From Desulfobacterium sp. (GTDB lineage: Bacteria > Desulfobacterota > Desulfobacteria > Desulfobacterales > Desulfobacteraceae), in NCBI GenBank assembly GCA_030145245.1, contig JAQYWC010000044.1:62001-126000 (forward strand): DNA of 64,000 nt, written 5' to 3'. Of the stretch, positions 1 to 64,000 are shown piece after piece; within the stretch, counting starts at the first letter, position 1, and every line of letters begins with the position of its first letter. The notes beneath the pieces are model-generated. The model had not been told where the DNA came from, searched no databases, and saw only the letters and a program-made list of their open reading frames with translations. The position numbers were made by a program, and so were the translations under genes.

Positions 1-682
1 CATGGCGAAGTAGCTGCCGGGCCAGCCCCAGATAGGGGCTATCCGCCCTTGGATCAAATCCCGTTAAGGTTATGTTCCGATTCGCCGCCGCTTCAAAGGC
101 AGCCGTAAAAAAGGAGCTCCAGCTCTCGGAAAAGGACGTATTGGTGAGGTCAAAGAGGCAGACCGGTTTTCTAAGCCCCAATTTTCCCACGGCATAGGCA
201 CCTAACTTTCCCGCCTCGTATCGATTGGAGTTGACCACACGAAAAAAGTAATCATCCCTGCCCGCAAGCTCCTCGGAACTGGCGGTCGGCGAAATCATCA
301 CGATTTTTTCCCGGTTGATCAGGGGCAGTGCAGCCAGGGTCGTGACGCTTGTCATGTGCCCGACAATAGCGACAACTCCACTATCTATCAGCTCCCGGTC
401 CACCTCAAGAACCGTTGACCAGTCCGACCGGTCATCCCCCACCACAAGCTCCACCGGGAGGCCGTTGATCCCGCCTTTCTCGTTTATCTCCTCCACGGCC
501 AGCACCACGCCGTCCCTGCCATCGATTCCAAGGGCTGCGAACCTGCCGGTCAGGCTTCCGGCAAACCCTATTTTTATACTCTTCTCCCTGTCACACCCGG
601 CCACGCAAAGGAACATCAAACAACAAATCACTGTGACTAAAATTCCATGGAACCAGATTATTCCCGTCTTAGAAGAGCCCAT
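1..682 (-). CDS. Branched-chain amino-acid-type ABC substrate-binding lipoprotein (3' end outside window)
   Basis: About 227 residues are visible; the carboxyl end lies beyond base 1. The start ATG follows GGAGG at a 4-base gap. The N-terminus is a lipoprotein signal: a hydrophobic stretch ending in V-A-G-C-D, with the Cys at about residue 30. The mature part starts KIGFAGSLTGR, typical of Leu/Ile/Val-binding family proteins (periplasmic-binding fold type I), followed by the family's GGING, GHMTS and INREK regions. It is a clear paralogue of the next gene upstream (728-1858), 45 bases away in the same direction, so the pair arose by tandem duplication. The ligand cannot be told. No permease or ATPase of this transporter is seen inside the window, so the protein may serve a transporter beyond the edge or act as a sensor partner. 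Confidence 0.85.
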   Translation of the reverse strand, partial: MGSSKTGIIWFHGILVTVICCLMFLCVAGCDREKSIKIGFAGSLTGRFAALGIDGRDGVVLAVEEINEKGGINGLPVELVVGDDRSDWSTVLEVDRELIDSGVVAIVGHMTSVTTLAALPLINREKIVMISPTASSEELAGRDDYFFRVVNSNRYEAGKLGAYAVGKLGLRKPVCLFDLTNTSFSESWSSFFTAAFEAAANRNITLTGFDPRADSPYLGLARQLLRH

Positions 683-727
683 CCTGCCTCCGTAACAAGG
701 TCCTGTTTTGTAAGGCCGAGCCGTGGT

Positions 728-1858
728 TTATTCCATGGTCACGAATCTGCCGTCCCTGACCGTGATCCTGTAATAGTTCCGCTTGGCATCCCCATGGGAA
801 TCAAGCTCAAAATCCCCCTGAAGCCCCGGGACCACCCGGTGCTCAAGGATTGTCTGTTTAAGATTTCCAGGGTTGTCATCAATTCGAAGGGCGCGGATCA
901 GCATGGTTGCGGCATCATAGGCGCCCATGGCCGCAAATCCCGGCTCCTGTCCATAAGCGTCAAGGTAATCGTCCCTGAAACCAAGGTAGTTGCTCTTTTG
1001 ACTGTTCAGATCAAAATAATGAAAGAATACCATCCCCTCCACCGCCCTGCCGCCCTGGAGCAGCAAATCCCTTGTCTGGGCCCAGCCGGAAGAGAACACC
1101 GGTATCTTCGACCCTTTTTTCCTGAGCTGGTGACACACCATTGCCGTGTGAAGGGCGCTTGCAACCAGGAGCAGGCCCTGGGGATTTGACTCAAGGATCT
1201 CATCAACGAGATCTCCGTAGGCGACATCCCTGGTGGAGGTGAAGGTCACCGGAACCACCCTGCACCCCTGGTGTTTCTCAAACGTTTCCTTGAAGCTTGT
1301 AAACCAGGCGTTGGAAAAGGACCTGTTTCCCAGATCCAGGAGGCAGGCCACGGTTTTAACATCGGTCCGGGTTGCGATATGATCGGCCATGAGATTGACC
1401 CTGGCCGTGCTGGAACCGATCACCCGGAAGAAGTAATCGTCAATGCCGCTCAACTCATTGGAACTAACAGTGGGGCCCACCATGACCATCTTTTCACGGT
1501 TGATCAAAGGAAGGACTGCAAGGGTCATGGAACTTGTCATGTGGCCGATGATGGCGACCACCCCCTGGTCGATGAGTTCCCTGTCTGCGGCAACGGCTGT
1601 TTCAGGATCGTGCTTGTCATCCTTTATGATCAGCTCCACAGGCCGGCCCTGGATGCCGCCGGCCTTGTTGGCCTGTGCCACGGCCAACAGGGCTCCGTTC
1701 CTCCCGGCCGTACCCAGATCGGAAAGCCGCCCGGTCAAGCATCCGGAAAACCCTATTTTAAAAGGATCCTGTTTGTCGCATCCACAAAGACTCATGATTA
1801 GAAAAAGCGCAGCAGCGGTTGCGGTTGCTAAACCAAGAAATGTAGCCTTTTTTTTCAT
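728..1858 (-). CDS. Branched-chain amino-acid-type ABC substrate-binding lipoprotein
   Basis: 376 residues, normal for the LivJ-like family. The signal peptide ends in a lipobox (S-L-C-G-C), so the protein should be anchored outside the inner membrane by its lipid-modified Cys near residue 27. The mature part begins FKIGFSGCLTGR and keeps the ligand-lobe features GGIQGRPVEL, DRELID, GHMTSSMTLA and PTVSSNELS; the Ser/Thr-rich loops are where amino-acid ligands usually bind. The RBS is a strong GGGGAGGGGG run just before the ATG. It is the first gene of a tandem pair with the 1-682 gene. The ligand is unknown. A role in polar amino acid or amide uptake is only an inference from the family. Confidence 0.88.
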   Translation of the reverse strand: MKKKATFLGLATATAAALFLIMSLCGCDKQDPFKIGFSGCLTGRLSDLGTAGRNGALLAVAQANKAGGIQGRPVELIIKDDKHDPETAVAADRELIDQGVVAIIGHMTSSMTLAVLPLINREKMVMVGPTVSSNELSGIDDYFFRVIGSSTARVNLMADHIATRTDVKTVACLLDLGNRSFSNAWFTSFKETFEKHQGCRVVPVTFTSTRDVAYGDLVDEILESNPQGLLLVASALHTAMVCHQLRKKGSKIPVFSSGWAQTRDLLLQGGRAVEGMVFFHYFDLNSQKSNYLGFRDDYLDAYGQEPGFAAMGAYDAATMLIRALRIDDNPGNLKQTILEHRVVPGLQGDFELDSHGDAKRNYYRITVRDGRFVTME

Positions 1859-2040
1859 GGCCCCCTCCCCTTAGGCAGGCGTTGGATGTCACCATGTGGC
1901 TGAAACGTCCTCTGGTCAGTGAATGGATCTTTTGATCCTATCGGTTGCCCCTTGAGGTGTCAAGGCAAAACAGGCGACCGGGGCAGCGATACCGCCCAGG
2001 GGAAGGGACGATTTTTTATTGCAAAACCCCGGTATATTTA

Positions 2041-2292
2041 TCAGTGGCTTTTTCCGCAGCAGGAGCCGGGACCGGCACACCCGGCATGGCCGGGGGACGA
2101 TCCGCAGCAGGCGGTGTCCCCGGCGCCGGGCATGGAATTCCCCTTGGGCCCGGACAGGGATGAGGGGGCGGAGATAAGTTTCTTTAGATTCTTTCCCTGG
2201 CATGAGGGACACGGGATATCCCCGTCTGAACCGGTCACGAGTATCTCGCTTTTCTTGCCGCAGTCAAGGCACAAATAATCAAAAATAGGCAT
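2041..2292 (-). CDS. FmdB-like zinc-ribbon protein
   Basis: 83 residues. It starts MPIFDYLCLDCGK and has a second knuckle CPSCQGKNL, the CxxC...CxxC zinc ribbon of the FmdB/putative regulatory protein family. The C-terminal tail is rich in Gly and Cys (ACCGSSPGHAGCAGPGSCC), common in deltaproteobacterial members and possibly metal-binding. The start has a clear GGGAGG RBS. It is divergent from the metal ABC transporter genes, with about 140 bases between the start codons; given the Cys-rich tail a link to metal handling is possible but not shown. The function of the family is poorly known. Confidence 0.85.
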   Translation of the reverse strand: MPIFDYLCLDCGKKSEILVTGSDGDIPCPSCQGKNLKKLISAPSSLSGPKGNSMPGAGDTACCGSSPGHAGCAGPGSCCGKSH

Positions 2293-2434
2293 GGTGCTTC
2301 CTCCCTTTAAATGGTTTCAAACGATCCATTTTCATATTTTTGCCATTTGCTTGTCAAGCGGATTTCCTTTGACCGGGTTTTATGATACTTTCCTCTCCAG
2401 GAATCAATGGTTTTACAAAGATGGAGCAGCTAAA

Positions 2435-3193
2435 TTGAAGTCAGATCATGCAGTCGTTTTAAAGGATGTCTCGTTCTCCTACAACCGGGGCCTTGTGCTT
2501 GACAATGTCTCACTCAGGGTCAAGAATAAGGATTTTGCAACCATTGTGGGCCCCAATGGCGGAGGAAAGACAACCCTGCTGAAACTGCTGTTAGGGCTTC
2601 TCAAGCCGGACTCGGGAACCGTTGAGATCCTGGGCCGGTCCCCGGAAAAAAGCAGGCTCAAGCTGGGATACATGCCCCAGTATTCCCATCTTGACATGCA
2701 GTTTCCGGTCACGGTCATGGATGTGGCTCTCATGGGGCGTCTTGGCAGCAACTTCTGGGGCAGGTATTCCAAACAGGACAGAATCGAGGCGGAAAAGGCC
2801 CTTGAAGAGGTGGACCTGAAGGAGCATACCAACAACCACTTCAGCCAGCTGTCCGGGGGACAGAAGCAGCGGGTCCTCATTGCAAGGGCCCTGTGCAGCG
2901 ATCCCGAACTGCTGCTTCTGGACGAACCCACCTCAAACGTTGACCAGGAGTCGGAACTTGCCCTGTTCTCGATCTTAAAGGAGCTCAACCACCGGATGAC
3001 CATCCTGCTTGTCTCCCATGACCTGGGCTTCACCTCCCAGGTGGTGAAAAGCGTCATCTGCGTCAACCGCAAGATCAAAATCCACCCCACCACCACCATG
3101 GACGGCACCCTGATCAAGGATATCTACGGCGGTGACCTGAAGATGATCCGCCATGACCACAGATGCACTGAAGAGGGGCATTACCATGATTGA
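2435..3193 (+). CDS. znuC: Zinc/manganese-type ABC transporter ATP-binding protein
   Basis: 253 residues, normal for ZnuC/MntB-type ATPases. Walker A is GPNGGGKTT, the ABC signature is LSGGQKQR, and Walker B is LLLLDEPTSNVD followed by the switch His in SHD. I chose the TTG at 2435: GGAG lies 8 bases upstream and the conserved part begins right after it (VVLKDVSFSYN). An upstream ATG at 2291 would add 48 residues unlike any ABC ATPase. The last codons overlap the start of the permease gene (ATGATTGA), so the two are translationally coupled. The ATPase should energise uptake of a divalent metal. The exact metal cannot be decided from sequence. Confidence 0.85.
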   Translation: MKSDHAVVLKDVSFSYNRGLVLDNVSLRVKNKDFATIVGPNGGGKTTLLKLLLGLLKPDSGTVEILGRSPEKSRLKLGYMPQYSHLDMQFPVTVMDVALMGRLGSNFWGRYSKQDRIEAEKALEEVDLKEHTNNHFSQLSGGQKQRVLIARALCSDPELLLLDEPTSNVDQESELALFSILKELNHRMTILLVSHDLGFTSQVVKSVICVNRKIKIHPTTTMDGTLIKDIYGGDLKMIRHDHRCTEEGHYHD

Positions 3194-4040
3194 TTTTTTC
3201 CACGCCCTTGCAGATCCGGACCTTGCGTTCCTCAGGAACGCCTTTATCGTCGGCATTTTCGCAAGCATCTCCTTTGGCGTCATCGGCACCTACGTGGTCA
3301 CCAAGAGAATCAGCTATCTTGCCGGCGCCATCTCCCATTCAGCCTTTGGCGGAATCGGTGCTGCCCTCTACCTGAACACGGTCCTGGGCCTCTCCTTTAT
3401 CCAACCCATCCACGGGGCCATTGTCTCGGCCCTTGGCGCCGCAGTTATCACAGGCCTTGTCAGCCTGTACGCAAAAGAGAGGGAAGACACGGTCATCGGA
3501 GCCATCTGGGCCGTTGGAATGGCGGCAGGTCTCTTGTTCATCGATCTCACCCCGGGCTATTTTGAAATATCGAGTTTTCTGTTCGGGGACATTCTCCTCA
3601 TCTCCTCCCATGACATCACCATGGTGATCTGCCTTGACACCGTTATCCTGCTGACATCGGTGCTTTTTTTCAATAAACTGCTGGCCGTCTGCTTTGATGA
3701 CGAGTACGCCACCCTCAGGGGGGTCAACGCGTCACGATACTATATTCTCCTTCTCTGCCTCACCGCCCTCACCGTTGTTCTGCTGGTGAGAATCGTAGGC
3801 ATCGTCATGGTCATCGCCCTCCTGACCCTGCCCCCTGCCGTGGCCGGAAAGTTCACCTCCAGCATGGGAAAGATGATGGTGCTGTCCGTCTTTTTCTGCA
3901 TGGTGTTCAACGGTATAGGCCTTGGGGTAAGCTATTCCATGGGGCTCTCAACAGGTCCTGTCATCATCGTCATTGCCGGGGTCACCTATCTTGGCGTTAT
4001 CTCGTTAAAGCGGATCAAGGCCCTGGTAAAAAGCAGCTGA
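3186..4040 (+). CDS. znuB: Zinc/manganese-type ABC transporter permease
   Basis: 284 residues with about eight hydrophobic segments, the ABC-3 family fold (ZnuB/MntC-like). Family features are ISHSAFGGIG near residue 40 and the late loop LTLPPAVAGKF. The ATG at 3186 has GAGGGG upstream and overlaps the ATPase stop codon. An upstream in-frame ATG at 3153 lies inside the ATPase gene and is unlikely. The substrate-binding protein (ZnuA-like) that this transporter needs is not next to it, nor elsewhere in the window, so it must be encoded elsewhere or shared. Confidence 0.88.
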   Translation: MIDFFHALADPDLAFLRNAFIVGIFASISFGVIGTYVVTKRISYLAGAISHSAFGGIGAALYLNTVLGLSFIQPIHGAIVSALGAAVITGLVSLYAKEREDTVIGAIWAVGMAAGLLFIDLTPGYFEISSFLFGDILLISSHDITMVICLDTVILLTSVLFFNKLLAVCFDDEYATLRGVNASRYYILLLCLTALTVVLLVRIVGIVMVIALLTLPPAVAGKFTSSMGKMMVLSVFFCMVFNGIGLGVSYSMGLSTGPVIIVIAGVTYLGVISLKRIKALVKSS

Positions 4041-4084
4041 ACAGATTTTTTTACCGGGCAGATCCTGCCGCCCGGGGGGTGCCG

Positions 4085-4105
4085 GCCATGGAGATCCTCC
4101 ATGGC
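4085..4105. terminator. Hairpin after the metal ABC operon
   Basis: A perfect 9-base stem (GCCATGGAG / CTCCATGGC) with a 3-base loop lies 45 bases after the permease stop. There is no T-run, so it may be a terminator with weak tail, an mRNA-stabilising hairpin or a protein-binding dyad. Confidence 0.4.
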
Positions 4106-4245
4106 GCCTGCATCCTCTGGGGAAAACAGGGCCTCCAACCCTGGGGCTCGACCAGAATCCTCCTTATCCTAACAACCATGGCACATAATATGCTTATCTT
4201 GCGGGGAAAGATGGTTTACTGAACAATTTTTAAGGAGACGATTTC

Positions 4246-4932
4246 ATGGTAAGTATCAACAATACCGAGGCATACAGGACCAATGACCTCTATAGCAACA
4301 ACAACAAAAGCGTCATAGAAACAACAGACACCGCCAAAACAACCGGGACCGATAAAGCTGATCCCACGGAGAGTCCGGCCATCAAAAAAGATACGGTGAC
4401 CCTCTCAAAGGATGTACCCGTTGCAAGGCTGCGGGAGGCCATGGGGCTTGCCCCCACTGGCAGGCTCTCCAGGGAAGATTTTGAAACCGTGGTTGATGCC
4501 GATGAGAAAACAGTTAAAGAGACCCTGGAATCTGCAATGGAGGGACTTGGCATCGATAAGGATCAGAAGGTATCCCTCTCCTTGAACGCCAAGGGAAAGA
4601 TCGTCATCAAAGAGAAATTTGCGGCAAAGACAGATCTTGAAAAACAATTGAACAATGACGAAGGGTTCAAAGCCACCTTCAGCCGCCTGGCAACAAACAG
4701 TGAGTTCCTCGATTTTTCGACAAATCTCCAGACAAAGTCCCACAGCATGAGCCTTGTGTCTTTCATGAACGGTGATTCGGATGAATCGGACTGGAACCAC
4801 CTGTTCGAACTCGCCGACACCTATAACCAGCTGAAATCCAGCAAGGACCCCCTGGAGACCATCTCCATGGTAAGCCACAAGGAAAACCCCTTTGAATTCG
4901 TCCATGCCCCCAAGGAGAACACGGCCCAATAA
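4246..4932 (+). CDS. Hypothetical protein, soluble, 228 residues
   Basis: I do not recognise the family. The first 60 residues are low-complexity and rich in Asn, Thr and Asp, with KKDTVTLSKD at about residue 46, a pattern reminiscent of disordered N-termini of flagellar or secreted proteins (V-x-L-S-K). The rest is predicted mostly helical: residues 60-110 include an EDFETVVDADEKTVKETLESAMEGLGID stretch (shown here in part only as a family clue), later ending in SHKENPFEF. No signal peptide, membrane segment or Cys cluster is seen. A strong AAGGAG RBS precedes the ATG. The gene stands alone between the metal transporter and the convergent methyltransferase operon. The start, the RBS and coding character make it a real gene; the function is unknown. 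Confidence 0.75.
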   Translation: MVSINNTEAYRTNDLYSNNNKSVIETTDTAKTTGTDKADPTESPAIKKDTVTLSKDVPVARLREAMGLAPTGRLSREDFETVVDADEKTVKETLESAMEGLGIDKDQKVSLSLNAKGKIVIKEKFAAKTDLEKQLNNDEGFKATFSRLATNSEFLDFSTNLQTKSHSMSLVSFMNGDSDESDWNHLFELADTYNQLKSSKDPLETISMVSHKENPFEFVHAPKENTAQ

Positions 4933-5056
4933 GCCCTGCTCACCCGGAGGCATTTGCAACCCCAGGCCCCACCGTGGAGGATTTTACCGAAAGCCAACAG
5001 CGCGTAGAAAGCATCCTGCGCGCCGTTGGGCATTTCAGGAAGCGGCCCGAAAAGGG

Positions 5057-5857
5057 TTATGCCTTGATATCGCCGGCCCTGACAGCCTTTAGATAGTTCA
5101 TGCAGAAGTTATCTTCCCCCTTAAGCATCTCGGAGGTCCTGAGCACGGCCATAATATCCCTGTCAAGGGGATCCATGATGGCGGCGTCAAACCCGTGGGC
5201 CATCATCATCACAAGAAAATTCCGGTTGATGATCTTGCGCTGGGGCAGACCATAGGAGATGTTGGACAAACCGCCGGTGGTGTGAACCCCTTCAATTTCG
5301 GTCATGATGGCCTTTACCGCCTTCATCACCATCACCCCGTTCTGGCTGTCCACACTCATGGGCTGGATCAGGGGATCGATAAAGATATCCTCCCGCTTCA
5401 TCCCGATGTTCTCAAGCTCCTGGACGATGCTCCTGGCCCGGCCCACAATATCCTCAAAGCTTTTGGGCATGCCGGAGTCATCCATGCAAAGGGCAATGAT
5501 CTTACACTCCTTGCCTTTCAGAAAGGGTATCATGGCATCAAATCTCTCCTTCTCCAGGCTGATGGAGTTGATCATGGGGGTCTTGTCAACCATGCCATAG
5601 GCCATCTCCAGGATGGCCGGATCCGGACTGTCAAGGCAGAGCGGCAGGTCTGTCGCCTCCTGGACCACTTTCAGGAGCCAGCGCATATCCTCCTCTTCAT
5701 GGCCGATCCTGGCCCCGGCATTGACATCGATGTAGGTGGCCCCGGCTTCGGTCTGTTGTTTTACGTCATCCTTTATGTAGTCGGCGTCCCTGTCTGCAAC
5801 GGCCGCCTGCACCTTTTTAAGGGTGGTGTTGATTCTCTCTCCAATTACTGTAAACAT
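5057..5857 (-). CDS. mtgA: Methyltetrahydrofolate:corrinoid methyltransferase, MtgA/AcsE-like
   Basis: 266 residues, one pterin-binding (dihydropteroate-synthase-like) TIM-barrel. It begins MFTVIGERINTT, the usual start of MtgA/AcsE-type enzymes, and contains IDVNAG, CLDSPDPAI, and NSIS, the strands that hold the pterin. It should transfer the methyl group from the corrinoid protein to tetrahydrofolate, feeding the methyl branch of the Wood-Ljungdahl pathway. It is the last gene of the operon, 87 bases after the corrinoid protein, with its own GGAGG RBS. The symbol is by analogy with the glycine-betaine demethylation system of Desulfitobacterium; the direction of methyl flow is inferred from the neighbours. 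Confidence 0.85.
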   Translation of the reverse strand: MFTVIGERINTTLKKVQAAVADRDADYIKDDVKQQTEAGATYIDVNAGARIGHEEEDMRWLLKVVQEATDLPLCLDSPDPAILEMAYGMVDKTPMINSISLEKERFDAMIPFLKGKECKIIALCMDDSGMPKSFEDIVGRARSIVQELENIGMKREDIFIDPLIQPMSVDSQNGVMVMKAVKAIMTEIEGVHTTGGLSNISYGLPQRKIINRNFLVMMMAHGFDAAIMDPLDRDIMAVLRTSEMLKGEDNFCMNYLKAVRAGDIKA

Positions 5858-5944
5858 CGGTTTCCTCCGTTAATATTTTTGCTCCCCGCGGTTGAACAGG
5901 GCCCATCCTTGCCATCATAAGTAATACGGACATCAATTCGAGTG

Positions 5945-6577
5945 TCAGGCAAGAAGGGCCTTGGCAAGCTTGCTTGCCGAACCTGCATCAGGCGCATAAC
6001 CGTCCGCACCGATCTCATCGGCATAGCTCTGGTTCACCGGCGCACCTCCCACAAGAATCTTGACCTTGTCCCTCAACCCGCTCTCTTCAATACTCTTGAT
6101 GGTCTGGGCCATCATGGGCATGGTGGTGGTCAGGAGGGCGGACAGGGCAAGGATGTCGGCATCGTTGTCCTTTATGGCCTGGATAAAGGCATCCGGATCG
6201 ATATCAACCCCCATGTTGACCACCTTGAATCCTGCACTCTCCATCATCATGGAGACCAGGTTCTTGCCGATATCGTGGAGGTCTCCTTTCACCGTCCCAA
6301 GAACAATTGTGCCCCCCCCTGCGGCATCCTCATCGGAAAGAAGAGGTTTCAGGATTTCAACGGCCCCCCCCATGGCCTGGGCAGACATGAGCACCTCGGG
6401 AATAAACATCTCCCCGGACTCCATCCGTGCACCCACGATGTCCATTCCGGCGATCAGTCCCTGGTTGAGGATCTCCTTTGCTGAAAGCCCGGCATCTAGG
6501 GCTGCCTGTGTAAGCTCTGCAACCTTTTCCCCGTCTCCTGTCAACAGTGTCTCTGTGATTGTTTTTAGATCAGACAT
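5945..6577 (-). CDS. mtgC: Corrinoid (B12-binding) methyl-carrier protein, MtgC/MtbC-like
   Basis: 210 residues. Residues 1-85 form the helical cap domain of methyltransferase cognate corrinoid proteins (SAKEILNQGLIAGMDIVG, MFIPEVLMSAQAM). Residues 90-210 form the B12-binding Rossmann domain with the cobalt-ligand motif GDLHDIGKN (DxHxxG, His is the lower axial ligand) and the GGAPV and GADGYAPDAG loops. The protein shuttles a methyl group from the MttB-family enzyme to the MtgA-like enzyme, both in this operon. Clear GGAGGAG RBS. A reductive activase (RamA type) needed for such proteins is not in the window. Confidence 0.92.
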   Translation of the reverse strand: MSDLKTITETLLTGDGEKVAELTQAALDAGLSAKEILNQGLIAGMDIVGARMESGEMFIPEVLMSAQAMGGAVEILKPLLSDEDAAGGGTIVLGTVKGDLHDIGKNLVSMMMESAGFKVVNMGVDIDPDAFIQAIKDNDADILALSALLTTTMPMMAQTIKSIEESGLRDKVKILVGGAPVNQSYADEIGADGYAPDAGSASKLAKALLA

Positions 6578-6592
6578 GTGTACTCCTCCGTA

Positions 6593-8152
6593 TTAAATAT
6601 TTTTCTTGATTGGTTTGTTGTGCGTAAAAAGATCTTTAATCGTTGACGCAAGCAACATGTACATAACAAAGATAAATGGAAATGCACCGACAATGGAAGC
6701 CGTCTGCAGCGCCTTCAGCCCTCCGGAATAGATCAGCACCACGGCCAACCCGCCAAGGAGAAGGCCCCAGAAGATGATAAGCCGCTGGCGTACTTTCCTG
6801 TTCTCGGCTCCCCTTCCGCCGGTGGAGAACCCGGTGATCACAAAGGTGGCCGAATCTGCAGATGTGATGAAAAACGATGCGATCAGCACATTGGCAAGGA
6901 AGGCCAGTGCCCCGTAAAACGGGAGGTGTTTCAAGGTTTCAAACAGGGCCACCTCAACGCTTTTGCTCACGATCTCTCCAATGGCGATGCCCTGGAACAG
7001 CTCCAGATGGATGGCTGTCCCCCCGAGGAAACTTGCAAAGATAAAGGAGAAGATCACCGGAACGATCATCACCACCAGCACAAACTCCCGGATGGTCCTG
7101 CCCCGTGAGATGGTCGCAATAAAAGCCCCCACAAAGGGAGCCCAGGCGATCCACCAGGCCCAGTAAAACACGGTCCAGGTTCTGGTCCAGGCAGGGTTCT
7201 CAAAAAGCGTGAAGCTCGTGGACAGGGGCAAAAGCTCCCTCAGATAATCCCCAAACCCCAGAAGAAAGGTCCGGACCAGGTACCCAAAAGGACCGTACAG
7301 GGCAAAAAATCCGAGCATCATCAGCATCAGGGTGACATTCAAAAGGGAGAGAAACTTGATCCCCCGCTTCACCCCGCTCAGGGCCGAGACAATGAACAGG
7401 ATGGTGATCACGGAAATAATCACCGTGGTGGAAAGAATGGTCCCTGGAATCCCGGCAGAGTGGGCAAGCCCGCTTGTGATCTGTAGCGCACCTAAGCCCA
7501 GGGAGGTGACCACCCCCATGATGGTTGCCCAGACCGCAAGGATGTCCACCAGGGTTCCGGCCTTGCCTCCCAAAGCGCCTCCCCCGCCAAACAGGGGGGC
7601 GATGCACTGGGAGATCACCCCAGGCTTTCCCCGGCGGAACTGGAAATAGGCAAGGGGAAGCCCCACGGCCACGTAGGTGCCCCAGGCATGGAGCCCCCAG
7701 TGGAAGAAGAAGATCTCAAAGGCCAGCCGGGCAGATGCAGGAGAGCTACCCGTCCCCATTGGGGGTCCTGTGAAGTGGTAGATGGGCTCGGCAATGGCCC
7801 AGAACACAAGCCCGATGCCCATGCCTGCGGAAAAGAGCATGGAAAACCAACTGATTCTGCTGTGTTCGGGCTTTTCATCGTCCCTGCCCAGACGCACCTT
7901 CCCAAAAGGAGAGAGGGCGAGAACCAGGCATACAAGGGCAAAGAAACTTACACTCGTAAGATAGAGCCAGCTCCAGGATTGGGTCAGATAGCCAAGCACC
8001 CTGTTGGAGACGGCTGCCATGGAATCAGGGAAGAGCCCCCCCACAAGGATGAAGGGAAGCACAAGAAGGGTTGCACCGTAAAAGACCCGGATATCCAGGT
8101 GGTTGCCCAGTACTTTCCTGATCACACTTTCCATCTGCTTCCCGCTGCCCAT
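6593..8152 (-). CDS. BCCT-family betaine/carnitine/choline transporter
   Basis: 519 residues with twelve membrane segments. The family signature WTVFYWAWWIAWAPFVG, with the Trp box that builds the trimethylammonium site, lies near residue 330. The unwound helix motif reads AGMGIGLVFW, the Gly-x-Gly-x-Gly form found in sodium-coupled betaine carriers such as BetP. Fifteen bases separate it from the corrinoid gene, and the MttB-like gene precedes it, so it belongs to the demethylation operon and should import a quaternary amine such as glycine betaine as growth substrate. The C-terminus is short and basic (DLFTHNKPIKKN), lacking the long osmosensing tail of BetP. Substrate assignment is inferred from motif and context. 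Confidence 0.92.
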   Translation of the reverse strand: MGSGKQMESVIRKVLGNHLDIRVFYGATLLVLPFILVGGLFPDSMAAVSNRVLGYLTQSWSWLYLTSVSFFALVCLVLALSPFGKVRLGRDDEKPEHSRISWFSMLFSAGMGIGLVFWAIAEPIYHFTGPPMGTGSSPASARLAFEIFFFHWGLHAWGTYVAVGLPLAYFQFRRGKPGVISQCIAPLFGGGGALGGKAGTLVDILAVWATIMGVVTSLGLGALQITSGLAHSAGIPGTILSTTVIISVITILFIVSALSGVKRGIKFLSLLNVTLMLMMLGFFALYGPFGYLVRTFLLGFGDYLRELLPLSTSFTLFENPAWTRTWTVFYWAWWIAWAPFVGAFIATISRGRTIREFVLVVMIVPVIFSFIFASFLGGTAIHLELFQGIAIGEIVSKSVEVALFETLKHLPFYGALAFLANVLIASFFITSADSATFVITGFSTGGRGAENRKVRQRLIIFWGLLLGGLAVVLIYSGGLKALQTASIVGAFPFIFVMYMLLASTIKDLFTHNKPIKKNI

Positions 8153-8211
8153 ACGATCTCCTTTGTAATGTAAGGTTTCAAGCCCTGCTCTTTAGCCTCT
8201 GACCCTTTCTC

Positions 8212-9633
8212 CTAACCGTTTTTCTTTGCCGCAACATAGGCGGTCAGATCCTTCTCGATGCCGGGATCGATATCCGGCCGCTCATAGGCTGCAAGGCGCT
8301 GGCTCACCTTGTCCTCGGCCACCTGGTCGATCCGTTTTTTACCCGCCTTTGTCCAGGCATCGTAATTCATGCGGCTCATGAGATCGGTCATGTACAGCTC
8401 GGTCCTGCAGAGCTTAAAGGTCTTTGGATGGGTCAGGTACTGGCCGCCGATGCCAACGCTCTTTATCATCTCCGCATCAATGGAGTCATCGCTGACGGGA
8501 GTGGGCCTGAACATGTGGCGGATCAGTCCGCAGGTCTCCTCGTCCAGCAGAAACTTTTCATAACTCATGGCAATATAGGAACCAAGGATGCCGCAGGAGT
8601 GAAGCATGAAGTTGATGCCGTTTCGTGCCGCGGTATAGAGCGCCAGGGCAGACTCGATCCCTGCCTGGGCGTCCGGGAAGAGAGAATCTGTCAATCCGCC
8701 CCCGGAGCGGGAGGGCATGTTATAGAACCTTGCCATCTGGGCTGTGAACGAGATGTTCATGGAGAGCTCCGGCGCTCCGATGCTCAGGGCGCCTGTCCGC
8801 ATATCCATGGCCGAAGAGGTGGAGCCGTAAATAACAGGCGCCCCCTGGCGCACCAGCTGGGACAGGGTGACACCGGCCAGTATTTCTGCGTTCTGAAGAG
8901 CCGCAACCCCGTCCAGGGTCACGGGTCCGGAAGCGCCGGCCATGATCAGGGAGGCAATGACACACGCTTGTCCGTGGCGGGCAAGCTCAATGAGAGAGCC
9001 AGCCATCTCATCGGAAAACTGCAACGGAGAGAGGGAGTTGATCAGGGAAACCGAGACCGGCTTGTCCATGATCTTCTCTTTTCCGCCCCAGGCAATGGCT
9101 GCCATCTCAAGTCCCTCCACGGCGCCTGCTCTTGACACGGGGCTTCCCATGAAAGCCTTGTCACACAGAAGGATGTTGGAGAGATTCAGGTCCAGGTGCA
9201 CGGTCTCGTGGGGCATGTCCGAGGGCTCTACCATCATCCAGCCGTTCATGTTGATGTGCTTTGAGCTGTGAACCAGCTTGCAGAAGTTGTCGTAATCCTC
9301 CATGGTGGCCTCACGCTGATCCCCCTGTGGAGTGATCACGTAGGGAGCCCCATAACCGGGAACAAACACAAAATCGTCCTCCCCGATCTCAACATCTTTT
9401 TCAGGATTCCGGGCATACACCCTGAACCGCTTAGGCACGGTCTTGAGGGCCTGCTCCACATCCTTCTCCTCAAAAAAAACGATCTTTCCGTCGATCCTGA
9501 AACCGTTTTTTTTGAAGATCTCCAGGGCCTCCTCTTCATTAAAAATCACCCCGGTGTTTTTCAGGATATCCATGGATGCATCGTGGATCCTGGTCATCTG
9601 TTCTTTCCCTAGTTCCTGCATTCTATCGTACAT
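8212..9633 (-). CDS. mtgB: MttB-superfamily trimethylamine/betaine methyltransferase without pyrrolysine
   Basis: 473 residues of the MttB family TIM barrel. The reading frame has no internal TAG, so unlike true trimethylamine methyltransferases it lacks pyrrolysine; the region around residues 340-350 reads MLHSCGILGS. Non-pyrrolysine members include MtgB, the glycine betaine methyltransferase of Desulfitobacterium hafniense, as well as enzymes for proline betaine, carnitine and others. It should take one methyl group from a quaternary amine and hand it to the corrinoid protein encoded downstream. It sits between two BCCT transporters, which supports a quaternary amine substrate. AAGGAG RBS. 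Glycine betaine is the best guess, since betaine demethylation is known in Desulfobacterium strains, but the substrate is not proven. Confidence 0.88.
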   Translation of the reverse strand: MYDRMQELGKEQMTRIHDASMDILKNTGVIFNEEEALEIFKKNGFRIDGKIVFFEEKDVEQALKTVPKRFRVYARNPEKDVEIGEDDFVFVPGYGAPYVITPQGDQREATMEDYDNFCKLVHSSKHINMNGWMMVEPSDMPHETVHLDLNLSNILLCDKAFMGSPVSRAGAVEGLEMAAIAWGGKEKIMDKPVSVSLINSLSPLQFSDEMAGSLIELARHGQACVIASLIMAGASGPVTLDGVAALQNAEILAGVTLSQLVRQGAPVIYGSTSSAMDMRTGALSIGAPELSMNISFTAQMARFYNMPSRSGGGLTDSLFPDAQAGIESALALYTAARNGINFMLHSCGILGSYIAMSYEKFLLDEETCGLIRHMFRPTPVSDDSIDAEMIKSVGIGGQYLTHPKTFKLCRTELYMTDLMSRMNYDAWTKAGKKRIDQVAEDKVSQRLAAYERPDIDPGIEKDLTAYVAAKKNG

Positions 9634-9660
9634 GGTGTTCTCCTTATTTATTAATATGGC

Positions 9661-11166
9661 CTATGGTTTTTCATTGTCGGCAATGGACCGGTTCAACCCC
9701 CGGAAGACTCCAAACAGAACCAGCAGCAACAGAAACATCAGGGGAAACGCCGTTGCAATGGATGCGGTCTGGATCGCCTTGAGGCTTCCCGTGCCGGAAA
9801 GAACGGCGGCAACGGCACCCAGGGCGATACCCCAGAAGGCCCTCAGGTTCCTGCCGGGGGTCTCATGGCCCGAAACAAACATGGCAAGGGAGAGGGCCGC
9901 GGAGTTTGCGCTTGTGAGGAAAAAGGTACCGATGAGAAATATCAGCACCACGGCCAGCAGTCCGCTCATGGGCAGGTGCTGGGCAATGGCAAAGATGGCG
10001 CTCTCAACCCCGTGCTCCTTTAATGTACCGGTGACGTCAAAGCTGATTCCCGAGCCCCCCACAACCCCGTACCAGAGAAAATTACCCAGGGTCGGCAGGA
10101 TCAGGGTGGCGGCCACGGTCTCCCGGATACTTCGACCCTTGGAGATTCTTGCAATGAACACCGCGACAAAGGGAGCCCAGCTCATCCACCATGCCCAGTA
10201 GAACACGGTCCAGCTGCCGATCCAGTTGCCCTCATACCCCGGGGCGGTAAAGAGACTCATGGGAATGAAGTTGAGGAGATATTGGCCGATTGCGTTTGTG
10301 GTAAGGTTGATGAGAAAAATCGTGGGGCCGAACACAAGGATGAAAAACCACACCCCCACAAACACCCACATGTTGATGTCGCCGATGAGCTTGATCCCCT
10401 TTTCAAGCCCGGTATAGACGGAAAAGGTGAAGATGGCGGTGAGAATCCCGATGATGATGTAGATGCCGGCACTGCCAAGCTCAATCCCGTACTGAAACTT
10501 GAGCCCTGAGGAAAGCTGCAGCGCCACAAGACCCGTGGTGGTGGCAAGCCCCCCAAGGGTTGCAAACACGGCAAAAATGTCCAGAACCTTACCCCAGGTG
10601 CCATGGATCCGGTCGCCGATCACATAGTAAAAGGCACTTGAAAATCGCAGGGGAAGGTTATTGGTGAAGCAGGCATGGCCCAGGGCAACGGTGAGCATGG
10701 CATAGATGGCCCAGGCGCTCAGGCCCCAGTGAAAAAAGGAGTAGGTCATGGCATTGGCCCCTGCCGCGGGGGTAAGTGCCTCTCCCCCGAAATAGGGGGG
10801 CGGGCTCATGTAATGGTAGGCGGGTTCTGCGGGTCCCCAGAACACGATGCCCGCGGCAATGGCAGACCCGAACAGCATGGCAAACCAGGAGAAATTGGAA
10901 AACTCGGGGCGATCGTGGGCCAGCCCCAGCTTAATGGATCCGTATTTCCCCCCCATGAGGATGAAACAGCCCACCACCAGGAGAAATGCAGTTAAGAGAT
11001 ACAGCCATCCCCAATAACTGGTGGTCCAGCCAAACACGGCATTGATGGTTGACCCCATGTTTTCCGGAAACAGGATCGACCAGAGCACAAAAAGAACGGT
11101 TACCGAGGCCGAAACCCAGAAAACCATTGGATCAAAGGGTTTAGAATTGCTTGTGGAACTGGACAT
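9661..11166 (-). CDS. BCCT-family transporter, second copy
   Basis: 501 residues, twelve membrane segments, Trp-box signature WTVFYWAWWMSWAPFV. The motif in the unwound helix is SAIAAGIVFWGPAEP, lacking the glycine repeat of the other copy (6593-8152), so it probably has another substrate or ion coupling. It is the first gene of the operon, 27 bases before the MttB-like gene, with an AAAGGAGAG RBS. A paired importer and product exporter (for instance dimethylglycine out, betaine in) would fit the layout, but this is inference. Confidence 0.9.
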   Translation of the reverse strand: MSSSTSNSKPFDPMVFWVSASVTVLFVLWSILFPENMGSTINAVFGWTTSYWGWLYLLTAFLLVVGCFILMGGKYGSIKLGLAHDRPEFSNFSWFAMLFGSAIAAGIVFWGPAEPAYHYMSPPPYFGGEALTPAAGANAMTYSFFHWGLSAWAIYAMLTVALGHACFTNNLPLRFSSAFYYVIGDRIHGTWGKVLDIFAVFATLGGLATTTGLVALQLSSGLKFQYGIELGSAGIYIIIGILTAIFTFSVYTGLEKGIKLIGDINMWVFVGVWFFILVFGPTIFLINLTTNAIGQYLLNFIPMSLFTAPGYEGNWIGSWTVFYWAWWMSWAPFVAVFIARISKGRSIRETVAATLILPTLGNFLWYGVVGGSGISFDVTGTLKEHGVESAIFAIAQHLPMSGLLAVVLIFLIGTFFLTSANSAALSLAMFVSGHETPGRNLRAFWGIALGAVAAVLSGTGSLKAIQTASIATAFPLMFLLLLVLFGVFRGLNRSIADNEKP

Positions 11167-11267
11167 TGAACTCTCCTTTTAATGAACTGTTTAAGTCGTA
11201 AATCAAAAGGCCTGTATGTTGCGATGCCGCGTAAACTGCTTTACTACAGGGGCAACAGCGCAAAAAG

Positions 11268-11333
11268 ACCAGGCAGAACACTCCAATGGCGACAACTATC
11301 GCAAGTTGCATACCACGGGAATGCCTGCCTGGT
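11268..11333. repeat. 9-bp inverted repeat flanking the predicted sigma-54 promoter
   Basis: ACCAGGCAG (11268-11276) and its exact reverse complement CTGCCTGGT (11325-11333) enclose the candidate promoter at 11301-11315. It could be an operator or could fold in RNA. The rest of the 11167-11499 gap is A/T-rich and holds no gene that I can support. Confidence 0.45.
11301..11315 (-). promoter_or_regulatory. Candidate sigma-54 promoter of the betaine/methyltransferase operon
   Basis: On the minus strand TGGTATGCAACTTGC: GG and GC are separated by 10 bases as required for -24/-12 promoters, and the TTGC half is exact. It lies about 135 bases before the first BCCT gene; the gene on the other side of the gap encodes a sigma-54 activator. 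The TGGCAC half is only partly matched. Confidence 0.55.
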
Positions 11334-11499
11334 TTTCTTCAAGGAGGATTAGCAGATAACATACTGATACCGTAGACAAAAAAAGACGGGGGATTTTTCA
11401 AACAAGAAAAAACTGTACTGATTTTCAGGAAAAAAAGAAAATTTCTTTTCGCCGCCCCCCCCTGACTAGAAAGGTTTTTTTCGCCCTGAAAAATTATTG

Positions 11500-13068
11500 T
11501 CAGTTGGGATTACAGAATTTTTTCCTGACAAGGTTGTATTTTTTGAGCTTGTAATGGAGAAGCTGGCGGGATAGCCCCAGCTCCTTTGCGGCCTGGGTGA
11601 CGTTGCCCCGGGTGGAATCCAATACCTGGCTGATGGCCTTCTTCTCCTGCTCGGCCTGTACCTGGGCCAGACTTTTTCTCCCCGGCTCGGGCCGGCTTCC
11701 CATGATATCTGAAAAGGGCACCTGGATTTCGGTCATCTCCTGGAGTTTGGTCCGCCTCCTGGAAGCGGTGTTTTGTCCGGTCCTGATGGATACCCCTGCC
11801 TGTTTTTTGTGGGAATCGTCCATCAGCACGGGGGTGGAACTGATATTATCAGGTTCTATTGACCCAAGGCCCGATGAAAAATGTTTGACATCCAGCACCT
11901 TTTCATGGCCTACCATGTTCATGGCACCTTCGAGAAGGTGCTCCAGCTCCCGGACGTTACCGGGCCAGCGGTACTCGTTGAACAACGCCATGACCCTGTC
12001 AGAGACCCGGGTCACATGGGTTCCCAACACGGAATTCAGCTTGAGGATAAAGTGGCTCACAAGCTCTGTCATGCCGGTAAGCCTTTTGCGCAAGGGGGGA
12101 ATCTTGATCAGAACCACCCCCAGCCTGTAGAAAAGGTCGATCCTGAGCTGATTATTTTTAATGGCCTCCCGGGGATCGCTGCTCACCGAGCTTAAGATCT
12201 TGACATCTACAGCCTGCTCGTTCAGGGACCCCACCCTTCTGACCGTCTTCTCCTGGAGGACACGCAGGAGCTTTGCCTGGAGGTCCACGGGCATGGCAAG
12301 GAGCTCGTCAAGGAAGATGGTTCCATTGTTGGCCGTCTCAAAGAGCCCGGGCTTGTCCAAGGCACCGGTAAAGGCACCTTTGCAGGTGCCGAACAGCACC
12401 CCCTCGAGAAGATCCTTGGGAATGGCGGCACAGTTCACCGCAACATAACGGTTGCAGCTCCTGGGGCCGTGGTTGTGGATGGACTGTGCAAACAGCTCCT
12501 TTCCGGTTCCGGTTTCACCAAATAGCATGATGGGCGAGGATGAGGCGGACGCTTTCCTTGCCGCACGGACAGACCTCTGAAAATTGGGACTGTTTCCCAC
12601 AAGATCAGCAAAGGTGAACCTTGAACCGTTACCAATATCCGGCTTGATATCGGTGATGGACACCATGGGGGTGGATCGCTGGAGCAGTTCGTAATCCTTG
12701 ACAAAGCAGACGGCACCTGTCACCTCATTGTTTGTGAACAAGGGATAAACAGAGGTGATGGAGTTGGCAACGATACCCTTGATGGTGCGGTAAAAAAAGG
12801 TGCGGTTCTTGAGGGAGCATTCACGCTTGATGCACTGGATGATCATGCTTGTCTCATCGGTCAGCTCGTAAATATCACTCACCTTTCTTCCAAGCACCTC
12901 ATGGGGTTCGAACTTGTCGATCTTTGACTGGGAAAGGTTGTAATAGAGAATCACACCGTCCCTGTCCGTTATGATGACCCCATCATCCAGCCTGTCCAGG
13001 ACGGAGAAAAAATCGATGTTGTTCAAATCAAAATCGCCGAAACGGTTTCTGTCGTCCTGAACTGCCAT
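11500..13068 (-). CDS. PAS-containing sigma-54-dependent transcriptional activator
   Basis: 522 residues: PAS domain (about 20-130), AAA+ sigma-54 interaction domain (about 155-385) and a Fis-type helix-turn-helix (about 480-515, NVTQAAKELGLSRQLLHYKLKKY). Walker A is GETGTGKE, the sigma-54 contact loop is GAFTGA, and the arginine finger region is normal. The segment just before the loop reads LEGVLFGTCKGAFTGA rather than the usual ESELFG. No receiver domain: it likely senses a small molecule through PAS. It precedes the methyltransferase operon in the same direction with a 333-base gap holding a sigma-54 promoter, so it is the probable activator of that operon. GGAGG RBS. Confidence 0.9.
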   Translation of the reverse strand: MAVQDDRNRFGDFDLNNIDFFSVLDRLDDGVIITDRDGVILYYNLSQSKIDKFEPHEVLGRKVSDIYELTDETSMIIQCIKRECSLKNRTFFYRTIKGIVANSITSVYPLFTNNEVTGAVCFVKDYELLQRSTPMVSITDIKPDIGNGSRFTFADLVGNSPNFQRSVRAARKASASSSPIMLFGETGTGKELFAQSIHNHGPRSCNRYVAVNCAAIPKDLLEGVLFGTCKGAFTGALDKPGLFETANNGTIFLDELLAMPVDLQAKLLRVLQEKTVRRVGSLNEQAVDVKILSSVSSDPREAIKNNQLRIDLFYRLGVVLIKIPPLRKRLTGMTELVSHFILKLNSVLGTHVTRVSDRVMALFNEYRWPGNVRELEHLLEGAMNMVGHEKVLDVKHFSSGLGSIEPDNISSTPVLMDDSHKKQAGVSIRTGQNTASRRRTKLQEMTEIQVPFSDIMGSRPEPGRKSLAQVQAEQEKKAISQVLDSTRGNVTQAAKELGLSRQLLHYKLKKYNLVRKKFCNPN

Positions 13069-13151
13069 GGGTCATCCTCCACCTGCTGAGATTCTAAAAC
13101 ATGATACCAGTTTATCCCCGATCTTCCAACACCTTAACTGTTCGCGGCATT

Positions 13152-14036
13152 TCAGATCCGGATCAGGGACCTCCTTGCAAACGCCCCCACAAGCCCGGTT
13201 GGTATAAAACGCCCGTTTTTTGGATCCACGGCAAGCTTTGACACGGAATAAACCGGATCGTGGGTATAGAAGATCCAGGCATTTTCTTCGCAGACCTCTT
13301 TGAACACACGCTTTTTCTCGTTGATAAGCTCTTCGGGAAACCTGTCATACCCCATGGTGATGGGAAGGTTGACCCAAAAATGGCCGGGGGCGATATCGCC
13401 GGCAAAGACAAGGCTGCCGTCATCACAGCTGATGTGGGAGAGCATCATGCCCGGGGTATGGCCGTTGCTCTCCATGAAGCGGATATTGACACCATCGACA
13501 TTCAAAATATCCCCATTGTCTTTCAGGCAGAGGCGGTTGCTCTCTTCAAGGAGACGGTTGAGCTCCGGGATAAATGATGCCCTGTCCCTGATGTGGGGAG
13601 AGCAGGAGCGCTCCCAATTGGCCCGCCCCGTAATAAACTCTGCGTTGGGGAAAAGAAGTTCCGCCTCACTGCCCTCCTGCCAGGTGGCAAGCAGTCCCCC
13701 GGCATGGTCAAAATGAAGGTGGGAAAGCACCACATGGGTGATATCCCCATGGTCAAGGCCAAGATCGTTCAGGGAATCCAGGAGCTGATGGTTCTCCCCC
13801 TTAACCCCGAACCGCTGTTTCATGGCAGGGGACAGATAGGCACCCACACCGGTTTCAAAAAGAATCCTTGCATTGCCGGTTTCCACCAGGAGGCACCGGG
13901 AGGCGATATCGATCATGTTGTTGTCATCGGCCGGCGTCCACCGCTGCCACAACGCCTTGGGAGCATTCCCGAACATGGCTCCTCCGTCAAGTCCCATCAT
14001 GTTCCCGCTGACACTGCTGAATCGTATCTTTCCCAC
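13152..14036 (-). CDS. MBL-fold metallo-hydrolase
   Basis: 294 residues. The metal-binding motif is HLHFDHAGG near residue 105, followed by the second ligand region NGHTPGM and a downstream FAGD, as in lactonase- or quorum-quenching-like members of the metallo-beta-lactamase family. Two zinc or iron ions are expected. I chose the GTG at 14036, with AGGAGG 4 bases before it and the conserved part starting GKIRFSSVSGN. An ATG at 14090 would add 18 residues without a good RBS. It stands upstream of the activator gene, 83 bases away, and may be co-transcribed. The substrate is unknown. Confidence 0.82.
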   Translation of the reverse strand: MGKIRFSSVSGNMMGLDGGAMFGNAPKALWQRWTPADDNNMIDIASRCLLVETGNARILFETGVGAYLSPAMKQRFGVKGENHQLLDSLNDLGLDHGDITHVVLSHLHFDHAGGLLATWQEGSEAELLFPNAEFITGRANWERSCSPHIRDRASFIPELNRLLEESNRLCLKDNGDILNVDGVNIRFMESNGHTPGMMLSHISCDDGSLVFAGDIAPGHFWVNLPITMGYDRFPEELINEKKRVFKEVCEENAWIFYTHDPVYSVSKLAVDPKNGRFIPTGLVGAFARRSLIRI

Positions 14037-14179
14037 AGCCCCTCCTTGCTCACCGCTATTTTCAAACAAAACATGCCGAATCCAACCCATATTAGGGTTG
14101 ACACCAAGCCTGATTAAATGACATAACCCCGGCGAACAGTAAACAAAAGAATGAAGAATACCCGAAATATGGAGTCCCC

Positions 14180-15106
14180 ATGAAATTTAACCAGAAAATA
14201 TTAATGGATTACCTCGCCATCACCCTGGGCTGCCTGCTGCTTGCGGCGGGAATATCGATCTTCACCATCGATGCCAGGATCATACCCGGCGGGGTGAGCG
14301 GCATCGCCATTGCCCTGAACTTTCTCACCAACGGCTGGATCAGTGTCGGCCTTGCCATCTGGATCATGAACCTTCCCCTCTACCTCTGGGGGGTAAAGGT
14401 CCTGGGCAAGGAGTTCGGCGTGCGAACCTTCTTCGGTTTCAGCGTAAGCTCCCTGTTCATCGATCTCTTGCGGGGGGACATCCCGGGAATGGCGTTTATC
14501 CGCTGCCAGGACATTCCGACCATCCAGAACATGCTTGCCAACGATTTTTTGCTCTACATCAGCACCGGCGCCATCCTCATGGGAATCGGCCTTGGCATCG
14601 TGTTCAAGTTCAGGGGAACCACCGGAGGCGTCGACATCATTGCCGCCATCGCCCAGAAGCGCTTCGGCCTGAAACCGGGCCAGGTATTCATGTCCATGGA
14701 TTTCTTCATCGTGGCCCTTGGCGGGGTGATCATCCACATCAAGGATCTTTCCCCGGACAGACCCGTATTTACCCTCTGCCTCTACTCGTTTATCCTGATC
14801 GTGGGATCGTGCAAGCTTGTGGACAGCATCATCGACGGGTTTGATTATGCCAATTCAGCCGTCATCATCTCCCAGCGGTACGACGAGATCTCAAGGGTTA
14901 TCATGGAGACCATGGACCGGGGTGCCACGGCCCTCCACGGGAAAGGGCTGTATATGAACGTGGAGCGGGAGATCCTTTTCACAGTGGTCACCAGAAGAGA
15001 GGTGCCCCTGCTGGTGGAGACGGTCAAAGGGATCGACCCCCATGCCTTTGTCATAGTAAACAACGTCCATGAAGTGCTTGGGGAAGGATTCAGGCCAAGA
15101 ATATAA
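14180..15106 (+). CDS. YitT-family membrane protein
   Basis: 308 residues: five to six hydrophobic segments in the first 210 residues (LGCLLLAAGISIF, IIPGGVSGIAI, TGAILMGIGLGIVFKFRGTTGG) and a soluble DUF2179-type C-terminal domain (about 220-300, YMNVEREILFTVVTRREVP). This is the usual YitT arrangement. The function of the family is not settled; some members are linked to ion or amino acid transport. GGAG RBS. Single gene, divergent from the MBL hydrolase. Confidence 0.88.
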   Translation: MKFNQKILMDYLAITLGCLLLAAGISIFTIDARIIPGGVSGIAIALNFLTNGWISVGLAIWIMNLPLYLWGVKVLGKEFGVRTFFGFSVSSLFIDLLRGDIPGMAFIRCQDIPTIQNMLANDFLLYISTGAILMGIGLGIVFKFRGTTGGVDIIAAIAQKRFGLKPGQVFMSMDFFIVALGGVIIHIKDLSPDRPVFTLCLYSFILIVGSCKLVDSIIDGFDYANSAVIISQRYDEISRVIMETMDRGATALHGKGLYMNVEREILFTVVTRREVPLLVETVKGIDPHAFVIVNNVHEVLGEGFRPRI

Positions 15107-15161
15107 AGGCCGGGCTATCCCGGGGTCTCGCCCCGGGACAGCCCGACCCCCGGTTTAAAGA

Positions 15162-15935
15162 CTATACCTCTTCAAACTTGAACATGGGACATCCCTTGCA
15201 GGCGTCAAGGCCGGGCCAGGACTGGGAGCCCTTACCTATGAGGGAAGCACCCTCACCCTTGTCGACCCGCATCTTCTGCTGCTCGGCAACGGCGTTGATC
15301 TGGTCGCCGGGAATAAAGACGTTCACGTAGTTCATCTCTGTCTTTCCGGAGGTCTTGGAACCTGCGCACATGGTGGTCATGTTGGCGGTATTGTTTACAT
15401 AGGAGTAAACGGAACCGGAGCAGACCGCTGAGTTGGGGGTGTGGCAGAACTGGAGGTTCGGTTTCTTCATGGCACCCATGTAGTCGTTGAGCATGTGGTA
15501 TGCCTGGTAGGGGGTGGCGACAAAGAAGACAACGCTCGGGGCAAGATCCATCTTATCAAAGAAGTCAAGGGGTGCCATGTAGATACCGATGCAGCCCTTC
15601 TCAAGCTTTGCCTTCTGAAGGGGAGCTTCCCAGGCCAACTCCTCATCCTGGAGATATTTCATATGCCGTTTTGTATCAGCCTCTTTATCAAGATCCCTGA
15701 AGCTGAACACGGGGTGGGCGTTCTGGCAAAGAAGCTTCTTAGGCTCCATGAACAGGGCGGAACGCTGCTGACGGGCGGCGGTCAGGAACTGACAATAGGT
15801 GATCTTGGCCTTTGAGCGGTGGGTCACGGGCAGCTTCTCGATCTCAGCCTCGTCATAGACATAGCGAATTCCGACGGGGTCAAAATCAAGCCTTACATTC
15901 CAAATAAACTGTTTATGCATTTCTGTAAAATTCAT
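15162..15935 (-). CDS. DUF169-family protein
   Basis: 257 residues, soluble, no signal peptide. It matches the DUF169 family pattern seen in anaerobes: an N-terminal DPVGIRYVY, then KITYCQFLTAARQ, CIGIYMAPLDFFD, and a C-terminal Cys pair in ACKGCPMFKFEE. The conserved cysteines (positions about 48, 70, 115, 165, 247) hint at metal or redox use, not proven. A perfect AAGGAGG RBS suggests strong expression. The 640-base gap on its other side leads to the TauE-like gene. Confidence 0.8.
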   Translation of the reverse strand: MNFTEMHKQFIWNVRLDFDPVGIRYVYDEAEIEKLPVTHRSKAKITYCQFLTAARQQRSALFMEPKKLLCQNAHPVFSFRDLDKEADTKRHMKYLQDEELAWEAPLQKAKLEKGCIGIYMAPLDFFDKMDLAPSVVFFVATPYQAYHMLNDYMGAMKKPNLQFCHTPNSAVCSGSVYSYVNNTANMTTMCAGSKTSGKTEMNYVNVFIPGDQINAVAEQQKMRVDKGEGASLIGKGSQSWPGLDACKGCPMFKFEEV

Positions 15936-16419
15936 TATTACCTCCTTAAGGTTTTTGTAAACATATCAGGATCAACAAAGTGTTTTCCATGATCAACAAA
16001 TTCATGTGGTGGTCCTAAAGCAAGATCCATACCGGGTTATCCTGCAGTTCCACAAAGGACCCCGAACCGCTGTTCTATGAACAATTGCCCGTTTGACAGG
16101 CCTTGACAAAGGGAGGGGCAAATGGGCTATTTCTCATTTCCCACCCTGTCAAAGGAGCCAATTGCAATAAAACAATTGCAGTGCAAGAAAAAACCACCAC
16201 CCGATCAACACTCTGAATTAACAAAGAATCCATCCACACCAAATTATGGTGCAATATTTTCACTGCGCCTGTTTCCCTCAAAAAACAGGGTCCATGGAGG
16301 CCAACTCCCCGTCTTGCCCGTCTTGATCGAAAACCCGGAACAGTCCCCCCAAAAATATTCTCTATAAAATCAAGCACATAATATTTTTTCATCTTTTTTA
16401 TCCCTGACCCGTGGCCCAG

Positions 16420-16434
16420 GGGCATACAGTTTGC
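16420..16434 (+). promoter_or_regulatory. Candidate sigma-54 promoter before the TauE-like gene
   Basis: GGGCATACAGTTTGC: GG and GC are 10 bases apart, GGCA and TTGC match the -24/-12 consensus. It lies about 140 bases before the gene start. The rest of the gap 15936-16575 holds no supportable gene; an open frame of about 124 codons on the minus strand has no family features. Confidence 0.42.
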
Positions 16435-16506
16435 TTTGGGCTCATTCATGAAATTTTGTTTTTAACAGGGTCGGAAAAACGATCCCTGTTAGCGGTTTAT
16501 AGGATT

Positions 16507-16557
16507 TGCGCCCTGGCTTCGGCAAAGCAACCCCGAACAAGGGCGCATTAATTATTT
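16507..16557 (+). promoter_or_regulatory. Terminator-like hairpin with U-tract directly before the RBS
   Basis: Stem TGCGCCCT (16507-16514) pairs with AGGGCGCA (16540-16547) and is followed by an A/T-rich stretch and seven or eight T residues right before the AAGGAGAAG RBS. The gene starts only 20 bases later, so this is placed as an attenuator or processing hairpin rather than as the end of an operon. Confidence 0.45.
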
Positions 16558-16575
16558 TTTTTAAGGAGAAGAGAT

Positions 16576-18279
16576 ATGAAACAAATTGTTAATCGATTAT
16601 TTGTTTTTTCAATGGTTCTCTTGTTTTGCGCCATGCCTGCCATGGCTCAAAACACGGGCACCATTTCCGCATCCACCTACAGCGCGGGTGATGTGGTAAC
16701 AATCAGCGGAACCATCGCACCCGGCGCAGACCTGTTTTTGACCATTGCAGCCAAAGACAGATTCGCCCCCAAGGACACCGACGGAAAGACCGAGGTAAAG
16801 AAACTTGCCAAGGATGCCAAGAAGAAAGGGTTCACCACGGACACCAGCATCCCGGTCCTCTACTACATGCTGACCTCAAATCCTGGAAAATTTGGTAAGG
16901 TTGTCGATAAGAAATTCGGCGGTCCCTCCTTCTTCACCCAGAAGGGGAAAAGGGGTCTCTACAGCACCACCATGTTCAAGCTCAACAAGTGGAAGGACCT
17001 GAATGACGTAACAAAAAGCATGCTTGGCGCCATCAGCAACGAAGCCGAGTGGAACTTTTACAAATACGCCCATGAGTCAAGCTACGGTATCAACACCATT
17101 ACCAAAGAGCTGACCCGTGTGGGCAAGGTGACCATCTTCTCCAGAAGCGTTCTCACCGACCACGGAACCTCCGGCAGCTACTGGGACAAGGGCACAAAGA
17201 TCGACCTTGACAAGACCACCGGTAAGTTCACCGCATCCTTCAAGACCTACCGCCACACCCCGCCTGACACTGAGTTCAACGTGTTTGTAAACGGCGCTGC
17301 CGCAGGCGACTACAAGCTTGAGCCCAAAGGCTTCTGGCTCGACAAGGGCGGTCGCTACATGAACCCCCTCTGGATCATCATCGGCGCCATCCTCGTGGGC
17401 GCCTACTTCTCCATGATCGGCGCTGCCGGCGGAATGCTCATGGCGGCCTTCCAGGTAATGGTCGTGCAAACGGCAGGTCCCGTTGGTATCAATGCGGCCA
17501 ACGTTCTTCGGCCTTCCAACATCGCCCTCACCCTGTTCTCCCCCCTTGGATCCTTCTACCGCTTTGCCGTAAAAGAGCGCAGGGTTGCATGGCCCGTAGG
17601 TCTCTCCTTTGGTGTGGGTATCTTCATCGGTTCCGTATGGCTTGGCCAGTACGCCATCGAGTACCTGCCCATGAAGACCTACAAAGAGTGGCTCGCCATT
17701 CTGGTTGTACTCATGGGATTCAAGACCCTCCAGGAGCTCACCCCCAAGGCCATGGAGAAGAGAAAGAATATCAAGGCCATGGTCCAGAAGTTCAACGCAG
17801 CTGTTGCCAAGGCCAAGACAGACGGCTCTGCAGCAGAGATGGGTTCCATCGAGCCTGTCAAGGGCAGCCTCACAGACTACAGATTCAAGTTCTGGGGTGA
17901 AGAGTTCAGGATCAATCCCCTTCTCTTCGGAATCCTCGGCCTGGGTATCGGTATCGTCTCCAGAAGTTTCGGTATCGGCGGTGGTTTCCTCCTGGTACCC
18001 GCCATGACAAGCCTTGGCGCCCTTCCCATGTACGTTGCCGTTCCCATCGCCCTTGTAGGTACCTGCTTTTCAAGTATCGGTTCCTTTATCGGTTACCTTC
18101 TCAACGGCTACCTTCCAGATCTCTGGCTGGCCATCTCCATCATCATCGGTGGTTTTGCCGGCGGTATGCTGGGAAGCCGTCTCCAGACCCTGTTCAGCGA
18201 AATTCAGCTCAAATGGGTTCTGGCCATCACTCTTTTCTTCCTGTTCTTCCGGTTCTTTAAGATCGAGATCTGGATCTAA
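16576..18279 (+). CDS. TauE/SafE-family transporter with N-terminal periplasmic domain
   Basis: 567 residues. A signal peptide (cleavage after PAMAQ, about residue 25) is followed by a roughly 230-residue periplasmic domain without known motifs, then about eight membrane segments (from residue 270) with the two TauE/SafE half-repeats, AAGGMLMAAFQV and GIGGGFLLVPAM. Such proteins are anion carriers linked to sulfite, sulfonate or sulfoacetate. The normal family length is about 260, so the extra periplasmic part and a basic cytosolic loop (about 395-445) are additions, as in long variants from sulfate reducers. The end of the gene is followed by a degenerate tandem copy of its own 3' end. First gene of a cluster with a two-component system. 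Confidence 0.85.
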   Translation: MKQIVNRLFVFSMVLLFCAMPAMAQNTGTISASTYSAGDVVTISGTIAPGADLFLTIAAKDRFAPKDTDGKTEVKKLAKDAKKKGFTTDTSIPVLYYMLTSNPGKFGKVVDKKFGGPSFFTQKGKRGLYSTTMFKLNKWKDLNDVTKSMLGAISNEAEWNFYKYAHESSYGINTITKELTRVGKVTIFSRSVLTDHGTSGSYWDKGTKIDLDKTTGKFTASFKTYRHTPPDTEFNVFVNGAAAGDYKLEPKGFWLDKGGRYMNPLWIIIGAILVGAYFSMIGAAGGMLMAAFQVMVVQTAGPVGINAANVLRPSNIALTLFSPLGSFYRFAVKERRVAWPVGLSFGVGIFIGSVWLGQYAIEYLPMKTYKEWLAILVVLMGFKTLQELTPKAMEKRKNIKAMVQKFNAAVAKAKTDGSAAEMGSIEPVKGSLTDYRFKFWGEEFRINPLLFGILGLGIGIVSRSFGIGGGFLLVPAMTSLGALPMYVAVPIALVGTCFSSIGSFIGYLLNGYLPDLWLAISIIIGGFAGGMLGSRLQTLFSEIQLKWVLAITLFFLFFRFFKIEIWI

Positions 18280-18376
18280 CGGTGATGTGTAGCGCAAAAG
18301 CCATCACTCTTTTCTTCCTGGTCTTCAGTTTTTTTAAGATTGAGATCTGGATCTAATGATGATAGAGTAGCGCAAA
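18223..18376 (+). repeat. 77-bp imperfect tandem repeat of the 3' end of the TauE-like gene
   Basis: Bases 18223-18299 (last 19 codons plus 20 bases) are repeated at 18300-18376. Both units contain GATCTGGATCTAA-like stop regions and end in TAGCGCAAA. The second copy is mutated and outside the gene: a duplication remnant. Confidence 0.85.
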
Positions 18377-18389
18377 GTTTAGAGTAAAT

Positions 18390-18428
18390 GACAGGGGTGT
18401 TGCGAAAGCAACCCCCCTGTCTGATTTT
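18390..18428 (+). terminator. Intrinsic terminator after the TauE-like gene
   Basis: GACAGGGG(T)GTTGC, a GAAA tetraloop and GCAAC(C)CCCCTGTC form a long G/C-rich stem followed by TGATTTTG. It separates the transporter gene from the next four genes, allowing different expression levels. Confidence 0.75.
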
Positions 18429-18469
18429 GACCACCCGCAACATAAGCAGGCAGACAAAGGTTTTATACG

Positions 18470-19045
18470 ATGGACAGCCTCCTTGACACCCTCTGGGACC
18501 AGATCTTAATTTACAGTCTTAAGACAGCCGCCCTGTTAGACACCCTTTTAACCCCCCTTCACCCCCTGGGGCCCACAGCCATAATATTCCTGCTCGCCTT
18601 TTCCATGGTTCTGTTGTCCGGCGTTTTCCGTGCCTCCTACACAACCAAACGCCACCAGCAGCTGGAAAAGGACTTTCAGTACTGGTACGGCATCCGCCAG
18701 GAAGCGGCCAACCATGCGGACAGGGAAAAGGGAAAAGCCATGGCAAAAAACATCGACCAGGCCAAGCTCAACCGGGCTTACTACGACTACTTTTTCGAAG
18801 GATTGATGAAGACCCTGATCACCACCTGGCTGCCCCTCCTCCTGATGCTGGCCTATGTCAACAACGCCTTCAACCCAGCTGCCCTTGCCCGGGTCTTTGG
18901 AAGCGAAACCCTGTTTGAGTTTCACACGGTAAAGGCAAGCGCCGTGTTCTGGTACTTTGTCTCGGCCCTGTTGTCGTTTATCGGCATTGCCATTGCCAAG
19001 TACCTGTACAAGAGAAAGAGCCATAGCCATCGGGGACAGATTTGA
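18470..19045 (+). CDS. Three-TM membrane protein with central helical hairpin (possibly EMC3/DUF106-like)
   Basis: 191 residues. Membrane segments at about 38-57, 113-131 and 154-176, with a charged, helical, coiled-coil-like region (about 60-108, KRHQQLEKDFQYWYG to KLNRAYYDYFFEG) between the first two. This topology resembles the DUF106/EMC3/YidC-like insertase superfamily, but the resemblance is by layout only. The C-terminal residues HRGQI are read from a palindromic repeat that overlaps the stop codon. It lies between the TauE-like gene and the sensor genes. Function unknown. Confidence 0.7.
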   Translation: MDSLLDTLWDQILIYSLKTAALLDTLLTPLHPLGPTAIIFLLAFSMVLLSGVFRASYTTKRHQQLEKDFQYWYGIRQEAANHADREKGKAMAKNIDQAKLNRAYYDYFFEGLMKTLITTWLPLLLMLAYVNNAFNPAALARVFGSETLFEFHTVKASAVFWYFVSALLSFIGIAIAKYLYKRKSHSHRGQI

Positions 19046-19080
19046 AATCTGTCCCCATTGCACAAAATCTGTCCCCATTG
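19032..19080. repeat. REP-like palindrome plus half copy
   Basis: 19032-19056 is a perfect 25-base palindrome (12-base arms GGGGACAGATTT / AAATCTGTCCCC around one G). A second half-site, AAATCTGTCCCCATTG, follows at 19065-19080, repeating the sequence of 19045-19060. Such GGGGACAG... units are widespread in proteobacteria. No REP-associated transposase is in the window. Confidence 0.8.
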
Positions 19081-19103
19081 AACACCAGGCCGGAAGAAAG
19101 TAG

Positions 19104-19568
19104 ATGAAACACGCCTCAAAGCAATATACAGCCCTGGTTGTCACGGCTTTTCTCGGAATTCTCATCCCCGACATAGCCCATGCAACCCAGATGCACTCGG
19201 GCTCCGAGGGCATCATCGTCCACCAGCTCGGGCACCTTTTTTTCCTCCTCTCCATGGTGACCCTTATCCTCACCATCAACGGCCAGGGGCTTGACCGGGA
19301 AAGGGGATGGCGGTTAATCCAATACTCGGCCCTGTTTTTCATCCTCTGGAACCTGGACGCCCTGGCGGTTCACTTCCTTGACAACCAGATCGCGGCCGTG
19401 GATGTCAAAACCCTGTCCGTGTGGCAGATCCAAATAGATCCCGCAAACAACAGCCGGGCCCTTGCCAACTTCTATTATATCCTGAAGCTTGACCACCTTT
19501 TATGCGTCCCGGCCATCGCCCTGTTCTACCGGGGACTCTCAAAGCTTCTTGCCGGGGAGGAGGCATGA
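19104..19568 (+). CDS. Small His-rich membrane protein linked to a sensor kinase
   Basis: 154 residues. A signal or first membrane segment (about 8-26) is followed by a short outside loop with MHSGSEG, then membrane segments near 38-58, 75-95 and 130-150. Conserved-looking histidines lie near membranes (VHQLGHLFF, AVHFLDNQ, KLDHLL), which could bind haem or metal, not shown. Its stop overlaps the start of the histidine kinase (ATGA), so both are translationally coupled; it is likely an accessory sensor subunit. No known family recognised. Confidence 0.75.
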   Translation: MKHASKQYTALVVTAFLGILIPDIAHATQMHSGSEGIIVHQLGHLFFLLSMVTLILTINGQGLDRERGWRLIQYSALFFILWNLDALAVHFLDNQIAAVDVKTLSVWQIQIDPANNSRALANFYYILKLDHLLCVPAIALFYRGLSKLLAGEEA

Positions 19569-21082
19569 TATTCCCTTACACCCCCATCCTGGCCGTGGAT
19601 GTCCTTGGCTCCTTTGCCATGATCATCATCTCCACCATCTCCCTGCACAAGGCAAGGATGCTAAGGGAGAAGCACCCAGCCAACATGGTTTACCTCTATC
19701 TCATGTGGATCAGCTCGGGGTTCACCATCTTTGCCCTGTCCCGGTCCTTTGGCCACATCCTGAAGCAGCTGCTCGTCCTCTCGTCCAACGGTGAAATCTG
19801 GCATACCATCGGCCCCTACTCCGGCACCATCAACACGGTTTCGTTCATGCTGGTGGGGCTGATAACCCTCTTTTTCAAGCAGAGCTGGAACATAAACCGG
19901 AAGATCCTGAGCAGCCGCAGGGCCCTTGAAAAGACCCACCTCAAACTTGTTCACCTGAACCAGAACCTTGAACAGCAGGTTATCGAGCGCACCGAAATGC
20001 TCACCGCCAGCGAACACAAATGCCGCAGGATCTTTGAACAGTCCCTGGACACCATCCTGGTAACGGACAGCCAGTGGAAGATCATCGAGATCAATCCTGC
20101 CGGCATCCCCATGACCGGCTACACCAAGGAGGAGATGGTCACAGGCGAGATGCACATCAAGATGCTCTTTGCCGACGGCAGGGAATGGGAACGGATCCAG
20201 GGCCACATCAACGCCCATGAATTCATCCTCAACGAAGAGACCGCCTTTGTCCGGCCCAACGGAGAGAACCTGCTGGTGATGATCACCTGCGGGGTCGACT
20301 ACGGCGCCTTTGGCTGTGCCAGGACCTACCACTTCATCATCAAGAACATCAACGAGAAAAAGATGATGGAAAAACAGATGGCCCAGGCCGAAAAGCTTGC
20401 CGCCCTTGGGGAGCTCTCCGCAGGGGTCGCCCATGAGATCAACAATCCCCTGGGCATCATCCTTGGCTATACCCAGCTTCTTCTCAAGCAGGAGCCGGAA
20501 AGCGTCCAGACCACCCACGATGATCTGAAGATCATCGAAAAGCATGTCCACGCCTGCAGAAACGTTGTTTCCGACCTGCTCACCTTTTCCCGGAAAAACT
20601 CGGTGGACGATGACCGGATCAACATGAACCAGGTGGTGGACGACGTGGTGAAATTTCTAATCAACCATCCCGACCTGAGGCAGATCGAAACGGACCTCAA
20701 CCTGTGGAAAGGCCGGCAGCTTTTGGTCACGGGCAACGAGCAGGAGCTGCGGCAGGTGATGATCAACCTCCTGATCAATGGGGGCTACGCCCTGGGAAAA
20801 AAAGGGACCATCACCATTACAACCACCGAAAACAACCACAACCAGGTTCTCATCGCAGTCAGGGACAATGGCCCGGGTATCAGCCAGGAAACCCTGGAAA
20901 AAATATTCAACCCCTTTTTCACCACAAAACCGGTGGGAAAAGGAACAGGCCTTGGCCTTTCGGTGAGTTACGGTATCATCGCAAACCATGGCGGAGACAT
21001 TACCGTGGAAAGCAGCCCTGGCCAGGGCACGGTATTTACCATCATGCTTCCCAGGGCTGAGGAAAACGGAGAGGTCGAATGA
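19565..21082 (+). CDS. Membrane-bound PAS sensor histidine kinase
   Basis: 505 residues: three membrane segments in the first 110 residues, coiled coil about 115-145, PAS domain about 150-265, H-box [15 protein letters not shown] (His about 289), and the ATPase domain with N, G1 (DNGPGI) and G2 ([13 protein letters not shown]) boxes. It should phosphorylate the NtrC-type regulator encoded directly downstream with a 4-base overlap. The ATG at 19565 overlaps the previous stop; an earlier in-frame ATG at 19502 lies within that gene. The signal is unknown; the TauE-like transporter suggests a sulfur oxyanion or sulfonate. Confidence 0.9.
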
Positions 21083-22476
21083 TAAAGGGCAGGATTCTTG
21101 TTGTTGACGATGAAAAAGACATGACAATGCTCCTTAAACGGATCCTGGAACCGGAACTCGATTGCACGGTCACGGCCGCATTTTCAGCCGAGATGGCCCT
21201 CACCATCCTGGGCCAGGAATCCTTTGACCTGGTCCTGTGCGACATCCGCATGCCCGGCATGGACGGCTTTGAGCTCCTCGACCATGTGGTGGAACACTAT
21301 CCCGGTCTCACCATGGTCATGATAACAGGCTTTGGCAGCATCGACGTTGCCGTGGACGCCATCAAAAAAGGAGCCTATGACTTCATCTCCAAACCCTTTG
21401 ACCAGGACGAGATCATCTTCCGGGTCAGGAAGGCCCTGGAGCGCAGCCTGCTCTTAAAAGAGAACCAGAAGCTCCAGAAGGAGAAAAAGGGCTCCTTTGG
21501 CAAGCTCATCGGAGAAAGCCCGGCCATGGAGGCGGTGTTTCAGAAGATCTCCATGGTGGCGGAAAGCAACGTGACCGTGCTGATCACAGGGGAATCCGGC
21601 ACGGGCAAGGACCTGACCGCACAATCCATCCACTACCTGAGCCAGCGAAAAGAGAACTCCTATATCCCCATCAACTGCCCCACGGTTCCCGAACATATCC
21701 TGGAAAGCGAGCTGTTCGGCTACAAAAAAGGGGCCTTCACCAATGCCACACGGGACAAGAAAGGGCTGTTCCAGGAGGCGGACCAGGGGACCCTGTTCCT
21801 CGATGAGATCGGCGACATCAGCCCCACCATTCAGACCAAGCTCCTCCGGGTCCTCCAGGAACGGGAGATAAAACCCCTGGGAGACACGAAATCGGTCAAG
21901 ATCGACGTAAGGATCATCGCCTCCACCAACCGGAATCTCCATCAGAAGATCTCCGAGGGGGAGTTTCGCGAGGATTTCTTCTACCGGCTCAATGTGTTTA
22001 CCATTGAACTGCCCTCGCTAAGGGAGAGAATCACCGATATCCCGGGCATTGCCCGGCACCTGGTCACCAAGCACTGCAAGAACCTCAACCGGCCGGAAAA
22101 AAGGATCTCCGAGAAGCTGATGACCCGGCTCATGCAGCAGGCCTGGCCCGGAAACGTGCGGGAGCTTGAGAACGCCCTGATCCAGGGCATCCTCTCCGCC
22201 GAATCAGACACCATCACCTGCTCGGACATTCCCCTGGACGCCACCGGCCCCCAGGCCCTGTCCCTGGATCACCTGGACCAGGACACCCTCCACAAGCTGC
22301 CCTACAAAGAGGCCAAGGAGGAGATGCTGACCCGGTTCAACCACAACTACATCGGCGCCATGCTGTCCCTGTCCGGGGGCAACGTCACCAAGGCGGCCAA
22401 ACGGTGCAGACTCGAGCGCCAGGCCCTGCAGCAGATCATGAAGCGCTTCAAAATAAGCGCCGACAGGTTCCGATAG
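21079..22476 (+). CDS. NtrC-type sigma-54 response regulator
   Basis: 465 residues: receiver domain 1-120 (phospho-Asp in LVLCDIRMPG, about residue 55), AAA+ domain about 140-375 with Walker A GESGTGKD and Walker B LFLDEIGD, and a C-terminal Fis-type helix-turn-helix (GNVTKAAKRCRLERQALQQIM). The sigma-54 contact loop reads GAFTNA rather than GAFTGA. Start overlaps the kinase stop. A likely target is the candidate sigma-54 promoter before the TauE-like gene at 16420. Confidence 0.92.
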   Translation: MIKGRILVVDDEKDMTMLLKRILEPELDCTVTAAFSAEMALTILGQESFDLVLCDIRMPGMDGFELLDHVVEHYPGLTMVMITGFGSIDVAVDAIKKGAYDFISKPFDQDEIIFRVRKALERSLLLKENQKLQKEKKGSFGKLIGESPAMEAVFQKISMVAESNVTVLITGESGTGKDLTAQSIHYLSQRKENSYIPINCPTVPEHILESELFGYKKGAFTNATRDKKGLFQEADQGTLFLDEIGDISPTIQTKLLRVLQEREIKPLGDTKSVKIDVRIIASTNRNLHQKISEGEFREDFFYRLNVFTIELPSLRERITDIPGIARHLVTKHCKNLNRPEKRISEKLMTRLMQQAWPGNVRELENALIQGILSAESDTITCSDIPLDATGPQALSLDHLDQDTLHKLPYKEAKEEMLTRFNHNYIGAMLSLSGGNVTKAAKRCRLERQALQQIMKRFKISADRFR

Positions 22477-22670
22477 CCCCGGCCCCATTGACCATGCGGT
22501 TTTCTAACCGGATGGTGCTGACTTCTCTTGACAAAGCACAGATTTTCATCTAAATATCGCCCGAAAATAATTTTTTGTACAAGGGTTAGGAGATAGTCCC
22601 AAAATCTGACGACCCCCGAATCTGGTGCGTGTATCACCCACGTTCCCACCCGTAAAAGGATGTTTTTTAA

Positions 22671-23144
22671 ATGCGCACCCCATCAATACCTGCGGACAAC
22701 AGGTATCCCATAATCGGATGGAAAGAATGGCTGTTTTTTCCCGACCTGGAGATACCCGCCATTAAAGCCAAAATCGACACAGGCGCCCGAACTTCAGCGA
22801 TTCACACCTTCAGTATCGAGGAGTATACCGTCCAAGGGCAGCTGATGGTACGGTTTGGCGTCCATCCGTTGCAGAAACGGCGTGATGTCGAACTGTTCTG
22901 TGAAGCACCGGTGGTGGACCGCCGTCGGGTGAAAGACTCGGGCGGGCACACGGAGATGCGCTATTTCATTGAGACCACGGTTGTTCTGGGAGAGAGGAAA
23001 TGGCCCATCCACATGACCCTGACCAACCGGGATCGTATGATGTTCAGGATGTTGTTAGGTCGAACCGCCCTGGAAAAACGGTTTATCATCGATCCGGGCC
23101 GGGCGTATCTTGGCGGACGCAAACTTGAAAAAGCCTATAAATAA
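22671..23144 (+). CDS. rimB: RimB-like retropepsin-fold protease (PF05618 type)
   Basis: 157 residues. The central motif KIDTGARTSAIH is the aspartyl-protease-like DTGA motif of the family named ATP-dependent zinc protease, which is linked with RimK in several bacteria. The C-terminal part has LLGRTALEKRFIIDPGRAYL, typical of the family. It lies 27 bases before rimK and the pair is probably an operon. In the RimABK systems described in Pseudomonas, RimB trims glutamate tails added to ribosomal protein S6. That role here is inferred from homology and synteny. Confidence 0.85.
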   Translation: MRTPSIPADNRYPIIGWKEWLFFPDLEIPAIKAKIDTGARTSAIHTFSIEEYTVQGQLMVRFGVHPLQKRRDVELFCEAPVVDRRRVKDSGGHTEMRYFIETTVVLGERKWPIHMTLTNRDRMMFRMLLGRTALEKRFIIDPGRAYLGGRKLEKAYK

Positions 23145-23171
23145 AAGGCTTTAATTGGAGAACGAACAACT

Positions 23172-24077
23172 ATGAAAATTGGTATTCTCTCCCGGAAGGC
23201 AGAGCTTTATTCCACTCGCCGACTGGTTGAAGCCGCAAAAGAACGCGGCCATGAAGTGCATGTCATCAACCCCCTGCGCTGCTACATGGACATCACCTCC
23301 CACAATCCGGCCATTCACTATAAAGGGGAAAAGCTGGAAGGGTTTGATGCCATTATCCCGCGCATCGGTGCTTCCATAACTTTTTACGGAACTGCGGTGG
23401 TCCGCCAGTTCGAGATGATGGGGGTTTACTGCGTGAACGAATCGGTTGCCATCAGCCGCTCCCGGGACAAGCTTCGCAGCCTGCAACTGCTGGCACGCAA
23501 GGGCATTGGCCTGCCGGTCACCGGGTTTGCCCACAGCACCAAGTTTACGGATGATCTGATCGCCATGGTGGGCGGCTCTCCCCTGGTGGTGAAAATGATC
23601 GAGGGCACCCAGGGCGTTGGCGTGGTGCTTGCCGAAACGAAAAAGGCGGCCCAGAGTGTTATCCAGGCGTTTAGAAGCCTGAAAGCCAATATTCTGGTTC
23701 AGGAATACATAAAGGAATCCAACGGCAGTGATATCCGGTGCTGGGTCATTGGTAAAAAAGTTGTGGCAGCCATGCGGCGCCAGGGTCCGGAAGGGGAATT
23801 CCGGTCCAACCTCCACCAGGGGGGAAAGGCGACAAATGTGAAGATTACACCTGAGGAGCGCTCAACCGCCATGCGGGCAGCCAAGATAATGGGCTTGCGG
23901 GTCGCCGGTGTGGACCTGCTGCGGTCAAATCACGGGCCGGTGGTCATGGAAGTCAACTCATCACCCGGTCTGGAAGGCATCGAAACTATCACAGGGATTG
24001 ATGTGGCCGGCATGGTGATCGATTTTATTGAAAAAAATGCCTGCCCCGGCAAAACCAGCACCAAAGGCAAGGGATAG
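23172..24077 (+). CDS. rimK: RimK-type alpha-L-glutamate ligase (ATP-grasp)
   Basis: 301 residues, as for RimK. The N-terminal domain begins [15 protein letters not shown] and carries RCYMDIT; the ATP-grasp part has [37 protein letters not shown]-type IRCWVIG and the metal-binding [14 protein letters not shown]. It adds glutamate to protein or peptide C-termini, typically S6. GGAG RBS. In E. coli rimK is also near S6 modification genes; here the S6 gene is not in the window. Confidence 0.92.
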
Positions 24078-24086
24078 CATGGAACG

Positions 24087-24115
24087 CCCCCATGGCCATC
24101 GCCGGACCATGGGGG
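24087..24115. terminator. Hairpin after rimK
   Basis: CCCCCATGG pairs with CCATGGGGG around an 11-base loop, directly after the rimK stop. No T-run follows, so the terminator role is uncertain. Confidence 0.4.
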
Positions 24116-24330
24116 ACCGGGAGGTATAAAGAAAAGCCGAGAAAGAGGTCCAGGCCAATCGCCCCCCACGCCCCAGTGCTGGTGATCCCTCCCATGCCGC
24201 CTCCTCCCATGATTGATGTTAAAACCAAAATTATTCATACAGCTCTTTCATAAAAGCTTGCGGTTCTGCGCCAGAGGGATAAAATGGACAAGCGTGTCAT
24301 AAAAAATCCGTAGACGTAAACAACACATGG

Positions 24331-26922
24331 ATGAGCCCGATGAATACAACCGTTAGATCCCCTGATACGGAGAGAACAGGTCCGCCGGCCGGACTCGGCA
24401 CCTTTGCCGGTGTTTTCACCCCCAGCATCCTCACCATTCTGGGCATTATTTTATTCCTGCGCCTGGGATATGTGGTCGGCAGTGCCGGCCTGGGCCGGGC
24501 CCTTGTGATCATCGCCCTTGCCAATGCCATTTCAATCCTGACCAGCATCAGCCTGTCGGCGGTGGCAACCAATCTCAGGGTCAAAGGCGGGGGGGACTAT
24601 TACCTGATTTCCCGGACCCTTGGGGTGGAATTCGGCGGGTCGATCGGCCTTGTGCTGTTTTTGGCCCAATCGGTTTCAATCGGTTTTTACTGCATCGGTT
24701 TTGCCGAGGCTGCGGCGGCGTTTTCGCCGGATGCGAGCGCGCTGACCACCCGGTTGATAGCGTTCGGTGCGGTGTCATTCCTTTTTATCTTTGCCTGGCT
24801 TGGCGCAGACTGGGCCACCCGGTTTCAATTTGTGGTCATGGCCCTGCTCCTGGCGGCCCTGGGGTCCTTTTTCTGGGGCGGGTTCATTCACTGGGATCCG
24901 GCATTGCTGAAAACCAACTGGATTCCCCCGGAAAGCGCGGTTCCGTTCTGGGTGCTGTTTGCGATTTTCTTTCCCGCAGTGACCGGGTTCACCCAGGGAG
25001 TCAGCATGTCCGGTGATCTGGCCGATCCGGGCAAAAGCCTTCCCCTGGGCACCTTTCTTGCCGTCGGTATCTCCATCATCGTCTATTTGGCCACCGCCTT
25101 GATTTTTTCAGCCAGCCTGCCCAATGCTGAACTTACCGCCAATTATGGGGCCATGAAAACCATATCCAGATACGGCTTTCTCATCGACGCCGGTGTGGTG
25201 GCGGCCACCCTGTCCTCGGCCATGGCCTCATTGATGGGAGCGCCCAGGATTCTCCAGTCCCTGTCAGCCGACCGGGTATTCTCTTTCCTGAAGCCCTTTG
25301 CCAAGGGACACGGCCCTTCCCAAAATCCGCGCCGGGGCGTTTTGCTGTCCGCAGCCATCGCGATTCTGGTCATTGCCCTGGGGCAGCTGAACCTGGTGGC
25401 CCGGGTGGTCTCCATGTTTTTCCTGATCTCCTACGGCCTGCTCAATTATGCCACTTTTTTCGAAGCCCGGGCAGCCAGCCCGTCCTTCCGGCCCCGGTTT
25501 AAATGGTTCTCACCGCACCTGAGCCTGCTGGGATTCCTGACCTGTGCCGGGGTCATGCTGGCCATCGATCCCCGAACCGGGGCAGCCGCCATTGCGGTCC
25601 TGTTCGCCATCCATCAATATCTCAAGCGGACGGCCGGACCGGCAAGATGGGCGGACAGTTCACGGGCATATCATATGCAGCAGGCAAGGAACCACCTGTT
25701 GGAGGCAGCCAAAGACCCGGCCCACGACAAGGATTGGCGGCCGCGTCTCCTGATTCTCGATCATGGGGAAAAGAGAAGAGACCCCTTGCTCACCTTTTCA
25801 TCCTGGATTGAAGGAGGGGCCGGGTTCGCCCTGGCCGTGCACATTACCGAGGGAGAAGGGGCTGTTGCCAAAAAAACACGCCAGGATCGGCAAACGGAAC
25901 GGGCCGGTTTCATCATGGAGAGAGAATTACCCATTTTCCCCCTCACCGTGTGCGCCCCGGAGTTTTCCGATGCATTGGAGGTGGTGCTCCAGGGTTCGGG
26001 TTTCGGCCCCACAACGCCGAATACCGTTGTTCTCAACTGGTTCAGCAAACCCGGAGATACCATTCCCGGCACCAACCGGTACCATTATGTTCAACAATTA
26101 AGAACCATGTTCCGTTTCGGCTTTAACATCGCTGTGCTGCAAACAACCCCCGACACCTGGCGCAACGCCCGGGAAACCCCTGTTGCGGAGCGCCGAATCG
26201 ATGTATGGTGGCAAAACGATGCCACCAGCCGCCTGATGCTGCTCTTTGCCTATTTGATGACGCGAACCGCCCCCTGGGGCGAGGCCGCCATCCGGGTCCT
26301 GACCAAGGGGAGCGGGGCCAATATCAATGATGAAAAAAAGGCCCTGAACCAGATTCTCGAAGATGTCCGCATCGAAGCGGAAGCCTTTGTCGTTCCGTCG
26401 TTTGAACCGGGAACCGTTGTGGAGAACTCCCGGAACACCACCATCGTCTTCCTGCCCTTTACCCTGAAGGCCAACCGGTTGACGGACGCAACGGGACACT
26501 CTTTTGACAAATCCTTACCCCAATTGCCCATGTCTGTCCTGATGCTTGCAGCCGAGGACATCGATCTGGATTCAGAACCCGAAGAAGGGTCGGCCGCTCT
26601 GATCGCAGGGGCGGAAGACGCCCTTGAGGCTGCCAGGGAAAAAGCCGCAAAAGCTGAAAAGCATGCAGACATTGCCCGTGAAACAGTCGAAAGGCTCAAT
26701 CACAAACTTGCCAGACTTGAAACTGATAGGTCCGGGGAAATCCCCCCGGAGAAGCACAAAGAGCTGAGGAAAAAAGTGGACACCGCAGAAAAAGAGGCCC
26801 AGGACGCGTTCCGGCGGGCAGCCAAAGCCAAGACAAAAGCCAAAGACGCGGAAAAAACCGCTGAAGACGCTATCGGCCCCCCCAATTCAAAGAAACCGCC
26901 AGGGAAAGGGCAAAACCAATAA
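24331..26922 (+). CDS. Cation-chloride-cotransporter-like APC permease
   Basis: 863 residues. Twelve membrane segments lie in about 25-430, starting TFAGVFTPSILTILGIILFLR, the opening of SLC12-type (Na-K-Cl) carriers; later GVSMSGDLADPGKSLP is the matching loop of this family. The soluble C-terminal half (about 440-760) resembles the regulatory domain of these carriers, and the last 100 residues are Ala/Lys/Glu-rich coiled coil unlike the animal proteins. It should move cations with chloride or amino acids. It follows rimB-rimK. No clear RBS is seen before the ATG; an ATG two codons later is possible. Confidence 0.85.
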   Translation: MSPMNTTVRSPDTERTGPPAGLGTFAGVFTPSILTILGIILFLRLGYVVGSAGLGRALVIIALANAISILTSISLSAVATNLRVKGGGDYYLISRTLGVEFGGSIGLVLFLAQSVSIGFYCIGFAEAAAAFSPDASALTTRLIAFGAVSFLFIFAWLGADWATRFQFVVMALLLAALGSFFWGGFIHWDPALLKTNWIPPESAVPFWVLFAIFFPAVTGFTQGVSMSGDLADPGKSLPLGTFLAVGISIIVYLATALIFSASLPNAELTANYGAMKTISRYGFLIDAGVVAATLSSAMASLMGAPRILQSLSADRVFSFLKPFAKGHGPSQNPRRGVLLSAAIAILVIALGQLNLVARVVSMFFLISYGLLNYATFFEARAASPSFRPRFKWFSPHLSLLGFLTCAGVMLAIDPRTGAAAIAVLFAIHQYLKRTAGPARWADSSRAYHMQQARNHLLEAAKDPAHDKDWRPRLLILDHGEKRRDPLLTFSSWIEGGAGFALAVHITEGEGAVAKKTRQDRQTERAGFIMERELPIFPLTVCAPEFSDALEVVLQGSGFGPTTPNTVVLNWFSKPGDTIPGTNRYHYVQQLRTMFRFGFNIAVLQTTPDTWRNARETPVAERRIDVWWQNDATSRLMLLFAYLMTRTAPWGEAAIRVLTKGSGANINDEKKALNQILEDVRIEAEAFVVPSFEPGTVVENSRNTTIVFLPFTLKANRLTDATGHSFDKSLPQLPMSVLMLAAEDIDLDSEPEEGSAALIAGAEDALEAAREKAAKAEKHADIARETVERLNHKLARLETDRSGEIPPEKHKELRKKVDTAEKEAQDAFRRAAKAKTKAKDAEKTAEDAIGPPNSKKPPGKGQNQ

Positions 26923-26949
26923 TTGACAAAACCTGCCCCAAATTATAAA
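26923..26949 (+). promoter_or_regulatory. Possible sigma-70 promoter of gpsA
   Basis: TTGACA (26923) and TATAAA (26944) with a short 15-base spacer, 50 bases before gpsA. The spacer is shorter than ideal, so confidence is low. Confidence 0.3.
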
Positions 26950-26999
26950 AAACAGGCGTCAACCAAGTTTTTTATAAACCGAGGTACCAGGAAAAAACA

Positions 27000-28034
27000 A
27001 TGGATATACGAACAAAAGAGCCAAAAAGAATCGGAGTCGTGGGAGCAGGCAGCTGGGGTACCGCCTTAGCTAACCTCCTTGCAATAAAAGGATACATCAT
27101 CGACCTCTGGGCCTATGAAGCCGAGGTAAAACAGGATATTCTGGAACACCGGGAAAACAAATTGTTTCTTCCCGGCACCACCCTGTCCGACCGTATCGTT
27201 CCATCCAACGATCTTGAAGAGGTGGTGAAGAATAACGAAGTTATCCTCATCGTCGTACCCTCCCACACCATGCGGAGTGTGGCCGAACAGATGGCACCCC
27301 ACATCTCCAGGGATACCATCGTGATCACGGCCTCCAAGGGGATCGAAGACGGAACCTACCTCACCATGTTCGGGGTCCTGGAACAGAGCCTTCCCGTCCT
27401 GGATTCGGACAACCTTGTGGTCCTGTCCGGCCCGAGCTTTGCCAAGGAAGTCGCCGACAAGGTACCCACAGCCATCAGCATTGCCTCGAAAAACATCGAA
27501 GTGGCAACCCTTGTCCAGCACATTTTTGCCACGGACTATTTCAGGGTCTATGTCAATGACGATCCCATCGGGCTTGAGCTCGGGGGGGCCGTGAAAAACA
27601 TAATCGCCATTGCCGCGGGCTTTGTGGACGGCATGGAGCTGGGCCTCAACACCCGGGCGGCCGTCATCACCCGGGGACTTGCCGAGATCAGGCGGCTTGG
27701 CATGAAAATGGGGGCCAATCCCCACACCTTTTCCGGGCTTTCAGGGGTGGGTGACCTGATCCTAACCTGCACCGGCGACCTGAGCCGGAACTACACCGTG
27801 GGCAAGGAGCTGGGACAGGGAAAAACCATTGCCGAAATCCAGGCAAAAAGACGCACCGTGGCCGAAGGTGTGAGGAACACCAAATCGGTGTATAACCTTG
27901 CCAAAAAGCTCGGCATCGATCTTCCCATCATCAATGAGGTGTACAAGGCACTCTATGAGGGTTCCACCCCGGAGAAAGCCGTGAAAAGGCTCATGACACG
28001 ACCCTTGGGCCACGAAACAAGCGAACTTTTTTAG
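27000..28034 (+). CDS. gpsA: NAD(P)-dependent glycerol-3-phosphate dehydrogenase
   Basis: 344 residues, normal for GpsA. The NAD-binding motif GVVGAGSWGTALA is at residues 13-25; the dihydroxyacetone-phosphate site includes LSGPSFAKEVA and the active-site Lys in GGAVKNIIAIAAG. The reaction reduces dihydroxyacetone phosphate to sn-glycerol-3-phosphate for phospholipid synthesis. AGGA RBS 8 bases upstream. The next gene, tatD-like, starts 3 bases after the stop. Confidence 0.95.
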   Translation: MDIRTKEPKRIGVVGAGSWGTALANLLAIKGYIIDLWAYEAEVKQDILEHRENKLFLPGTTLSDRIVPSNDLEEVVKNNEVILIVVPSHTMRSVAEQMAPHISRDTIVITASKGIEDGTYLTMFGVLEQSLPVLDSDNLVVLSGPSFAKEVADKVPTAISIASKNIEVATLVQHIFATDYFRVYVNDDPIGLELGGAVKNIIAIAAGFVDGMELGLNTRAAVITRGLAEIRRLGMKMGANPHTFSGLSGVGDLILTCTGDLSRNYTVGKELGQGKTIAEIQAKRRTVAEGVRNTKSVYNLAKKLGIDLPIINEVYKALYEGSTPEKAVKRLMTRPLGHETSELF

Positions 28035-28037
28035 AAG

Positions 28038-28826
28038 GTGAAACGATTTGACGCCCACTGCCACCTCCAGGACAAGCGCCTGGCCCGGCAGCTTCCCCGG
28101 ATCATCCAAACCTGGAACAGCTCCGGCGGTGGGTTTCTCGTCTCCTGCGGAACACAAGAAGCGGACTGGGAGGATCTCATTGCCATTGCCGGGAAGGCAG
28201 ACACGGTTCTCCCCTGTTTCGGTGTCCACCCCTGGTATGTGAACACCCTGTCCTCCGGCTGGGAAGAGACCCTTGGGCACTGTTTAGGGCGCATTCCTTC
28301 CGGGGTTGGCGAAATTGGCCTCGACTTCACCACCGACGCCCCGGACCGGCAGTTGCAGGAAGCCGTGTTCATCACCCAGCTTACCATGGCACAGGCCTTA
28401 CGTCTTCCCGTATCCATTCACATCCGAAAGGCCTGGGACAGCTTCATCCGAATCCTGAAACAGGTGGGCCCCCTGGCCGGAGGCGGACTCATCCACTCCT
28501 TTTCCGGATCCGGTGACATGGTTCCCCTGTTCGAGCGCCACAATCTTTATATCTCGTTTTCAGGGGCTGTCACCAACCCCCACAACAAAAAGGCCGGCAA
28601 GGCCTTAAAGGCAGTCTCTCCGGACCGCCTTCTCATGGAAACGGACAGCCCGGACCTTCTGCCAAGGCTGCCTGTCCCGGCAAAGGACAAGATCAACACC
28701 CCGGCAAACCTCCTGGTGATCGCAGAAGCTTCAGCAAACATCCTCAAGATCCCCACCAAGTCCCTGGTTCAGCAGACCTTTGACAACGGGACCCGGCTGT
28801 TCAATCAGCTTATCAATCCCAATTGA
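28038..28826 (+). CDS. TatD-family metal-dependent hydrolase/DNase
   Basis: 262 residues. It starts at a GTG with the metal site FDAHCHLQD right at the N-terminus (HxH), then GVHPWY, GEIGLDF, SIHIRKAW and the final METDSPDL metal ligand, the TatD amidohydrolase pattern. TatD proteins are 3'-5' exonucleases for DNA or RNA, or D-tyrosyl hydrolase-like enzymes. It is probably co-transcribed with gpsA. Its 3' end overlaps the 3' end of the opposite acyl-CoA ligase gene by 14 bases. Confidence 0.9.
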   Translation: MKRFDAHCHLQDKRLARQLPRIIQTWNSSGGGFLVSCGTQEADWEDLIAIAGKADTVLPCFGVHPWYVNTLSSGWEETLGHCLGRIPSGVGEIGLDFTTDAPDRQLQEAVFITQLTMAQALRLPVSIHIRKAWDSFIRILKQVGPLAGGGLIHSFSGSGDMVPLFERHNLYISFSGAVTNPHNKKAGKALKAVSPDRLLMETDSPDLLPRLPVPAKDKINTPANLLVIAEASANILKIPTKSLVQQTFDNGTRLFNQLINPN

Positions 28827-30447
28827 TGCTCCCCCCGACCCGCAGCACCTTCCGGTCGAATTTTCCAATGCCGGTCTTGGGTATCTCGTCCACAAACTCA
28901 ACTATCTCCGGCACCTTATAGGCGGCAAGCTGGCGCCGGCAATGTTCCCGTACCTGGTAAACGGTGAGGGAGGTTTCCGGCTTGAGCACCACATAGGTTT
29001 TCACCGTTTCGCCGGAGGTCTCGTGGGGAACACCCACGGTGCAGGCCTCCTGGATGCTGGACAGCTGGTAGACCACCTCGTCGATCTCACGGGGATAGAC
29101 ATTAAAACCGCCCCTGATCACCACATCCCTTTTACGGTCCAGGATATGGACAAAGCCCTCCTCGTCCATGCACCCGATATCCCCGGTATAGAGGTACCCG
29201 TCATCGGTAAAGGCGATCTCGGTTTCCGAAGAATTGTTCCAGTACTCTTTCATGATCTGGGGGCCTTTGGCAACAATCTCGCCGGGCTCGTCCACGGGCA
29301 CTTCGAACCGGCCGCTCTCGATGTCAACGATCTTCACCACGGTGTTTGGCAACGGCAGCCCAACACTCCCCTCCCTGGTATTGCCAACCGGATTCATGGT
29401 GATGAGGTTGGTGGTTTCCGCAGACCCATACCCCTCCATGACAGGCGCACCGGAAAGCGCCTTGAGCCGTCTCATCTCCTCCAGGGGAAGGGCGGCCGCC
29501 CCGCAGAAAAAGCCCTTGATCTTGTTGAGCTTTGAATCCGGGGTGTCCGGGTGGTTGATCAACAGGTTGACAAGCCGGGGCACGGTGCACCAGATGGTGG
29601 GTTCGTGGCGGTTGATATTGTAGAGGATCACATCGGGATCCGGCTTTGCCACCAGGATGATGGTGCCCCCGCCAAAAAGGGTCAGGTTCACGTTGGTGTT
29701 CCACCCGTACACATGGAACAGCGGGATCACGCACAGGTTTCTTACCTCTTCCGGGGGACAGGCACCGGCGATCCAGGTACCGTACTGGCGGCACATGACC
29801 ATGATGTTGCGATTGGTCAGGCAGCACGCCTTGGAGACCCCGGTGGTCCCGCCGGTATACTGAAGCATGGCAACGTCGTCGGGAGAGATCGCCCCACCGG
29901 GTTCCGCAGCTGACGCATTCGAAAGGAGGGTGTCAAAATCAAACACCGATTCGGTCTCCTCCACGGGTGCTTCACCCACGGGAGTCACCACGACCACGGT
30001 TTTCAACAGGCAGTCGGGGTCATTCTGAAGATCAAAGGCCTTTTGGGCAACCCGTGTGTAGGCAATGAGGATGGTTGCGCCGGAATCGTTGATCTGCTGC
30101 TTCAGCTCCGGCACCGTATAGAGCGTGTTCAACCCCACATTGACGGTTCCGGCCTTGTACCCTGCCTGGATGGCAATAACGTGCTGGGGCACATTGGGCA
30201 TGAGAAAGGCGATCCTGTCGCCTTTTTTGGCCCCCAATTGTTCAAGGCCGTTGGCCAGCCGGCAGGCAAGCTCGTTGACCATGGCGTAGGAGAGGCTTTC
30301 TTCATTGAAGATCAGATAGGGTTTGTCCGGAAACCGCCCCACGTTTTCCTTGAAAAAGTCTCTTACGGGCCTGTCGGGAATCTCGATGTCATGGGGGATC
30401 CCCTTATCATAACTCTTGAGCCAAAACCTTTTCTCATACTGTGACAT
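28813..30447 (-). CDS. AMP-forming acyl-CoA synthetase (long-chain type)
   Basis: 544 residues, an ANL-family enzyme: P-loop YTGGTTGVSKAC (about 213-224), GYGSAETT, the YTGDIG...DRKRDVVIRGGFN hinge region and the catalytic Lys in KTGIGKFDRK. It should activate a carboxylic acid, likely a fatty acid, to its CoA thioester. Chain length cannot be set from sequence. AAAGGAG RBS. It is divergent from the XRE-cupin regulator gene, whose product is a candidate to control it. Confidence 0.9.
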   Translation of the reverse strand: MSQYEKRFWLKSYDKGIPHDIEIPDRPVRDFFKENVGRFPDKPYLIFNEESLSYAMVNELACRLANGLEQLGAKKGDRIAFLMPNVPQHVIAIQAGYKAGTVNVGLNTLYTVPELKQQINDSGATILIAYTRVAQKAFDLQNDPDCLLKTVVVVTPVGEAPVEETESVFDFDTLLSNASAAEPGGAISPDDVAMLQYTGGTTGVSKACCLTNRNIMVMCRQYGTWIAGACPPEEVRNLCVIPLFHVYGWNTNVNLTLFGGGTIILVAKPDPDVILYNINRHEPTIWCTVPRLVNLLINHPDTPDSKLNKIKGFFCGAAALPLEEMRRLKALSGAPVMEGYGSAETTNLITMNPVGNTREGSVGLPLPNTVVKIVDIESGRFEVPVDEPGEIVAKGPQIMKEYWNNSSETEIAFTDDGYLYTGDIGCMDEEGFVHILDRKRDVVIRGGFNVYPREIDEVVYQLSSIQEACTVGVPHETSGETVKTYVVLKPETSLTVYQVREHCRRQLAAYKVPEIVEFVDEIPKTGIGKFDRKVLRVGGSINWD

Positions 30448-30637
30448 GACGCTCTCCTTTATGACTTCAATGGCAAAACTAGAAATTTAAGGACTGCTAT
30501 GTTCCTATTAATATACATTGTTCAAGTCAAGGAAAAAAACTTTTTCTAAAATCTATTGTCAGAACCCTGTTCAACTGCTAAAGCTTCTAATTTGTTTTTA
30601 AACGTTTGAATCAACAACCCCCATAGAGGAACCGACT

Positions 30638-31198
30638 ATGAAGAGTACAACACCTGTCTACAAGGAGATTGCCGCAAGACTCCAAGGCCTCAGGGACGCT
30701 GTGGACATCACCACCAAGGAGATGGCCGAAAAACTTAACATGACAGAACAGAGTATCATCGACTATGAATCCGGCACCATGGATATCCCGGTCAGCTACC
30801 TCTTTTCCGTTGCAAAAACCTTTAACATGGACCCCACCGTGCTCATGTCAGGGGATGAATCCCATCTTCACAACTACTCCCTTGTCAAACAGGGAAACGT
30901 GATGGCAGTGGAGCGGCGCAAGGACTATGACTACCACAGTCTTGCCTACCGGTTCTCAGGCAGAAAAATGGAGCCCTTCCGGGTGATTGTCCCCCCCAAG
31001 ACCAAGGAGGAGCTCACCTTCAACGACCACCCGGGACAGGAGTTCATCCATCTTCTGGAGGGCCGTCTTGAGGTGGTTCTGGGGGAGGAGACCATTATAA
31101 TGGAACCCGGAGACAGTCTCTACTTCAACTCACACATTCCCCACGCCATGCGGGGACTTGACCAGAAAAACGCCACATTCCTGGATGTGCTTGCATAA
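30638..31198 (+). CDS. XRE-family regulator with C-terminal cupin domain
   Basis: 186 residues: helix-turn-helix (about 10-65, ITTKEMAEKLNMTEQSIIDYESG) and a cupin barrel (about 110-185, DHPGQEFIHLLEGRLEVVLG and EPGDSLYFNSHIPHAM). Such regulators bind a small ligand in the cupin. The gene lies between two acyl-CoA synthetase genes, divergent to one and 154 bases ahead of the other, so it probably senses an acid or acyl-CoA and controls both. The ligand is unknown. Confidence 0.88.
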   Translation: MKSTTPVYKEIAARLQGLRDAVDITTKEMAEKLNMTEQSIIDYESGTMDIPVSYLFSVAKTFNMDPTVLMSGDESHLHNYSLVKQGNVMAVERRKDYDYHSLAYRFSGRKMEPFRVIVPPKTKEELTFNDHPGQEFIHLLEGRLEVVLGEETIIMEPGDSLYFNSHIPHAMRGLDQKNATFLDVLA

Positions 31199-31203
31199 CC
31201 CAA

Positions 31204-31270
31204 CCAGGACAAGCCAGAACCAAAAAAGCTTTCTGATTCCCTTGCCAAAACAACGCGAGAATCAAAGCTA
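31204..31270. repeat. 67-bp dispersed repeat, copy A
   Basis: Bases 31204-31270 match 63269-63335 without gaps at about 54 of 67 positions. Shared core: GGACAAGCCAGAACC and CTTGCCAAAACAAC. It lies between the XRE-cupin gene and the next synthetase gene. No terminal inverted repeats or transposase are seen. Confidence 0.75.
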
Positions 31271-31352
31271 AGTAGCTGAAAATATCGACCAAGCACCCTA
31301 TGGAGATAGAAAGCCCCGGTCTAATCAATTTTTAACATGGAGTTAATCTTGT

Positions 31353-32990
31353 ATGAAAAAACTAAAGCCAGAAACCTATGACGAGTTCGTCCGGGACTAT
31401 TCGGTAGATGTACCGGAAAATTACAATTATGCCTTTGATTTCATCGATGAAACAGCAAAAGGAAACCCGGGCAGACCTGCAATGATCCACGTTGACAACC
31501 AGGGAAACTGCCGCAACTTTGACCTGGAATATTTTTCAACCACCTCGGCAAGGCTTGCCAACGCCCTGACAGACCAGGGCATTGCCAAGGGCGACAAGGT
31601 GATGATCCTCCTCTATCGACGGGTGGAGTTCTGGGTAACCATGCTTGCCCTGCACAAGATCGGGGCCGTTGCCATCCCCTCCCCGTTTCTCCTGACCGAA
31701 AAGGATATCAAATCCAGGGTCAACTTTGCCGGCATCCGGGGCATCATTGCCGAACACACCCTCACCCCCACCGTTGACAAGGCCAAAGCGCACTGCCCGG
31801 GCCTGGGCATCTTCCTGGAAGTGGGCAAAGAGACCCCCTCCCCCGGCTGGGATTGCTACGACACCCTGGTTGCCAACGCCCCGGACACCTTTTTGAAGCC
31901 AGCCGATTGTGCAGGCGGAGACGATCCCCTTCTCATCTTTTTCTCCTCAGGCACCACGGGCAACCCAAAGATGGTGGCCCACGCCCACACCTACCCCCTC
32001 GGCCACGTGCCCACAGGATCCTACTGGCACGACCTTGAACCCGGAGATATCCAGCTCACCCTGGCCGATACCGGATGGGGCAAAGCGGTCTGGGGAAAAT
32101 TCTACAGCCAGTGGATGGCTGGGGCCACGGTCTTTGTCTACGATTTCAGGGGGAAATTTGACCAGGGAAAACTCCTTGAGATGATGGCCGAGCACAAGGT
32201 GACCACCTTTTGCGCCCCGCCCACGGTCTATCGTTTCATGATCCAGGAAGATCTCGCGAAATACGATCTCTCACACCTGAAACACTGTACCACCGCAGGC
32301 GAGCTGTTAAACGACAGCGTGTTCCACACCTGGAAAAAGGCAACAGGCCTGTCCATCTATGAGGGCTACGGCCAGACCGAGACAACCCTTCTGCTGGCGA
32401 CCTTTCACTTTATGGAGCCTAAACCCGGTTCTGTGGGCCGTCCGGTGCCAGGCTTTACCATAGATCTCCTGGACAGGGACGGAATGGTCTGCCCCCCCGG
32501 CGTCGAGGGCGAAATCTGCATCAAATTAGACGGGTCAAGACCCATTGGTCTTTTCAACGGCTATGTCCAGGAAGAGGAGAAAACCGCCAGGGCATGCAGG
32601 GACGGGTACTACCACACCGGGGACAAAGCATGGATGGATGAGGACGGCTACTTCTGGTTCCTGGGAAGGGTGGACGATCTTATCAAGAGTTCCGGCTACA
32701 GGATCGGTCCATTTGAGGTGGAAAGCGCACTTGTGGCCCATGATGCAGTACTGGAAGCGGCCGTCACCGGTGTTCCGGACGATGTCAGGGGCCAGGCGGT
32801 AAAGGCGACCGTGGTTCTCAACGACGGCTTTACCCCTTCGGATGAACTGACAAAAGAGCTCCAGAACTTTGTAAAAAAGGTCACCGCGCCCTACAAATAC
32901 CCCCGGGTCATCGACTATATAGACGAGCTTCCCAAAACCATCAGCGGAAAGATAAAACGGGCCGAGATCCGGGCAAAAGACAACGCCTGA
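31353..32990 (+). CDS. AMP-forming acyl-CoA synthetase (medium-chain/ACSM type)
   Basis: 545 residues: P-loop FFSSGTTGNPKMVAH, GYGQTETTL, hinge YHTGDKAWMDEDGY...GRVDDLIKSSGYRIGP and catalytic Lys in KTISGKIKR. The WGKAVWGKFYSQW region and overall layout are of medium-chain or aromatic acyl-CoA synthetases. It should activate an acid to CoA thioester in the cytoplasm. Downstream of the XRE-cupin regulator in the same direction. GGAG 10 bases before the ATG. Confidence 0.9.
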   Translation: MKKLKPETYDEFVRDYSVDVPENYNYAFDFIDETAKGNPGRPAMIHVDNQGNCRNFDLEYFSTTSARLANALTDQGIAKGDKVMILLYRRVEFWVTMLALHKIGAVAIPSPFLLTEKDIKSRVNFAGIRGIIAEHTLTPTVDKAKAHCPGLGIFLEVGKETPSPGWDCYDTLVANAPDTFLKPADCAGGDDPLLIFFSSGTTGNPKMVAHAHTYPLGHVPTGSYWHDLEPGDIQLTLADTGWGKAVWGKFYSQWMAGATVFVYDFRGKFDQGKLLEMMAEHKVTTFCAPPTVYRFMIQEDLAKYDLSHLKHCTTAGELLNDSVFHTWKKATGLSIYEGYGQTETTLLLATFHFMEPKPGSVGRPVPGFTIDLLDRDGMVCPPGVEGEICIKLDGSRPIGLFNGYVQEEEKTARACRDGYYHTGDKAWMDEDGYFWFLGRVDDLIKSSGYRIGPFEVESALVAHDAVLEAAVTGVPDDVRGQAVKATVVLNDGFTPSDELTKELQNFVKKVTAPYKYPRVIDYIDELPKTISGKIKRAEIRAKDNA

Positions 32991-33011
32991 TCCTGACCGG
33001 CACCATTGCCG

Positions 33012-33039
33012 TCCGGGTCCGAATAACATCGGGCCCGGA
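33012..33039. terminator. Hairpin after the ACSM-type synthetase gene
   Basis: TCCGGGTCCGA and TCGGGCCCGGA pair over 11 positions (one G-T) around a 6-base loop, 21 bases after the stop. The T-run is absent, so it is a weak or bidirectional terminator at best. Confidence 0.45.
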
Positions 33040-33154
33040 TGGACCATCTTATATGGCGCTGTACTGATATTTCAATGGATTAGAGAGCCTGATTCCACTC
33101 TTCAGAGAATCTTCCAGGAAGGGATCTCAGGCCCGGCAGGATGGTCCGTGACCC

Positions 33155-33463
33155 CTACTTGGGAATTCGGATGACGCGTTTTTCCGTTTCCCTGTGCTCA
33201 CGGTAGTAGATGGCAACATGGCCGATGAGGCCGGCAAGAATGGATGAAGTTGCCGTTTCGATCTCCTGGGCAAGGGCTGTCTTGACCTTCTTCTCCTTGT
33301 AATCGACAAACTTGACCTTGATCAGCTCGCAGGCGTCAAGTGCCTCGTTTACCTCGCGGACCAATGCGTCCGTAAAACCCTTCTGTCCGACAAAGGCAGA
33401 CGGCTTAATGTCGTGGGCAAGTCCCCTCAGGTATTTCCTCTGTGATCCTTTTAATTCCTTCAC
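33155..33463 (-). CDS. yhbY: YhbY-family RNA-binding protein (CRM domain)
   Basis: 102 residues from the GTG at 33463, chosen because AAGGA precedes it by 4 bases and the conserved start (KELKGSQRKYLRGLAHDIKP) follows. A GTG at 33490 would add 9 residues. The GxxG-type loop is FVGQKGFTDALV, typical for this single CRM domain. YhbY binds pre-50S ribosomal particles. The gene stands alone. Confidence 0.9.
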   Translation of the reverse strand: MKELKGSQRKYLRGLAHDIKPSAFVGQKGFTDALVREVNEALDACELIKVKFVDYKEKKVKTALAQEIETATSSILAGLIGHVAIYYREHRETEKRVIRIPK

Positions 33464-33687
33464 TGTTTCCTTATCCTTAAAGTTAAACACAATATAACGA
33501 TTCTAAACTTATATAAATAGTATAATCTTGACCAAAGAACAACACTATTCTGCACCGGGGCCCAATAAATTCCATCCAGCCCACTACCGCCCCCCTCCGG
33601 GCCGGTTGCTTTTTTAAGAATCCTCCGCTAAAGTGCTCTGCAGGGCAAGGGATATCCCAGGTGACAGCAACAACAGGTGAGGATTCA

Positions 33688-34563
33688 ATGGCAGAGGACA
33701 AAGGATTCGATATCATCACGGTTCCGTTTCTTTCGACCCGTAAACTCCAAGGGCTCAACTTTCTGAGGACGCCTGCAACCTGTTGCTTCAGGCGACACTT
33801 CCGGGGAGGCCTGCGCTCCCACATCTTTGAGCTGATCCTGACCAGGGATCTGGAGACAGAACAAACAGGAACGCTCAAGGACAACATCCGGCAATTCCCC
33901 AGGGCCAGGCCCACGCGGATGCTGAGGGTGCTTCGAACCCGGTTCGACTCTCTGGACCAGGCCCTCAGGGAGATCAAAAGATACAGACTCCTCCTGAAAT
34001 TCCTTGGCCCAGGCCTTGTTGCAAAAAGCGAGGAGTTCATTGTCGAATACCGCGCATACGGCCAGAGGGAGATCCTGCTGTGCGGGCTCCAGGAGTATAT
34101 CACAGGAACGATCCTCGATCCCTGGCACCTTGCCGGAAAAGAAGCGCTCAAACACTTTTACAAACCCAATGCCACCACCCCATGCCACGGATTTGTCACC
34201 CGGGCGGTAAAGGAGATCAAAACATTTGTTGGGGCCGTGCGGGCCATGATTCAAGCCACAGGCCATATTCCGGACCTTGCAGGTGTCGGTAACCTCATGC
34301 TGACCCCTGAAGGCGGGTTAAAACTTGTGGACATCAACAACATCATTGAAATAAAGCAGGATTCAACCATCCACCTGGACGACAGGGGCTACCCCTGCTG
34401 CGACAAATCCATGGAGGTTCTCTTCATTCTTGAGCAGAAAATTCTTCAACAACCGGTTTCCATGGACGACCCGCTCTATAAGCAATTCTTTACCCCTGAA
34501 AGAAGAGACCGGGTCAAAACCCTTGAACAGGCCTTTTTCAAGCGCCTCAATAATGTTCCATGA
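33688..34563 (+). CDS. Protein-kinase-fold-like hypothetical protein
   Basis: 291 residues from ATG 33688 (GGTGAGG before it); a GTG at 33661 would add 9. The sequence GVGNLMLTPEGGLKLVDINNI (about 205-225; the first 18 residues are the telling part) resembles the catalytic-loop Asn and metal-binding Asp region of small-molecule kinases and YrbL-like proteins (N...LVD), but the catalytic HxD is replaced by PDLAGVGN. RRHFRGGLRSHIF near residue 45 could be a glycine-rich loop. It may be a degenerate or distant kinase. Its 3' end overlaps the convergent MBL gene by 17 bases. Function unknown. Confidence 0.72.
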   Translation: MAEDKGFDIITVPFLSTRKLQGLNFLRTPATCCFRRHFRGGLRSHIFELILTRDLETEQTGTLKDNIRQFPRARPTRMLRVLRTRFDSLDQALREIKRYRLLLKFLGPGLVAKSEEFIVEYRAYGQREILLCGLQEYITGTILDPWHLAGKEALKHFYKPNATTPCHGFVTRAVKEIKTFVGAVRAMIQATGHIPDLAGVGNLMLTPEGGLKLVDINNIIEIKQDSTIHLDDRGYPCCDKSMEVLFILEQKILQQPVSMDDPLYKQFFTPERRDRVKTLEQAFFKRLNNVP

Positions 34564-35245
34564 CCGAGCACCACCGCTCATACTCGGTTGCAACCGGAAG
34601 GCCCTGCTTTGCCATGGCCGCCACCAGGAAGGGATGGTTAAACCGCACATAGGGATTGACCTTGAACTCATCCGCCAGGGTGGACACCACATGACCGGGA
34701 TCGTAATTATCAAGGTAGTCGTCAATATGGGGGTTATCCGGTTCAATGGTCCTTGCAAAAGCCATGGACTGCCTGACATAATCATGGCCGGCATAGATCA
34801 AACTCTCCCCGGGAAACGAGGTCAAAAGCTTGATGGAACGAAAAAACCCCTCCAGATCCCCGGAAAAACAATTGCCCACGGTTCCGTTGAACAGGGTGTC
34901 GCCGGTGATAAGACGGTGACCGGCCTTGAAACTCAGACAGTCGTCCATGTGTCCCGGGGTGTGAAAGACAAGCAGGCGCTCCTTGTCGATTTCAATGAAC
35001 CCGCGCGCTTTCAGGTCACGGCAATCCAGGAACTTCGCCCCGGTGAGCTTAAGCATCTTTTTGTTTCCCTGGACATGGTCGTAATGGGAGTGGGTGTTGG
35101 TCACAATCTCAATGGTCACCCCCCTGGCATCGGCAAAGGCGACCATCTCATCCACGGCACCCGGGTCGATGGCAACGGCATGCTCGGTCCCGTAGACAAG
35201 GTAGCCCAGGTTGTCTGACGAGTAGAAAAACTGTTGAACCTCCAT
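34547..35245 (-). CDS. MBL-fold hydrolase, glyoxalase II-like
   Basis: 232 residues. Metal motif THSHYDHVQGN (about 55-65), then HTPGHMDDCLSF and TGDTLFNG, and the late YAGHDY, the layout of hydroxyacylglutathione hydrolase relatives. The ATG at 35245 is 6 bases after GGAGG; the ATG at 35251 is too close. The substrate may be a thioester; it is not decided. Confidence 0.85.
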   Translation of the reverse strand: MEVQQFFYSSDNLGYLVYGTEHAVAIDPGAVDEMVAFADARGVTIEIVTNTHSHYDHVQGNKKMLKLTGAKFLDCRDLKARGFIEIDKERLLVFHTPGHMDDCLSFKAGHRLITGDTLFNGTVGNCFSGDLEGFFRSIKLLTSFPGESLIYAGHDYVRQSMAFARTIEPDNPHIDDYLDNYDPGHVVSTLADEFKVNPYVRFNHPFLVAAMAKQGLPVATEYERWCSVMEHY

Positions 35246-35384
35246 GATCATCCTCCGTTATTTTCTTGCATTTCCAATTTAAACAGGGTATCTGCCCCAG
35301 ATCATGATTATAAAGACCATCTCCGGATTTCAGGAATACCATGGAACCGGTTCAGAAACAAACATTGTAGAATATGAGGAACCA

Positions 35385-35984
35385 ATGAAGTCAATTTGCG
35401 TGTTCTGCGGGTCAAGCCCGGGAAGAGAGCCCCTGTATGTTGAAACCGCGGTCAAACTTGGAAAGACACTTGCCCAGCGAGATATCCGGCTCGTATACGG
35501 CGGCGCAAGTGTCGGCACAATGGGAGCCACTGCGGTTTCCGTTCTGAAAAACGGCGGCAGTGTCACCGGGGTGATCACCACACAGCTCGTTAACATGGAG
35601 GTGGCCAACACCGATCTGACCGACCTGAGAATCGTTGACACCATGCACGACAGAAAGGCCATGATGGCAGAGTTGTCCGACGGGTTCATCGCCCTTCCGG
35701 GCGGATTCGGCACCATTGAAGAGCTGTTTGAGGCCATCACCTGGGCCCAGCTCGGCATTCAGAAAAAACCCTGCGGCATCCTGAACGTCGGCGGCTACTA
35801 CGACAAGCTTCTGGAATTCATCGATCATATGATCGACCACGAATTTGTCAAATCGGATTACCGGGAACTCATCAAGGTCGATGATACCCCCGAAGGCCTG
35901 ATCGAACAATTTAACGATTACACCCCCGTGACCGTGGACAAAGCCAAGTGGGTGCTGTCGGCCACCAGCCCGGTTTTCCAATAG
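35385..35984 (+). CDS. LOG-family (TIGR00730) nucleotide phosphoribohydrolase
   Basis: 199 residues from ATG 35385 (GAGGA just before). Begins MKSICVFCGSSPG and carries the LOG signature PGGFGTIEE and MHDRKAMM. Family enzymes cleave nucleoside 5'-monophosphates to base and ribose-5-phosphate (cytokinin-type activation in plants). An upstream ATG at 35304 adds 27 unrelated residues. Single gene. Confidence 0.9.
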   Translation: MKSICVFCGSSPGREPLYVETAVKLGKTLAQRDIRLVYGGASVGTMGATAVSVLKNGGSVTGVITTQLVNMEVANTDLTDLRIVDTMHDRKAMMAELSDGFIALPGGFGTIEELFEAITWAQLGIQKKPCGILNVGGYYDKLLEFIDHMIDHEFVKSDYRELIKVDDTPEGLIEQFNDYTPVTVDKAKWVLSATSPVFQ

Positions 35985-36121
35985 GGTAGCCCAATTCGTC
36001 CCTGCCCATCATGACATGCTGTTGAAGGGCAGGGGCAGCGCCTCCCCAGACTCCCCAAACACGGCCGGACAAAAATACAACGCTGGTTTCATAAACATTC
36101 ACAGGGCATGTTTTTTTTGTT

Positions 36122-36150
36122 TTGACACACTATTTCGGCTGGCGTACAAT
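36122..36150 (+). promoter_or_regulatory. Strong sigma-70 promoter for the GAF-YeiH gene
   Basis: TTGACA at 36122, a 17-base spacer and TACAAT at 36145, close to the ideal. The transcript would carry a leader of about 240 bases before the ATG at 36398. The rest of the 35985-36397 gap holds a CCTGCCC/GGGCAGG hairpin (36001-36033) and a small GATGAG/CTCATC hairpin near 36324; no gene is seen. Confidence 0.65.
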
Positions 36151-36397
36151 CAAAGCTGTTTAATTTTCAAACAACGAATTCCCATCAGTTGAATCAACAA
36201 GAGAGACGGGTTACGATTTCTGACGATTCAATTCTCTTTTCTATCGACTTTACTTAAAGAACACCCCCAGACTTTCCCCTTGAAAAATGTCTCATTTTTT
36301 TTGCAAGTGCGGGCTTTTCATTGCGATGAGAAATACTCATCAACCCTCACCTTTTTCCTATACATAACAACCATAAAGAGGAATCAAAGGAGGAACA

Positions 36398-37789
36398 ATG
36401 GGTTATCTTAATGCTTTGTTGTCAGATATAGCAAAAAAGAGCACGAGAATTCTGAAAGCAAATTTGAGCATCACAATTCGATATGACGATGCGAAGGAAG
36501 AGTTGAGAACGCCTGGGAAACAAGATGATGAAAAAGCCCCCGAATACGACAGCAAAATTGAGCTCGGACCGGATCCCAGCGTCCGTTCCAGCCTGTACAT
36601 GCCCGTGACAACCAGAAAAGGAAAAGAGCTGGGTACCATAGAGGTATTCAATAAAAAATCAGGTGAGCCGTTTACCGAAGAAGACAAAAACGTGTTGGAA
36701 AAACTTTCCAGAGAAATTGGGGGTGTTATCGACACCTCCAACAGGTGGAGTTCTTGCATACCGGGGCTCTGCCTGGTAGGAGGAATAATTCTGTTCAGCA
36801 CTCTCATTCACGGGCTGCTCCCAGGCGATTCAAAAAAAGTAATCGGCGATGTCTTAATTGCCCTTCTCCTGGGTTTACTCATCAACAATTGTTTTATCAT
36901 CCCCATTAAAATGATTCCCGGAATACGGTTTGCCCTCAGACAGATGCTTCGCCTGGCCGTTGTTCTTTTAGGATGCCGCCTGGCCTTCACCCAGCTCATC
37001 GCCGTTGGTGGCAAGGCCGTCATCATGGTGACAATCTTAATATCAGTCGCACTGGCAGTATCATATTTCCTGGGACGAATTGCCAAAATCCCGCCAAAGC
37101 TGGCAATACTTCTCGGAGTAGGAACAGCAGTATGCGGCAATACAGCCATAGCGGCCATCGCCCCAGTCATAGATGCGAAAGGCAATGATTTCACTTTTGC
37201 TATTGCCACCAATACATTGATCGGAACGGCAGCAGTCTTTGTCTTTCCTATAATTGGGCATTACCTTGGATTTTCCGATGCACTCTTTGGCACCTGGGTG
37301 GGCACGGCAGTAAATGACACCTCACAGGTTATTGCCACTGGATTTTCCTTCAGCCAGCAAGCGGGAGAGATGGCCACAATAATCAAACTGACCCGGAATG
37401 CCATGATGGCATTTGTACTTGTAGCAATGGGAATGATTTACGCCCACTCCACAGAAAACCAGACAGAAAAAAAGACGCTGTCGTTAAAAGAACGCTTCAT
37501 CAAATCGATCCCCATGTTTGTCCTGGGATTTTTGGTGATGGCGCTGTTAAATACTTTCGGCGTTTTCACCTGGGTCTCGGAAGTGATCAATTACGATGTC
37601 CAATCACTCATCAAAAAGGTCTGCAAACTTCTGATCCTGGGTGCCATGGCCGGCGTCGGATTGGGAACCAGTTTTTCCCAAATGCAAAAAACCGGAATCA
37701 GACCGGTTCTTGTGGGGGTTACCACGGCACTGACAACGGCTTTGCTAAGCCTGTCATTGATATATTTCCTGGGCCCTGCAGGACAATAG
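36398..37789 (+). CDS. YeiH-family putative sulfate exporter with N-terminal GAF-like domain
   Basis: 463 residues. Residues 1-115 are soluble and look like half a GAF domain (SLYMPVTTRKGKELGTIEVFNKKSGEPFTEEDKNVLEKLSR; only parts quoted as proof). Residues 120-463 form the ten-segment UPF0324/YeiH membrane protein, with GVGTAVCGNTAIAA, VGTAVNDTSQV and the GMAGVGLGTSF motif. YeiH proteins export sulfate or related anions. The fusion to a ligand-sensing domain is unusual and would let a cytosolic small molecule gate transport. GGAGG RBS. Long leader behind a strong promoter. Confidence 0.87.
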   Translation: MGYLNALLSDIAKKSTRILKANLSITIRYDDAKEELRTPGKQDDEKAPEYDSKIELGPDPSVRSSLYMPVTTRKGKELGTIEVFNKKSGEPFTEEDKNVLEKLSREIGGVIDTSNRWSSCIPGLCLVGGIILFSTLIHGLLPGDSKKVIGDVLIALLLGLLINNCFIIPIKMIPGIRFALRQMLRLAVVLLGCRLAFTQLIAVGGKAVIMVTILISVALAVSYFLGRIAKIPPKLAILLGVGTAVCGNTAIAAIAPVIDAKGNDFTFAIATNTLIGTAAVFVFPIIGHYLGFSDALFGTWVGTAVNDTSQVIATGFSFSQQAGEMATIIKLTRNAMMAFVLVAMGMIYAHSTENQTEKKTLSLKERFIKSIPMFVLGFLVMALLNTFGVFTWVSEVINYDVQSLIKKVCKLLILGAMAGVGLGTSFSQMQKTGIRPVLVGVTTALTTALLSLSLIYFLGPAGQ

Positions 37790-37812
37790 CTTCAAGAACC
37801 CACCGGATTAGG

Positions 37813-37874
37813 GAAAGCTACAGCATCCATTTTTCCAAGATGGGGGACAAGGGCAAATGGATGCCGTAGCTTTC
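37813..37874. terminator. Long bidirectional hairpin between convergent genes
   Basis: A 20-base arm at 37813-37832 (GAAAGCTACAGCATCCATTT) pairs with 37855-37874 with a single mismatch, around a 22-base loop. It lies between the YeiH-type gene and the opposite chemoreceptor gene and can end transcription from both sides. Confidence 0.65.
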
Positions 37875-37882
37875 GTTCGTCA

Positions 37883-39883
37883 TCAGACCTTGAATTTATC
37901 CACAATCCCGGAGAGCTGGGCCGACATCTCTGTCAGATTTTCCGCGCTCAGCCGTACCTGGTCGCTTCCGTTGGACATTTCGTTGGCCTCGATATTAACC
38001 TGGGCGATATCTTTGGTGATCTCTTCTGCCACGGAAGAGCTCTGGTTGATGTTCTCATTGACCTCCTGGATCCCCTGGGAGGCCTGGTTGATATTGGTTG
38101 AAATTTCCCTTGTGGCCGTTGACTGCTCTTCCACCGCCGCTGCAATGGTGGCAACAATGTCGTTGACCCCGTTGATCACATTGGAGATCTCATCAATCTC
38201 GGTAAGGGATACTGCGGTTGAGTTCTGAACTTCTTCGATCTGGATCTTGATATCAAGGGTCGCCCGGGCCGTCTGCAGCGCCAGGTCTTTAATCTCGTTT
38301 GCCACCACGGCAAACCCCCTGCCCGCCTCCCCTGCCCTTGCCGCCTCAATGGTTGCATTCAGGGCAAGAAGATTCGTCTGCTCCGAGATATCCGTGATGG
38401 CTTCCGTAACCGTCCCAATGGCCTGGGCAGCCTTACCCAGTTCCGCCATCCGGGTTGCGGCGGTCCTGGATTTATCCACGGCTTCAACGGAAATCCCCCT
38501 TGCCTGCTCGGCATTCTGGGCAATCTCATTGATGGTGGAGGTCATCTCTTCCGCTGCCGCAGCCACCATGGTCGTGTTGGTCGAGCTCTGCTCCATGGCC
38601 GCTGCCACGGAATTGAGGTTGGCGCTCATCTCCTCGGCCGCAGTTGCAACACTGTTGGCACGGGTTGCCGAGTTCTCGGCCCCCGAGGACATCTGGATCG
38701 CAATGCCAGAAAGTTCGGTGGAGGAGTGGTCCACCTGTCCTGCGTTCTCCCCGATCTGTTTGATGATCAGTTGAAGCTTTTCGATAAAGGTGTTGAACCA
38801 GGTGGCAAGCTCACCGATCTCATCTTTGCTTGTCACAGCAAGGCGCATGGTCAGATCCCCCTCACCTTCGGCAATGTCTTTTAGTCCTGCCACAGCAGAG
38901 TTGAGGGGTCTTACGATGGTCCGGGACAGAAGAAGCACCAGGACAACGGTCAGGGCAATGGAGATCGCCCCGATAATCAGGGTGGCGTTCCGGATGGAGT
39001 GTACGGCGGCCTGGAACTCCTCGGCATCCTGGGTGGAGGCGACATACCAGTCGTTGAGCCCCACCGGGGCATATCCTGAGATCTTGTCAACGCCCTTAAA
39101 GGTGTATTCATCCACCCCACGCTTCCCGGATATCATTTTTTCTGTAAAATCGACCATCTCCTTGAGTTTAAAAACGTTCAGGGACAGGATATGCTTTTCC
39201 TCGGGATGGGCCATTATCGTACCCTGCTTGTTTACCATGAACCCGTAACCGGTGTTGCCGATTTTCCTGTTTGAAACAAGCTGGGTAATATGCCGGGCTT
39301 TGATAACAAGGCAGAAACTGCCCACCAGATCGCCATTGTAGGAATTAACAGGGGCGCTTATGACGCAGATCAATGCCCCGGTTGACTTGGAACGTACCAT
39401 ATCGCCAATGGACGTCTTCCTTGTGTTCACCATCTCTTTAAAATATCCCCGGTCTGCCACGCTGAAGTCAGAGTAGGCTCCCCCCCCTTCCCTGACCCCG
39501 GAAATCGCATAGCCTTTGACATCGGTGACAAAAAAACCTTCATAGTCATTATTAAACTCGTTAAAGGTGTTCCTGAGGTTCCGGGTCAGAGCGGAAACAG
39601 CCTGGCCTAATTCATCCTCATTTCCCTGGTGTTTCAGGGTGGCCGCCCTTATCACCTGGTCCTTTGCGGCCAGGGTCTTTGCCAGGGTGATATCGGCCGA
39701 AAGAATATGGTTGGTCAGGCGTGCAAGATCTGTTGCAACATCACTGGCCTGATTTTTTGACAGGGTTGTGAGAGCCCTGGAGGCCTTGTTCATGGAGATC
39801 CCGCCCACAATCACCAGAGGAATAAGAACAACAAGGATTCCTCCGGCAACAAGCTTAAAACCAATGGATTGAACTTTTTTCAT
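37883..39883 (-). CDS. Methyl-accepting chemotaxis protein with dCache domain
   Basis: 666 residues: N-terminal membrane segment (about 8-30), periplasmic sensory domain (about 35-310) with double-Cache features ([36 protein letters not shown]), second membrane segment (about 312-335), HAMP (about 336-390) and a signalling domain whose hairpin tip is [23 protein letters not shown]. It lacks a CheR pentapeptide at the C-terminus. The Cache domain would bind a small organic acid or amine. The gene lies 334 bases after a sigma-54 activator gene and has a candidate sigma-54 promoter. Confidence 0.92.
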
Positions 39884-40000
39884 AATCGTACCCCTTTGTT
39901 ACTGGATCGTTCTGCAACGCAATGGCAATGATCCGGTCTGCGTCATACCGCTGATCCCTCACCAGAACAGCGACAATAGAACTAAAGACCATTCATAAAG

Positions 40001-40014
40001 GCAAAAAGTATACC
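40001..40014 (-). promoter_or_regulatory. Candidate sigma-54 promoter of the chemoreceptor gene
   Basis: Minus strand GGTATACTTTTTGC: GG and GC separated by 10 bases, TTGC end conserved. It lies 118 bases before the chemoreceptor start. Confidence 0.5.
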
Positions 40015-40107
40015 TCCTGCGATACAAAGCTTGTAAACAACTGGATTTAAGGGGATTATTTCAAATACAGACGATAACTGCTTCCCGGGGGAAACACCTC
40101 CAAAAAC

Positions 40108-40122
40108 GGGGAACAATTCCCC
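40108..40122. promoter_or_regulatory. Palindromic site 1, possible activator binding
   Basis: GGGGAACAATTCCCC, a 15-base dyad, about 100 bases upstream of the candidate sigma-54 promoter. It shares the form GGGGAANNATTCCYC-like (GGGGAA-N3-TTCCYC) with the site at 40177. Confidence 0.5.
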
Positions 40123-40176
40123 ATTCAAGGGGAATGTTTTACGACAACCCGCTGAAACAACGTTTTTTTGCAACAA

Positions 40177-40195
40177 TTGGGGAATTATTCCTCAA
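40177..40195. promoter_or_regulatory. Palindromic site 2, possible activator binding
   Basis: TTGGGGAATTATTCCTCAA, the second dyad of the same form, 71 bases (about seven helix turns) from site 1. The pair lies in the usual position of an upstream activating sequence. Confidence 0.5.
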
Positions 40196-40217
40196 TTTGC
40201 GGACAGATCCCCCATGG

Positions 40218-41990
40218 TCATTCCCGAATCAATCCGTAGGATTTTATCTTTGCTCCAAGGGTTTTCCGATCGATTCCAAGCAGGGATGCCACCCTGGTCC
40301 TGTGCCATTGATTTTTTTCCAGCGCATCCAGGATCACCCGCTTTTCAAGCCTGTCCACCATGGTTCTGAGACTTTCACCGGACGGATCCCCGGGAAGCGG
40401 AACCGTTTTCCCTGCCTCTTTCCTGCCATTTTCCGATTTTTCCAGAAAATCGAGGACGTTCAATGTATGGTAGCGTTTTAAAACATTCTGAAGCTCCCTG
40501 ACATTGCCGGGCCAGTGGTAACCATGGAACCTCTCAAGGATATTTCCGGGCAGGGAACAGGATTCAGGCATTTTATCGCAAAAATAGTCGACGAGTAAGG
40601 GAATATCTTCTTTTCTATCCCTCAGGGGGGGCAGGTGAATCGAGAGCACATGGATCCTGAAATAAAAATCAGATCGCATACGGCCCTGTTCAACCAGCTG
40701 TAAGAGATTTTTGTTGGTGGCCCCGACAATCCGAAAATCGTTCTTTTTCACCTGGGTGCTTCCCACCGGAGAGTAGCCACCGCCGTCAATGGCCCGGAGC
40801 AGCTTTCCCTGGAGGGTCAGTCCGATGTCTCCGATTTCGTCCAGAAACAGTGTCCCTTTATGGGCCACATCGAGAAAACCCTGCTTATCCCGGTCTGCAT
40901 TGGAAAAGGCCCCTTTTTTATAGCCGAAGAATTCGCTCTCGATCAGATTTTCGGGTATGGCGCTGCAGTTTACCGGAACAAAATTGTGTTCTTTTCTGTC
41001 GCTCAACTCATGGACGGCCCTGGCAACGAGCTCTTTTCCCGTTCCTGATTCTCCTTGTACGATCACGCTGGCACCGGTTGCCCCAGCCTTGGCAATGAGA
41101 CTGTACACGGACTGCATGGCAACGCTTTTTCCCACAATGTTACCAAAACGATAGGTCTGTCCCACGGCCTTTTTAAGGTAGAGATTCTCTTTTTCCAGAA
41201 ATGCCTTATGCGCCAGAAGATTCTTTTCCCGGCGTTTACTATCCGTGATATCGATGAGGGTTGAACACTGCCTTTCAACCCGGCCGTTCTTCAGCTCCGG
41301 GCTGGTCATGCAGTAGTACCACCGGCCGTCCAGGGGGCTTTTTACCTCCCATGAGAGGGTCTTCCCCCTGAAAACCCCATCCATCCTGCACCAGGGACAG
41401 GGACGCTCAAGCCCGTGGAGGACTGAGAAGCAAAACTGACCTGTTGCATCATGGCCGGTTCGCTCAACCAGGGCCCGGTTCATGAAATCAATTTTATACT
41501 CCCGGGTGCTGGTATAGACAAATCCCTTAAATGCATTGACAAAGGCTCTCAGCCTGGCCGCCGTCTCGGCCAGTTCCGTCTCTACCCCTTTACGGTGGCT
41601 GATCTCTTCAATAATGCCTTCCACATGGGGAAGATAACCATTAAAGCCAGTGTTCAGGACAAGGCTGACCCTGGCAATAAAACGGGTCCCGTCCTTTTGA
41701 GTAAACTCTTTTTCAATGAAACCATGCCCTGTTTCTTCAAAAAATCCCTCGGGTCCAGCCCCGCTCCCATGGGAAGTGTCACAGAGAACCCGGGTAAGGC
41801 CCAGGTCAAGGTAGATGCACTCGTCTGGAAGATCATACCCGAACATCCTGGCGCAGGCAGGGTTTAGATCGAGGATCCTGCCGGAAACATCAGCCCTGAA
41901 TATGCCCACGGAAGAGTCCTGAAACAGCTTTGGGTAACCGCTGCCCCGGGCTGGAAAAACACGTTTTCTTGTCATTGATAAGTCAGGCAC
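40218..41990 (-). CDS. PAS-type sigma-54-dependent activator
   Basis: 590 residues: two PAS-like domains in the first 250 residues, AAA+ domain about 275-505 (Walker A GESGTGKE, Walker B LFLDEIGDIG), C-terminal Fis-type helix-turn-helix (WHRTRVASLLGIDRKTLGAKIKSYG). The sigma-54 contact loop is GAFSNA, not GAFTGA. No receiver domain. The GTG at 41990 is used because it follows the thioesterase stop by 3 bases, but there is no clear RBS; ATG at 41975 is an alternative. It is probably expressed with the thioesterase gene and may control the chemoreceptor gene downstream. Confidence 0.88.
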   Translation of the reverse strand: MPDLSMTRKRVFPARGSGYPKLFQDSSVGIFRADVSGRILDLNPACARMFGYDLPDECIYLDLGLTRVLCDTSHGSGAGPEGFFEETGHGFIEKEFTQKDGTRFIARVSLVLNTGFNGYLPHVEGIIEEISHRKGVETELAETAARLRAFVNAFKGFVYTSTREYKIDFMNRALVERTGHDATGQFCFSVLHGLERPCPWCRMDGVFRGKTLSWEVKSPLDGRWYYCMTSPELKNGRVERQCSTLIDITDSKRREKNLLAHKAFLEKENLYLKKAVGQTYRFGNIVGKSVAMQSVYSLIAKAGATGASVIVQGESGTGKELVARAVHELSDRKEHNFVPVNCSAIPENLIESEFFGYKKGAFSNADRDKQGFLDVAHKGTLFLDEIGDIGLTLQGKLLRAIDGGGYSPVGSTQVKKNDFRIVGATNKNLLQLVEQGRMRSDFYFRIHVLSIHLPPLRDRKEDIPLLVDYFCDKMPESCSLPGNILERFHGYHWPGNVRELQNVLKRYHTLNVLDFLEKSENGRKEAGKTVPLPGDPSGESLRTMVDRLEKRVILDALEKNQWHRTRVASLLGIDRKTLGAKIKSYGLIRE

Positions 41991-41993
41991 GGG

Positions 41994-42797
41994 TTAATTT
42001 TGGTTATCCATTGGTTTGTACTGGGCTATCTGCCTGGAAATGGCGACAAGCTCCCCTGATTCGTCCCAGAGTTCACCATCCTCTTCCAAAAGGCCGTTGT
42101 TGATGAACCGGGTTCTGAAAATGCACTTAAGCCAGTCGCCCTTTGGCAGATTCCGGGTGTTGACCGAATATTCAAGGGTGGGAACCCAGGCAACAAGCCC
42201 CTGACTTGAGATAACAGGGGGCGGAAACGTGTCTGCGATAAGGAGTATTGACAAGAAATCAAAGGGTCTCTCCTCCCTGAACCTTGCCCATCCCTTATGC
42301 TCTGATTTTGAGTTATTTGTATTGCCCGTCATCCAGCCCGTGCACCCAGGATCCAACCGGATATCGACCTGGTTGTAGACGGTGTACTCGGGCATGGGGG
42401 GAATTGGAACGCAGTCAGCCAGATCAGCCAGTTCCGGCGGCCCGGTTTCATATCGACGGGCACTATTGGTTTGCCCGGTTCTGGAAAAAGTGCCAAAGGC
42501 CCTGAGCCGCTCAATACCATCCTGGGTCAAACTGGCCTGGAACCGGTCGAACTGTTTTGAGCTGGCAATTTTTTCAACTGAAATATCAGCCTTTCCGGGT
42601 ATGCACCTGGAGATAAAATTAACCGTAACGATGGGGGCCAGGTGGTGTCCACCGGCCTTGATCATGGCATTGGCCATGATCGCCGTGAGATAACCGCCAT
42701 TGGCAATTCCATTTACCCCCCAGTTGGAAGCAATGGTTGTACTGAAACAGGAAGGTGCCTGTTGAACAAGGGATATGTCTTTGTCAAATTGATGCAT
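41994..42797 (-). CDS. Acyl-CoA thioesterase, TesB/hotdog-like
   Basis: 267 residues. The N-terminal hotdog half begins ASNWGVNGIANGGYLTAIMANAM and the second half has PPVISSQGLVAWVPTLEYSVNTRN and WDESGELVAISRQIAQYK, the layout of TesB-like and thioesterase-superfamily proteins. It would hydrolyse an acyl-CoA to free acid and CoA. AGGAG RBS. Cotranscribed with the sigma-54 activator gene. Confidence 0.82.
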   Translation of the reverse strand: MHQFDKDISLVQQAPSCFSTTIASNWGVNGIANGGYLTAIMANAMIKAGGHHLAPIVTVNFISRCIPGKADISVEKIASSKQFDRFQASLTQDGIERLRAFGTFSRTGQTNSARRYETGPPELADLADCVPIPPMPEYTVYNQVDIRLDPGCTGWMTGNTNNSKSEHKGWARFREERPFDFLSILLIADTFPPPVISSQGLVAWVPTLEYSVNTRNLPKGDWLKCIFRTRFINNGLLEEDGELWDESGELVAISRQIAQYKPMDNQN

Positions 42798-42823
42798 GGC
42801 TACTCCTATAGGATAGGAGGCTG

Positions 42824-42997
42824 CGCTTTGTCAAGAACAAGAATATCCGCCATTTTTTCCCCATGGGCGGCTGTGACGGCGCCAAGCCTGGCAGGAACTA
42901 CTACACCGAGTTCGCCCAGAAGGTCCCGGATGACTGTCTCATCCTTCACCTGGCCTGCGGGAAGTTCCACTTCTTCGACATGGACATGGGAGATATC
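42824..42997 (+). pseudogene. Remnant of hydroxylamine reductase/hybrid cluster protein gene (hcp)
   Basis: Translated in one frame this stretch reads VKNKNIRHFF, then GGCDGAKPGRNYYTEFAQKV and LACGKFHFFDMDMGDI, all highly characteristic of the C-terminal half of Hcp (including the Cys ligands of the hybrid cluster). Similarity stops abruptly after GDI, and no upstream part of hcp (about 550 codons) is present. It is therefore a broken fragment, not a functional gene, lying antisense between the thioesterase gene and the DsrE-like gene. Confidence 0.8.
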
Positions 42998-43044
42998 CGT
43001 CTCGGGCCGACGCCATATGGACAAGGATGGATTCCGCTGAAAAC

Positions 43045-43086
43045 AAAAAGGGCCGGCCCCCTCCATGGGAAGGAACCGGCCCGCTC
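43045..43086 (-). terminator. Intrinsic terminator of the DsrE-like gene
   Basis: On the minus strand GGGCCGG and CCGGCCC arms (43050-43056, 43076-43082) are followed by TTTTTGTTTTC. Good match to a rho-independent terminator just after the stop at 43090. Confidence 0.7.
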
Positions 43087-43089
43087 TTT

Positions 43090-43596
43090 TCAATATACCG
43101 GAACCAGGGAATACCCTTTTTCCTGATAACCGATTGAAGCAATCCAGCCATTGGGCACATGAATTAATTCCCTGGGCAGCGATGAGGGATCCACACCGGT
43201 GATATTCACGGCAAACATGCATATTTCAAGACGGATGCCATCCTTTGACATGGCTGTTATGACCTGATCAAACTCTTTGAGCATCTTTTTGTGTTCCGCT
43301 GAAAAACCCGCCCTGTTCTTTGACAGGAGCTTTACCGAACTATCCATAAAAACGACCACAAATTCAGGTTTGTCTGCTACAGCCCTGATCGCTTTGTCCA
43401 TATACGTTTCGTGAACCAGCTTGAGATGAACCAGCGCTCTTTCGGGTATTCCATCCCTGAAGTCAAAAATCGTATTCACTGATGAAATGCCCTTCAAGGA
43501 TGCATAATCTTCAGATGCCACCGGCGCTACAACCACCAGTAAAAACATCATCGAAAACAAAAAAACGGTTATGATTTGTTTTGATCTTAAATTCAT
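43090..43596 (-). CDS. Exported DsrE-family protein
   Basis: 168 residues from ATG 43596 (8 bases after AAGGAG; the ATG at 43602 is too close). Signal peptide in the first 25-30 residues (SMMFLLVVVAPVASED). The mature part has the DsrE/DsrF-like Rossmann-type pattern: LVHLKLVHETYMDKAIRA, EFVVVFMDSSVKLL, IRLEICMFAVNITGVD, ending HVPNGWIASIGYQEKGYS. A single Cys in ICMFAV matches the functional position in some sulfur-carrier members. Unlike DsrE itself it should be periplasmic. It may take part in sulfur handling. Confidence 0.82.
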   Translation of the reverse strand: MNLRSKQIITVFLFSMMFLLVVVAPVASEDYASLKGISSVNTIFDFRDGIPERALVHLKLVHETYMDKAIRAVADKPEFVVVFMDSSVKLLSKNRAGFSAEHKKMLKEFDQVITAMSKDGIRLEICMFAVNITGVDPSSLPRELIHVPNGWIASIGYQEKGYSLVPVY

Positions 43597-43673
43597 TTTC
43601 ATATCTCCTTATTTTGGGGGTGAATAATTGGTTTCAGAAACAACCCATCATACGATCCTCCCACACAGGGAGA

Positions 43674-44609
43674 TCAGGATGTAAGGGTCGCTAATGCCGT
43701 CGCAACGCGCAGTTGCTGCTCTTGTGTCGTCAACTTTTCGAAAAGAACCTTGAAACGCGGGTGCTCAACCCCGGAGAAGATATACTGCCACCGGTATGCC
43801 CCGAGAATCCCACCCTTGATGCCATCGATTTCGCCCTGACTAAATAAACGACTGCAGATTTTCAGAAAGTAATCCACATCAGCTGAGCTCTGTTGCTGCA
43901 GAATGCCGTCCACGTCGACAACAAGCCCGATCAATTCATCAATTGCCCGATCACGTTCCCCAGGTGACAGCTTGCTGTCTTCACGGGGCCACTCCATCTC
44001 GTCCATCATGGCATGGGTGCTCTCTTCTTTCCAATGAAACAGGAATATATCCTTGTATAGTTCGGAAAGGTTCTCTTCCGGTTCGATGCTTTGCTTATAA
44101 TGTTCCTGGGTGAAAAGTTCGATTTCCAGGGTGAGCGCCAACACGGCCCACGTGGATTTTTTCAATACAGCCGCTGCAACCGTGTCAGGATCGGGGAGGA
44201 ATTCATACCCCCCGGGCATGCCCTCGGCCATCATCGCCTCTATCCGCCGAAACAACTCCTGGTGCTTCAATTCTTCATCACTGAAACGAATCAAGGCTTC
44301 CAGCACCGTTTGATTCCCCAGCCAATGGTCCCGGGTAATTTCAAGAATCTTTGCCGTGATAAATCGTTCCACGAATCCAAACATGTTGGCGTAGGTGCGC
44401 CCCTGGATCTGGCTGAGCAGTCGTTGCTCGTCGTTGCTCAGAAAATCAAATTGATCGATTCTGGAAATACCGTCGGGAAGGAATTTTTGCGAAAAATCAA
44501 AGCTTCGACCGCGTAAAACATCCTCATCGATATCCCACCGGACACGCTTTGACACCTCTATGCATTTAGCATAGCGATCCACATTAATTGGATAGGATTT
44601 TTGTTCCAT
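43674..44609 (-). CDS. Ferritin-like diiron protein (RNR/AurF-like fold)
   Basis: 311 residues, soluble, mostly helical. Glu and His pairs typical of diiron sites are seen: FVERFITAKILEITRDH, then SDEELKHQELF (about 115-125; ExxH), LEIELFTQEHY (about 160-170), and HWKEESTHAMM (about 193-203; ExxH). These four helices form a ferritin-like diiron site. Function unknown: it may be an oxygenase or an oxygen/peroxide-scavenging protein, which would matter in an anaerobe. Next to a DsrE-like gene. GGAGG RBS. Confidence 0.75.
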   Translation of the reverse strand: MEQKSYPINVDRYAKCIEVSKRVRWDIDEDVLRGRSFDFSQKFLPDGISRIDQFDFLSNDEQRLLSQIQGRTYANMFGFVERFITAKILEITRDHWLGNQTVLEALIRFSDEELKHQELFRRIEAMMAEGMPGGYEFLPDPDTVAAAVLKKSTWAVLALTLEIELFTQEHYKQSIEPEENLSELYKDIFLFHWKEESTHAMMDEMEWPREDSKLSPGERDRAIDELIGLVVDVDGILQQQSSADVDYFLKICSRLFSQGEIDGIKGGILGAYRWQYIFSGVEHPRFKVLFEKLTTQEQQLRVATALATLTS

Positions 44610-44734
44610 CTCACCACCCTCCTTTGTTTTATTACAATAAAATTGGTAAGAAGTTACGCTTTGTCAAGACAAGTACAGAAAACCAAACTTAACCATCTCA
44701 AGATCAGTAATGTTAACGAAATCAAGAAAGGTTA

Positions 44735-44758
44735 CCGCCGGCCCAGGAGGGCCGGCGG
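44735..44758. terminator. G/C-rich perfect hairpin after the AgcS gene
   Basis: CCGCCGGCCC and GGGCCGGCGG form a perfect 10-base stem with an AGGA loop, 20 bases after the symporter stop on the minus strand. T-residues are few, so it may be a rho-assisted end or bidirectional. Confidence 0.5.
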
Positions 44759-44778
44759 CAGGTACGATCAGGATGTTT

Positions 44779-46140
44779 TTAACTTACTCTCACCTTTTCT
44801 TTTTTATCTTTCAGCTTGTCCAGGTACTTGTTGGTTTCAGAGACGATGACCCCGCTCAGGCCAATGAGGCCGATAAGGTTGGGTATGATCATCATGCCGT
44901 TAAAGCAGTCGGATGCGTTCCAGAGAAGATCCAGCTTGGCAACGGCGCCCACCGGAACCAGGATGATCCACAGAATCCTGTAAGGAAGAACCGCCTTGAT
45001 TCCGAACAGGTACTCAAAACATTTTTCGCCGTAATATCCCCATCCCAGAATGGTGGAGTAGGCGAAAAAGATCAGGCCAAAGCTGACGATAAACCCGCCC
45101 CACGCCCCGGGCAGGCCGATGCTGAAGGCATTTCCGGCCATGGTCACCACCTCGGCTCCGGAGTTCCATACGCCTGTGACGATAAGGACCAGGCCGGTCA
45201 AGGTGCAGACACAGATGGTGTCGATAAAGGTGCCGGTCATGGAGACCAGGGCCTGTTCCACGGGTTCCTTGGTCTTGGCTGCGGCCGCGGCGATGGGGGC
45301 GGTACCCAGGCCAGCCTCGTTGGAGAAGACGCCCCTGGAGATTCCTTTCCTGATGGCAAGCATCACGGCAGCCCCGGCAAATCCGCCACTGGCGGCGGAT
45401 CCATTGAAAGCACCGTCAAAGATCATGGCAAAGGCCTGGGGAATCTGGGATGAAAAACGGAAAAGGATGATCAGGCATCCTAAAACGTAGACAAAGGCCA
45501 TGGCAGGGACGATGTAAGAGGTGATTTTTCCGATTCGCTTGACACCACCCAGGATCACGGCGGCGGTGGCAACTCCGCACACCATACCAGACCAGATGGG
45601 CTCAATTCCCAAGGCTTTCAGGTTTCCTGCAATGGCGTTGGCCTGGATCATGTTTCCGGTTCCAAGGGCCGCGATGCAGGCAAAAGCCGCAAAGGCAACC
45701 CCCAGCCATTTCTGTTTCAGACCCAGTTCCAGATAGTACATGGGCCCACCGTTCATTTCGCCGTGTTCATCCTGAACACGGTATTTAACCGCCAGGATTC
45801 CCTCTCCGTACTTGGTAGCCATGCCGAAGAAGGCGGCCAGCCACATCCAGAAGAGTGCGCCGGGCCCGCCCCAGCAGATGGCCGTCGCCACACCGATGAT
45901 GTTTCCGGTCCCGATGGTGGCTGCCAGCGCCGTCATCAGGGCCTGAAAATGGCTGATATCTCCTGGCTCATCGTCATGGTTTCCAAACATCATGCCCAGG
46001 GCATAAAACAGTTTGTGGACCTGAATTCCCCTTAATCGAACCGTTAGAATAATACCGGTTCCCACGAGTAGTGCCAGTACCGGCACGCCCCAGACCATTC
46101 CACTCAGGGTGGAAAAAAAGCTGTTCAGTTGCTCTATCAT
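44779..46140 (-). CDS. Sodium:alanine/glycine symporter (AgcS family)
   Basis: 453 residues, normal for AgcS. About eleven membrane segments. Family motifs include GTGNIIGVATAICWGGPGALFWMW near the start (first part quoted only as clue), then GPMYYLELG, MIQANAI, and EAGLGTAPIAAAAAKTKEPVEQAL (first part diagnostic). It imports alanine, glycine or related small amino acids with sodium. GGAG RBS. Single-gene unit. Confidence 0.93.
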   Translation of the reverse strand: MIEQLNSFFSTLSGMVWGVPVLALLVGTGIILTVRLRGIQVHKLFYALGMMFGNHDDEPGDISHFQALMTALAATIGTGNIIGVATAICWGGPGALFWMWLAAFFGMATKYGEGILAVKYRVQDEHGEMNGGPMYYLELGLKQKWLGVAFAAFACIAALGTGNMIQANAIAGNLKALGIEPIWSGMVCGVATAAVILGGVKRIGKITSYIVPAMAFVYVLGCLIILFRFSSQIPQAFAMIFDGAFNGSAASGGFAGAAVMLAIRKGISRGVFSNEAGLGTAPIAAAAAKTKEPVEQALVSMTGTFIDTICVCTLTGLVLIVTGVWNSGAEVVTMAGNAFSIGLPGAWGGFIVSFGLIFFAYSTILGWGYYGEKCFEYLFGIKAVLPYRILWIILVPVGAVAKLDLLWNASDCFNGMMIIPNLIGLIGLSGVIVSETNKYLDKLKDKKEKVRVS

Positions 46141-46544
46141 GATTTCTCCGTCACTCTTGAGTTATTTTTCGCATTGATCATTTTTTTTTGGAAAAAAATA
46201 TACGTGAATATTTTTTTGACCACATATAGGGGGATTATGAGGAATCTGTCAATAAATTTCTTATGAATATTGGATATACTAAAATAAAGTGAAGCAAATT
46301 GACCAAACCGACTATCATCCAAAAAAAATATCGCAATTTATAACGATCCTGGTCGAGCCGGAATCCAGATCGGTTCCGGGTGCAGGTGCAGGTCCGTTCC
46401 AGGGCAATTTTCCGGTACTGTATGATCGAAAGGAAGGTGAAAAACCAATAAAATTGTTGAGTATGCTTCCCAATTAGATTATAAATTGTGGCAATAAACC
46501 CATAAGACAGGAAAAAAATACCATAATTATAGGGATTGTAAATC
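46141..46544. other. Gene-free A/T-rich gap with a long dyad
   Basis: Between the AgcS start and the PEP-CTERM gene. AAAAAAATAT (46192-46201) and ATATTTTTTT (46208-46217) form an inverted repeat with a 6-base loop. A G/C-rich segment at about 46350-46420 looks different in composition from its surroundings but has no recognisable product. No RNA gene seen. Confidence 0.5.
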
Positions 46545-47060
46545 ATGAAAATCTTAAAAACAGCGATATTTACCTGCCTTACCCTTTGCTTTATTTCAAC
46601 CGGAGCCATGGCAACCATTGTGAAGAATTATTCTAATCTGACAAGCAACGGTACAACATATGATCAGTTAACTCATAAGAATGGGCTGACTGATACGGTT
46701 TCCCTGTCGGGTCTCGGGTTGACAGCTGGTGACGCTCTGGAAATAACGGCCAGTTTCACGGGTACCCAGGCCGGAGAAATCTGGAGCCTTTATACCGGCG
46801 AAAAAAAAGTCGGAGATTTAAACCCATGGAGCGGTACTGATCCTTTTACCTCCCAGGTATTTACCCTGCTACCATATAATTTCTCTTTGGACAGCATCAC
46901 CTTGGGCCTGGTTTCTTCCGGGAAGAAACCCGATGCCGGAATGAAAATCGACTATTTTGAGATCAGCAAGGTATCGTCCGTTCCGGCTCCCGCCGCGTTC
47001 TGGTTGTTCGGCTCGGGTCTGTTAGGACTGGCCATGTTCAAACGAAACAGACAGGGATAA
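46545..47060 (+). CDS. PEP-CTERM-type exported protein
   Basis: 171 residues: signal peptide (ACTL to GAMA, about 1-23), a short beta-rich mature domain, and a C-terminal sorting signal VPAPAAFWLFGSGLLGLAMF followed by KRNR, the PEP-CTERM variant processed by exosortase. It should be exported and possibly linked to an exopolysaccharide. No exosortase gene is in the window. Lower G+C than its neighbours. Confidence 0.82.
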   Translation: MKILKTAIFTCLTLCFISTGAMATIVKNYSNLTSNGTTYDQLTHKNGLTDTVSLSGLGLTAGDALEITASFTGTQAGEIWSLYTGEKKVGDLNPWSGTDPFTSQVFTLLPYNFSLDSITLGLVSSGKKPDAGMKIDYFEISKVSSVPAPAAFWLFGSGLLGLAMFKRNRQG

Positions 47061-47099
47061 ACCCGCTTCAATACCTAAGAACGTATTCAAAAAGGCAGT

Positions 47100-47135
47100 G
47101 CCCCGGGCCGCGCAAAGGCGGTCCGGGGCTTTTTG
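47100..47135 (+). terminator. Intrinsic terminator between convergent genes
   Basis: GCCCCGG-GCCGC, a short loop and GGCGG-TCCGGGGC followed by TTTTTG, 40 bases after the PEP-CTERM gene. It can also limit read-through from the opposite fdhA gene that ends at 47145. Confidence 0.8.
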
Positions 47136-47144
47136 TTATGGCAA

Positions 47145-49193
47145 TCAGGCGATCAGTTTCTCAATTTTAACCGCACCGACCTTGAACTCAGGAATCTTGG
47201 CGATGGGATCAAACGCCGTTGAGCTGGTCAAGGTATTGGTGGGGTTCTCGCCAAAATGGATGGGAAGAAAGACGTTATTTGGGGGCACGGAATCGGTAAT
47301 CTGTGCAGGCGCCTCGATCTCTCCCCTGCGGGAGGTCAAAAGAACCATGTCGCCGGAAGCGATGTTGAGCTTTTCCGCGTCCGCGGGATTGATATCCACA
47401 TAGCCGGTCTTCTGCTCGGTATCGAGGCTGTTTGAAACCCGTGTCATGGTGCCGGTGTGGAAGTGGGCAAACATCCTTCCCGTGGTCATCATCATGGGAT
47501 ACTCGGCACAGGCAGCCTCGGCAGGTTCCTTGAACTCGATGGCATGGAACATGCCCTTGCCCCTTGTAAAGGTCTCCTTGTGGAGATAGGGGGTGCCGGG
47601 ATGATCCTTGGCCAGGCAGGGCCACTGGAGCCCGTCGATGCCGATCCGGTCATAGGTCATTCCCTGGTAGCTCTTGGTGAGCGATGCCATCTCGTTGAAT
47701 ACCTCTTCCGGGGAGTCATAGGACATCCCATGGCCCAGGGCCGTTGCAAAACGTGAGATGATCTGCCAGTCCGGCAAGGCGTTCCCCACCGGCTCCACCG
47801 CCTTCTGGGTGAGCATGCAGCGCCGCTCCGTGTTGGTGAAGGTTCCCTGCCGCTCCCCAAGGGCGGCCGAGGCAAAGACAACATCGGCCACCTGGGCGCT
47901 CTCGGTGAGGAAGATATCCTCCACAACAAGGAAATCAAGCTTTTTCAAAACATGGTCCAGATGATTCTTGTCCGGATCGCTGAGCTTGGGATTCTCGCCG
48001 ATGACGTAGAGACCCTTGATTTTGCCCTCGTCAATGGCCGAGATCATGTCGGTGATGGTCATGCCCGGGGTGTCGGAGAGCTCTCCGCAGTTCCATGCAC
48101 TGGCAAACTTCTCCCGGACCTCTGGATCTGCAACGGGCTGGTAGCCGGTGAACACGTTGGGCAGCCCGCCCATATCGCAAGCGCCCTGGACATTGTTCTG
48201 GCCCCGCAGGGGATTGACACCCCCGCCTGGAACACCCAGGTTGCCGCAGAGCATGGCAAGGTTGCAACAGGACTTAACGTTGTCCACGCCCGTGGTGTGC
48301 TGGGTGATGCCCATGGCGTAGAGCAGGGCTCCGGGGGCGTTGGTGGCATAAAGCTCGGCCATCTGTTCTATATCCCGGGCGGCAATGCCGGTGATGGCCT
48401 CCACCCGCTCGGGGTCGTAGGACGCCACCGTCTTTTTGAGCGCTTCAAACTCCTCGCACCGTTTTTCCACATACTCTGCGGCGTGCCAGTCGTTCCTGAT
48501 GATCACATGCATCATGCCGTTGAGCAACGCAACGTCGGTTCCCAGGCGCTGGTGAACGGCGAGATCGGCAAACTTTGTGAGCTGGATATTCCGGGGATCG
48601 GCAACGATCAGCCGTGCCCCGTTCTCCTTCGCCTTGATGATCCGGTTGGCGATCAGGGGATGGCATGCGGTGGTGTTGGACCCGATGACAAAAATCACCT
48701 TGGAGTCGGTTTCAAACTCGGCAATGGAGTTTGTCATGGCTCCGCTTCCAAATGCAGCGGCAAGACCTGCCACTGTAGAGGAATGTCACAGCCGGGCGCA
48801 GTGATCCACGTTGTTGGTCTTGAGGGCAGCCCGGGCAAGCTTCTGGGCAAGGTAGTTCTCCTCGTTGGTCACCTTGGCAGACACCAGGACACCGATGGAA
48901 TCGGGACCGTGCTCCTCCTTGATCCTATTGAAATTCCTGGCGGCATGGTTGATGGCCTCGTCCCAGGTCGCCTTTTGAAACCGTCCCTCCTCCTTAACAA
49001 GGGGCGCCTTGAGGCGCATGAAACTGTTGATATATTCATGGAGGTTCCACCCTTTTATACAGAGCTTTCCCTGGTTGACCGGGTGGGACTTCAAAGGCAG
49101 GGTTGAGTTGATCTTTCCATCGATCACCTCGAAAAGAACCCCGCACCCTGTTCCGCAGTACGAGCAGACCGATGGTACAAACTTGCAGTTCAT
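47145..49193 (-). CDS. fdhA: Selenocysteine-containing formate dehydrogenase catalytic subunit
   Basis: 682 residues including one selenocysteine, coded by TGA at 48786-48788 (residue 136) in DHCARL-U-HSSTVAGL, exactly where Mo/W formate dehydrogenases have Sec or Cys. The frame is open on both sides and the product aligns across the TGA. N-terminus: one [4Fe-4S] domain CSYCGTGCG...GKLCIKG; then the bis-molybdopterin domains (VIGSNTTACHPL, ARGQNNVQGACDMG-type QNNVQGACDM, VFLTESA) and C-terminal dinucleotide-binding domain (MMTTGR, NPADAEKL, HFGENPTN). Short cytosolic type without NADH module. It oxidises formate or reduces CO2. RBS GGAG. Last gene of the Hdr operon. A hairpin after TGA provides the SECIS element. 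Confidence 0.93.
48746..48788 (-). promoter_or_regulatory. SECIS element of fdhA (with TGA Sec codon at 48786)
   Basis: Minus strand after the TGA: AGTGGCA, loop GGTCT, TGCCGCT, a 7-bp stem with one G-U, extended by an outer UUCC/GGAA pairing (48746-48749 with 48780-48783). The GGUCU loop is the one known from E. coli fdhF. It starts about 11 bases after the Sec codon. Confidence 0.8.
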
Positions 49194-49211
49194 TGTTCGT
49201 CTCCTATTTAC

Positions 49212-50024
49212 TTACGCATCCATGGGCTTGGGTTCCAATGTGACCTTGTCCCCGATGATGGTGAAGGGGGATTTCTCAATGCCCTCTCCCGGATTGTAGC
49301 CAAACACATCCCCGACAATCTGGTTCATCTGGCGATAGAGAAACCGCAGGGGAATCTCGGCTGGACAGGCATCCTCGCACAATCCGCAGTCCACGCACCG
49401 GCCGGCCATGTGGGTGGCCCTGACCAGGTGGAAGATCGGCACCTCCGGCGGAAGGGCCCCCGGCTCGATGAGATCGGGATTCTCAAGGCTGCATTCCGGG
49501 CAGAAGCAGACAGGGCAGACGTTCCTGCACCCATAGCACTTGATGCACTTGCTGAACTCGTACATCCAGTGGGAGAATCGCTCAGAATTGTCAAACTCCT
49601 CCATAAAGGCGTCGGGTTCGGCATTGTAGTCAATGCCGTTCTCTTTCTTGAACCATCCCGTCTCTTTCGGCTCAAGGTAGGAGCAGTCGCCGTGTTTCCG
49701 GGTTTTGGACGGGCAGCAGTTGACGTTAAGGGTCTCGATATTATCAGGGTTGAGCTGGTTCCAGGTGTAAAGGATGTTCAACGCCCGCTGATTACAGTCC
49801 CTTGCAATGATGCCGATCTTGAGGTCCGGCTTTTTTTCGGCAAGGTGGGTGGCCACCTTTTCCAGGCTGTAGCGGTGCTGACTCACCTTGAGGTTTTCAA
49901 GATCTTCCAGGTTGTCCATGGTGTAGCCGTGGGGAATCAGGTGGCCGTAAAGCTCCCTGTAACCGAGAAAGATATCGACCCTGCCCTGTTTGAGCAGCTG
50001 TTCAACCTGCCTTGTGATATCCAT
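49212..50024 (-). CDS. FdhB/FrhB-like iron-sulfur protein of the Hdr-Fdh module
   Basis: 270 residues. The N-terminal 120 residues resemble the beginning of F420-hydrogenase/formate-dehydrogenase beta subunits (IGIIARDCNQRAL). The C-terminal part has two ferredoxin-type [4Fe-4S] motifs, CIKCYGCRNVCP and CVDCGLCEDACP, with extra cysteines (CFCPEC, CCPSKTRKHGDC). No selenocysteine. It lies between MvhD and FdhA and probably carries electrons from the formate site to MvhD and HdrA. GGAGG RBS; its start overlaps the mvhD stop. Confidence 0.8.
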   Translation of the reverse strand: MDITRQVEQLLKQGRVDIFLGYRELYGHLIPHGYTMDNLEDLENLKVSQHRYSLEKVATHLAEKKPDLKIGIIARDCNQRALNILYTWNQLNPDNIETLNVNCCPSKTRKHGDCSYLEPKETGWFKKENGIDYNAEPDAFMEEFDNSERFSHWMYEFSKCIKCYGCRNVCPVCFCPECSLENPDLIEPGALPPEVPIFHLVRATHMAGRCVDCGLCEDACPAEIPLRFLYRQMNQIVGDVFGYNPGEGIEKSPFTIIGDKVTLEPKPMDA

Positions 50025-50466
50025 GGTTCCTCCTTCCCATTTCCTGGTGCTGGATGGCCGCCATGGGGCTGGGTCCCAGGCGCCTTATCTTTTCCGTGAA
50101 ATCCGTTACCACGCTGGCAAACTTCTGGGCCTCGGCCGAAGAGATCCACTCCAGATGGAGCCGGCCTTCGAGTCCCATGAATTTGAGCATTTCCTGAACA
50201 AAGGTGATTCTTTTGATGGTCATGTTATTACCGTACAGGTAATGGCAGTCGCCGATGTGTCAACCGCCCACCAGCACGCCGTCGGCCTTGCTCTGGAACG
50301 CCCTCAGGATATGATGGGGACTTACGCTTGCCGAGCACATGACCCGGATGATCCTTGTATTGGACGGATACTGCATGCGACTGACACCGGCCAGGTCGGC
50401 AGCACCATAGGTGCACCAATTGCACATAAAAGCGACAATTTTCGGTTCAAATACTTCCTCTTTCAC
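50002..50466 (-). CDS. mvhD: MvhD/VhuD-type [2Fe-2S] adaptor, selenoprotein
   Basis: 154 residues with selenocysteine 69 from the TGA at 50260-50262. Both sides align with MvhD: upstream [21 protein letters not shown] and MCSASVSP; downstream [11 protein letters not shown]. In most relatives the residue is Cys (GG-C-HIGDCHY). Start GTG 50466 (AAGGAG 8 bases upstream); a GTG at 50475 is too close. The small protein links a hydrogenase or dehydrogenase to HdrA and carries a [2Fe-2S] cluster. It overlaps the FdhB-like gene by 23 bases. Confidence 0.92.
50227..50262 (-). promoter_or_regulatory. SECIS element of mvhD (with TGA Sec codon at 50260)
   Basis: Minus strand: ATTACC, loop TGTAC, GGTAAT, a 6-bp perfect stem at 50227-50243, 16 bases after the TGA, the same distance as in the HdrD-like gene at 62136. 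Confidence 0.65.
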
Positions 50467-50518
50467 CAGATACACTCCTTTTACAGACCCGGAGACAGAA
50501 CAGCTCCCGGTTCATCGG

Positions 50519-53500
50519 TTATACTGTCATGGCACTCTTGATCTGCGCATACAACTGGTCATTGTTGAATCCCATCAGGGACGGCGCTTCCGAGGGACAG
50601 GTGGCGGCACAGGCGCCGCAGCCCTTGCACAGGGCGTCGTTGACCACGGCCACATGCTTTGCCGGATCCATGGTGATGGCGTTGTAGGAGCAGACCTCCA
50701 CACAGCCGCCGCAGCCGGCACAGCGTTCCGGGTTGATATTGGCAACAATTCCGCCCACGTTGATGCTGTCCCGGGAGAGCACGGTCAGGGCCCTTGCGGC
50801 CGCAGCCCTTGCCTGGGAGATGCTCTCGTCCACGGGCTTGGGATAGTGGGCCATGCCGCAGAGGAACAAACCGTCCGTGGCAAAATCCACCGGTCTCAAC
50901 TTCTGATGGGCCTCCAGGAACCAGCCGTCATTGTCCGACGTCACCTTAAAAGCCTGCCCGAGCCGGGTGTTGTCGTTGGGCTCGATGCGGGCGGCAAGGC
51001 AGAGGATGTCGGCATCCACGGCCAGGCGCAGGCCAAGGACATGGTCGGTGAACGCCACGGTTACATGGTCTCCCTCCGGGGTCACCACGGGCTTGTTGTC
51101 CAGGTCATACTGGAAGAAGAGGATCCCGAGATCCCTTGCCTCTTTGTAGAGGAACTCCCGCTGGCCATAGGTCCTGATATCCCGGTATAGCAGATACACC
51201 CCGGTTTCGGGATTTTTTCGCTTAAAGGCAATGGCGCTCTTGATGGAGTGGGTGCAGCAAACCTTGGAGCAATAGGGATGCTCCTGGTCACGGGATCCCA
51301 CGCACTGGATAAAGACCACGTTCTCGGCCCTGTCCACCACCTTTGAACCCTTTGCAAACCGGGCGTCCAGATCAAGGAGGGTCATGACAGCGTCATGCTC
51401 GCCATAACAATATTCTGCAGGCCTGGACTCTCTGGCTCCCGTGGCAAGCAGGGCCACGCCATGCTCCACGATCCGTGAGTCGTCTCCGGTGGCAACGGTG
51501 GTCTTGAAATTACCCACAAACCCCTCAACCCCATGGACGCTGGACCCAAGGAGGATGTGGACATGCTCGTCCGCCTCAACCTCGGAGATGAGCTTCCTGA
51601 CAAAAAGGGAAACCTCCTCGTTCTTGGAGGTCTTGTAGAGCAATCTGCCGTTGCCGCCCAGGGTCTGGTTCTGTTCCACCAGGGTCACGGGGTAGCCCTG
51701 GCGGGAGAGGGACAGGGCCGCTGTCATGCCGGTGATGCCACCCCCCACCACCAGTGCCGACTGGGTCACCGGCAGCTGGCTTTCGAACAGGGGCTCCAGG
51801 CGAAAGGCCTTGGCAACGGCCATGCGCACCAGATCCCTGGCCTTGGCTGTGGCAAGTTCAGGCTCGTTTGAATGGACCCAGGAATCCTGGTTGCGGATGT
51901 TGGCCATCTCAACCAGGTACTTGTTGAGCCCGGCATCTATCAGGGTCTCCCTGAAAAGGTCCTCGTGGGTCTTGGGGGTACAGGCGGCAATGACGATCCG
52001 GTTGAGCCCCTTCTCCTTGATCACCTCCACCAACTTGTCCTGGGTGTCCTGGGAGCAGGTGAAGAGATTCTCCTCCACATAGACCACGCCGGGCAGATGC
52101 CTTGCATACTCAGCCACGGCAGGAACATCCACGATACCGCCGATGTTGGTGCCGCAGTTACAGACAAAAACGCCAATCCTGGGGGATTCCCCTGCCACAT
52201 CCCGCTCCCGGGGAGTGGTGACGGCCCGGGTTTTTGAATTTCTTGCAAGTGCCAGGTTCTCGGTGGCAGCAGAGGCTGCCGCGCTTGCCTCCATCACGGA
52301 TTGGGGAATATCCTTGGGGCCTGTGAACACACCGCAGGCATAGACCCCGGGCATGGAGGTTGAAACCGGCTTAAAGCTGTCGGTCTTGATAAAGTTGGAC
52401 CGGTCAAGCTCGATGCCCATGGTTGTGGCAAGCTCAAAGCTGTCGGCACTGATCTCAAGGCCGGTGGAGAGCACCACCATGTCGAAGTTTTCCTTCACCA
52501 TGGCGCCCAGCTCATCCACGTAACCCATCACAAGGTTGCCCTTGTCGTGGTCCGGATACACGGAATGGACCCTGGACCGGACAAACCTCACACCGTTGTC
52601 CTTTGCTTTCTCATAATAACGGTCAAAATCCTTACCCTGGGTTCTCATGTCCATGTAAAAAATGGCGCAGTCCAGGGGCTCCTTGCTGTGGTCCTTTGCC
52701 ATCACCGACTGCTTGACGGCGTACATGCAGCAGACCGACGAACAATAGCCGTTGTTGCAACGGTTCTCGTCCCTGGAGCCCACACACTGGAGCCAGGCGA
52801 TCTTTTTCGGCTCTTTCTTATGCTTCTTGTCCGAGGGCAAAACAAGATGGCCGCCCTGGGGCCCGGTTGCCGAGAGCACCCGCTCAAACCCCATGGAGGT
52901 GACGATGTCGGGGTGCTGACCAAACGAGAGGTGATCCAGCTTTGACGGATCAAAAGACTTGAAACCCGTGGAAAGAACCACGGATCCCACGTTCAGCGTA
53001 ATCTCCTTCTTTTGATCCAGGTAGTTAATGGCATGGGAGGGGCACACCTTTTCGCAGGTGCCGCACCGTCCCTTTGTGAGATAGAGACAATTGTCCGGAT
53101 CAATGGAGTACTTCAGGGGAACGGCCTGGGAATATGGCACATAGATGGCCTTTCGCTTTCCAAGTCCCTCGTTGTACTCGTCATCCACCCGTTTGGGGCA
53201 TTTTTCAGCACACAGCCCGCAGGCGATGCACTTGTCCGTGTCAACATACCTGGGATGCTGAACCAGGGTGGCGGTGATGTCACCCTCCGAGCCCGATATG
53301 CCAGTGACTTCGGTTAATGTAAGCAGTTCTATATTGATGTGCCGGCCGACCTCGACCAGTTTGGGTGAGATAATTCACATGGCACAGTCATTAGTAGGAA
53401 AAGTCTTGTCCAGCTGGGCCATCTTACCGCCAATGGCCGGCGACTTCTCCACCAGGTAGACATAAAATCCTGAATTGGCGATGTCCAGGGCAGACTGCAT

Positions 53501-53572
53501 TCCTGCAACGCCGCCGCCCACGACCATCACCGACCCCTTGGGATCCGTTGGGGTTAGATCATTTCTTTCCAT
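50519..53572 (-). CDS. hdrA: HdrA-like flavoprotein, tandem double-module selenoprotein
   Basis: 1017 residues with selenocysteine 66 from the TGA at 53375-53377, in [16 protein letters not shown], where HdrA normally has Cys (CxLxPK motif) next to a [4Fe-4S] cluster. N-terminal FAD site [14 protein letters not shown]; ferredoxin motifs [12 protein letters not shown] and a Cys cluster in [11 protein letters not shown] second FAD site [16 protein letters not shown] (about 490-505) starts a second half-module, and the C-terminus has two more [4Fe-4S] motifs, [11 protein letters not shown] and [12 protein letters not shown]. The usual HdrA is about 650 residues, so this is a long, double form. 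HdrA is the flavin that bifurcates electrons. No hdrBC genes follow. GGAG RBS. Confidence 0.92.
53342..53377 (-). promoter_or_regulatory. SECIS element of hdrA (with TGA Sec codon at 53375)
   Basis: Minus strand: CTGGTC, loop GAGGTC, GGCCGG, a 6-bp stem (two G-U pairs) at 53342-53359, 15 bases after the TGA. The loop contains GGUC. Confidence 0.65.
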
Positions 53573-53591
53573 AAAACAACTCCAAGCACGT

Positions 53592-53963
53592 TTATTGATC
53601 GCTGTTTAACAACTCTTCCACGGCCTTGATCAGTTCATGGTCGGCAAAAGGCTTTGACAAATAGTCATTGGCCCCAAGCTTCATGGCCTTGACCGTGTTT
53701 GCGATGGTCGAATACCCGGTGATCACAATCACATACAGGTCAGGCTTTTCCTTTTTCACCCGCGCCAGGATCTCCATGCCGTCCATATCCTTGAGCTTCA
53801 TGTCCAAAAGCAGCATGTCATAGGGATAGTTCATCACCAGTTCAAGCCCTTCCGCGCCCGACAGGCAATGATCACAGAGGAATTCCTGTTCGTTTAAAAC
53901 CATTTTACAGGCCTTGCAGATCACATCTTCATCATCAATTATAAGAATTTTTCGTTGATCCAT
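53592..53963 (-). CDS. Single-domain response regulator
   Basis: 123 residues, only a receiver domain. Acidic pocket in ILIIDDED, phospho-Asp in [10 protein letters not shown] (about residue 54), switch Thr/Ser in ITGYS and Lys in SKPF. No output domain, so it may relay phosphate or act by binding HdrA or the kinase. It lies 19 bases before hdrA and 13 bases after the kinase gene, in the same operon. Confidence 0.92.
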
Positions 53964-53976
53964 TCCATCGCCTTTT

Positions 53977-55215
53977 TCATATAAGATCGTTGTTCTCCTC
54001 CAAAACAGGCAGCGTCAGCCTGATCAAGGTACCGATTCCCAATTCACTCGAGATATTGATCCTGCCCTGATGATTTCTGACAATTCCGTAGCTGACAGCA
54101 AGACCCAGTCCGGTTCCGTTGGACCGGGTGGTGTAAAACGGCTCAAAAATCTTCTTCAAATTATCCTTATGAATGCCGCACCCATTGTCTTCGACCTCCA
54201 CGACAACGCATTTCCCATCCTCACTCATTCCGGACCGTATGGTGATCAGACCCTTTTCACCGATGGCGTGGACCGCATTGAACAACAGGTTTACCAGCAC
54301 CTGCTCCAGCTGATCGTCATCCAGAAAAAAACTTCTGATGTCATAGTCAATATCCCGCACCACCTTGATTCTTCTGATGAACAACTCGTTATCCATAAGG
54401 GACAGGGATTTTTCGATCACTTTGTTGATGTTTGCCAGGATCTTCTGGGGCTTTTTCTCCCTGGAAAAATCGAGCAGTCCCTGGATGATCTTCTTGCACC
54501 GCTGGGTCTCCTGCATGATGATCTCAAGCCCCTCCCTGCAGGGCCCGGGCTCTGCCTTTTTCGACAGGTTCGAGCTGTAAAGGAGAATTCCCGTCAAGGG
54601 ATTGTTGATCTCGTGGGCAATACCTGCGGCCATCCGTCCCAGGGAGGACATGCGGTCCACCTTGGTGGCGAGCTGGTTGTACTGGATGATGTGGGACTTT
54701 ATTGCCTCATCGTGGTTGATGGCACAAGAGGTCTGCTCGGCAATGGCCCTGATGAAATCGATCTCATCCTCTGAAAATTCCCGTTTGGCCGTAAAGTAGA
54801 TCCGGGCAAATCCAAACACCGGGCCCTGATCCTGGCCTTTGATCCGGAGGGGAACATCCACTATCATGCGAATCCCCTCGTCCCAGACCTCCTGGGGATA
54901 TCTTACCCTTGGCGCCTTGAAAAGATCATCGATGATGTGAATCTCGTCATCGGTTTCAGGCCAGAGCAGCAGCTCCTTTCCGACCAGGGGCTCACGGGAA
55001 AGATAGGGTTCGGCCATGCCGTATGAGGAGCGAACCCTAAAATGGCCCACCTCCTTATCCATGACGCAGAGTACCCCACCATTTGCATCGGTCCCCTGAA
55101 CAATCCGGGAAACCACCAGCCCAAGGACTTCATTGATGTCGCTCTTGGAGTGGACAACCCCACTCACCTCTCTGAAGAGCCGATAATACGTCTTGTATCT
55201 TTCTATAGCGGTCAT
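53977..55215 (-). CDS. Cytosolic GAF-domain sensor histidine kinase
   Basis: 412 residues: GAF domain (about 15-175), H-box [18 protein letters not shown] (His about 205), ATPase domain with VVEVEDNGCGI and GTGLGLAVSYG. No membrane segment, so it reads a cytosolic signal, perhaps a redox or formate-linked state. It should feed the receiver proteins around it (53592, 55306, 56348). RBS GAGGA. Confidence 0.92.
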   Translation of the reverse strand: MTAIERYKTYYRLFREVSGVVHSKSDINEVLGLVVSRIVQGTDANGGVLCVMDKEVGHFRVRSSYGMAEPYLSREPLVGKELLLWPETDDEIHIIDDLFKAPRVRYPQEVWDEGIRMIVDVPLRIKGQDQGPVFGFARIYFTAKREFSEDEIDFIRAIAEQTSCAINHDEAIKSHIIQYNQLATKVDRMSSLGRMAAGIAHEINNPLTGILLYSSNLSKKAEPGPCREGLEIIMQETQRCKKIIQGLLDFSREKKPQKILANINKVIEKSLSLMDNELFIRRIKVVRDIDYDIRSFFLDDDQLEQVLVNLLFNAVHAIGEKGLITIRSGMSEDGKCVVVEVEDNGCGIHKDNLKKIFEPFYTTRSNGTGLGLAVSYGIVRNHQGRINISSELGIGTLIRLTLPVLEENNDLI

Positions 55216-55305
55216 TGACTTTCCTCATGTTTCTAAAAAACATTGACACCCGAATGCGTGAATAGAGTCACAACCTGTCTTCAACGCCAGCCCCACCTGA
55301 AAGCG

Positions 55306-55995
55306 TTACCAAACCTCACGCTCAAGGCGCTTGAACACGTACATGAGCTGCTTCTGGGTTAATTCTCCGACATTCTCGTTGATCCAGGCAAGGTCTCCTG
55401 AAGCGATGGCCGCCTTTGCATCGTTTGTGAGGGTGTATTCCCAAAGGGCATCCCCGCCCTTTTCCATGAGGCTGTTCCAGAACCTTTTATCCTCAGTGGT
55501 TCGGGTCAACACCTTGAGCACCTCCCGCTTCTGGATCGATATTACAGCCCCATCGGCTTTGGACACCATCCCCATTGCCTCGATCTTGGCCAGGTTTGAA
55601 GCAAGGGCGTCGTCGATGGCAGACTTTATCTGCTCTTCGGTAAAGGGCTTTGCAATGAAATCGCAGGCACCGAGTTTCATGGCATCCACGGCAAGGGCGC
55701 TTGTGGCATAACCTGTCATGGCGATCACGCCCGTTCCGGGATTGATATCCTTTACCTGCCTGATCACCTGCATGCCGTCGATGTCCGGCAGGCGAAGGTC
55801 CGCCATCAAAAGATCGTACTCAAACTGCCCCAGGGCGTCCAGGGCGCCGTGACCCGTGTCCCTGAGATCCACATCATACCCCTCTTCATCCAGAACCATC
55901 TTCAATCCCCGGGCAACATTCAGGTCATCTTCCATGATAAGGATGTGGGCAGGGTTGGTCGTTTCAGCCGTGGTCATCTCTTTTATTTCCCCCAT
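55306..55995 (-). CDS. Response regulator with uncharacterised C-terminal domain
   Basis: 229 residues from ATG 55995 (AAGGAG 6 bases upstream; the ATG at 56025 has no RBS). Receiver domain about 15-135 (ILIMEDD, LLMADLRLPD, MTGYATS, AKPF). The remaining 95 residues have no DNA-binding motif and include WNSLMEKGGDALWEYTLT and ENVGELTQKQLMYVFKRLE, a recurrent tail in regulators beside Hdr genes in sulfate reducers (my impression). First gene after the sigma-54 promoter at 56063. Confidence 0.85.
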   Translation of the reverse strand: MGEIKEMTTAETTNPAHILIMEDDLNVARGLKMVLDEEGYDVDLRDTGHGALDALGQFEYDLLMADLRLPDIDGMQVIRQVKDINPGTGVIAMTGYATSALAVDAMKLGACDFIAKPFTEEQIKSAIDDALASNLAKIEAMGMVSKADGAVISIQKREVLKVLTRTTEDKRFWNSLMEKGGDALWEYTLTNDAKAAIASGDLAWINENVGELTQKQLMYVFKRLEREVW

Positions 55996-56062
55996 GATAA
56001 ACTCCTTGTTTTCGGTCGATTTCATCGCTTCAACAATAGTTTTTGTGCTGAATCTTGTTAGT

Positions 56063-56077
56063 GCAGAGATCGTGCCA
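56063..56077 (-). promoter_or_regulatory. Near-consensus sigma-54 promoter of the Hdr-Fdh operon
   Basis: Minus strand TGGCACGATCTCTGC: TGGCACG is exact, GG and GC are 10 bases apart. It lies about 68 bases before the first gene (start 55995) and is followed upstream by two dyad repeats. Confidence 0.82.
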
Positions 56078-56194
56078 TTTTTTCAGGAGAATAGACAACG
56101 AAGCAAATCACAAGGTTTACTCTTTAAATCAAAGAAGTTACACAACAAATCCTTTTTCATCAACCAGCAGGTTTCCGGGCCTTGCCATTAAAAT

Positions 56195-56216
56195 CGCATA
56201 AACAAATATACGGCCC
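56195..56216. promoter_or_regulatory. Direct repeat 1, candidate activator-binding site
   Basis: CGCATAAACAAATATACG core: a pseudo-dyad CGYATA-N6-TATRCG on the minus strand. It repeats at 56262, 67 bases away, and lies about 118-155 bases upstream of the sigma-54 promoter, the normal place for NtrC-type sites. Confidence 0.6.
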
Positions 56217-56261
56217 ACACCTTTTTTTTAAAAAAACGCCCGCCCACAGGCACACACAAAC

Positions 56262-56283
56262 CGCATAAATAAATATACGCCCG
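56262..56283. promoter_or_regulatory. Direct repeat 2, candidate activator-binding site
   Basis: CGCATAAATAAATATACG core, same form as repeat 1. The remainder of the 55996-56347 gap holds the promoter and A/T-rich sequence; no gene. Confidence 0.6.
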
Positions 56284-56347
56284 GGGCCACAAAAATTATT
56301 CACCCCAATGGCACCCGGACACCAATGGAGATCATCCCCTTCAACGG

Positions 56348-57739
56348 TCAGGGATGGATATCGTTCTTCTTCATCATTGCAGAAAAATTTGACCGCTGCA
56401 TGCCCACGGTCTTGGCTGCCCTGGTGATGTTTCCGCCGGCCTCCACAAGGGCCCGGGTCAGAAACGAGCATTCGATGGGACCGAAGTTTTCCTCGAGAAA
56501 GCGTTTTTTCGCCAATTTCAGCTCGTCGAGACTCATGGGAACCGAGTGGGAGAACTCCAGGGGCTTTACTTCCAGGTTATCCATGAGCGCCCGGTGGTCG
56601 AGCAGATCTGTGTCGCACATGATCACTAGCCGTTCAACCACGTTTTTCAACTGCCTGACGTTACCGGGCCATTCAAAGTTCACAAGAGCCCTGAGGGCGT
56701 CATCGGAAAACCCCTCTATCTTTTTCTGGGCTTTACGGCTGAAGAGTCTCAAAAAATGATAGGCGATTCCCGGGATATCATCCCGCCGATCCCTGAGGGG
56801 AGGAATATGAATGGGAAAGACGTTCAGGCGATAGAAGAGATCCTCCCGGAACGTGCCCCCCTCCACCATTCCTGCAAGATCCCTGTTGGTGGCCGCAACA
56901 ACCCTGGCATGGGTGTGCCTGATCCGGCTCGCGCCCACAGGTTTGTACTCCCCGGTCTCAAGGACCCGCAAGAGCTTTCCCTGGATATCGAGATCAAGAT
57001 TGGCCACCTCGTCCAGAAAAAGGGTTCCGTCGCTGGCCGCCTCAAAGATACCGGTCTTGTTGGTGTCGGCCCCGGTAAAGGCTCCCTTGACATGGCCAAA
57101 TAGCTCACTCTCCATGACAGTGGATGAAAACGTACTGCAGTCAACGGCCAGGAACCGGCAGGAAGCCCGGTTGCTTCTCACATGGATGGCATTGGCAAAC
57201 AACTCTTTTCCGGTGCCGCTCTCACCGTCCAGGAGTACAGTGCTGTCCATGGGAGCAACCCGTTCAATCTTCTCGAAAATCTTCCGGATATTCGAATTCT
57301 CCCCGATGATATTGCTGAAATCGAATTTATCATAAAGCTGCTTTTTCAGGGAGTGGTTTTCCTTGACTAACTTAATGCTTTCAAGGGCCTTGACAACGGC
57401 ACCAAGGAGCTGCTCCTCGCTAAAGGGTTTGGTAATAAAATCATAGGCGCCGCACTTCATTGCCTCTACAGCGTTGTCCACGGTTCCGTTGCCCGTCATG
57501 ACCACCGCAGCCACATCAATACTTTTTTGTTTAAGGGTTTTGAGAATATCAATGCCGCTGATGTGGGGAAACTGGATGTCCAGGAGCACGAGATCAAAGG
57601 GGGTATCCAACAGCATTTTCAGCCCCTCCCTGCCCGAGGTGGAGACCTCCACTGCGTACCCCTGTTCTGAGAGAATCATCTTGCACCCGCTCACAATGGC
57701 AGGCTCGTCATCAACAACCAGAATCTTTGAATTCATCAT
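56348..57739 (-). CDS. NtrC-type sigma-54 response regulator
   Basis: 463 residues from ATG 57739 (AGAG upstream; ATG 57736 is equal). Receiver domain 1-120 (LVVDDEPAIV, LVLLDIQFP, TKPFSEEQ), AAA+ domain about 140-370 with Walker A GESGTGKE, exact contact loop GAFTGA and Walker B LFLDEV, then a Fis-type helix-turn-helix (GNITRAAKTVGMQRSNFSAM). Its DNA is adjacent to two sigma-54 promoters (56063, minus strand, and 58053, plus strand), so it may control both the Hdr-Fdh operon and the LonB operon. Its kinase is probably the product of 53977-55215. Confidence 0.92.
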   Translation of the reverse strand: MMNSKILVVDDEPAIVSGCKMILSEQGYAVEVSTSGREGLKMLLDTPFDLVLLDIQFPHISGIDILKTLKQKSIDVAAVVMTGNGTVDNAVEAMKCGAYDFITKPFSEEQLLGAVVKALESIKLVKENHSLKKQLYDKFDFSNIIGENSNIRKIFEKIERVAPMDSTVLLDGESGTGKELFANAIHVRSNRASCRFLAVDCSTFSSTVMESELFGHVKGAFTGADTNKTGIFEAASDGTLFLDEVANLDLDIQGKLLRVLETGEYKPVGASRIRHTHARVVAATNRDLAGMVEGGTFREDLFYRLNVFPIHIPPLRDRRDDIPGIAYHFLRLFSRKAQKKIEGFSDDALRALVNFEWPGNVRQLKNVVERLVIMCDTDLLDHRALMDNLEVKPLEFSHSVPMSLDELKLAKKRFLEENFGPIECSFLTRALVEAGGNITRAAKTVGMQRSNFSAMMKKNDIHP

Positions 57740-57829
57740 TTTTTCTCTACCGGGCAATTATTCACCCATTTAAGTAAACCACCTGTTCTTTTTTTCCAGA
57801 GCGTTCAAAAAACCGGCTCCCATACTCCC

Positions 57830-57846
57830 CCCTATAGATTATAGGG
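57830..57846. promoter_or_regulatory. Perfect dyad between the divergent regulator and LonB operons
   Basis: CCCTATAGATTATAGGG, 7-base arms around GAT, about 210 bases upstream of the sigma-54 promoter at 58053 and about 90 bases upstream of the regulator start. Possible activator or autoregulatory site. The rest of 57740-58052 shows no gene. Confidence 0.5.
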
Positions 57847-58052
57847 CTGCACTGTACAAGGCTATAACTTTTCCGTCAACCCGTGAGTAATCATTTCCTT
57901 TGTTTCACCAGAGGGATGACCCTGAGCCCATGGCCCTGTCCGCCCTTCACCATGAATTTGAGAATTTTATTTCCTAATCACACCTCGTTCTTTTGACATT
58001 AAGCTGTTGAAACCCTTAGCCTGCAAGGGGTTACCACAGGGTGGTACGGCCG

Positions 58053-58067
58053 AGGCACAACAATTGC
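58053..58067 (+). promoter_or_regulatory. Near-consensus sigma-54 promoter of the LonB operon
   Basis: AGGCACAACAATTGC: GGCAC and TTGC are exact and GG and GC are 10 bases apart. About 70 bases before the start of the next gene (58137). Confidence 0.78.
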
Positions 58068-58136
58068 AGAATTCTAAAAAAGAATATCTTGAAACAACCA
58101 AATACCTTCGCCGTCAAAAGGTTCGGGAGGTTAACC

Positions 58137-59330
58137 GTGGGCACAAAAGTGATCAAACACAAATCATATTTCGACAAAATCTGGTTGATATCCAGCGGAT
58201 GGAAATCATCCCTTGATCTTGAAAAAGCCTTTCCCGGATTCGAGACCGATTCCGTGAGGGAATACAGGATCAGCGATATTGCAAACTATATGATCAACCC
58301 CAACCCCATCAAAGTGAACAACCGGCTTATGGGATGCGAAATTATCCACCGGAGATCCGGATGGCAGACGATAAAAAAAAGAATCACTACCCTTTTTTCC
58401 AAGAACAGGAGGGACGATCCGGCCAGGACACCGGACCAGGGAGATGTTCTTCTTTCCGGTATCATTCCCAGCTCTTCCGCTGCCGCCGCAACCAAAGAGC
58501 TGAACACCCATATCAGCCGGATATACGACCTGCTGATCCCCTTTGACGCCCTGATCCAAAAGATATCCAACCTTGATAATGACTCGGTTCTCGACGTCAA
58601 CGGCATCTGCGAAGATCTGGAGGGGAACCGCTCGTTCATGCGCATCGCAGGACCTGTGGCGGATAAGATCAACTTTATCATCCACAACCTGTCGAAAGAG
58701 ACCCAGGTGCTGGTGGAAAAGGCCCACTTCAGCGAAGGGCTGTTTGAAATGCGGGCATTTGACTTCAAGGCATACAACCCGGACAACCACCACCGCCTGG
58801 TGAAATTCACTCAAAACGACAAACAAATGCTCTGCACCATAACCCATGACAACCGAGTGAATTATGTGTTGAAAGATGCGGAACTGATTACCTACCTCCA
58901 GCTGTTTGAACTTGCCCTCAAGGGAAACGATCCCCTGAAGGACCTGCTATACCATTACTGTGAAGGGTCGGCATTGCCACTGAAAATTCTCTTCAACCAG
59001 GAGATCAAGACAGATTACTCCAGAGCGAACCTTCCATTACTCTACAGGAGGATGGAGGAGAGCGGAACCATGGGGCCCCGGGAGAAAATGCTCATTGCCA
59101 AGGTGTTGAACCAGAAGCAATTCGGCCTATCCCTCAACTACATTCCACAGCAAGGGGAGTTCAACGAACGGCTGATCACCAGCATCTTTGTGATGCAGAA
59201 TCTCAAGGCCCTGGATCCCATCAAATCCCTTGCCCCTCAGCTATACTGGACCATCAACAGCAATGCAGCCATTTCCGAGGCCGGAACATTCTACTTAATC
59301 GACAGCATAAGAGGGGTCAGGGATGAATAA
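58137..59330 (+). CDS. Unknown partner of a LonB-like protease
   Basis: 397 residues from GTG 58137 (GGGAGG 6 bases upstream). An ATG at 58041 lies before the predicted transcription start (about 58079) and would add 32 unrelated residues. No signal peptide, membrane segment or known motif; mostly helical, soluble. It has a Pro/Arg/Asp-rich segment (about 90-105), then long helices. The stop overlaps the protease start (ATGAATAA), so both are made in step: it is probably a substrate adaptor, subunit or substrate. Not recognised as a known family. Confidence 0.75.
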   Translation: MGTKVIKHKSYFDKIWLISSGWKSSLDLEKAFPGFETDSVREYRISDIANYMINPNPIKVNNRLMGCEIIHRRSGWQTIKKRITTLFSKNRRDDPARTPDQGDVLLSGIIPSSSAAAATKELNTHISRIYDLLIPFDALIQKISNLDNDSVLDVNGICEDLEGNRSFMRIAGPVADKINFIIHNLSKETQVLVEKAHFSEGLFEMRAFDFKAYNPDNHHRLVKFTQNDKQMLCTITHDNRVNYVLKDAELITYLQLFELALKGNDPLKDLLYHYCEGSALPLKILFNQEIKTDYSRANLPLLYRRMEESGTMGPREKMLIAKVLNQKQFGLSLNYIPQQGEFNERLITSIFVMQNLKALDPIKSLAPQLYWTINSNAAISEAGTFYLIDSIRGVRDE

Positions 59331-61566
59331 AGGATATGACACCAACGACTACCAATGGATAAAAGAACTGATGCGCTACCCTGACACCCTGGAAAAGCGC
59401 CTGGGCTTTTTCGAAACCACGGCCGACATCGTGCTGCCCGAGGATCCAATAGAGCGGGTCATATTCCAGGCAAGGGCAAAGGTTGCCATCCGAAAAATTG
59501 CCCAGAACCGGGGACACATTCTCATGGTCGGAAAGCCGGGGACCGGCAAATCCCTGCTGGCAGAGATGTTCAGACAGGTCCTGGACAAATCCCTGGGAGA
59601 CTACCTGAGACCCAGGAAGGCCATTGTCGCCTTTCCGGGAAAAGATGACAACCATATCCGCATCGCCTATGAAGATCCCATGGTCATCGACGCCATCGTA
59701 TTAAGGCTCAAACGAGAGATCGAGACCGCCAAAAACACGGCTCCCCGGTTCTCGTTGTCCACCCAGATCAACGCTGCAAAACGCATGAGGCACTGGCTTG
59801 TTGCAGCCACCTGCATCTCGGCCCTGGTGGGGCTTGTTTTCCCACAGGCCTTTATCTTCACCGGTATTGCCGGCATCGGTGCCCTCTTCATGTTCATGCA
59901 GGAGAACAACCACGGCGCCCAGGAAAAGATCCAGCAAGTATCCATTCATACGCGCTCGGTCAAACTCAAACAGATCTCAGACCAGGTTCCTGAGGTGCTC
60001 TACGACCCCAGAAAGGAGGGGGATCTGATGGCCCGGGTCTCGGAACCGGATTCCCGGAACATGAAGGGCGGTTTTCGCCACGACCCCTACCAGTCGGCAA
60101 ACCTCCAGACCCCGCCCCACCAGAGGGCCTATCTCGGTGCCCATGCCAAGGCTCCCATCATCTACATCGATGAGCTCAAGACACTGATCCGTGCAGGCTA
60201 TATGTCGGATATGCTGGAGATCATGCAAAACCGCTCCTATATTCTGGAGGGGGGAAGAAACTCCGGCAGCGGTGCCGCAGACAGATCCGAGGATCCCATC
60301 AAGGCCGAGAACATCATCCTTGCCTGTTGCAACCACGATACCCTGTCCTATCTCCAGCAGGAGGGAGAGGGAGCATTCCTGAGCAGAATCGAGGACAAGG
60401 GGGAGATCATCCAGATGGAAAGCGTGGTGGCCGAAGATGCCAATACCATCCGCCAGGTTGTCCAATACGTCAAGCAGGAGATCGGCCAACTTGCAAAAGA
60501 GTTTGACCTCTCCTGGGGGGACGTCCTGGAAAAGGAGGGATATGAGGGAATCAGAAAACGTACCGAAATCATCATGGGACGCTCCCTTCCAAAAGATTTC
60601 AAGCTCGAGGAGAGGGAGTTTTCAAGAAAAGCGATCCTTGAAATCGTCAAGGAGCTCCGGTGCAGAGGCTATGACGGCAAGTTGAGCTGCATCCTCCGCC
60701 CCATCAACGGAATCATCAAGGCGGCCGAGTTCAACGCCATCCTGGAGAACTCCCCCCTGGTCGAGCCCCACCACGTGGTCGCAGCCCTTAAGGAGCACCA
60801 GGGCATCGAGGGAGAGATCTCAAGGGAGATCACCGACCACAAGAAGAACCTCAAAAAGTACATCGACACCATGACCGACTCCATCGGCTATGCCATCGGC
60901 CTTGCCGTGATCTCTTCAAAGGCGAGCGGGCGGATGTACGGCCAGCCCCTGCCCATCCACGGCCAGATCAACATTGGCAACAAGGACACGGTTCTGACTT
61001 CGGGACGAACCGGTGAGATTGCCAAAGCCGCGGCCCAGAATGTCAGGGCCTCCATCAAAAAGGTGCTGAAAAAGATCAATGCCCCCAACCTGGGCTTTGA
61101 GATGCACGTGGAGTATATCCAGGCCCATGACGGGGTTGAGGGAGACAGTGCCTCGGTGGCCATGGACATCGCCCTTGTGTCCGACTACATCAAACAGCCG
61201 GTGAACCAGAAGTATGCCATTACCGGCTCCCTGACCGGTGATATCATTCTCTCCGTGGGCGGGGTGGCCGAAAAGGTAAGATCTGTCATGGATACGACCC
61301 TTGGCATGGAGGGAGCCTGCATTCCCTGGCAGAACAAGCACGAGATCGAGCCGTTACTGATCAACCGGGAGATTAACTACGTCGAGAAAAACGCCGTACC
61401 CGGCATCAGGATTTACCGTGAGAAGGACCAGCAAGCCCCCTTTGACATATACTTCTGCAAGAACAAGTTCAGCGCCTACGAGATCGTGATGGACCTTGAC
61501 CGGGAACAGGTGGAAGAACTCATGATCCAACGGAGCAAGAAGGACCTCGCGTTCATGCGAACCTGA
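59323..61566 (+). CDS. Membrane-anchored LonB-like ATP-dependent protease
   Basis: 747 residues. Walker A GKPGTGKS (about 70-77), two adjacent membrane segments at about 155-193 inside the AAA+ domain, Walker B PIIYIDELKTL (about 275-285), then the S16 peptidase domain (about 525-740) with catalytic Ser in EGDSASVAM (about 606) and Lys in GVAEKVRSV (about 649). The inserted membrane hairpin and lack of the long Lon-A N-domain are typical for archaeal LonB. It degrades proteins at the inner membrane. Expression with an unknown soluble partner under sigma-54 suggests a stress- or nutrient-specific role. Confidence 0.9.
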   Translation: MNKGYDTNDYQWIKELMRYPDTLEKRLGFFETTADIVLPEDPIERVIFQARAKVAIRKIAQNRGHILMVGKPGTGKSLLAEMFRQVLDKSLGDYLRPRKAIVAFPGKDDNHIRIAYEDPMVIDAIVLRLKREIETAKNTAPRFSLSTQINAAKRMRHWLVAATCISALVGLVFPQAFIFTGIAGIGALFMFMQENNHGAQEKIQQVSIHTRSVKLKQISDQVPEVLYDPRKEGDLMARVSEPDSRNMKGGFRHDPYQSANLQTPPHQRAYLGAHAKAPIIYIDELKTLIRAGYMSDMLEIMQNRSYILEGGRNSGSGAADRSEDPIKAENIILACCNHDTLSYLQQEGEGAFLSRIEDKGEIIQMESVVAEDANTIRQVVQYVKQEIGQLAKEFDLSWGDVLEKEGYEGIRKRTEIIMGRSLPKDFKLEEREFSRKAILEIVKELRCRGYDGKLSCILRPINGIIKAAEFNAILENSPLVEPHHVVAALKEHQGIEGEISREITDHKKNLKKYIDTMTDSIGYAIGLAVISSKASGRMYGQPLPIHGQINIGNKDTVLTSGRTGEIAKAAAQNVRASIKKVLKKINAPNLGFEMHVEYIQAHDGVEGDSASVAMDIALVSDYIKQPVNQKYAITGSLTGDIILSVGGVAEKVRSVMDTTLGMEGACIPWQNKHEIEPLLINREINYVEKNAVPGIRIYREKDQQAPFDIYFCKNKFSAYEIVMDLDREQVEELMIQRSKKDLAFMRT

Positions 61567-61586
61567 TCATAGGCGCCTGGCTTGAA

Positions 61587-62906
61587 TCATCCGCTGCTCT
61601 CAGGCAGGTTGACCTCCTGAAGATCCTCGCCCAGATGAACCCGCTCGCTCTCCCCCAGGATTCCCAGGGCAAGCCCCAGAATCGTCCATGCATGAACCGC
61701 ATGGTATCCGCCACCAAAATGTTCACCCAGCTCGTGGATCTGGGCATGGCAGTTGTGGCAGCCCGTGACGCAGTAGTGGGCTTTGGTGGCCTGGATCTGC
61801 TCATCCTTGGTCCTTCCGTACAACAACCGCTCCTCCTTGAACCCTGACTGGAGAAACCCGCCCCCTCCGCCGCAGCAGAAGTTGTTGGAGCGGTTGGGAG
61901 CCATATCAATGAAGTTTTCCTCTCCCACACAGGCTTTGACCACCAGGCGCATGTCTTCGGCCGCAGGGTCCCCAAAGGTCTTTCTCACGATCTGGCAGGG
62001 ATCCTGGACCGTGAATTTGATCTTGAGATCGTTGTTCCAGCTGGAATCGGGTTTGAGCCGTCCCTCCCGGATCCACCGTGCATACAGGTTATACATGGTC
62101 TCGACCTTGAATTTGTGAGGAATGTTGAATTTTTTCAGTCCTGACAGGACTGCAAATGTAATATGGCCTCACTCGGTATTGAGAAAGGTCTTGCACCCCA
62201 GTTCATCGCACTTTTCGGCGCTCCTTTGGGTAAGCTCCTTCCATCCGTCGTCATCTGCCATGAACATGCAGTAGTTTTCAGCGGCCCACCCCACGCTGCC
62301 GTAGGTCCAGTCCACCCCGGCAAGGTTGAGGATCTTCCACAACGGCCCCATCTCCTCCGGCTCGATCATGGGTTCCCTGGAATTCTGGTTGATGAAAAAT
62401 TCGGCCCCCTTCTTGTCAATGGGTGCCACCAGGTTCCGCTCCTCCCATATGGGGTACTCCTCCTTTATCTCGTCCAGGATATCCCCCACCACAAACTCGA
62501 AATCCTCCTGGGAGCATCCCATGGCCGAGTTGGTCGGCTTTGAAAGGGCCATGTCGCAGGAGCCGAGGATACCCTTTGGAACCTTATCCCTGGGCGTGAG
62601 TTTTCTTGCGTTAAAGACAAGCTGGGGGATGTTGATCTCCATGGGGCAGACATGGACACACCGGGTGCACATGGTGCAGAACCAGGGCCACCGGCTCTCC
62701 TTGATCGCATCGTCCATGCCAAGGGCCGCCATTCTCAGGAACTTCCTAGGATCCATGCCGTCAAAGCCAGTTGCCGGACACCCCGAACAGCAGGCACCGC
62801 AGGTGAGGCAGGCGTTGAGATTGCCCCCGTCCGGGAGCAGGCCCATGACCATGTCCTTGAACGCACTCTTTCGTTTTCCAGATAGTTTTATCACGTCTTT
62901 TGCCAT
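61587..62906 (-). CDS. HdrD/TmcB-like iron-sulfur subunit, selenoprotein
   Basis: 439 residues with selenocysteine 246 from the TGA at 62169-62171, in LNTE-U-GHITFAV, where relatives have a Cys in the E-C-G-H motif. Two [4Fe-4S] motifs (CLTCGACCSGCP, CTMCTRCVHVCP) are followed by the CCG domain (DPCQIVRK, NNFCCGGGGG, CVTGCHNC), which holds the noncubane cluster of Hdr-type enzymes. No membrane segments. Start ATG 62906 has GGAGG 5 bases upstream; an upstream ATG at 62942 is unlikely. It stands alone 23 bases from the convergent LonB stop; it may pair with the Hdr-Fdh module or with a membrane haem subunit encoded elsewhere. Confidence 0.9.
62136..62171 (-). promoter_or_regulatory. SECIS element of the HdrD-like gene (with TGA Sec codon at 62169)
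   Basis: Minus strand: CAGTCC, loop TGTCA, GGACTG, a 6-bp perfect stem at 62136-62152, 16 bases after the TGA. Confidence 0.65.
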
Positions 62907-63268
62907 AGGTACCTCCGTTTTTCCCCATGGATAACTCTCCAATGGGGTGTTGTCTGGTCGTTGATCCTTTGACCACCCAAAAAAGAGAAACGATTTTCAA
63001 CCTAAAGACAAGAGGAGATCAACCCGGAAAAAGAGAGCTCGCTGTGGAACAGTGTCGCCGAAGGCCGTGTTGACTCTTCACCAACAAATTATCTGCTGCA
63101 TCGGAGAAATTTGGGGGTTTTGCTAAAAACATTGTCAATAATAACAATATATGAACCGGGTGTAAAGCACGGGTAAAAGGAAAGGTAAGCCATTTGCGCA
63201 CCTTGTAAAAAACCGTGGAAAAAGGTGACGATTCCCTGTATAGTCCGGCTTTTCAAATTTAACCCTAA

Positions 63269-63335
63269 CCTGGACAAGCCAGAACCGAAACGTTTTTCTG
63301 ATTTTCTTGCCAAAACAACACGAAAACCAGAGATA
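63269..63335. repeat. 67-bp dispersed repeat, copy B
   Basis: Gapless partner of 31204-31270. It ends about 20 bases before the DUF2293 gene; copy A ends about 80 bases before a synthetase gene. The remaining part of the gap 62907-63268 shows no gene. Confidence 0.75.
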
Positions 63336-63356
63336 AAAACCCAATGGAGAAGACCC

Positions 63357-64000
63357 ATGCCAAATACCATCCGTACTGTTCTGCCCGGAAAAACCAAACA
63401 GACGGTAACCACCCAGGACGGAACCACCTTGACCGTGCCAGCAGGCTGGGCACTGCTGCCCCCGGGAGATGCTGCCCTGACAAAGCGGGTCAAAAAAACA
63501 GGTGTCCACTGGCAGGTCCAGGTCAAGCAAGGACGACGAACCTTTTCCAAGGGCGTATGGGCCCCGGAAGCAAGGATCTGGCAGGCAATGGAATACGTAA
63601 AGACCCAAAGGGCAGATCCCGCCCACCAGCGGCAACTGCAACAGGGACGGTTAAGGCGGGAAAAAAAGCAGGCGGCATACTCAATCGATTTTTACGACAC
63701 CGTGCTGGGGGAGCTCAATTTTCACCCAAGCTTCACGACCCTTGCCCAACGCCTTGCAAGGGCCGTCACCGACCATGCGGTGCCCGTTGGCAGCAACACC
63801 GTGGCAAGGACAGAACGTATCCCTGTGGAAGACCGTGCCAGGGCCGCCGTGATTGCCTGGATGCGCCACCACACCACCGGTTACGACACCATGACCATCC
63901 CAAGGATCAAGGGACAGCGGCGAAAGGTCCGGCGGCAGCTGGCCCAAGAGTCCCAGCGCCTGTTGGACCGGTACCGGGCCGGCACCCCCGTGGACAAGGA
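63357..64000 (+). CDS. DUF2293-domain protein (3' end outside window)
   Basis: About 214 residues are visible. The DUF2293 domain begins near residue 110: FHPSFTTLAQRLARAVTDHA, VARTERIPVEDRARAAV, AWMRHHTTGYD, RRKVRRQLA, the Arg-rich fingerprint of this unknown family. The N-terminal part has DGTTLTVPAGWALLPPGDAALT-type residues (first part quoted). GGAG lies 7 bases before the ATG. The high basic content suggests nucleic-acid binding, not proven. Confidence 0.85.
   Translation, partial: MPNTIRTVLPGKTKQTVTTQDGTTLTVPAGWALLPPGDAALTKRVKKTGVHWQVQVKQGRRTFSKGVWAPEARIWQAMEYVKTQRADPAHQRQLQQGRLRREKKQAAYSIDFYDTVLGELNFHPSFTTLAQRLARAVTDHAVPVGSNTVARTERIPVEDRARAAVIAWMRHHTTGYDTMTIPRIKGQRRKVRRQLAQESQRLLDRYRAGTPVDK

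Follow-up and report, generated by a model that had tools for sequence, protein, structure and literature searches.

A selenocysteine-containing hdrA-mvhD-fdhB-fdhA operon in Desulfobacterium sp. that probably encodes a formate-oxidizing complex

Results

Three selenoprotein genes lie side by side

A stretch of 64,000 nucleotides from a Desulfobacterium sp. (contig JAQYWC010000044.1; hereafter the window) carries an operon in which hdrA, mvhD and fdhA each contain an in-frame UGA that, as judged from sequence comparison, serves as a selenocysteine codon, read by the SelABCD machinery with the help of in-frame SECIS hairpins. We consider it a normal bacterial selenocysteine operon and have good reason to assume that it encodes a formate-oxidizing FdhA-FdhB-MvhD-HdrA complex that is probably electron-bifurcating and probably controlled by sigma54.

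All four genes are located on the minus strand. hdrA (50519..53572) encodes a selenoprotein of 1017 aa with its UGA at 53377-53375 (residue 66, NDCAM-U-IISP), and mvhD (50002..50466), which starts with GTG and overlaps the beginning of fdhB by 23 bases, encodes one of 154 aa with the UGA at 50262-50260 (residue 69, VGG-U-HIGD). They are followed by the gene for an FdhB-like iron-sulfur protein of 270 aa (49212..50024), the C-terminal part of which matches FdhB, and by fdhA (47145..49193) for a selenocysteine-containing formate dehydrogenase of 682 aa with the UGA at 48788-48786 (residue 136, CARL-U-HSS). A gene for an HdrD/TmcB-like iron-sulfur selenoprotein (61587..62906; UGA at 62171-62169, LNTE-U-GH) is found farther away on the same strand, and in this gene, as in hdrA, mvhD and fdhA, a single internal TGA is read through. 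The HdrD-like gene was rejected as a member of the operon, as plus-strand open reading frames (58041-59330 and 59323-61566) intervene.

The original prediction stated that hdrA, mvhD and fdhA each need an in-frame TGA at a Cys/Sec position, and indeed the alignments to homologues pass through the UGA, the respective column being occupied by cysteine or selenocysteine in the homologues. The predicted neighborhood of three selenoprotein genes in a bacterial hdr-mvhD-fdh operon with a two-component system was likewise found on the sequence, and four such genes do lie within 13 kb if the distance is taken between the outermost UGA codons (48788 to 62171). The range given for the three selenoproteins, 50002-53572, includes hdrA and mvhD, but fdhA lies outside it.

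Identity of the encoded proteins

HdrA comprises a flavin domain with an inserted ferredoxin domain, the HdrA N-terminal domain and a C-terminal ferredoxin part. Its match to NF040770 (HdrA2) is strong (E 2e-287, 955.5 bits) but falls short of the cut-off of 1100 bits, and the same applies to three NCBIfam HdrA scores (955.5, 714.3 and 706.1 bits vs. cut-offs of 1100, 1400 and 1300). NF040770 additionally extends over the MvhD part, and the domain order differs. When aligned to 5odc_A, three stretches cover nearly the whole chain in a changed order, and the protein has two flavin-domain halves, one more than 5odc_A. MvhD contains the FlpD domain (PF02662; E 2.2e-51, 173.4 bits, cut-off 22.3) and aligns to 5odc_D through the UGA column. 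FdhA exceeds the cut-off of TIGR01591 (830.6 vs. 666.25 bits), has a Sec-His active site and aligns to 9t1s_L, where the residue opposite the selenocysteine is given as a non-standard X. The FdhB-like protein has strong matches in FdhB chains of known structure, but only to their C-terminal part; a domain scan detected Fer4 domains and no match to the flavin- and F420-binding FrhB/FdhB domain. Neither hdrB nor hdrC is present between the regulator genes and fdhA within the window.

The in-frame UGA codons are read as selenocysteine

SECIS-like hairpins follow the UGA in frame and on the minus strand in all four genes, 13-35 nt downstream: in hdrA at 53342..53359 (18-35 nt past the U of UGA), in mvhD at 50227..50243 (19-35 nt), in fdhA at 48755..48775 (13-33 nt) and in the HdrD-like gene at 62136..62152 (19-35 nt). 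In fdhA, as the only one of the four genes, compensatory pairs occur, with both-sided changes at three of the eight pairs. Among 19 distinct sequences for each gene, 17 share the hairpin sequence in hdrA and all 19 have an invariant stem in mvhD; both-sided pair changes were found in neither among the distinct relatives aligned, such that the structure of these two rests on codon conservation and folding. An eight-codon window shortly past the UGA is the most conserved one in each gene: the best of 999 in hdrA, of 133 in mvhD, of 674 in fdhA and of 427 in the HdrD-like gene (14 sequences). These comparisons used 20 hdrA loci minus L044, the frame of which is broken, and 20 fdhA loci minus L046; for fdhA, the third rank goes to a window at a distance of 157 codons from the UGA, which comes close in conservation (0.67 vs. 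0.70).

The genome encodes selA, selB, selD and tRNA-Sec (selC), each with a single match that exceeds the curated cut-off; matches of lower score (EF-Tu-like proteins, ordinary tRNA) also appear in control genomes and were excluded. The check for selA, selB and selC suggested along with the original prediction thus had a positive outcome, with selD in addition. Since relatives keep the UGA column, the selenocysteine machinery is present and the codons past the UGA are the most conserved, the UGAs do not occur by chance.

Standard ORF calling breaks each gene at the UGA, as would be expected for true stops in broken genes or for sequencing errors, but this explanation has virtually no probability left and is ruled out by the SECIS hairpins, the complete selenocysteine machinery and the conservation of the UGA at the same codon across independently sequenced genomes (in the HdrA tree set, U in 109 of 114 rows, C in four, one uncovered). 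A genome-wide reassignment of UGA to an ordinary amino acid, without SECIS-dependent decoding, might be suspected from the close clustering of several UGA-containing genes, but is just as improbable, as the internal UGAs examined stand where homologues have cysteine, with a hairpin downstream, and it is contradicted by terminal UGAs. These are stops: mvhD, fdhA, the HdrD-like gene and the histidine kinase gene upstream of the operon all end on TGA, and among nine relatives in which the end of the gene is covered, the terminal codon of fdhA is the same TGA in three and is replaced by TAA or TAG in four, while in two a TGA follows a few codons later. Label changes in the tree were left unused (rows L122-L131, unlabelled for the operon, stem from the same genomes as L151-L160).

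The operon is conserved in relatives

Another 17 distinct loci carry the four-gene operon with all selenocysteine positions. Among the 37 rows with the four genes, some of which do not cover every position, none has a cysteine at any of the three selenocysteine positions, the count for FdhA admitting U or C only. One genome of the same genus (G002), which we take to be Desulfobacterium (Desulforapulum) autotrophicum HRM2, contains the same eight-gene block with UGA in hdrA, mvhD and fdhA and an HdrA that is 84% identical; orthologue divergence is the only difference seen between the hdr-mvhD-fdhB-fdhA loci. The stretch upstream in G002 carries another selenocysteine-containing hdrA-mvhD pair. 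No HdrD-like match above 90 bits was found upstream of hdrA in about 27 kb of G002, 23 kb of G004, 18 kb of G027 and 19 kb of G030.

Three selenoprotein genes in a row are not a record, and this idea was dropped: seven loci (L083, L085, L089, L102, L111, L115 and L118) hold five in the order hdrA-mvhD-hdrA-mvhD-hdrD-like, and L073 holds six. MvhD proteins with two selenocysteines (11 of 143 redundant MvhD matches) were likewise dropped as a novelty because multiple selenocysteines in archaeal FrhD/VhuD are documented in a 2026 review, where we read the table entry of 2 for this family as the residue count (PMC13188914, in the parts accessible).

Regulatory genes and a candidate promoter upstream

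Directly upstream of hdrA and on the same strand lies the gene for a single-domain response regulator (53592..53963), preceded by genes for a GAF-domain histidine kinase (53977..55215) and a response regulator with a C-terminal extension (55306..56025). A further minus-strand gene (56348..57757) encodes what, judged from its translated sequence, is presumably an NtrC-type sigma54-dependent response regulator. Upstream of the block extending from the regulators through hdrA to fdhA, a candidate sigma54-type -24/-12 promoter is present (56062..56077, minus strand). A GG-N10-GC site scores at least 12.1 in all 14 intergenic regions, the score being our own weighting of a sigma54 consensus with a background drawn from the window only; another site of 12.1 is located within coding sequence upstream of fdhA. 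With thresholds of our own, the regulator block was found in 13 of 17 further loci. It was not seen in L160 (contig end), in L070 and L078 (little upstream sequence) and in L048, where 10 kb upstream are available. The histidine kinase and the regulators, including the NtrC-type protein, probably control transcription of the operon from the putative sigma54 promoter.

Discussion

A selenium-containing formate-Hdr operon is already described and ordinary for its bacterial group. The novelty implied by the original prediction for selenocysteine in bacterial HdrA, MvhD and FdhA does not stand, as such proteins have been in print since 2006 (PMC1794560, available text), when bacterial operons with selenocysteine-containing hdrA and frhD were reported. 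The HRM2 genome paper of 2009 lists HdrA, HdrL, HdrD, MvhD and FdhA with selenocysteine, describes two hdr loci (V and VI) with mvhD, fdhB and fdhA and names response regulator and histidine kinase neighbors in the legend of its Fig. 4; the accessible portions of that paper do not state in words that three selenoprotein genes share one operon (PMC2702500). What we add is small, namely the SECIS evidence and, upstream of the operon, a two-component block with a sigma54-like site, conserved in most relatives but not in all.

Known systems resemble the operon in different ways. The glpC-hdrA-frhD-frhG-frhA operon of Syntrophobacter and Desulfotalea also has a selenocysteine-containing hdrA beside frhD (= mvhD), but carries hydrogenase genes (frhG, frhA) where the present operon has fdhB and fdhA, and it includes a selenocysteine-containing GlpC-type gene, whereas the HdrD-like gene reported here is separate (PMC1794560). 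FdhA, FdhB, MvhD and HdrA are homologous by sequence to the subunits of the known FdhAB-MvhD-HdrABC complex of methanogens (PDB 7bkb series; PMC12350162, PMC6019823, both in part), with 9t1s as a further structure of the Fdh-Hdr type. In contrast to that complex, our operon lacks hdrBC, HdrA has a second flavin-domain half, and FdhB has 270 instead of 380-414 aa with no F420/FAD domain detected. Archaeal type II HdrA clusters (mvhD-fdhB-Molybdop) likewise combine HdrA with mvhD and fdhB as well as a protein of the FdhA family; for these, it has been argued that Molybdop does not act as a catalyst and that F420H2 is the donor, while FdhA here keeps the Sec-His pair (PMC12054007).

We infer that the products of hdrA, mvhD, fdhB and fdhA form one FdhA-FdhB-MvhD-HdrA complex. 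FdhA would oxidize formate at its Mo/W-Sec site, and electrons would pass via the [4Fe-4S] clusters of FdhB and the [2Fe-2S] cluster of MvhD to the flavin of HdrA, where they are probably bifurcated between ferredoxin and an acceptor of higher potential. Given the short FdhB without a detectable F420/FAD domain, the donor should be formate and not F420H2. Since hdrB and hdrC are missing from the operon, the acceptor is not encoded there and the second half of the bifurcation is not accounted for; moreover, an HdrA with two flavin domains, unlike 5odc, means that the bifurcation site is not assured.

An alternative is a complex that does not bifurcate, a plain formate:ferredoxin oxidoreductase or, in reverse, a CO2 reductase with HdrA as an electron conduit. 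Such an enzyme would fit both the absence of hdrB and hdrC between the regulator genes and fdhA and the consecutive order of hdrA, mvhD, fdhB and fdhA in all 37 rows scanned for these four genes, and because HRM2 oxidizes organic carbon completely to CO2 (PMC2702500), formate handling is plausible in either direction. Nevertheless, we hold it to be rather unlikely: characterized bifurcating complexes contain HdrA together with MvhD (PMC5861303, PMC12350162, both in part), and possible HdrD-type partners are encoded in the genome.

Turning back to the bifurcating FdhA-FdhB-MvhD-HdrA complex, the HdrD-type proteins encoded elsewhere in the genome are potential partners, and an HdrD-type protein is a candidate for its electron acceptor. 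A more specific version, an F420-independent, sigma54-controlled, formate-bifurcating complex with selenocysteine at the site of formate oxidation, in the [2Fe-2S] relay and in the flavin protein and with a further selenoprotein, the separately encoded HdrD/TmcB-like protein, as its high-potential partner, appears doubtful to us; if true, it would provide a selenium-only route from formate towards sulfate respiration. The recoding events, spotted from the sequence alone, proved real, and the heavy use of selenocysteine in Hdr, Mvh and Fdh proteins of sulfate-reducing Desulfobacterota is established biology.

Gene order and reading frames

In the draft genome (6.42 Mb; the window is G000:C30:62001-126000), hdrA, mvhD and fdhA on the minus strand each form one long frame with a single internal TGA when this codon is read as a residue, giving products of 1017, 154 and 682 amino acids, respectively. 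The original prediction had placed all three genes within 50002-53572; this range holds hdrA and mvhD, whereas fdhA lies outside it, at 47145-49193. A FdhB-like iron-sulfur protein of 270 amino acids (49212-50024) is encoded between mvhD and fdhA, its gene overlapping mvhD by 23 bases, and the remaining gaps from the first regulator gene to fdhA measure 19, 52 and 18 bases. The separate HdrD/TmcB-like gene (61587-62906) is likewise one long frame with a single internal TGA when TGA is read as a residue. Tail to tail with fdhA lies a gene for a small protein (46545-47060, plus strand) with the C-terminus VPAPAAFWLFGSGLLGL...R, which we take to resemble a PEP-CTERM-type sorting signal.

Evidence for recoding of the internal UGA codons

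In alignments, the UGA of hdrA stands opposite a cysteine of the solved HdrA 5odc_A (chain residue 197, ungapped count), that of mvhD opposite a cysteine of 5odc_D and that of fdhA opposite the non-standard residue X of 9t1s_L. Codon conservation, i.e., the share of gene pairs with the same amino acid that also use the same codon, was calculated for 20 loci of this operon type (usable sequences: hdrA 19, mvhD 20, fdhA 19). Its mean over the whole gene is 0.474 for hdrA and 0.476 for both mvhD and fdhA, and the best eight-codon windows start 5 (hdrA; mean 0.86, first of 999), 6 (mvhD; mean 0.87, first of 133) and 2 codons (fdhA; mean 0.70, first of 674) past the Sec codon; the third-ranked fdhA window, 157 codons away, reaches 0.67. 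The HdrD-like gene exhibits a matching pattern (best of 427 windows, 14 sequences). Hairpins after the UGA coincide with the top windows (hdrA 18-35, mvhD 19-35 and fdhA 13-33 nt), although certain individual sequences have a minimum-energy fold, calculated on 57 nt, in which the hairpin bases are paired otherwise. Three of the eight pairs in the fdhA stem have changed on both sides, two of them being paired in all 19 distinct sequences and the third in 17 of 19. The hdrA stem stays paired in 19/19, each change affecting a single side of a pair, and the mvhD stem does not vary at all; these two therefore contribute no compensatory changes. Judged by the fdhA-end codons of nine relatives (at this same codon TGA in three and TAA or TAG in four; TGA a few codons later in two), the terminal UGAs act as stops.

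The claim of selenocysteine insertion was checked against the genome and agrees with its content: selA, selB and tRNA-Sec are each present with one match over the curated cut-off. The same applies to selD (L010, G000:C33:156-1079), and because it contains one in-frame TGA, its product selenophosphate synthetase is probably a selenoprotein as well. Across the five families searched, the genome contains at least 20 candidate Sec genes: HdrA/HdrL 5 of 48 matches (leaving out one further weak ferredoxin-type match containing a TGA), MvhD 5/12, FdhA 6/14, HdrD-like 3/14 (one with a TAA in the match as well) and SelD 1/4.

Relation to earlier reports

The occurrence of Sec in HdrA, MvhD and FdhA is already known, given published work and a locus from the window's genus (G002) with the same eight genes and the same UGAs in hdrA, mvhD and fdhA; the bacterial novelty implied originally is not supported in view of PMC2702500, PMC1794560 and PMC5109826. 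In the available text of PMC2702500, the genome of Desulfobacterium (Desulforapulum) autotrophicum HRM2 is described as encoding the Sec machinery and at least 31 selenoproteins, among them hdrA1, hdrA2, hdrL1, hdrL3, hdrD4, mvhD1, 2, 3 and 5, and fdhA1, 3, 5 and 6; hdr loci V and VI contain mvhD, fdhB and fdhA, and the legend of Fig. 4 names response-regulator and histidine-kinase neighbours. This available text does not describe three Sec genes as lying in a single operon. As far as the accessible portions go, Sec hdrA-frhD operons of Deltaproteobacteria already appear in a 2006 survey (PMC1794560), Sec in HdrA, MvhD and FdhA is reported for Desulfococcus multivorans (PMC5109826), and selenoprotein operons are treated in a 2026 review (PMC13188914).

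Distribution and variation among relatives

HdrA matches with E up to 1e-200 occur in 55 of 58 genomes (own, genus, family and order), and 29 of the 30 best-scoring HdrA loci returned from these 58 contain one TGA. The best 80 of at least 567 confirmed stretches in a scan of named GTDB genomes all belong to records whose names give a group of Desulfobacterota or Deltaproteobacteria, or just Proteobacteria. The order hdrA-mvhD-fdhB-fdhA was found in 37 rows, a redundant set with only part of a gene in some; 19 combine visible Sec in HdrA and FdhA with the window's MvhD type (17 without the duplicates L042=L151 and L043=L160), and L060 and L086 are all-Sec with a double-Sec MvhD. MvhD is adjacent in 96 of 113 distinct full-length HdrA, and the HdrA residue is visible in 95 of these (HdrA/MvhD: Sec/Sec 90, Sec/Cys 1, Cys/Sec 1, Cys/Cys 3), counts that are no census because the sample is made up of the relatives that score best against a single Sec protein. 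Among distinct FdhA that score above 500 bits and show either U or C at the Sec position, all 29 have Sec.

Eleven of 143 MvhD hits (L050, L056, L060, L063, L073, L081, L086, L097, L161, L162, L163) carry two in-frame UGAs, one for the second residue of the CxxC motif and one for the U of GG-U-H. In a further 16 of the 143, Sec occupies the CxxC site alone, so the Sec site shifts within the protein. Five selenoprotein genes follow one another as hdrA-mvhD-hdrA-mvhD-hdrD-like in L083, L085, L089, L102, L111, L115 and L118 (the records of L085 and L115 are from symbionts of Olavius worms), and L073 has a row of six. In L161-L163, L050, L056, L063, L073, L081 and L097, a second Sec hdrA appears as three consecutive, separately aligned pieces (residues 14-253, 254-447 and 461-1013 in L161), followed by a double-Sec mvhD.

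At locus L084, the regulators, mvhD, fdhB and fdhA score as in the window's relatives and hdrA falls into another clade, which suggests replacement of hdrA in place within the operon. L070 and L078 have MvhD, FdhB and FdhA scoring like the window's relatives and HdrA of a different clade, as if exchanged.

The upstream regulator block

Upstream on the same strand lie genes for a response regulator, a GAF histidine kinase, a second response regulator and an NtrC-type regulator. Regulators and operon retain this order in L151-L157, with one regulator doubled in L153. Three of these four genes were detected at the thresholds used in L045, L047, L069, L084, L158 and L159, rearranged in five of the six; L158 and L159 also show a weaker regulator match adjoining the kinase. 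As to the remaining four of the 17 loci, L160 begins inside the regulator gene, L070 and L078 offer less than 3 kb upstream, and in L048 the block is absent from the 10 kb upstream. In 14/14 regions that separate the NtrC-type regulator from the gene after it, a GG-N10-GC site reaches a score of 12.1 or more (own scale); 37 sites reach this score on both strands of the window, hence about 0.1 are expected per region of 300-500 bases. The L153 region is longer (1847 bases) owing to the doubled regulator, and its best site lies ahead of the first copy.

Domain composition and proposed electron flow

The window's HdrA arranges the parts of archaeal HdrA in another order and has an additional, second flavin-domain half, which fits the duplications and fusions of hdrA described in 2006 (PMC1794560). 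According to PMC12350162 and PMC6019823, methanogens are known to supply HdrA through FdhAB-MvhD; there MvhD links Hdr with either Fdh or Mvh and has a [2Fe-2S] cluster close to the bifurcating FAD. Strong matches of the FdhB-like protein are limited to the iron-sulfur region at the C-terminus of FdhB, and the domain search gave no match to a flavin-F420 domain in it; formate rather than F420H2 is therefore the likely electron donor. Electrons would pass from formate via FdhAB-MvhD to HdrA, an arrangement as in methanogens.
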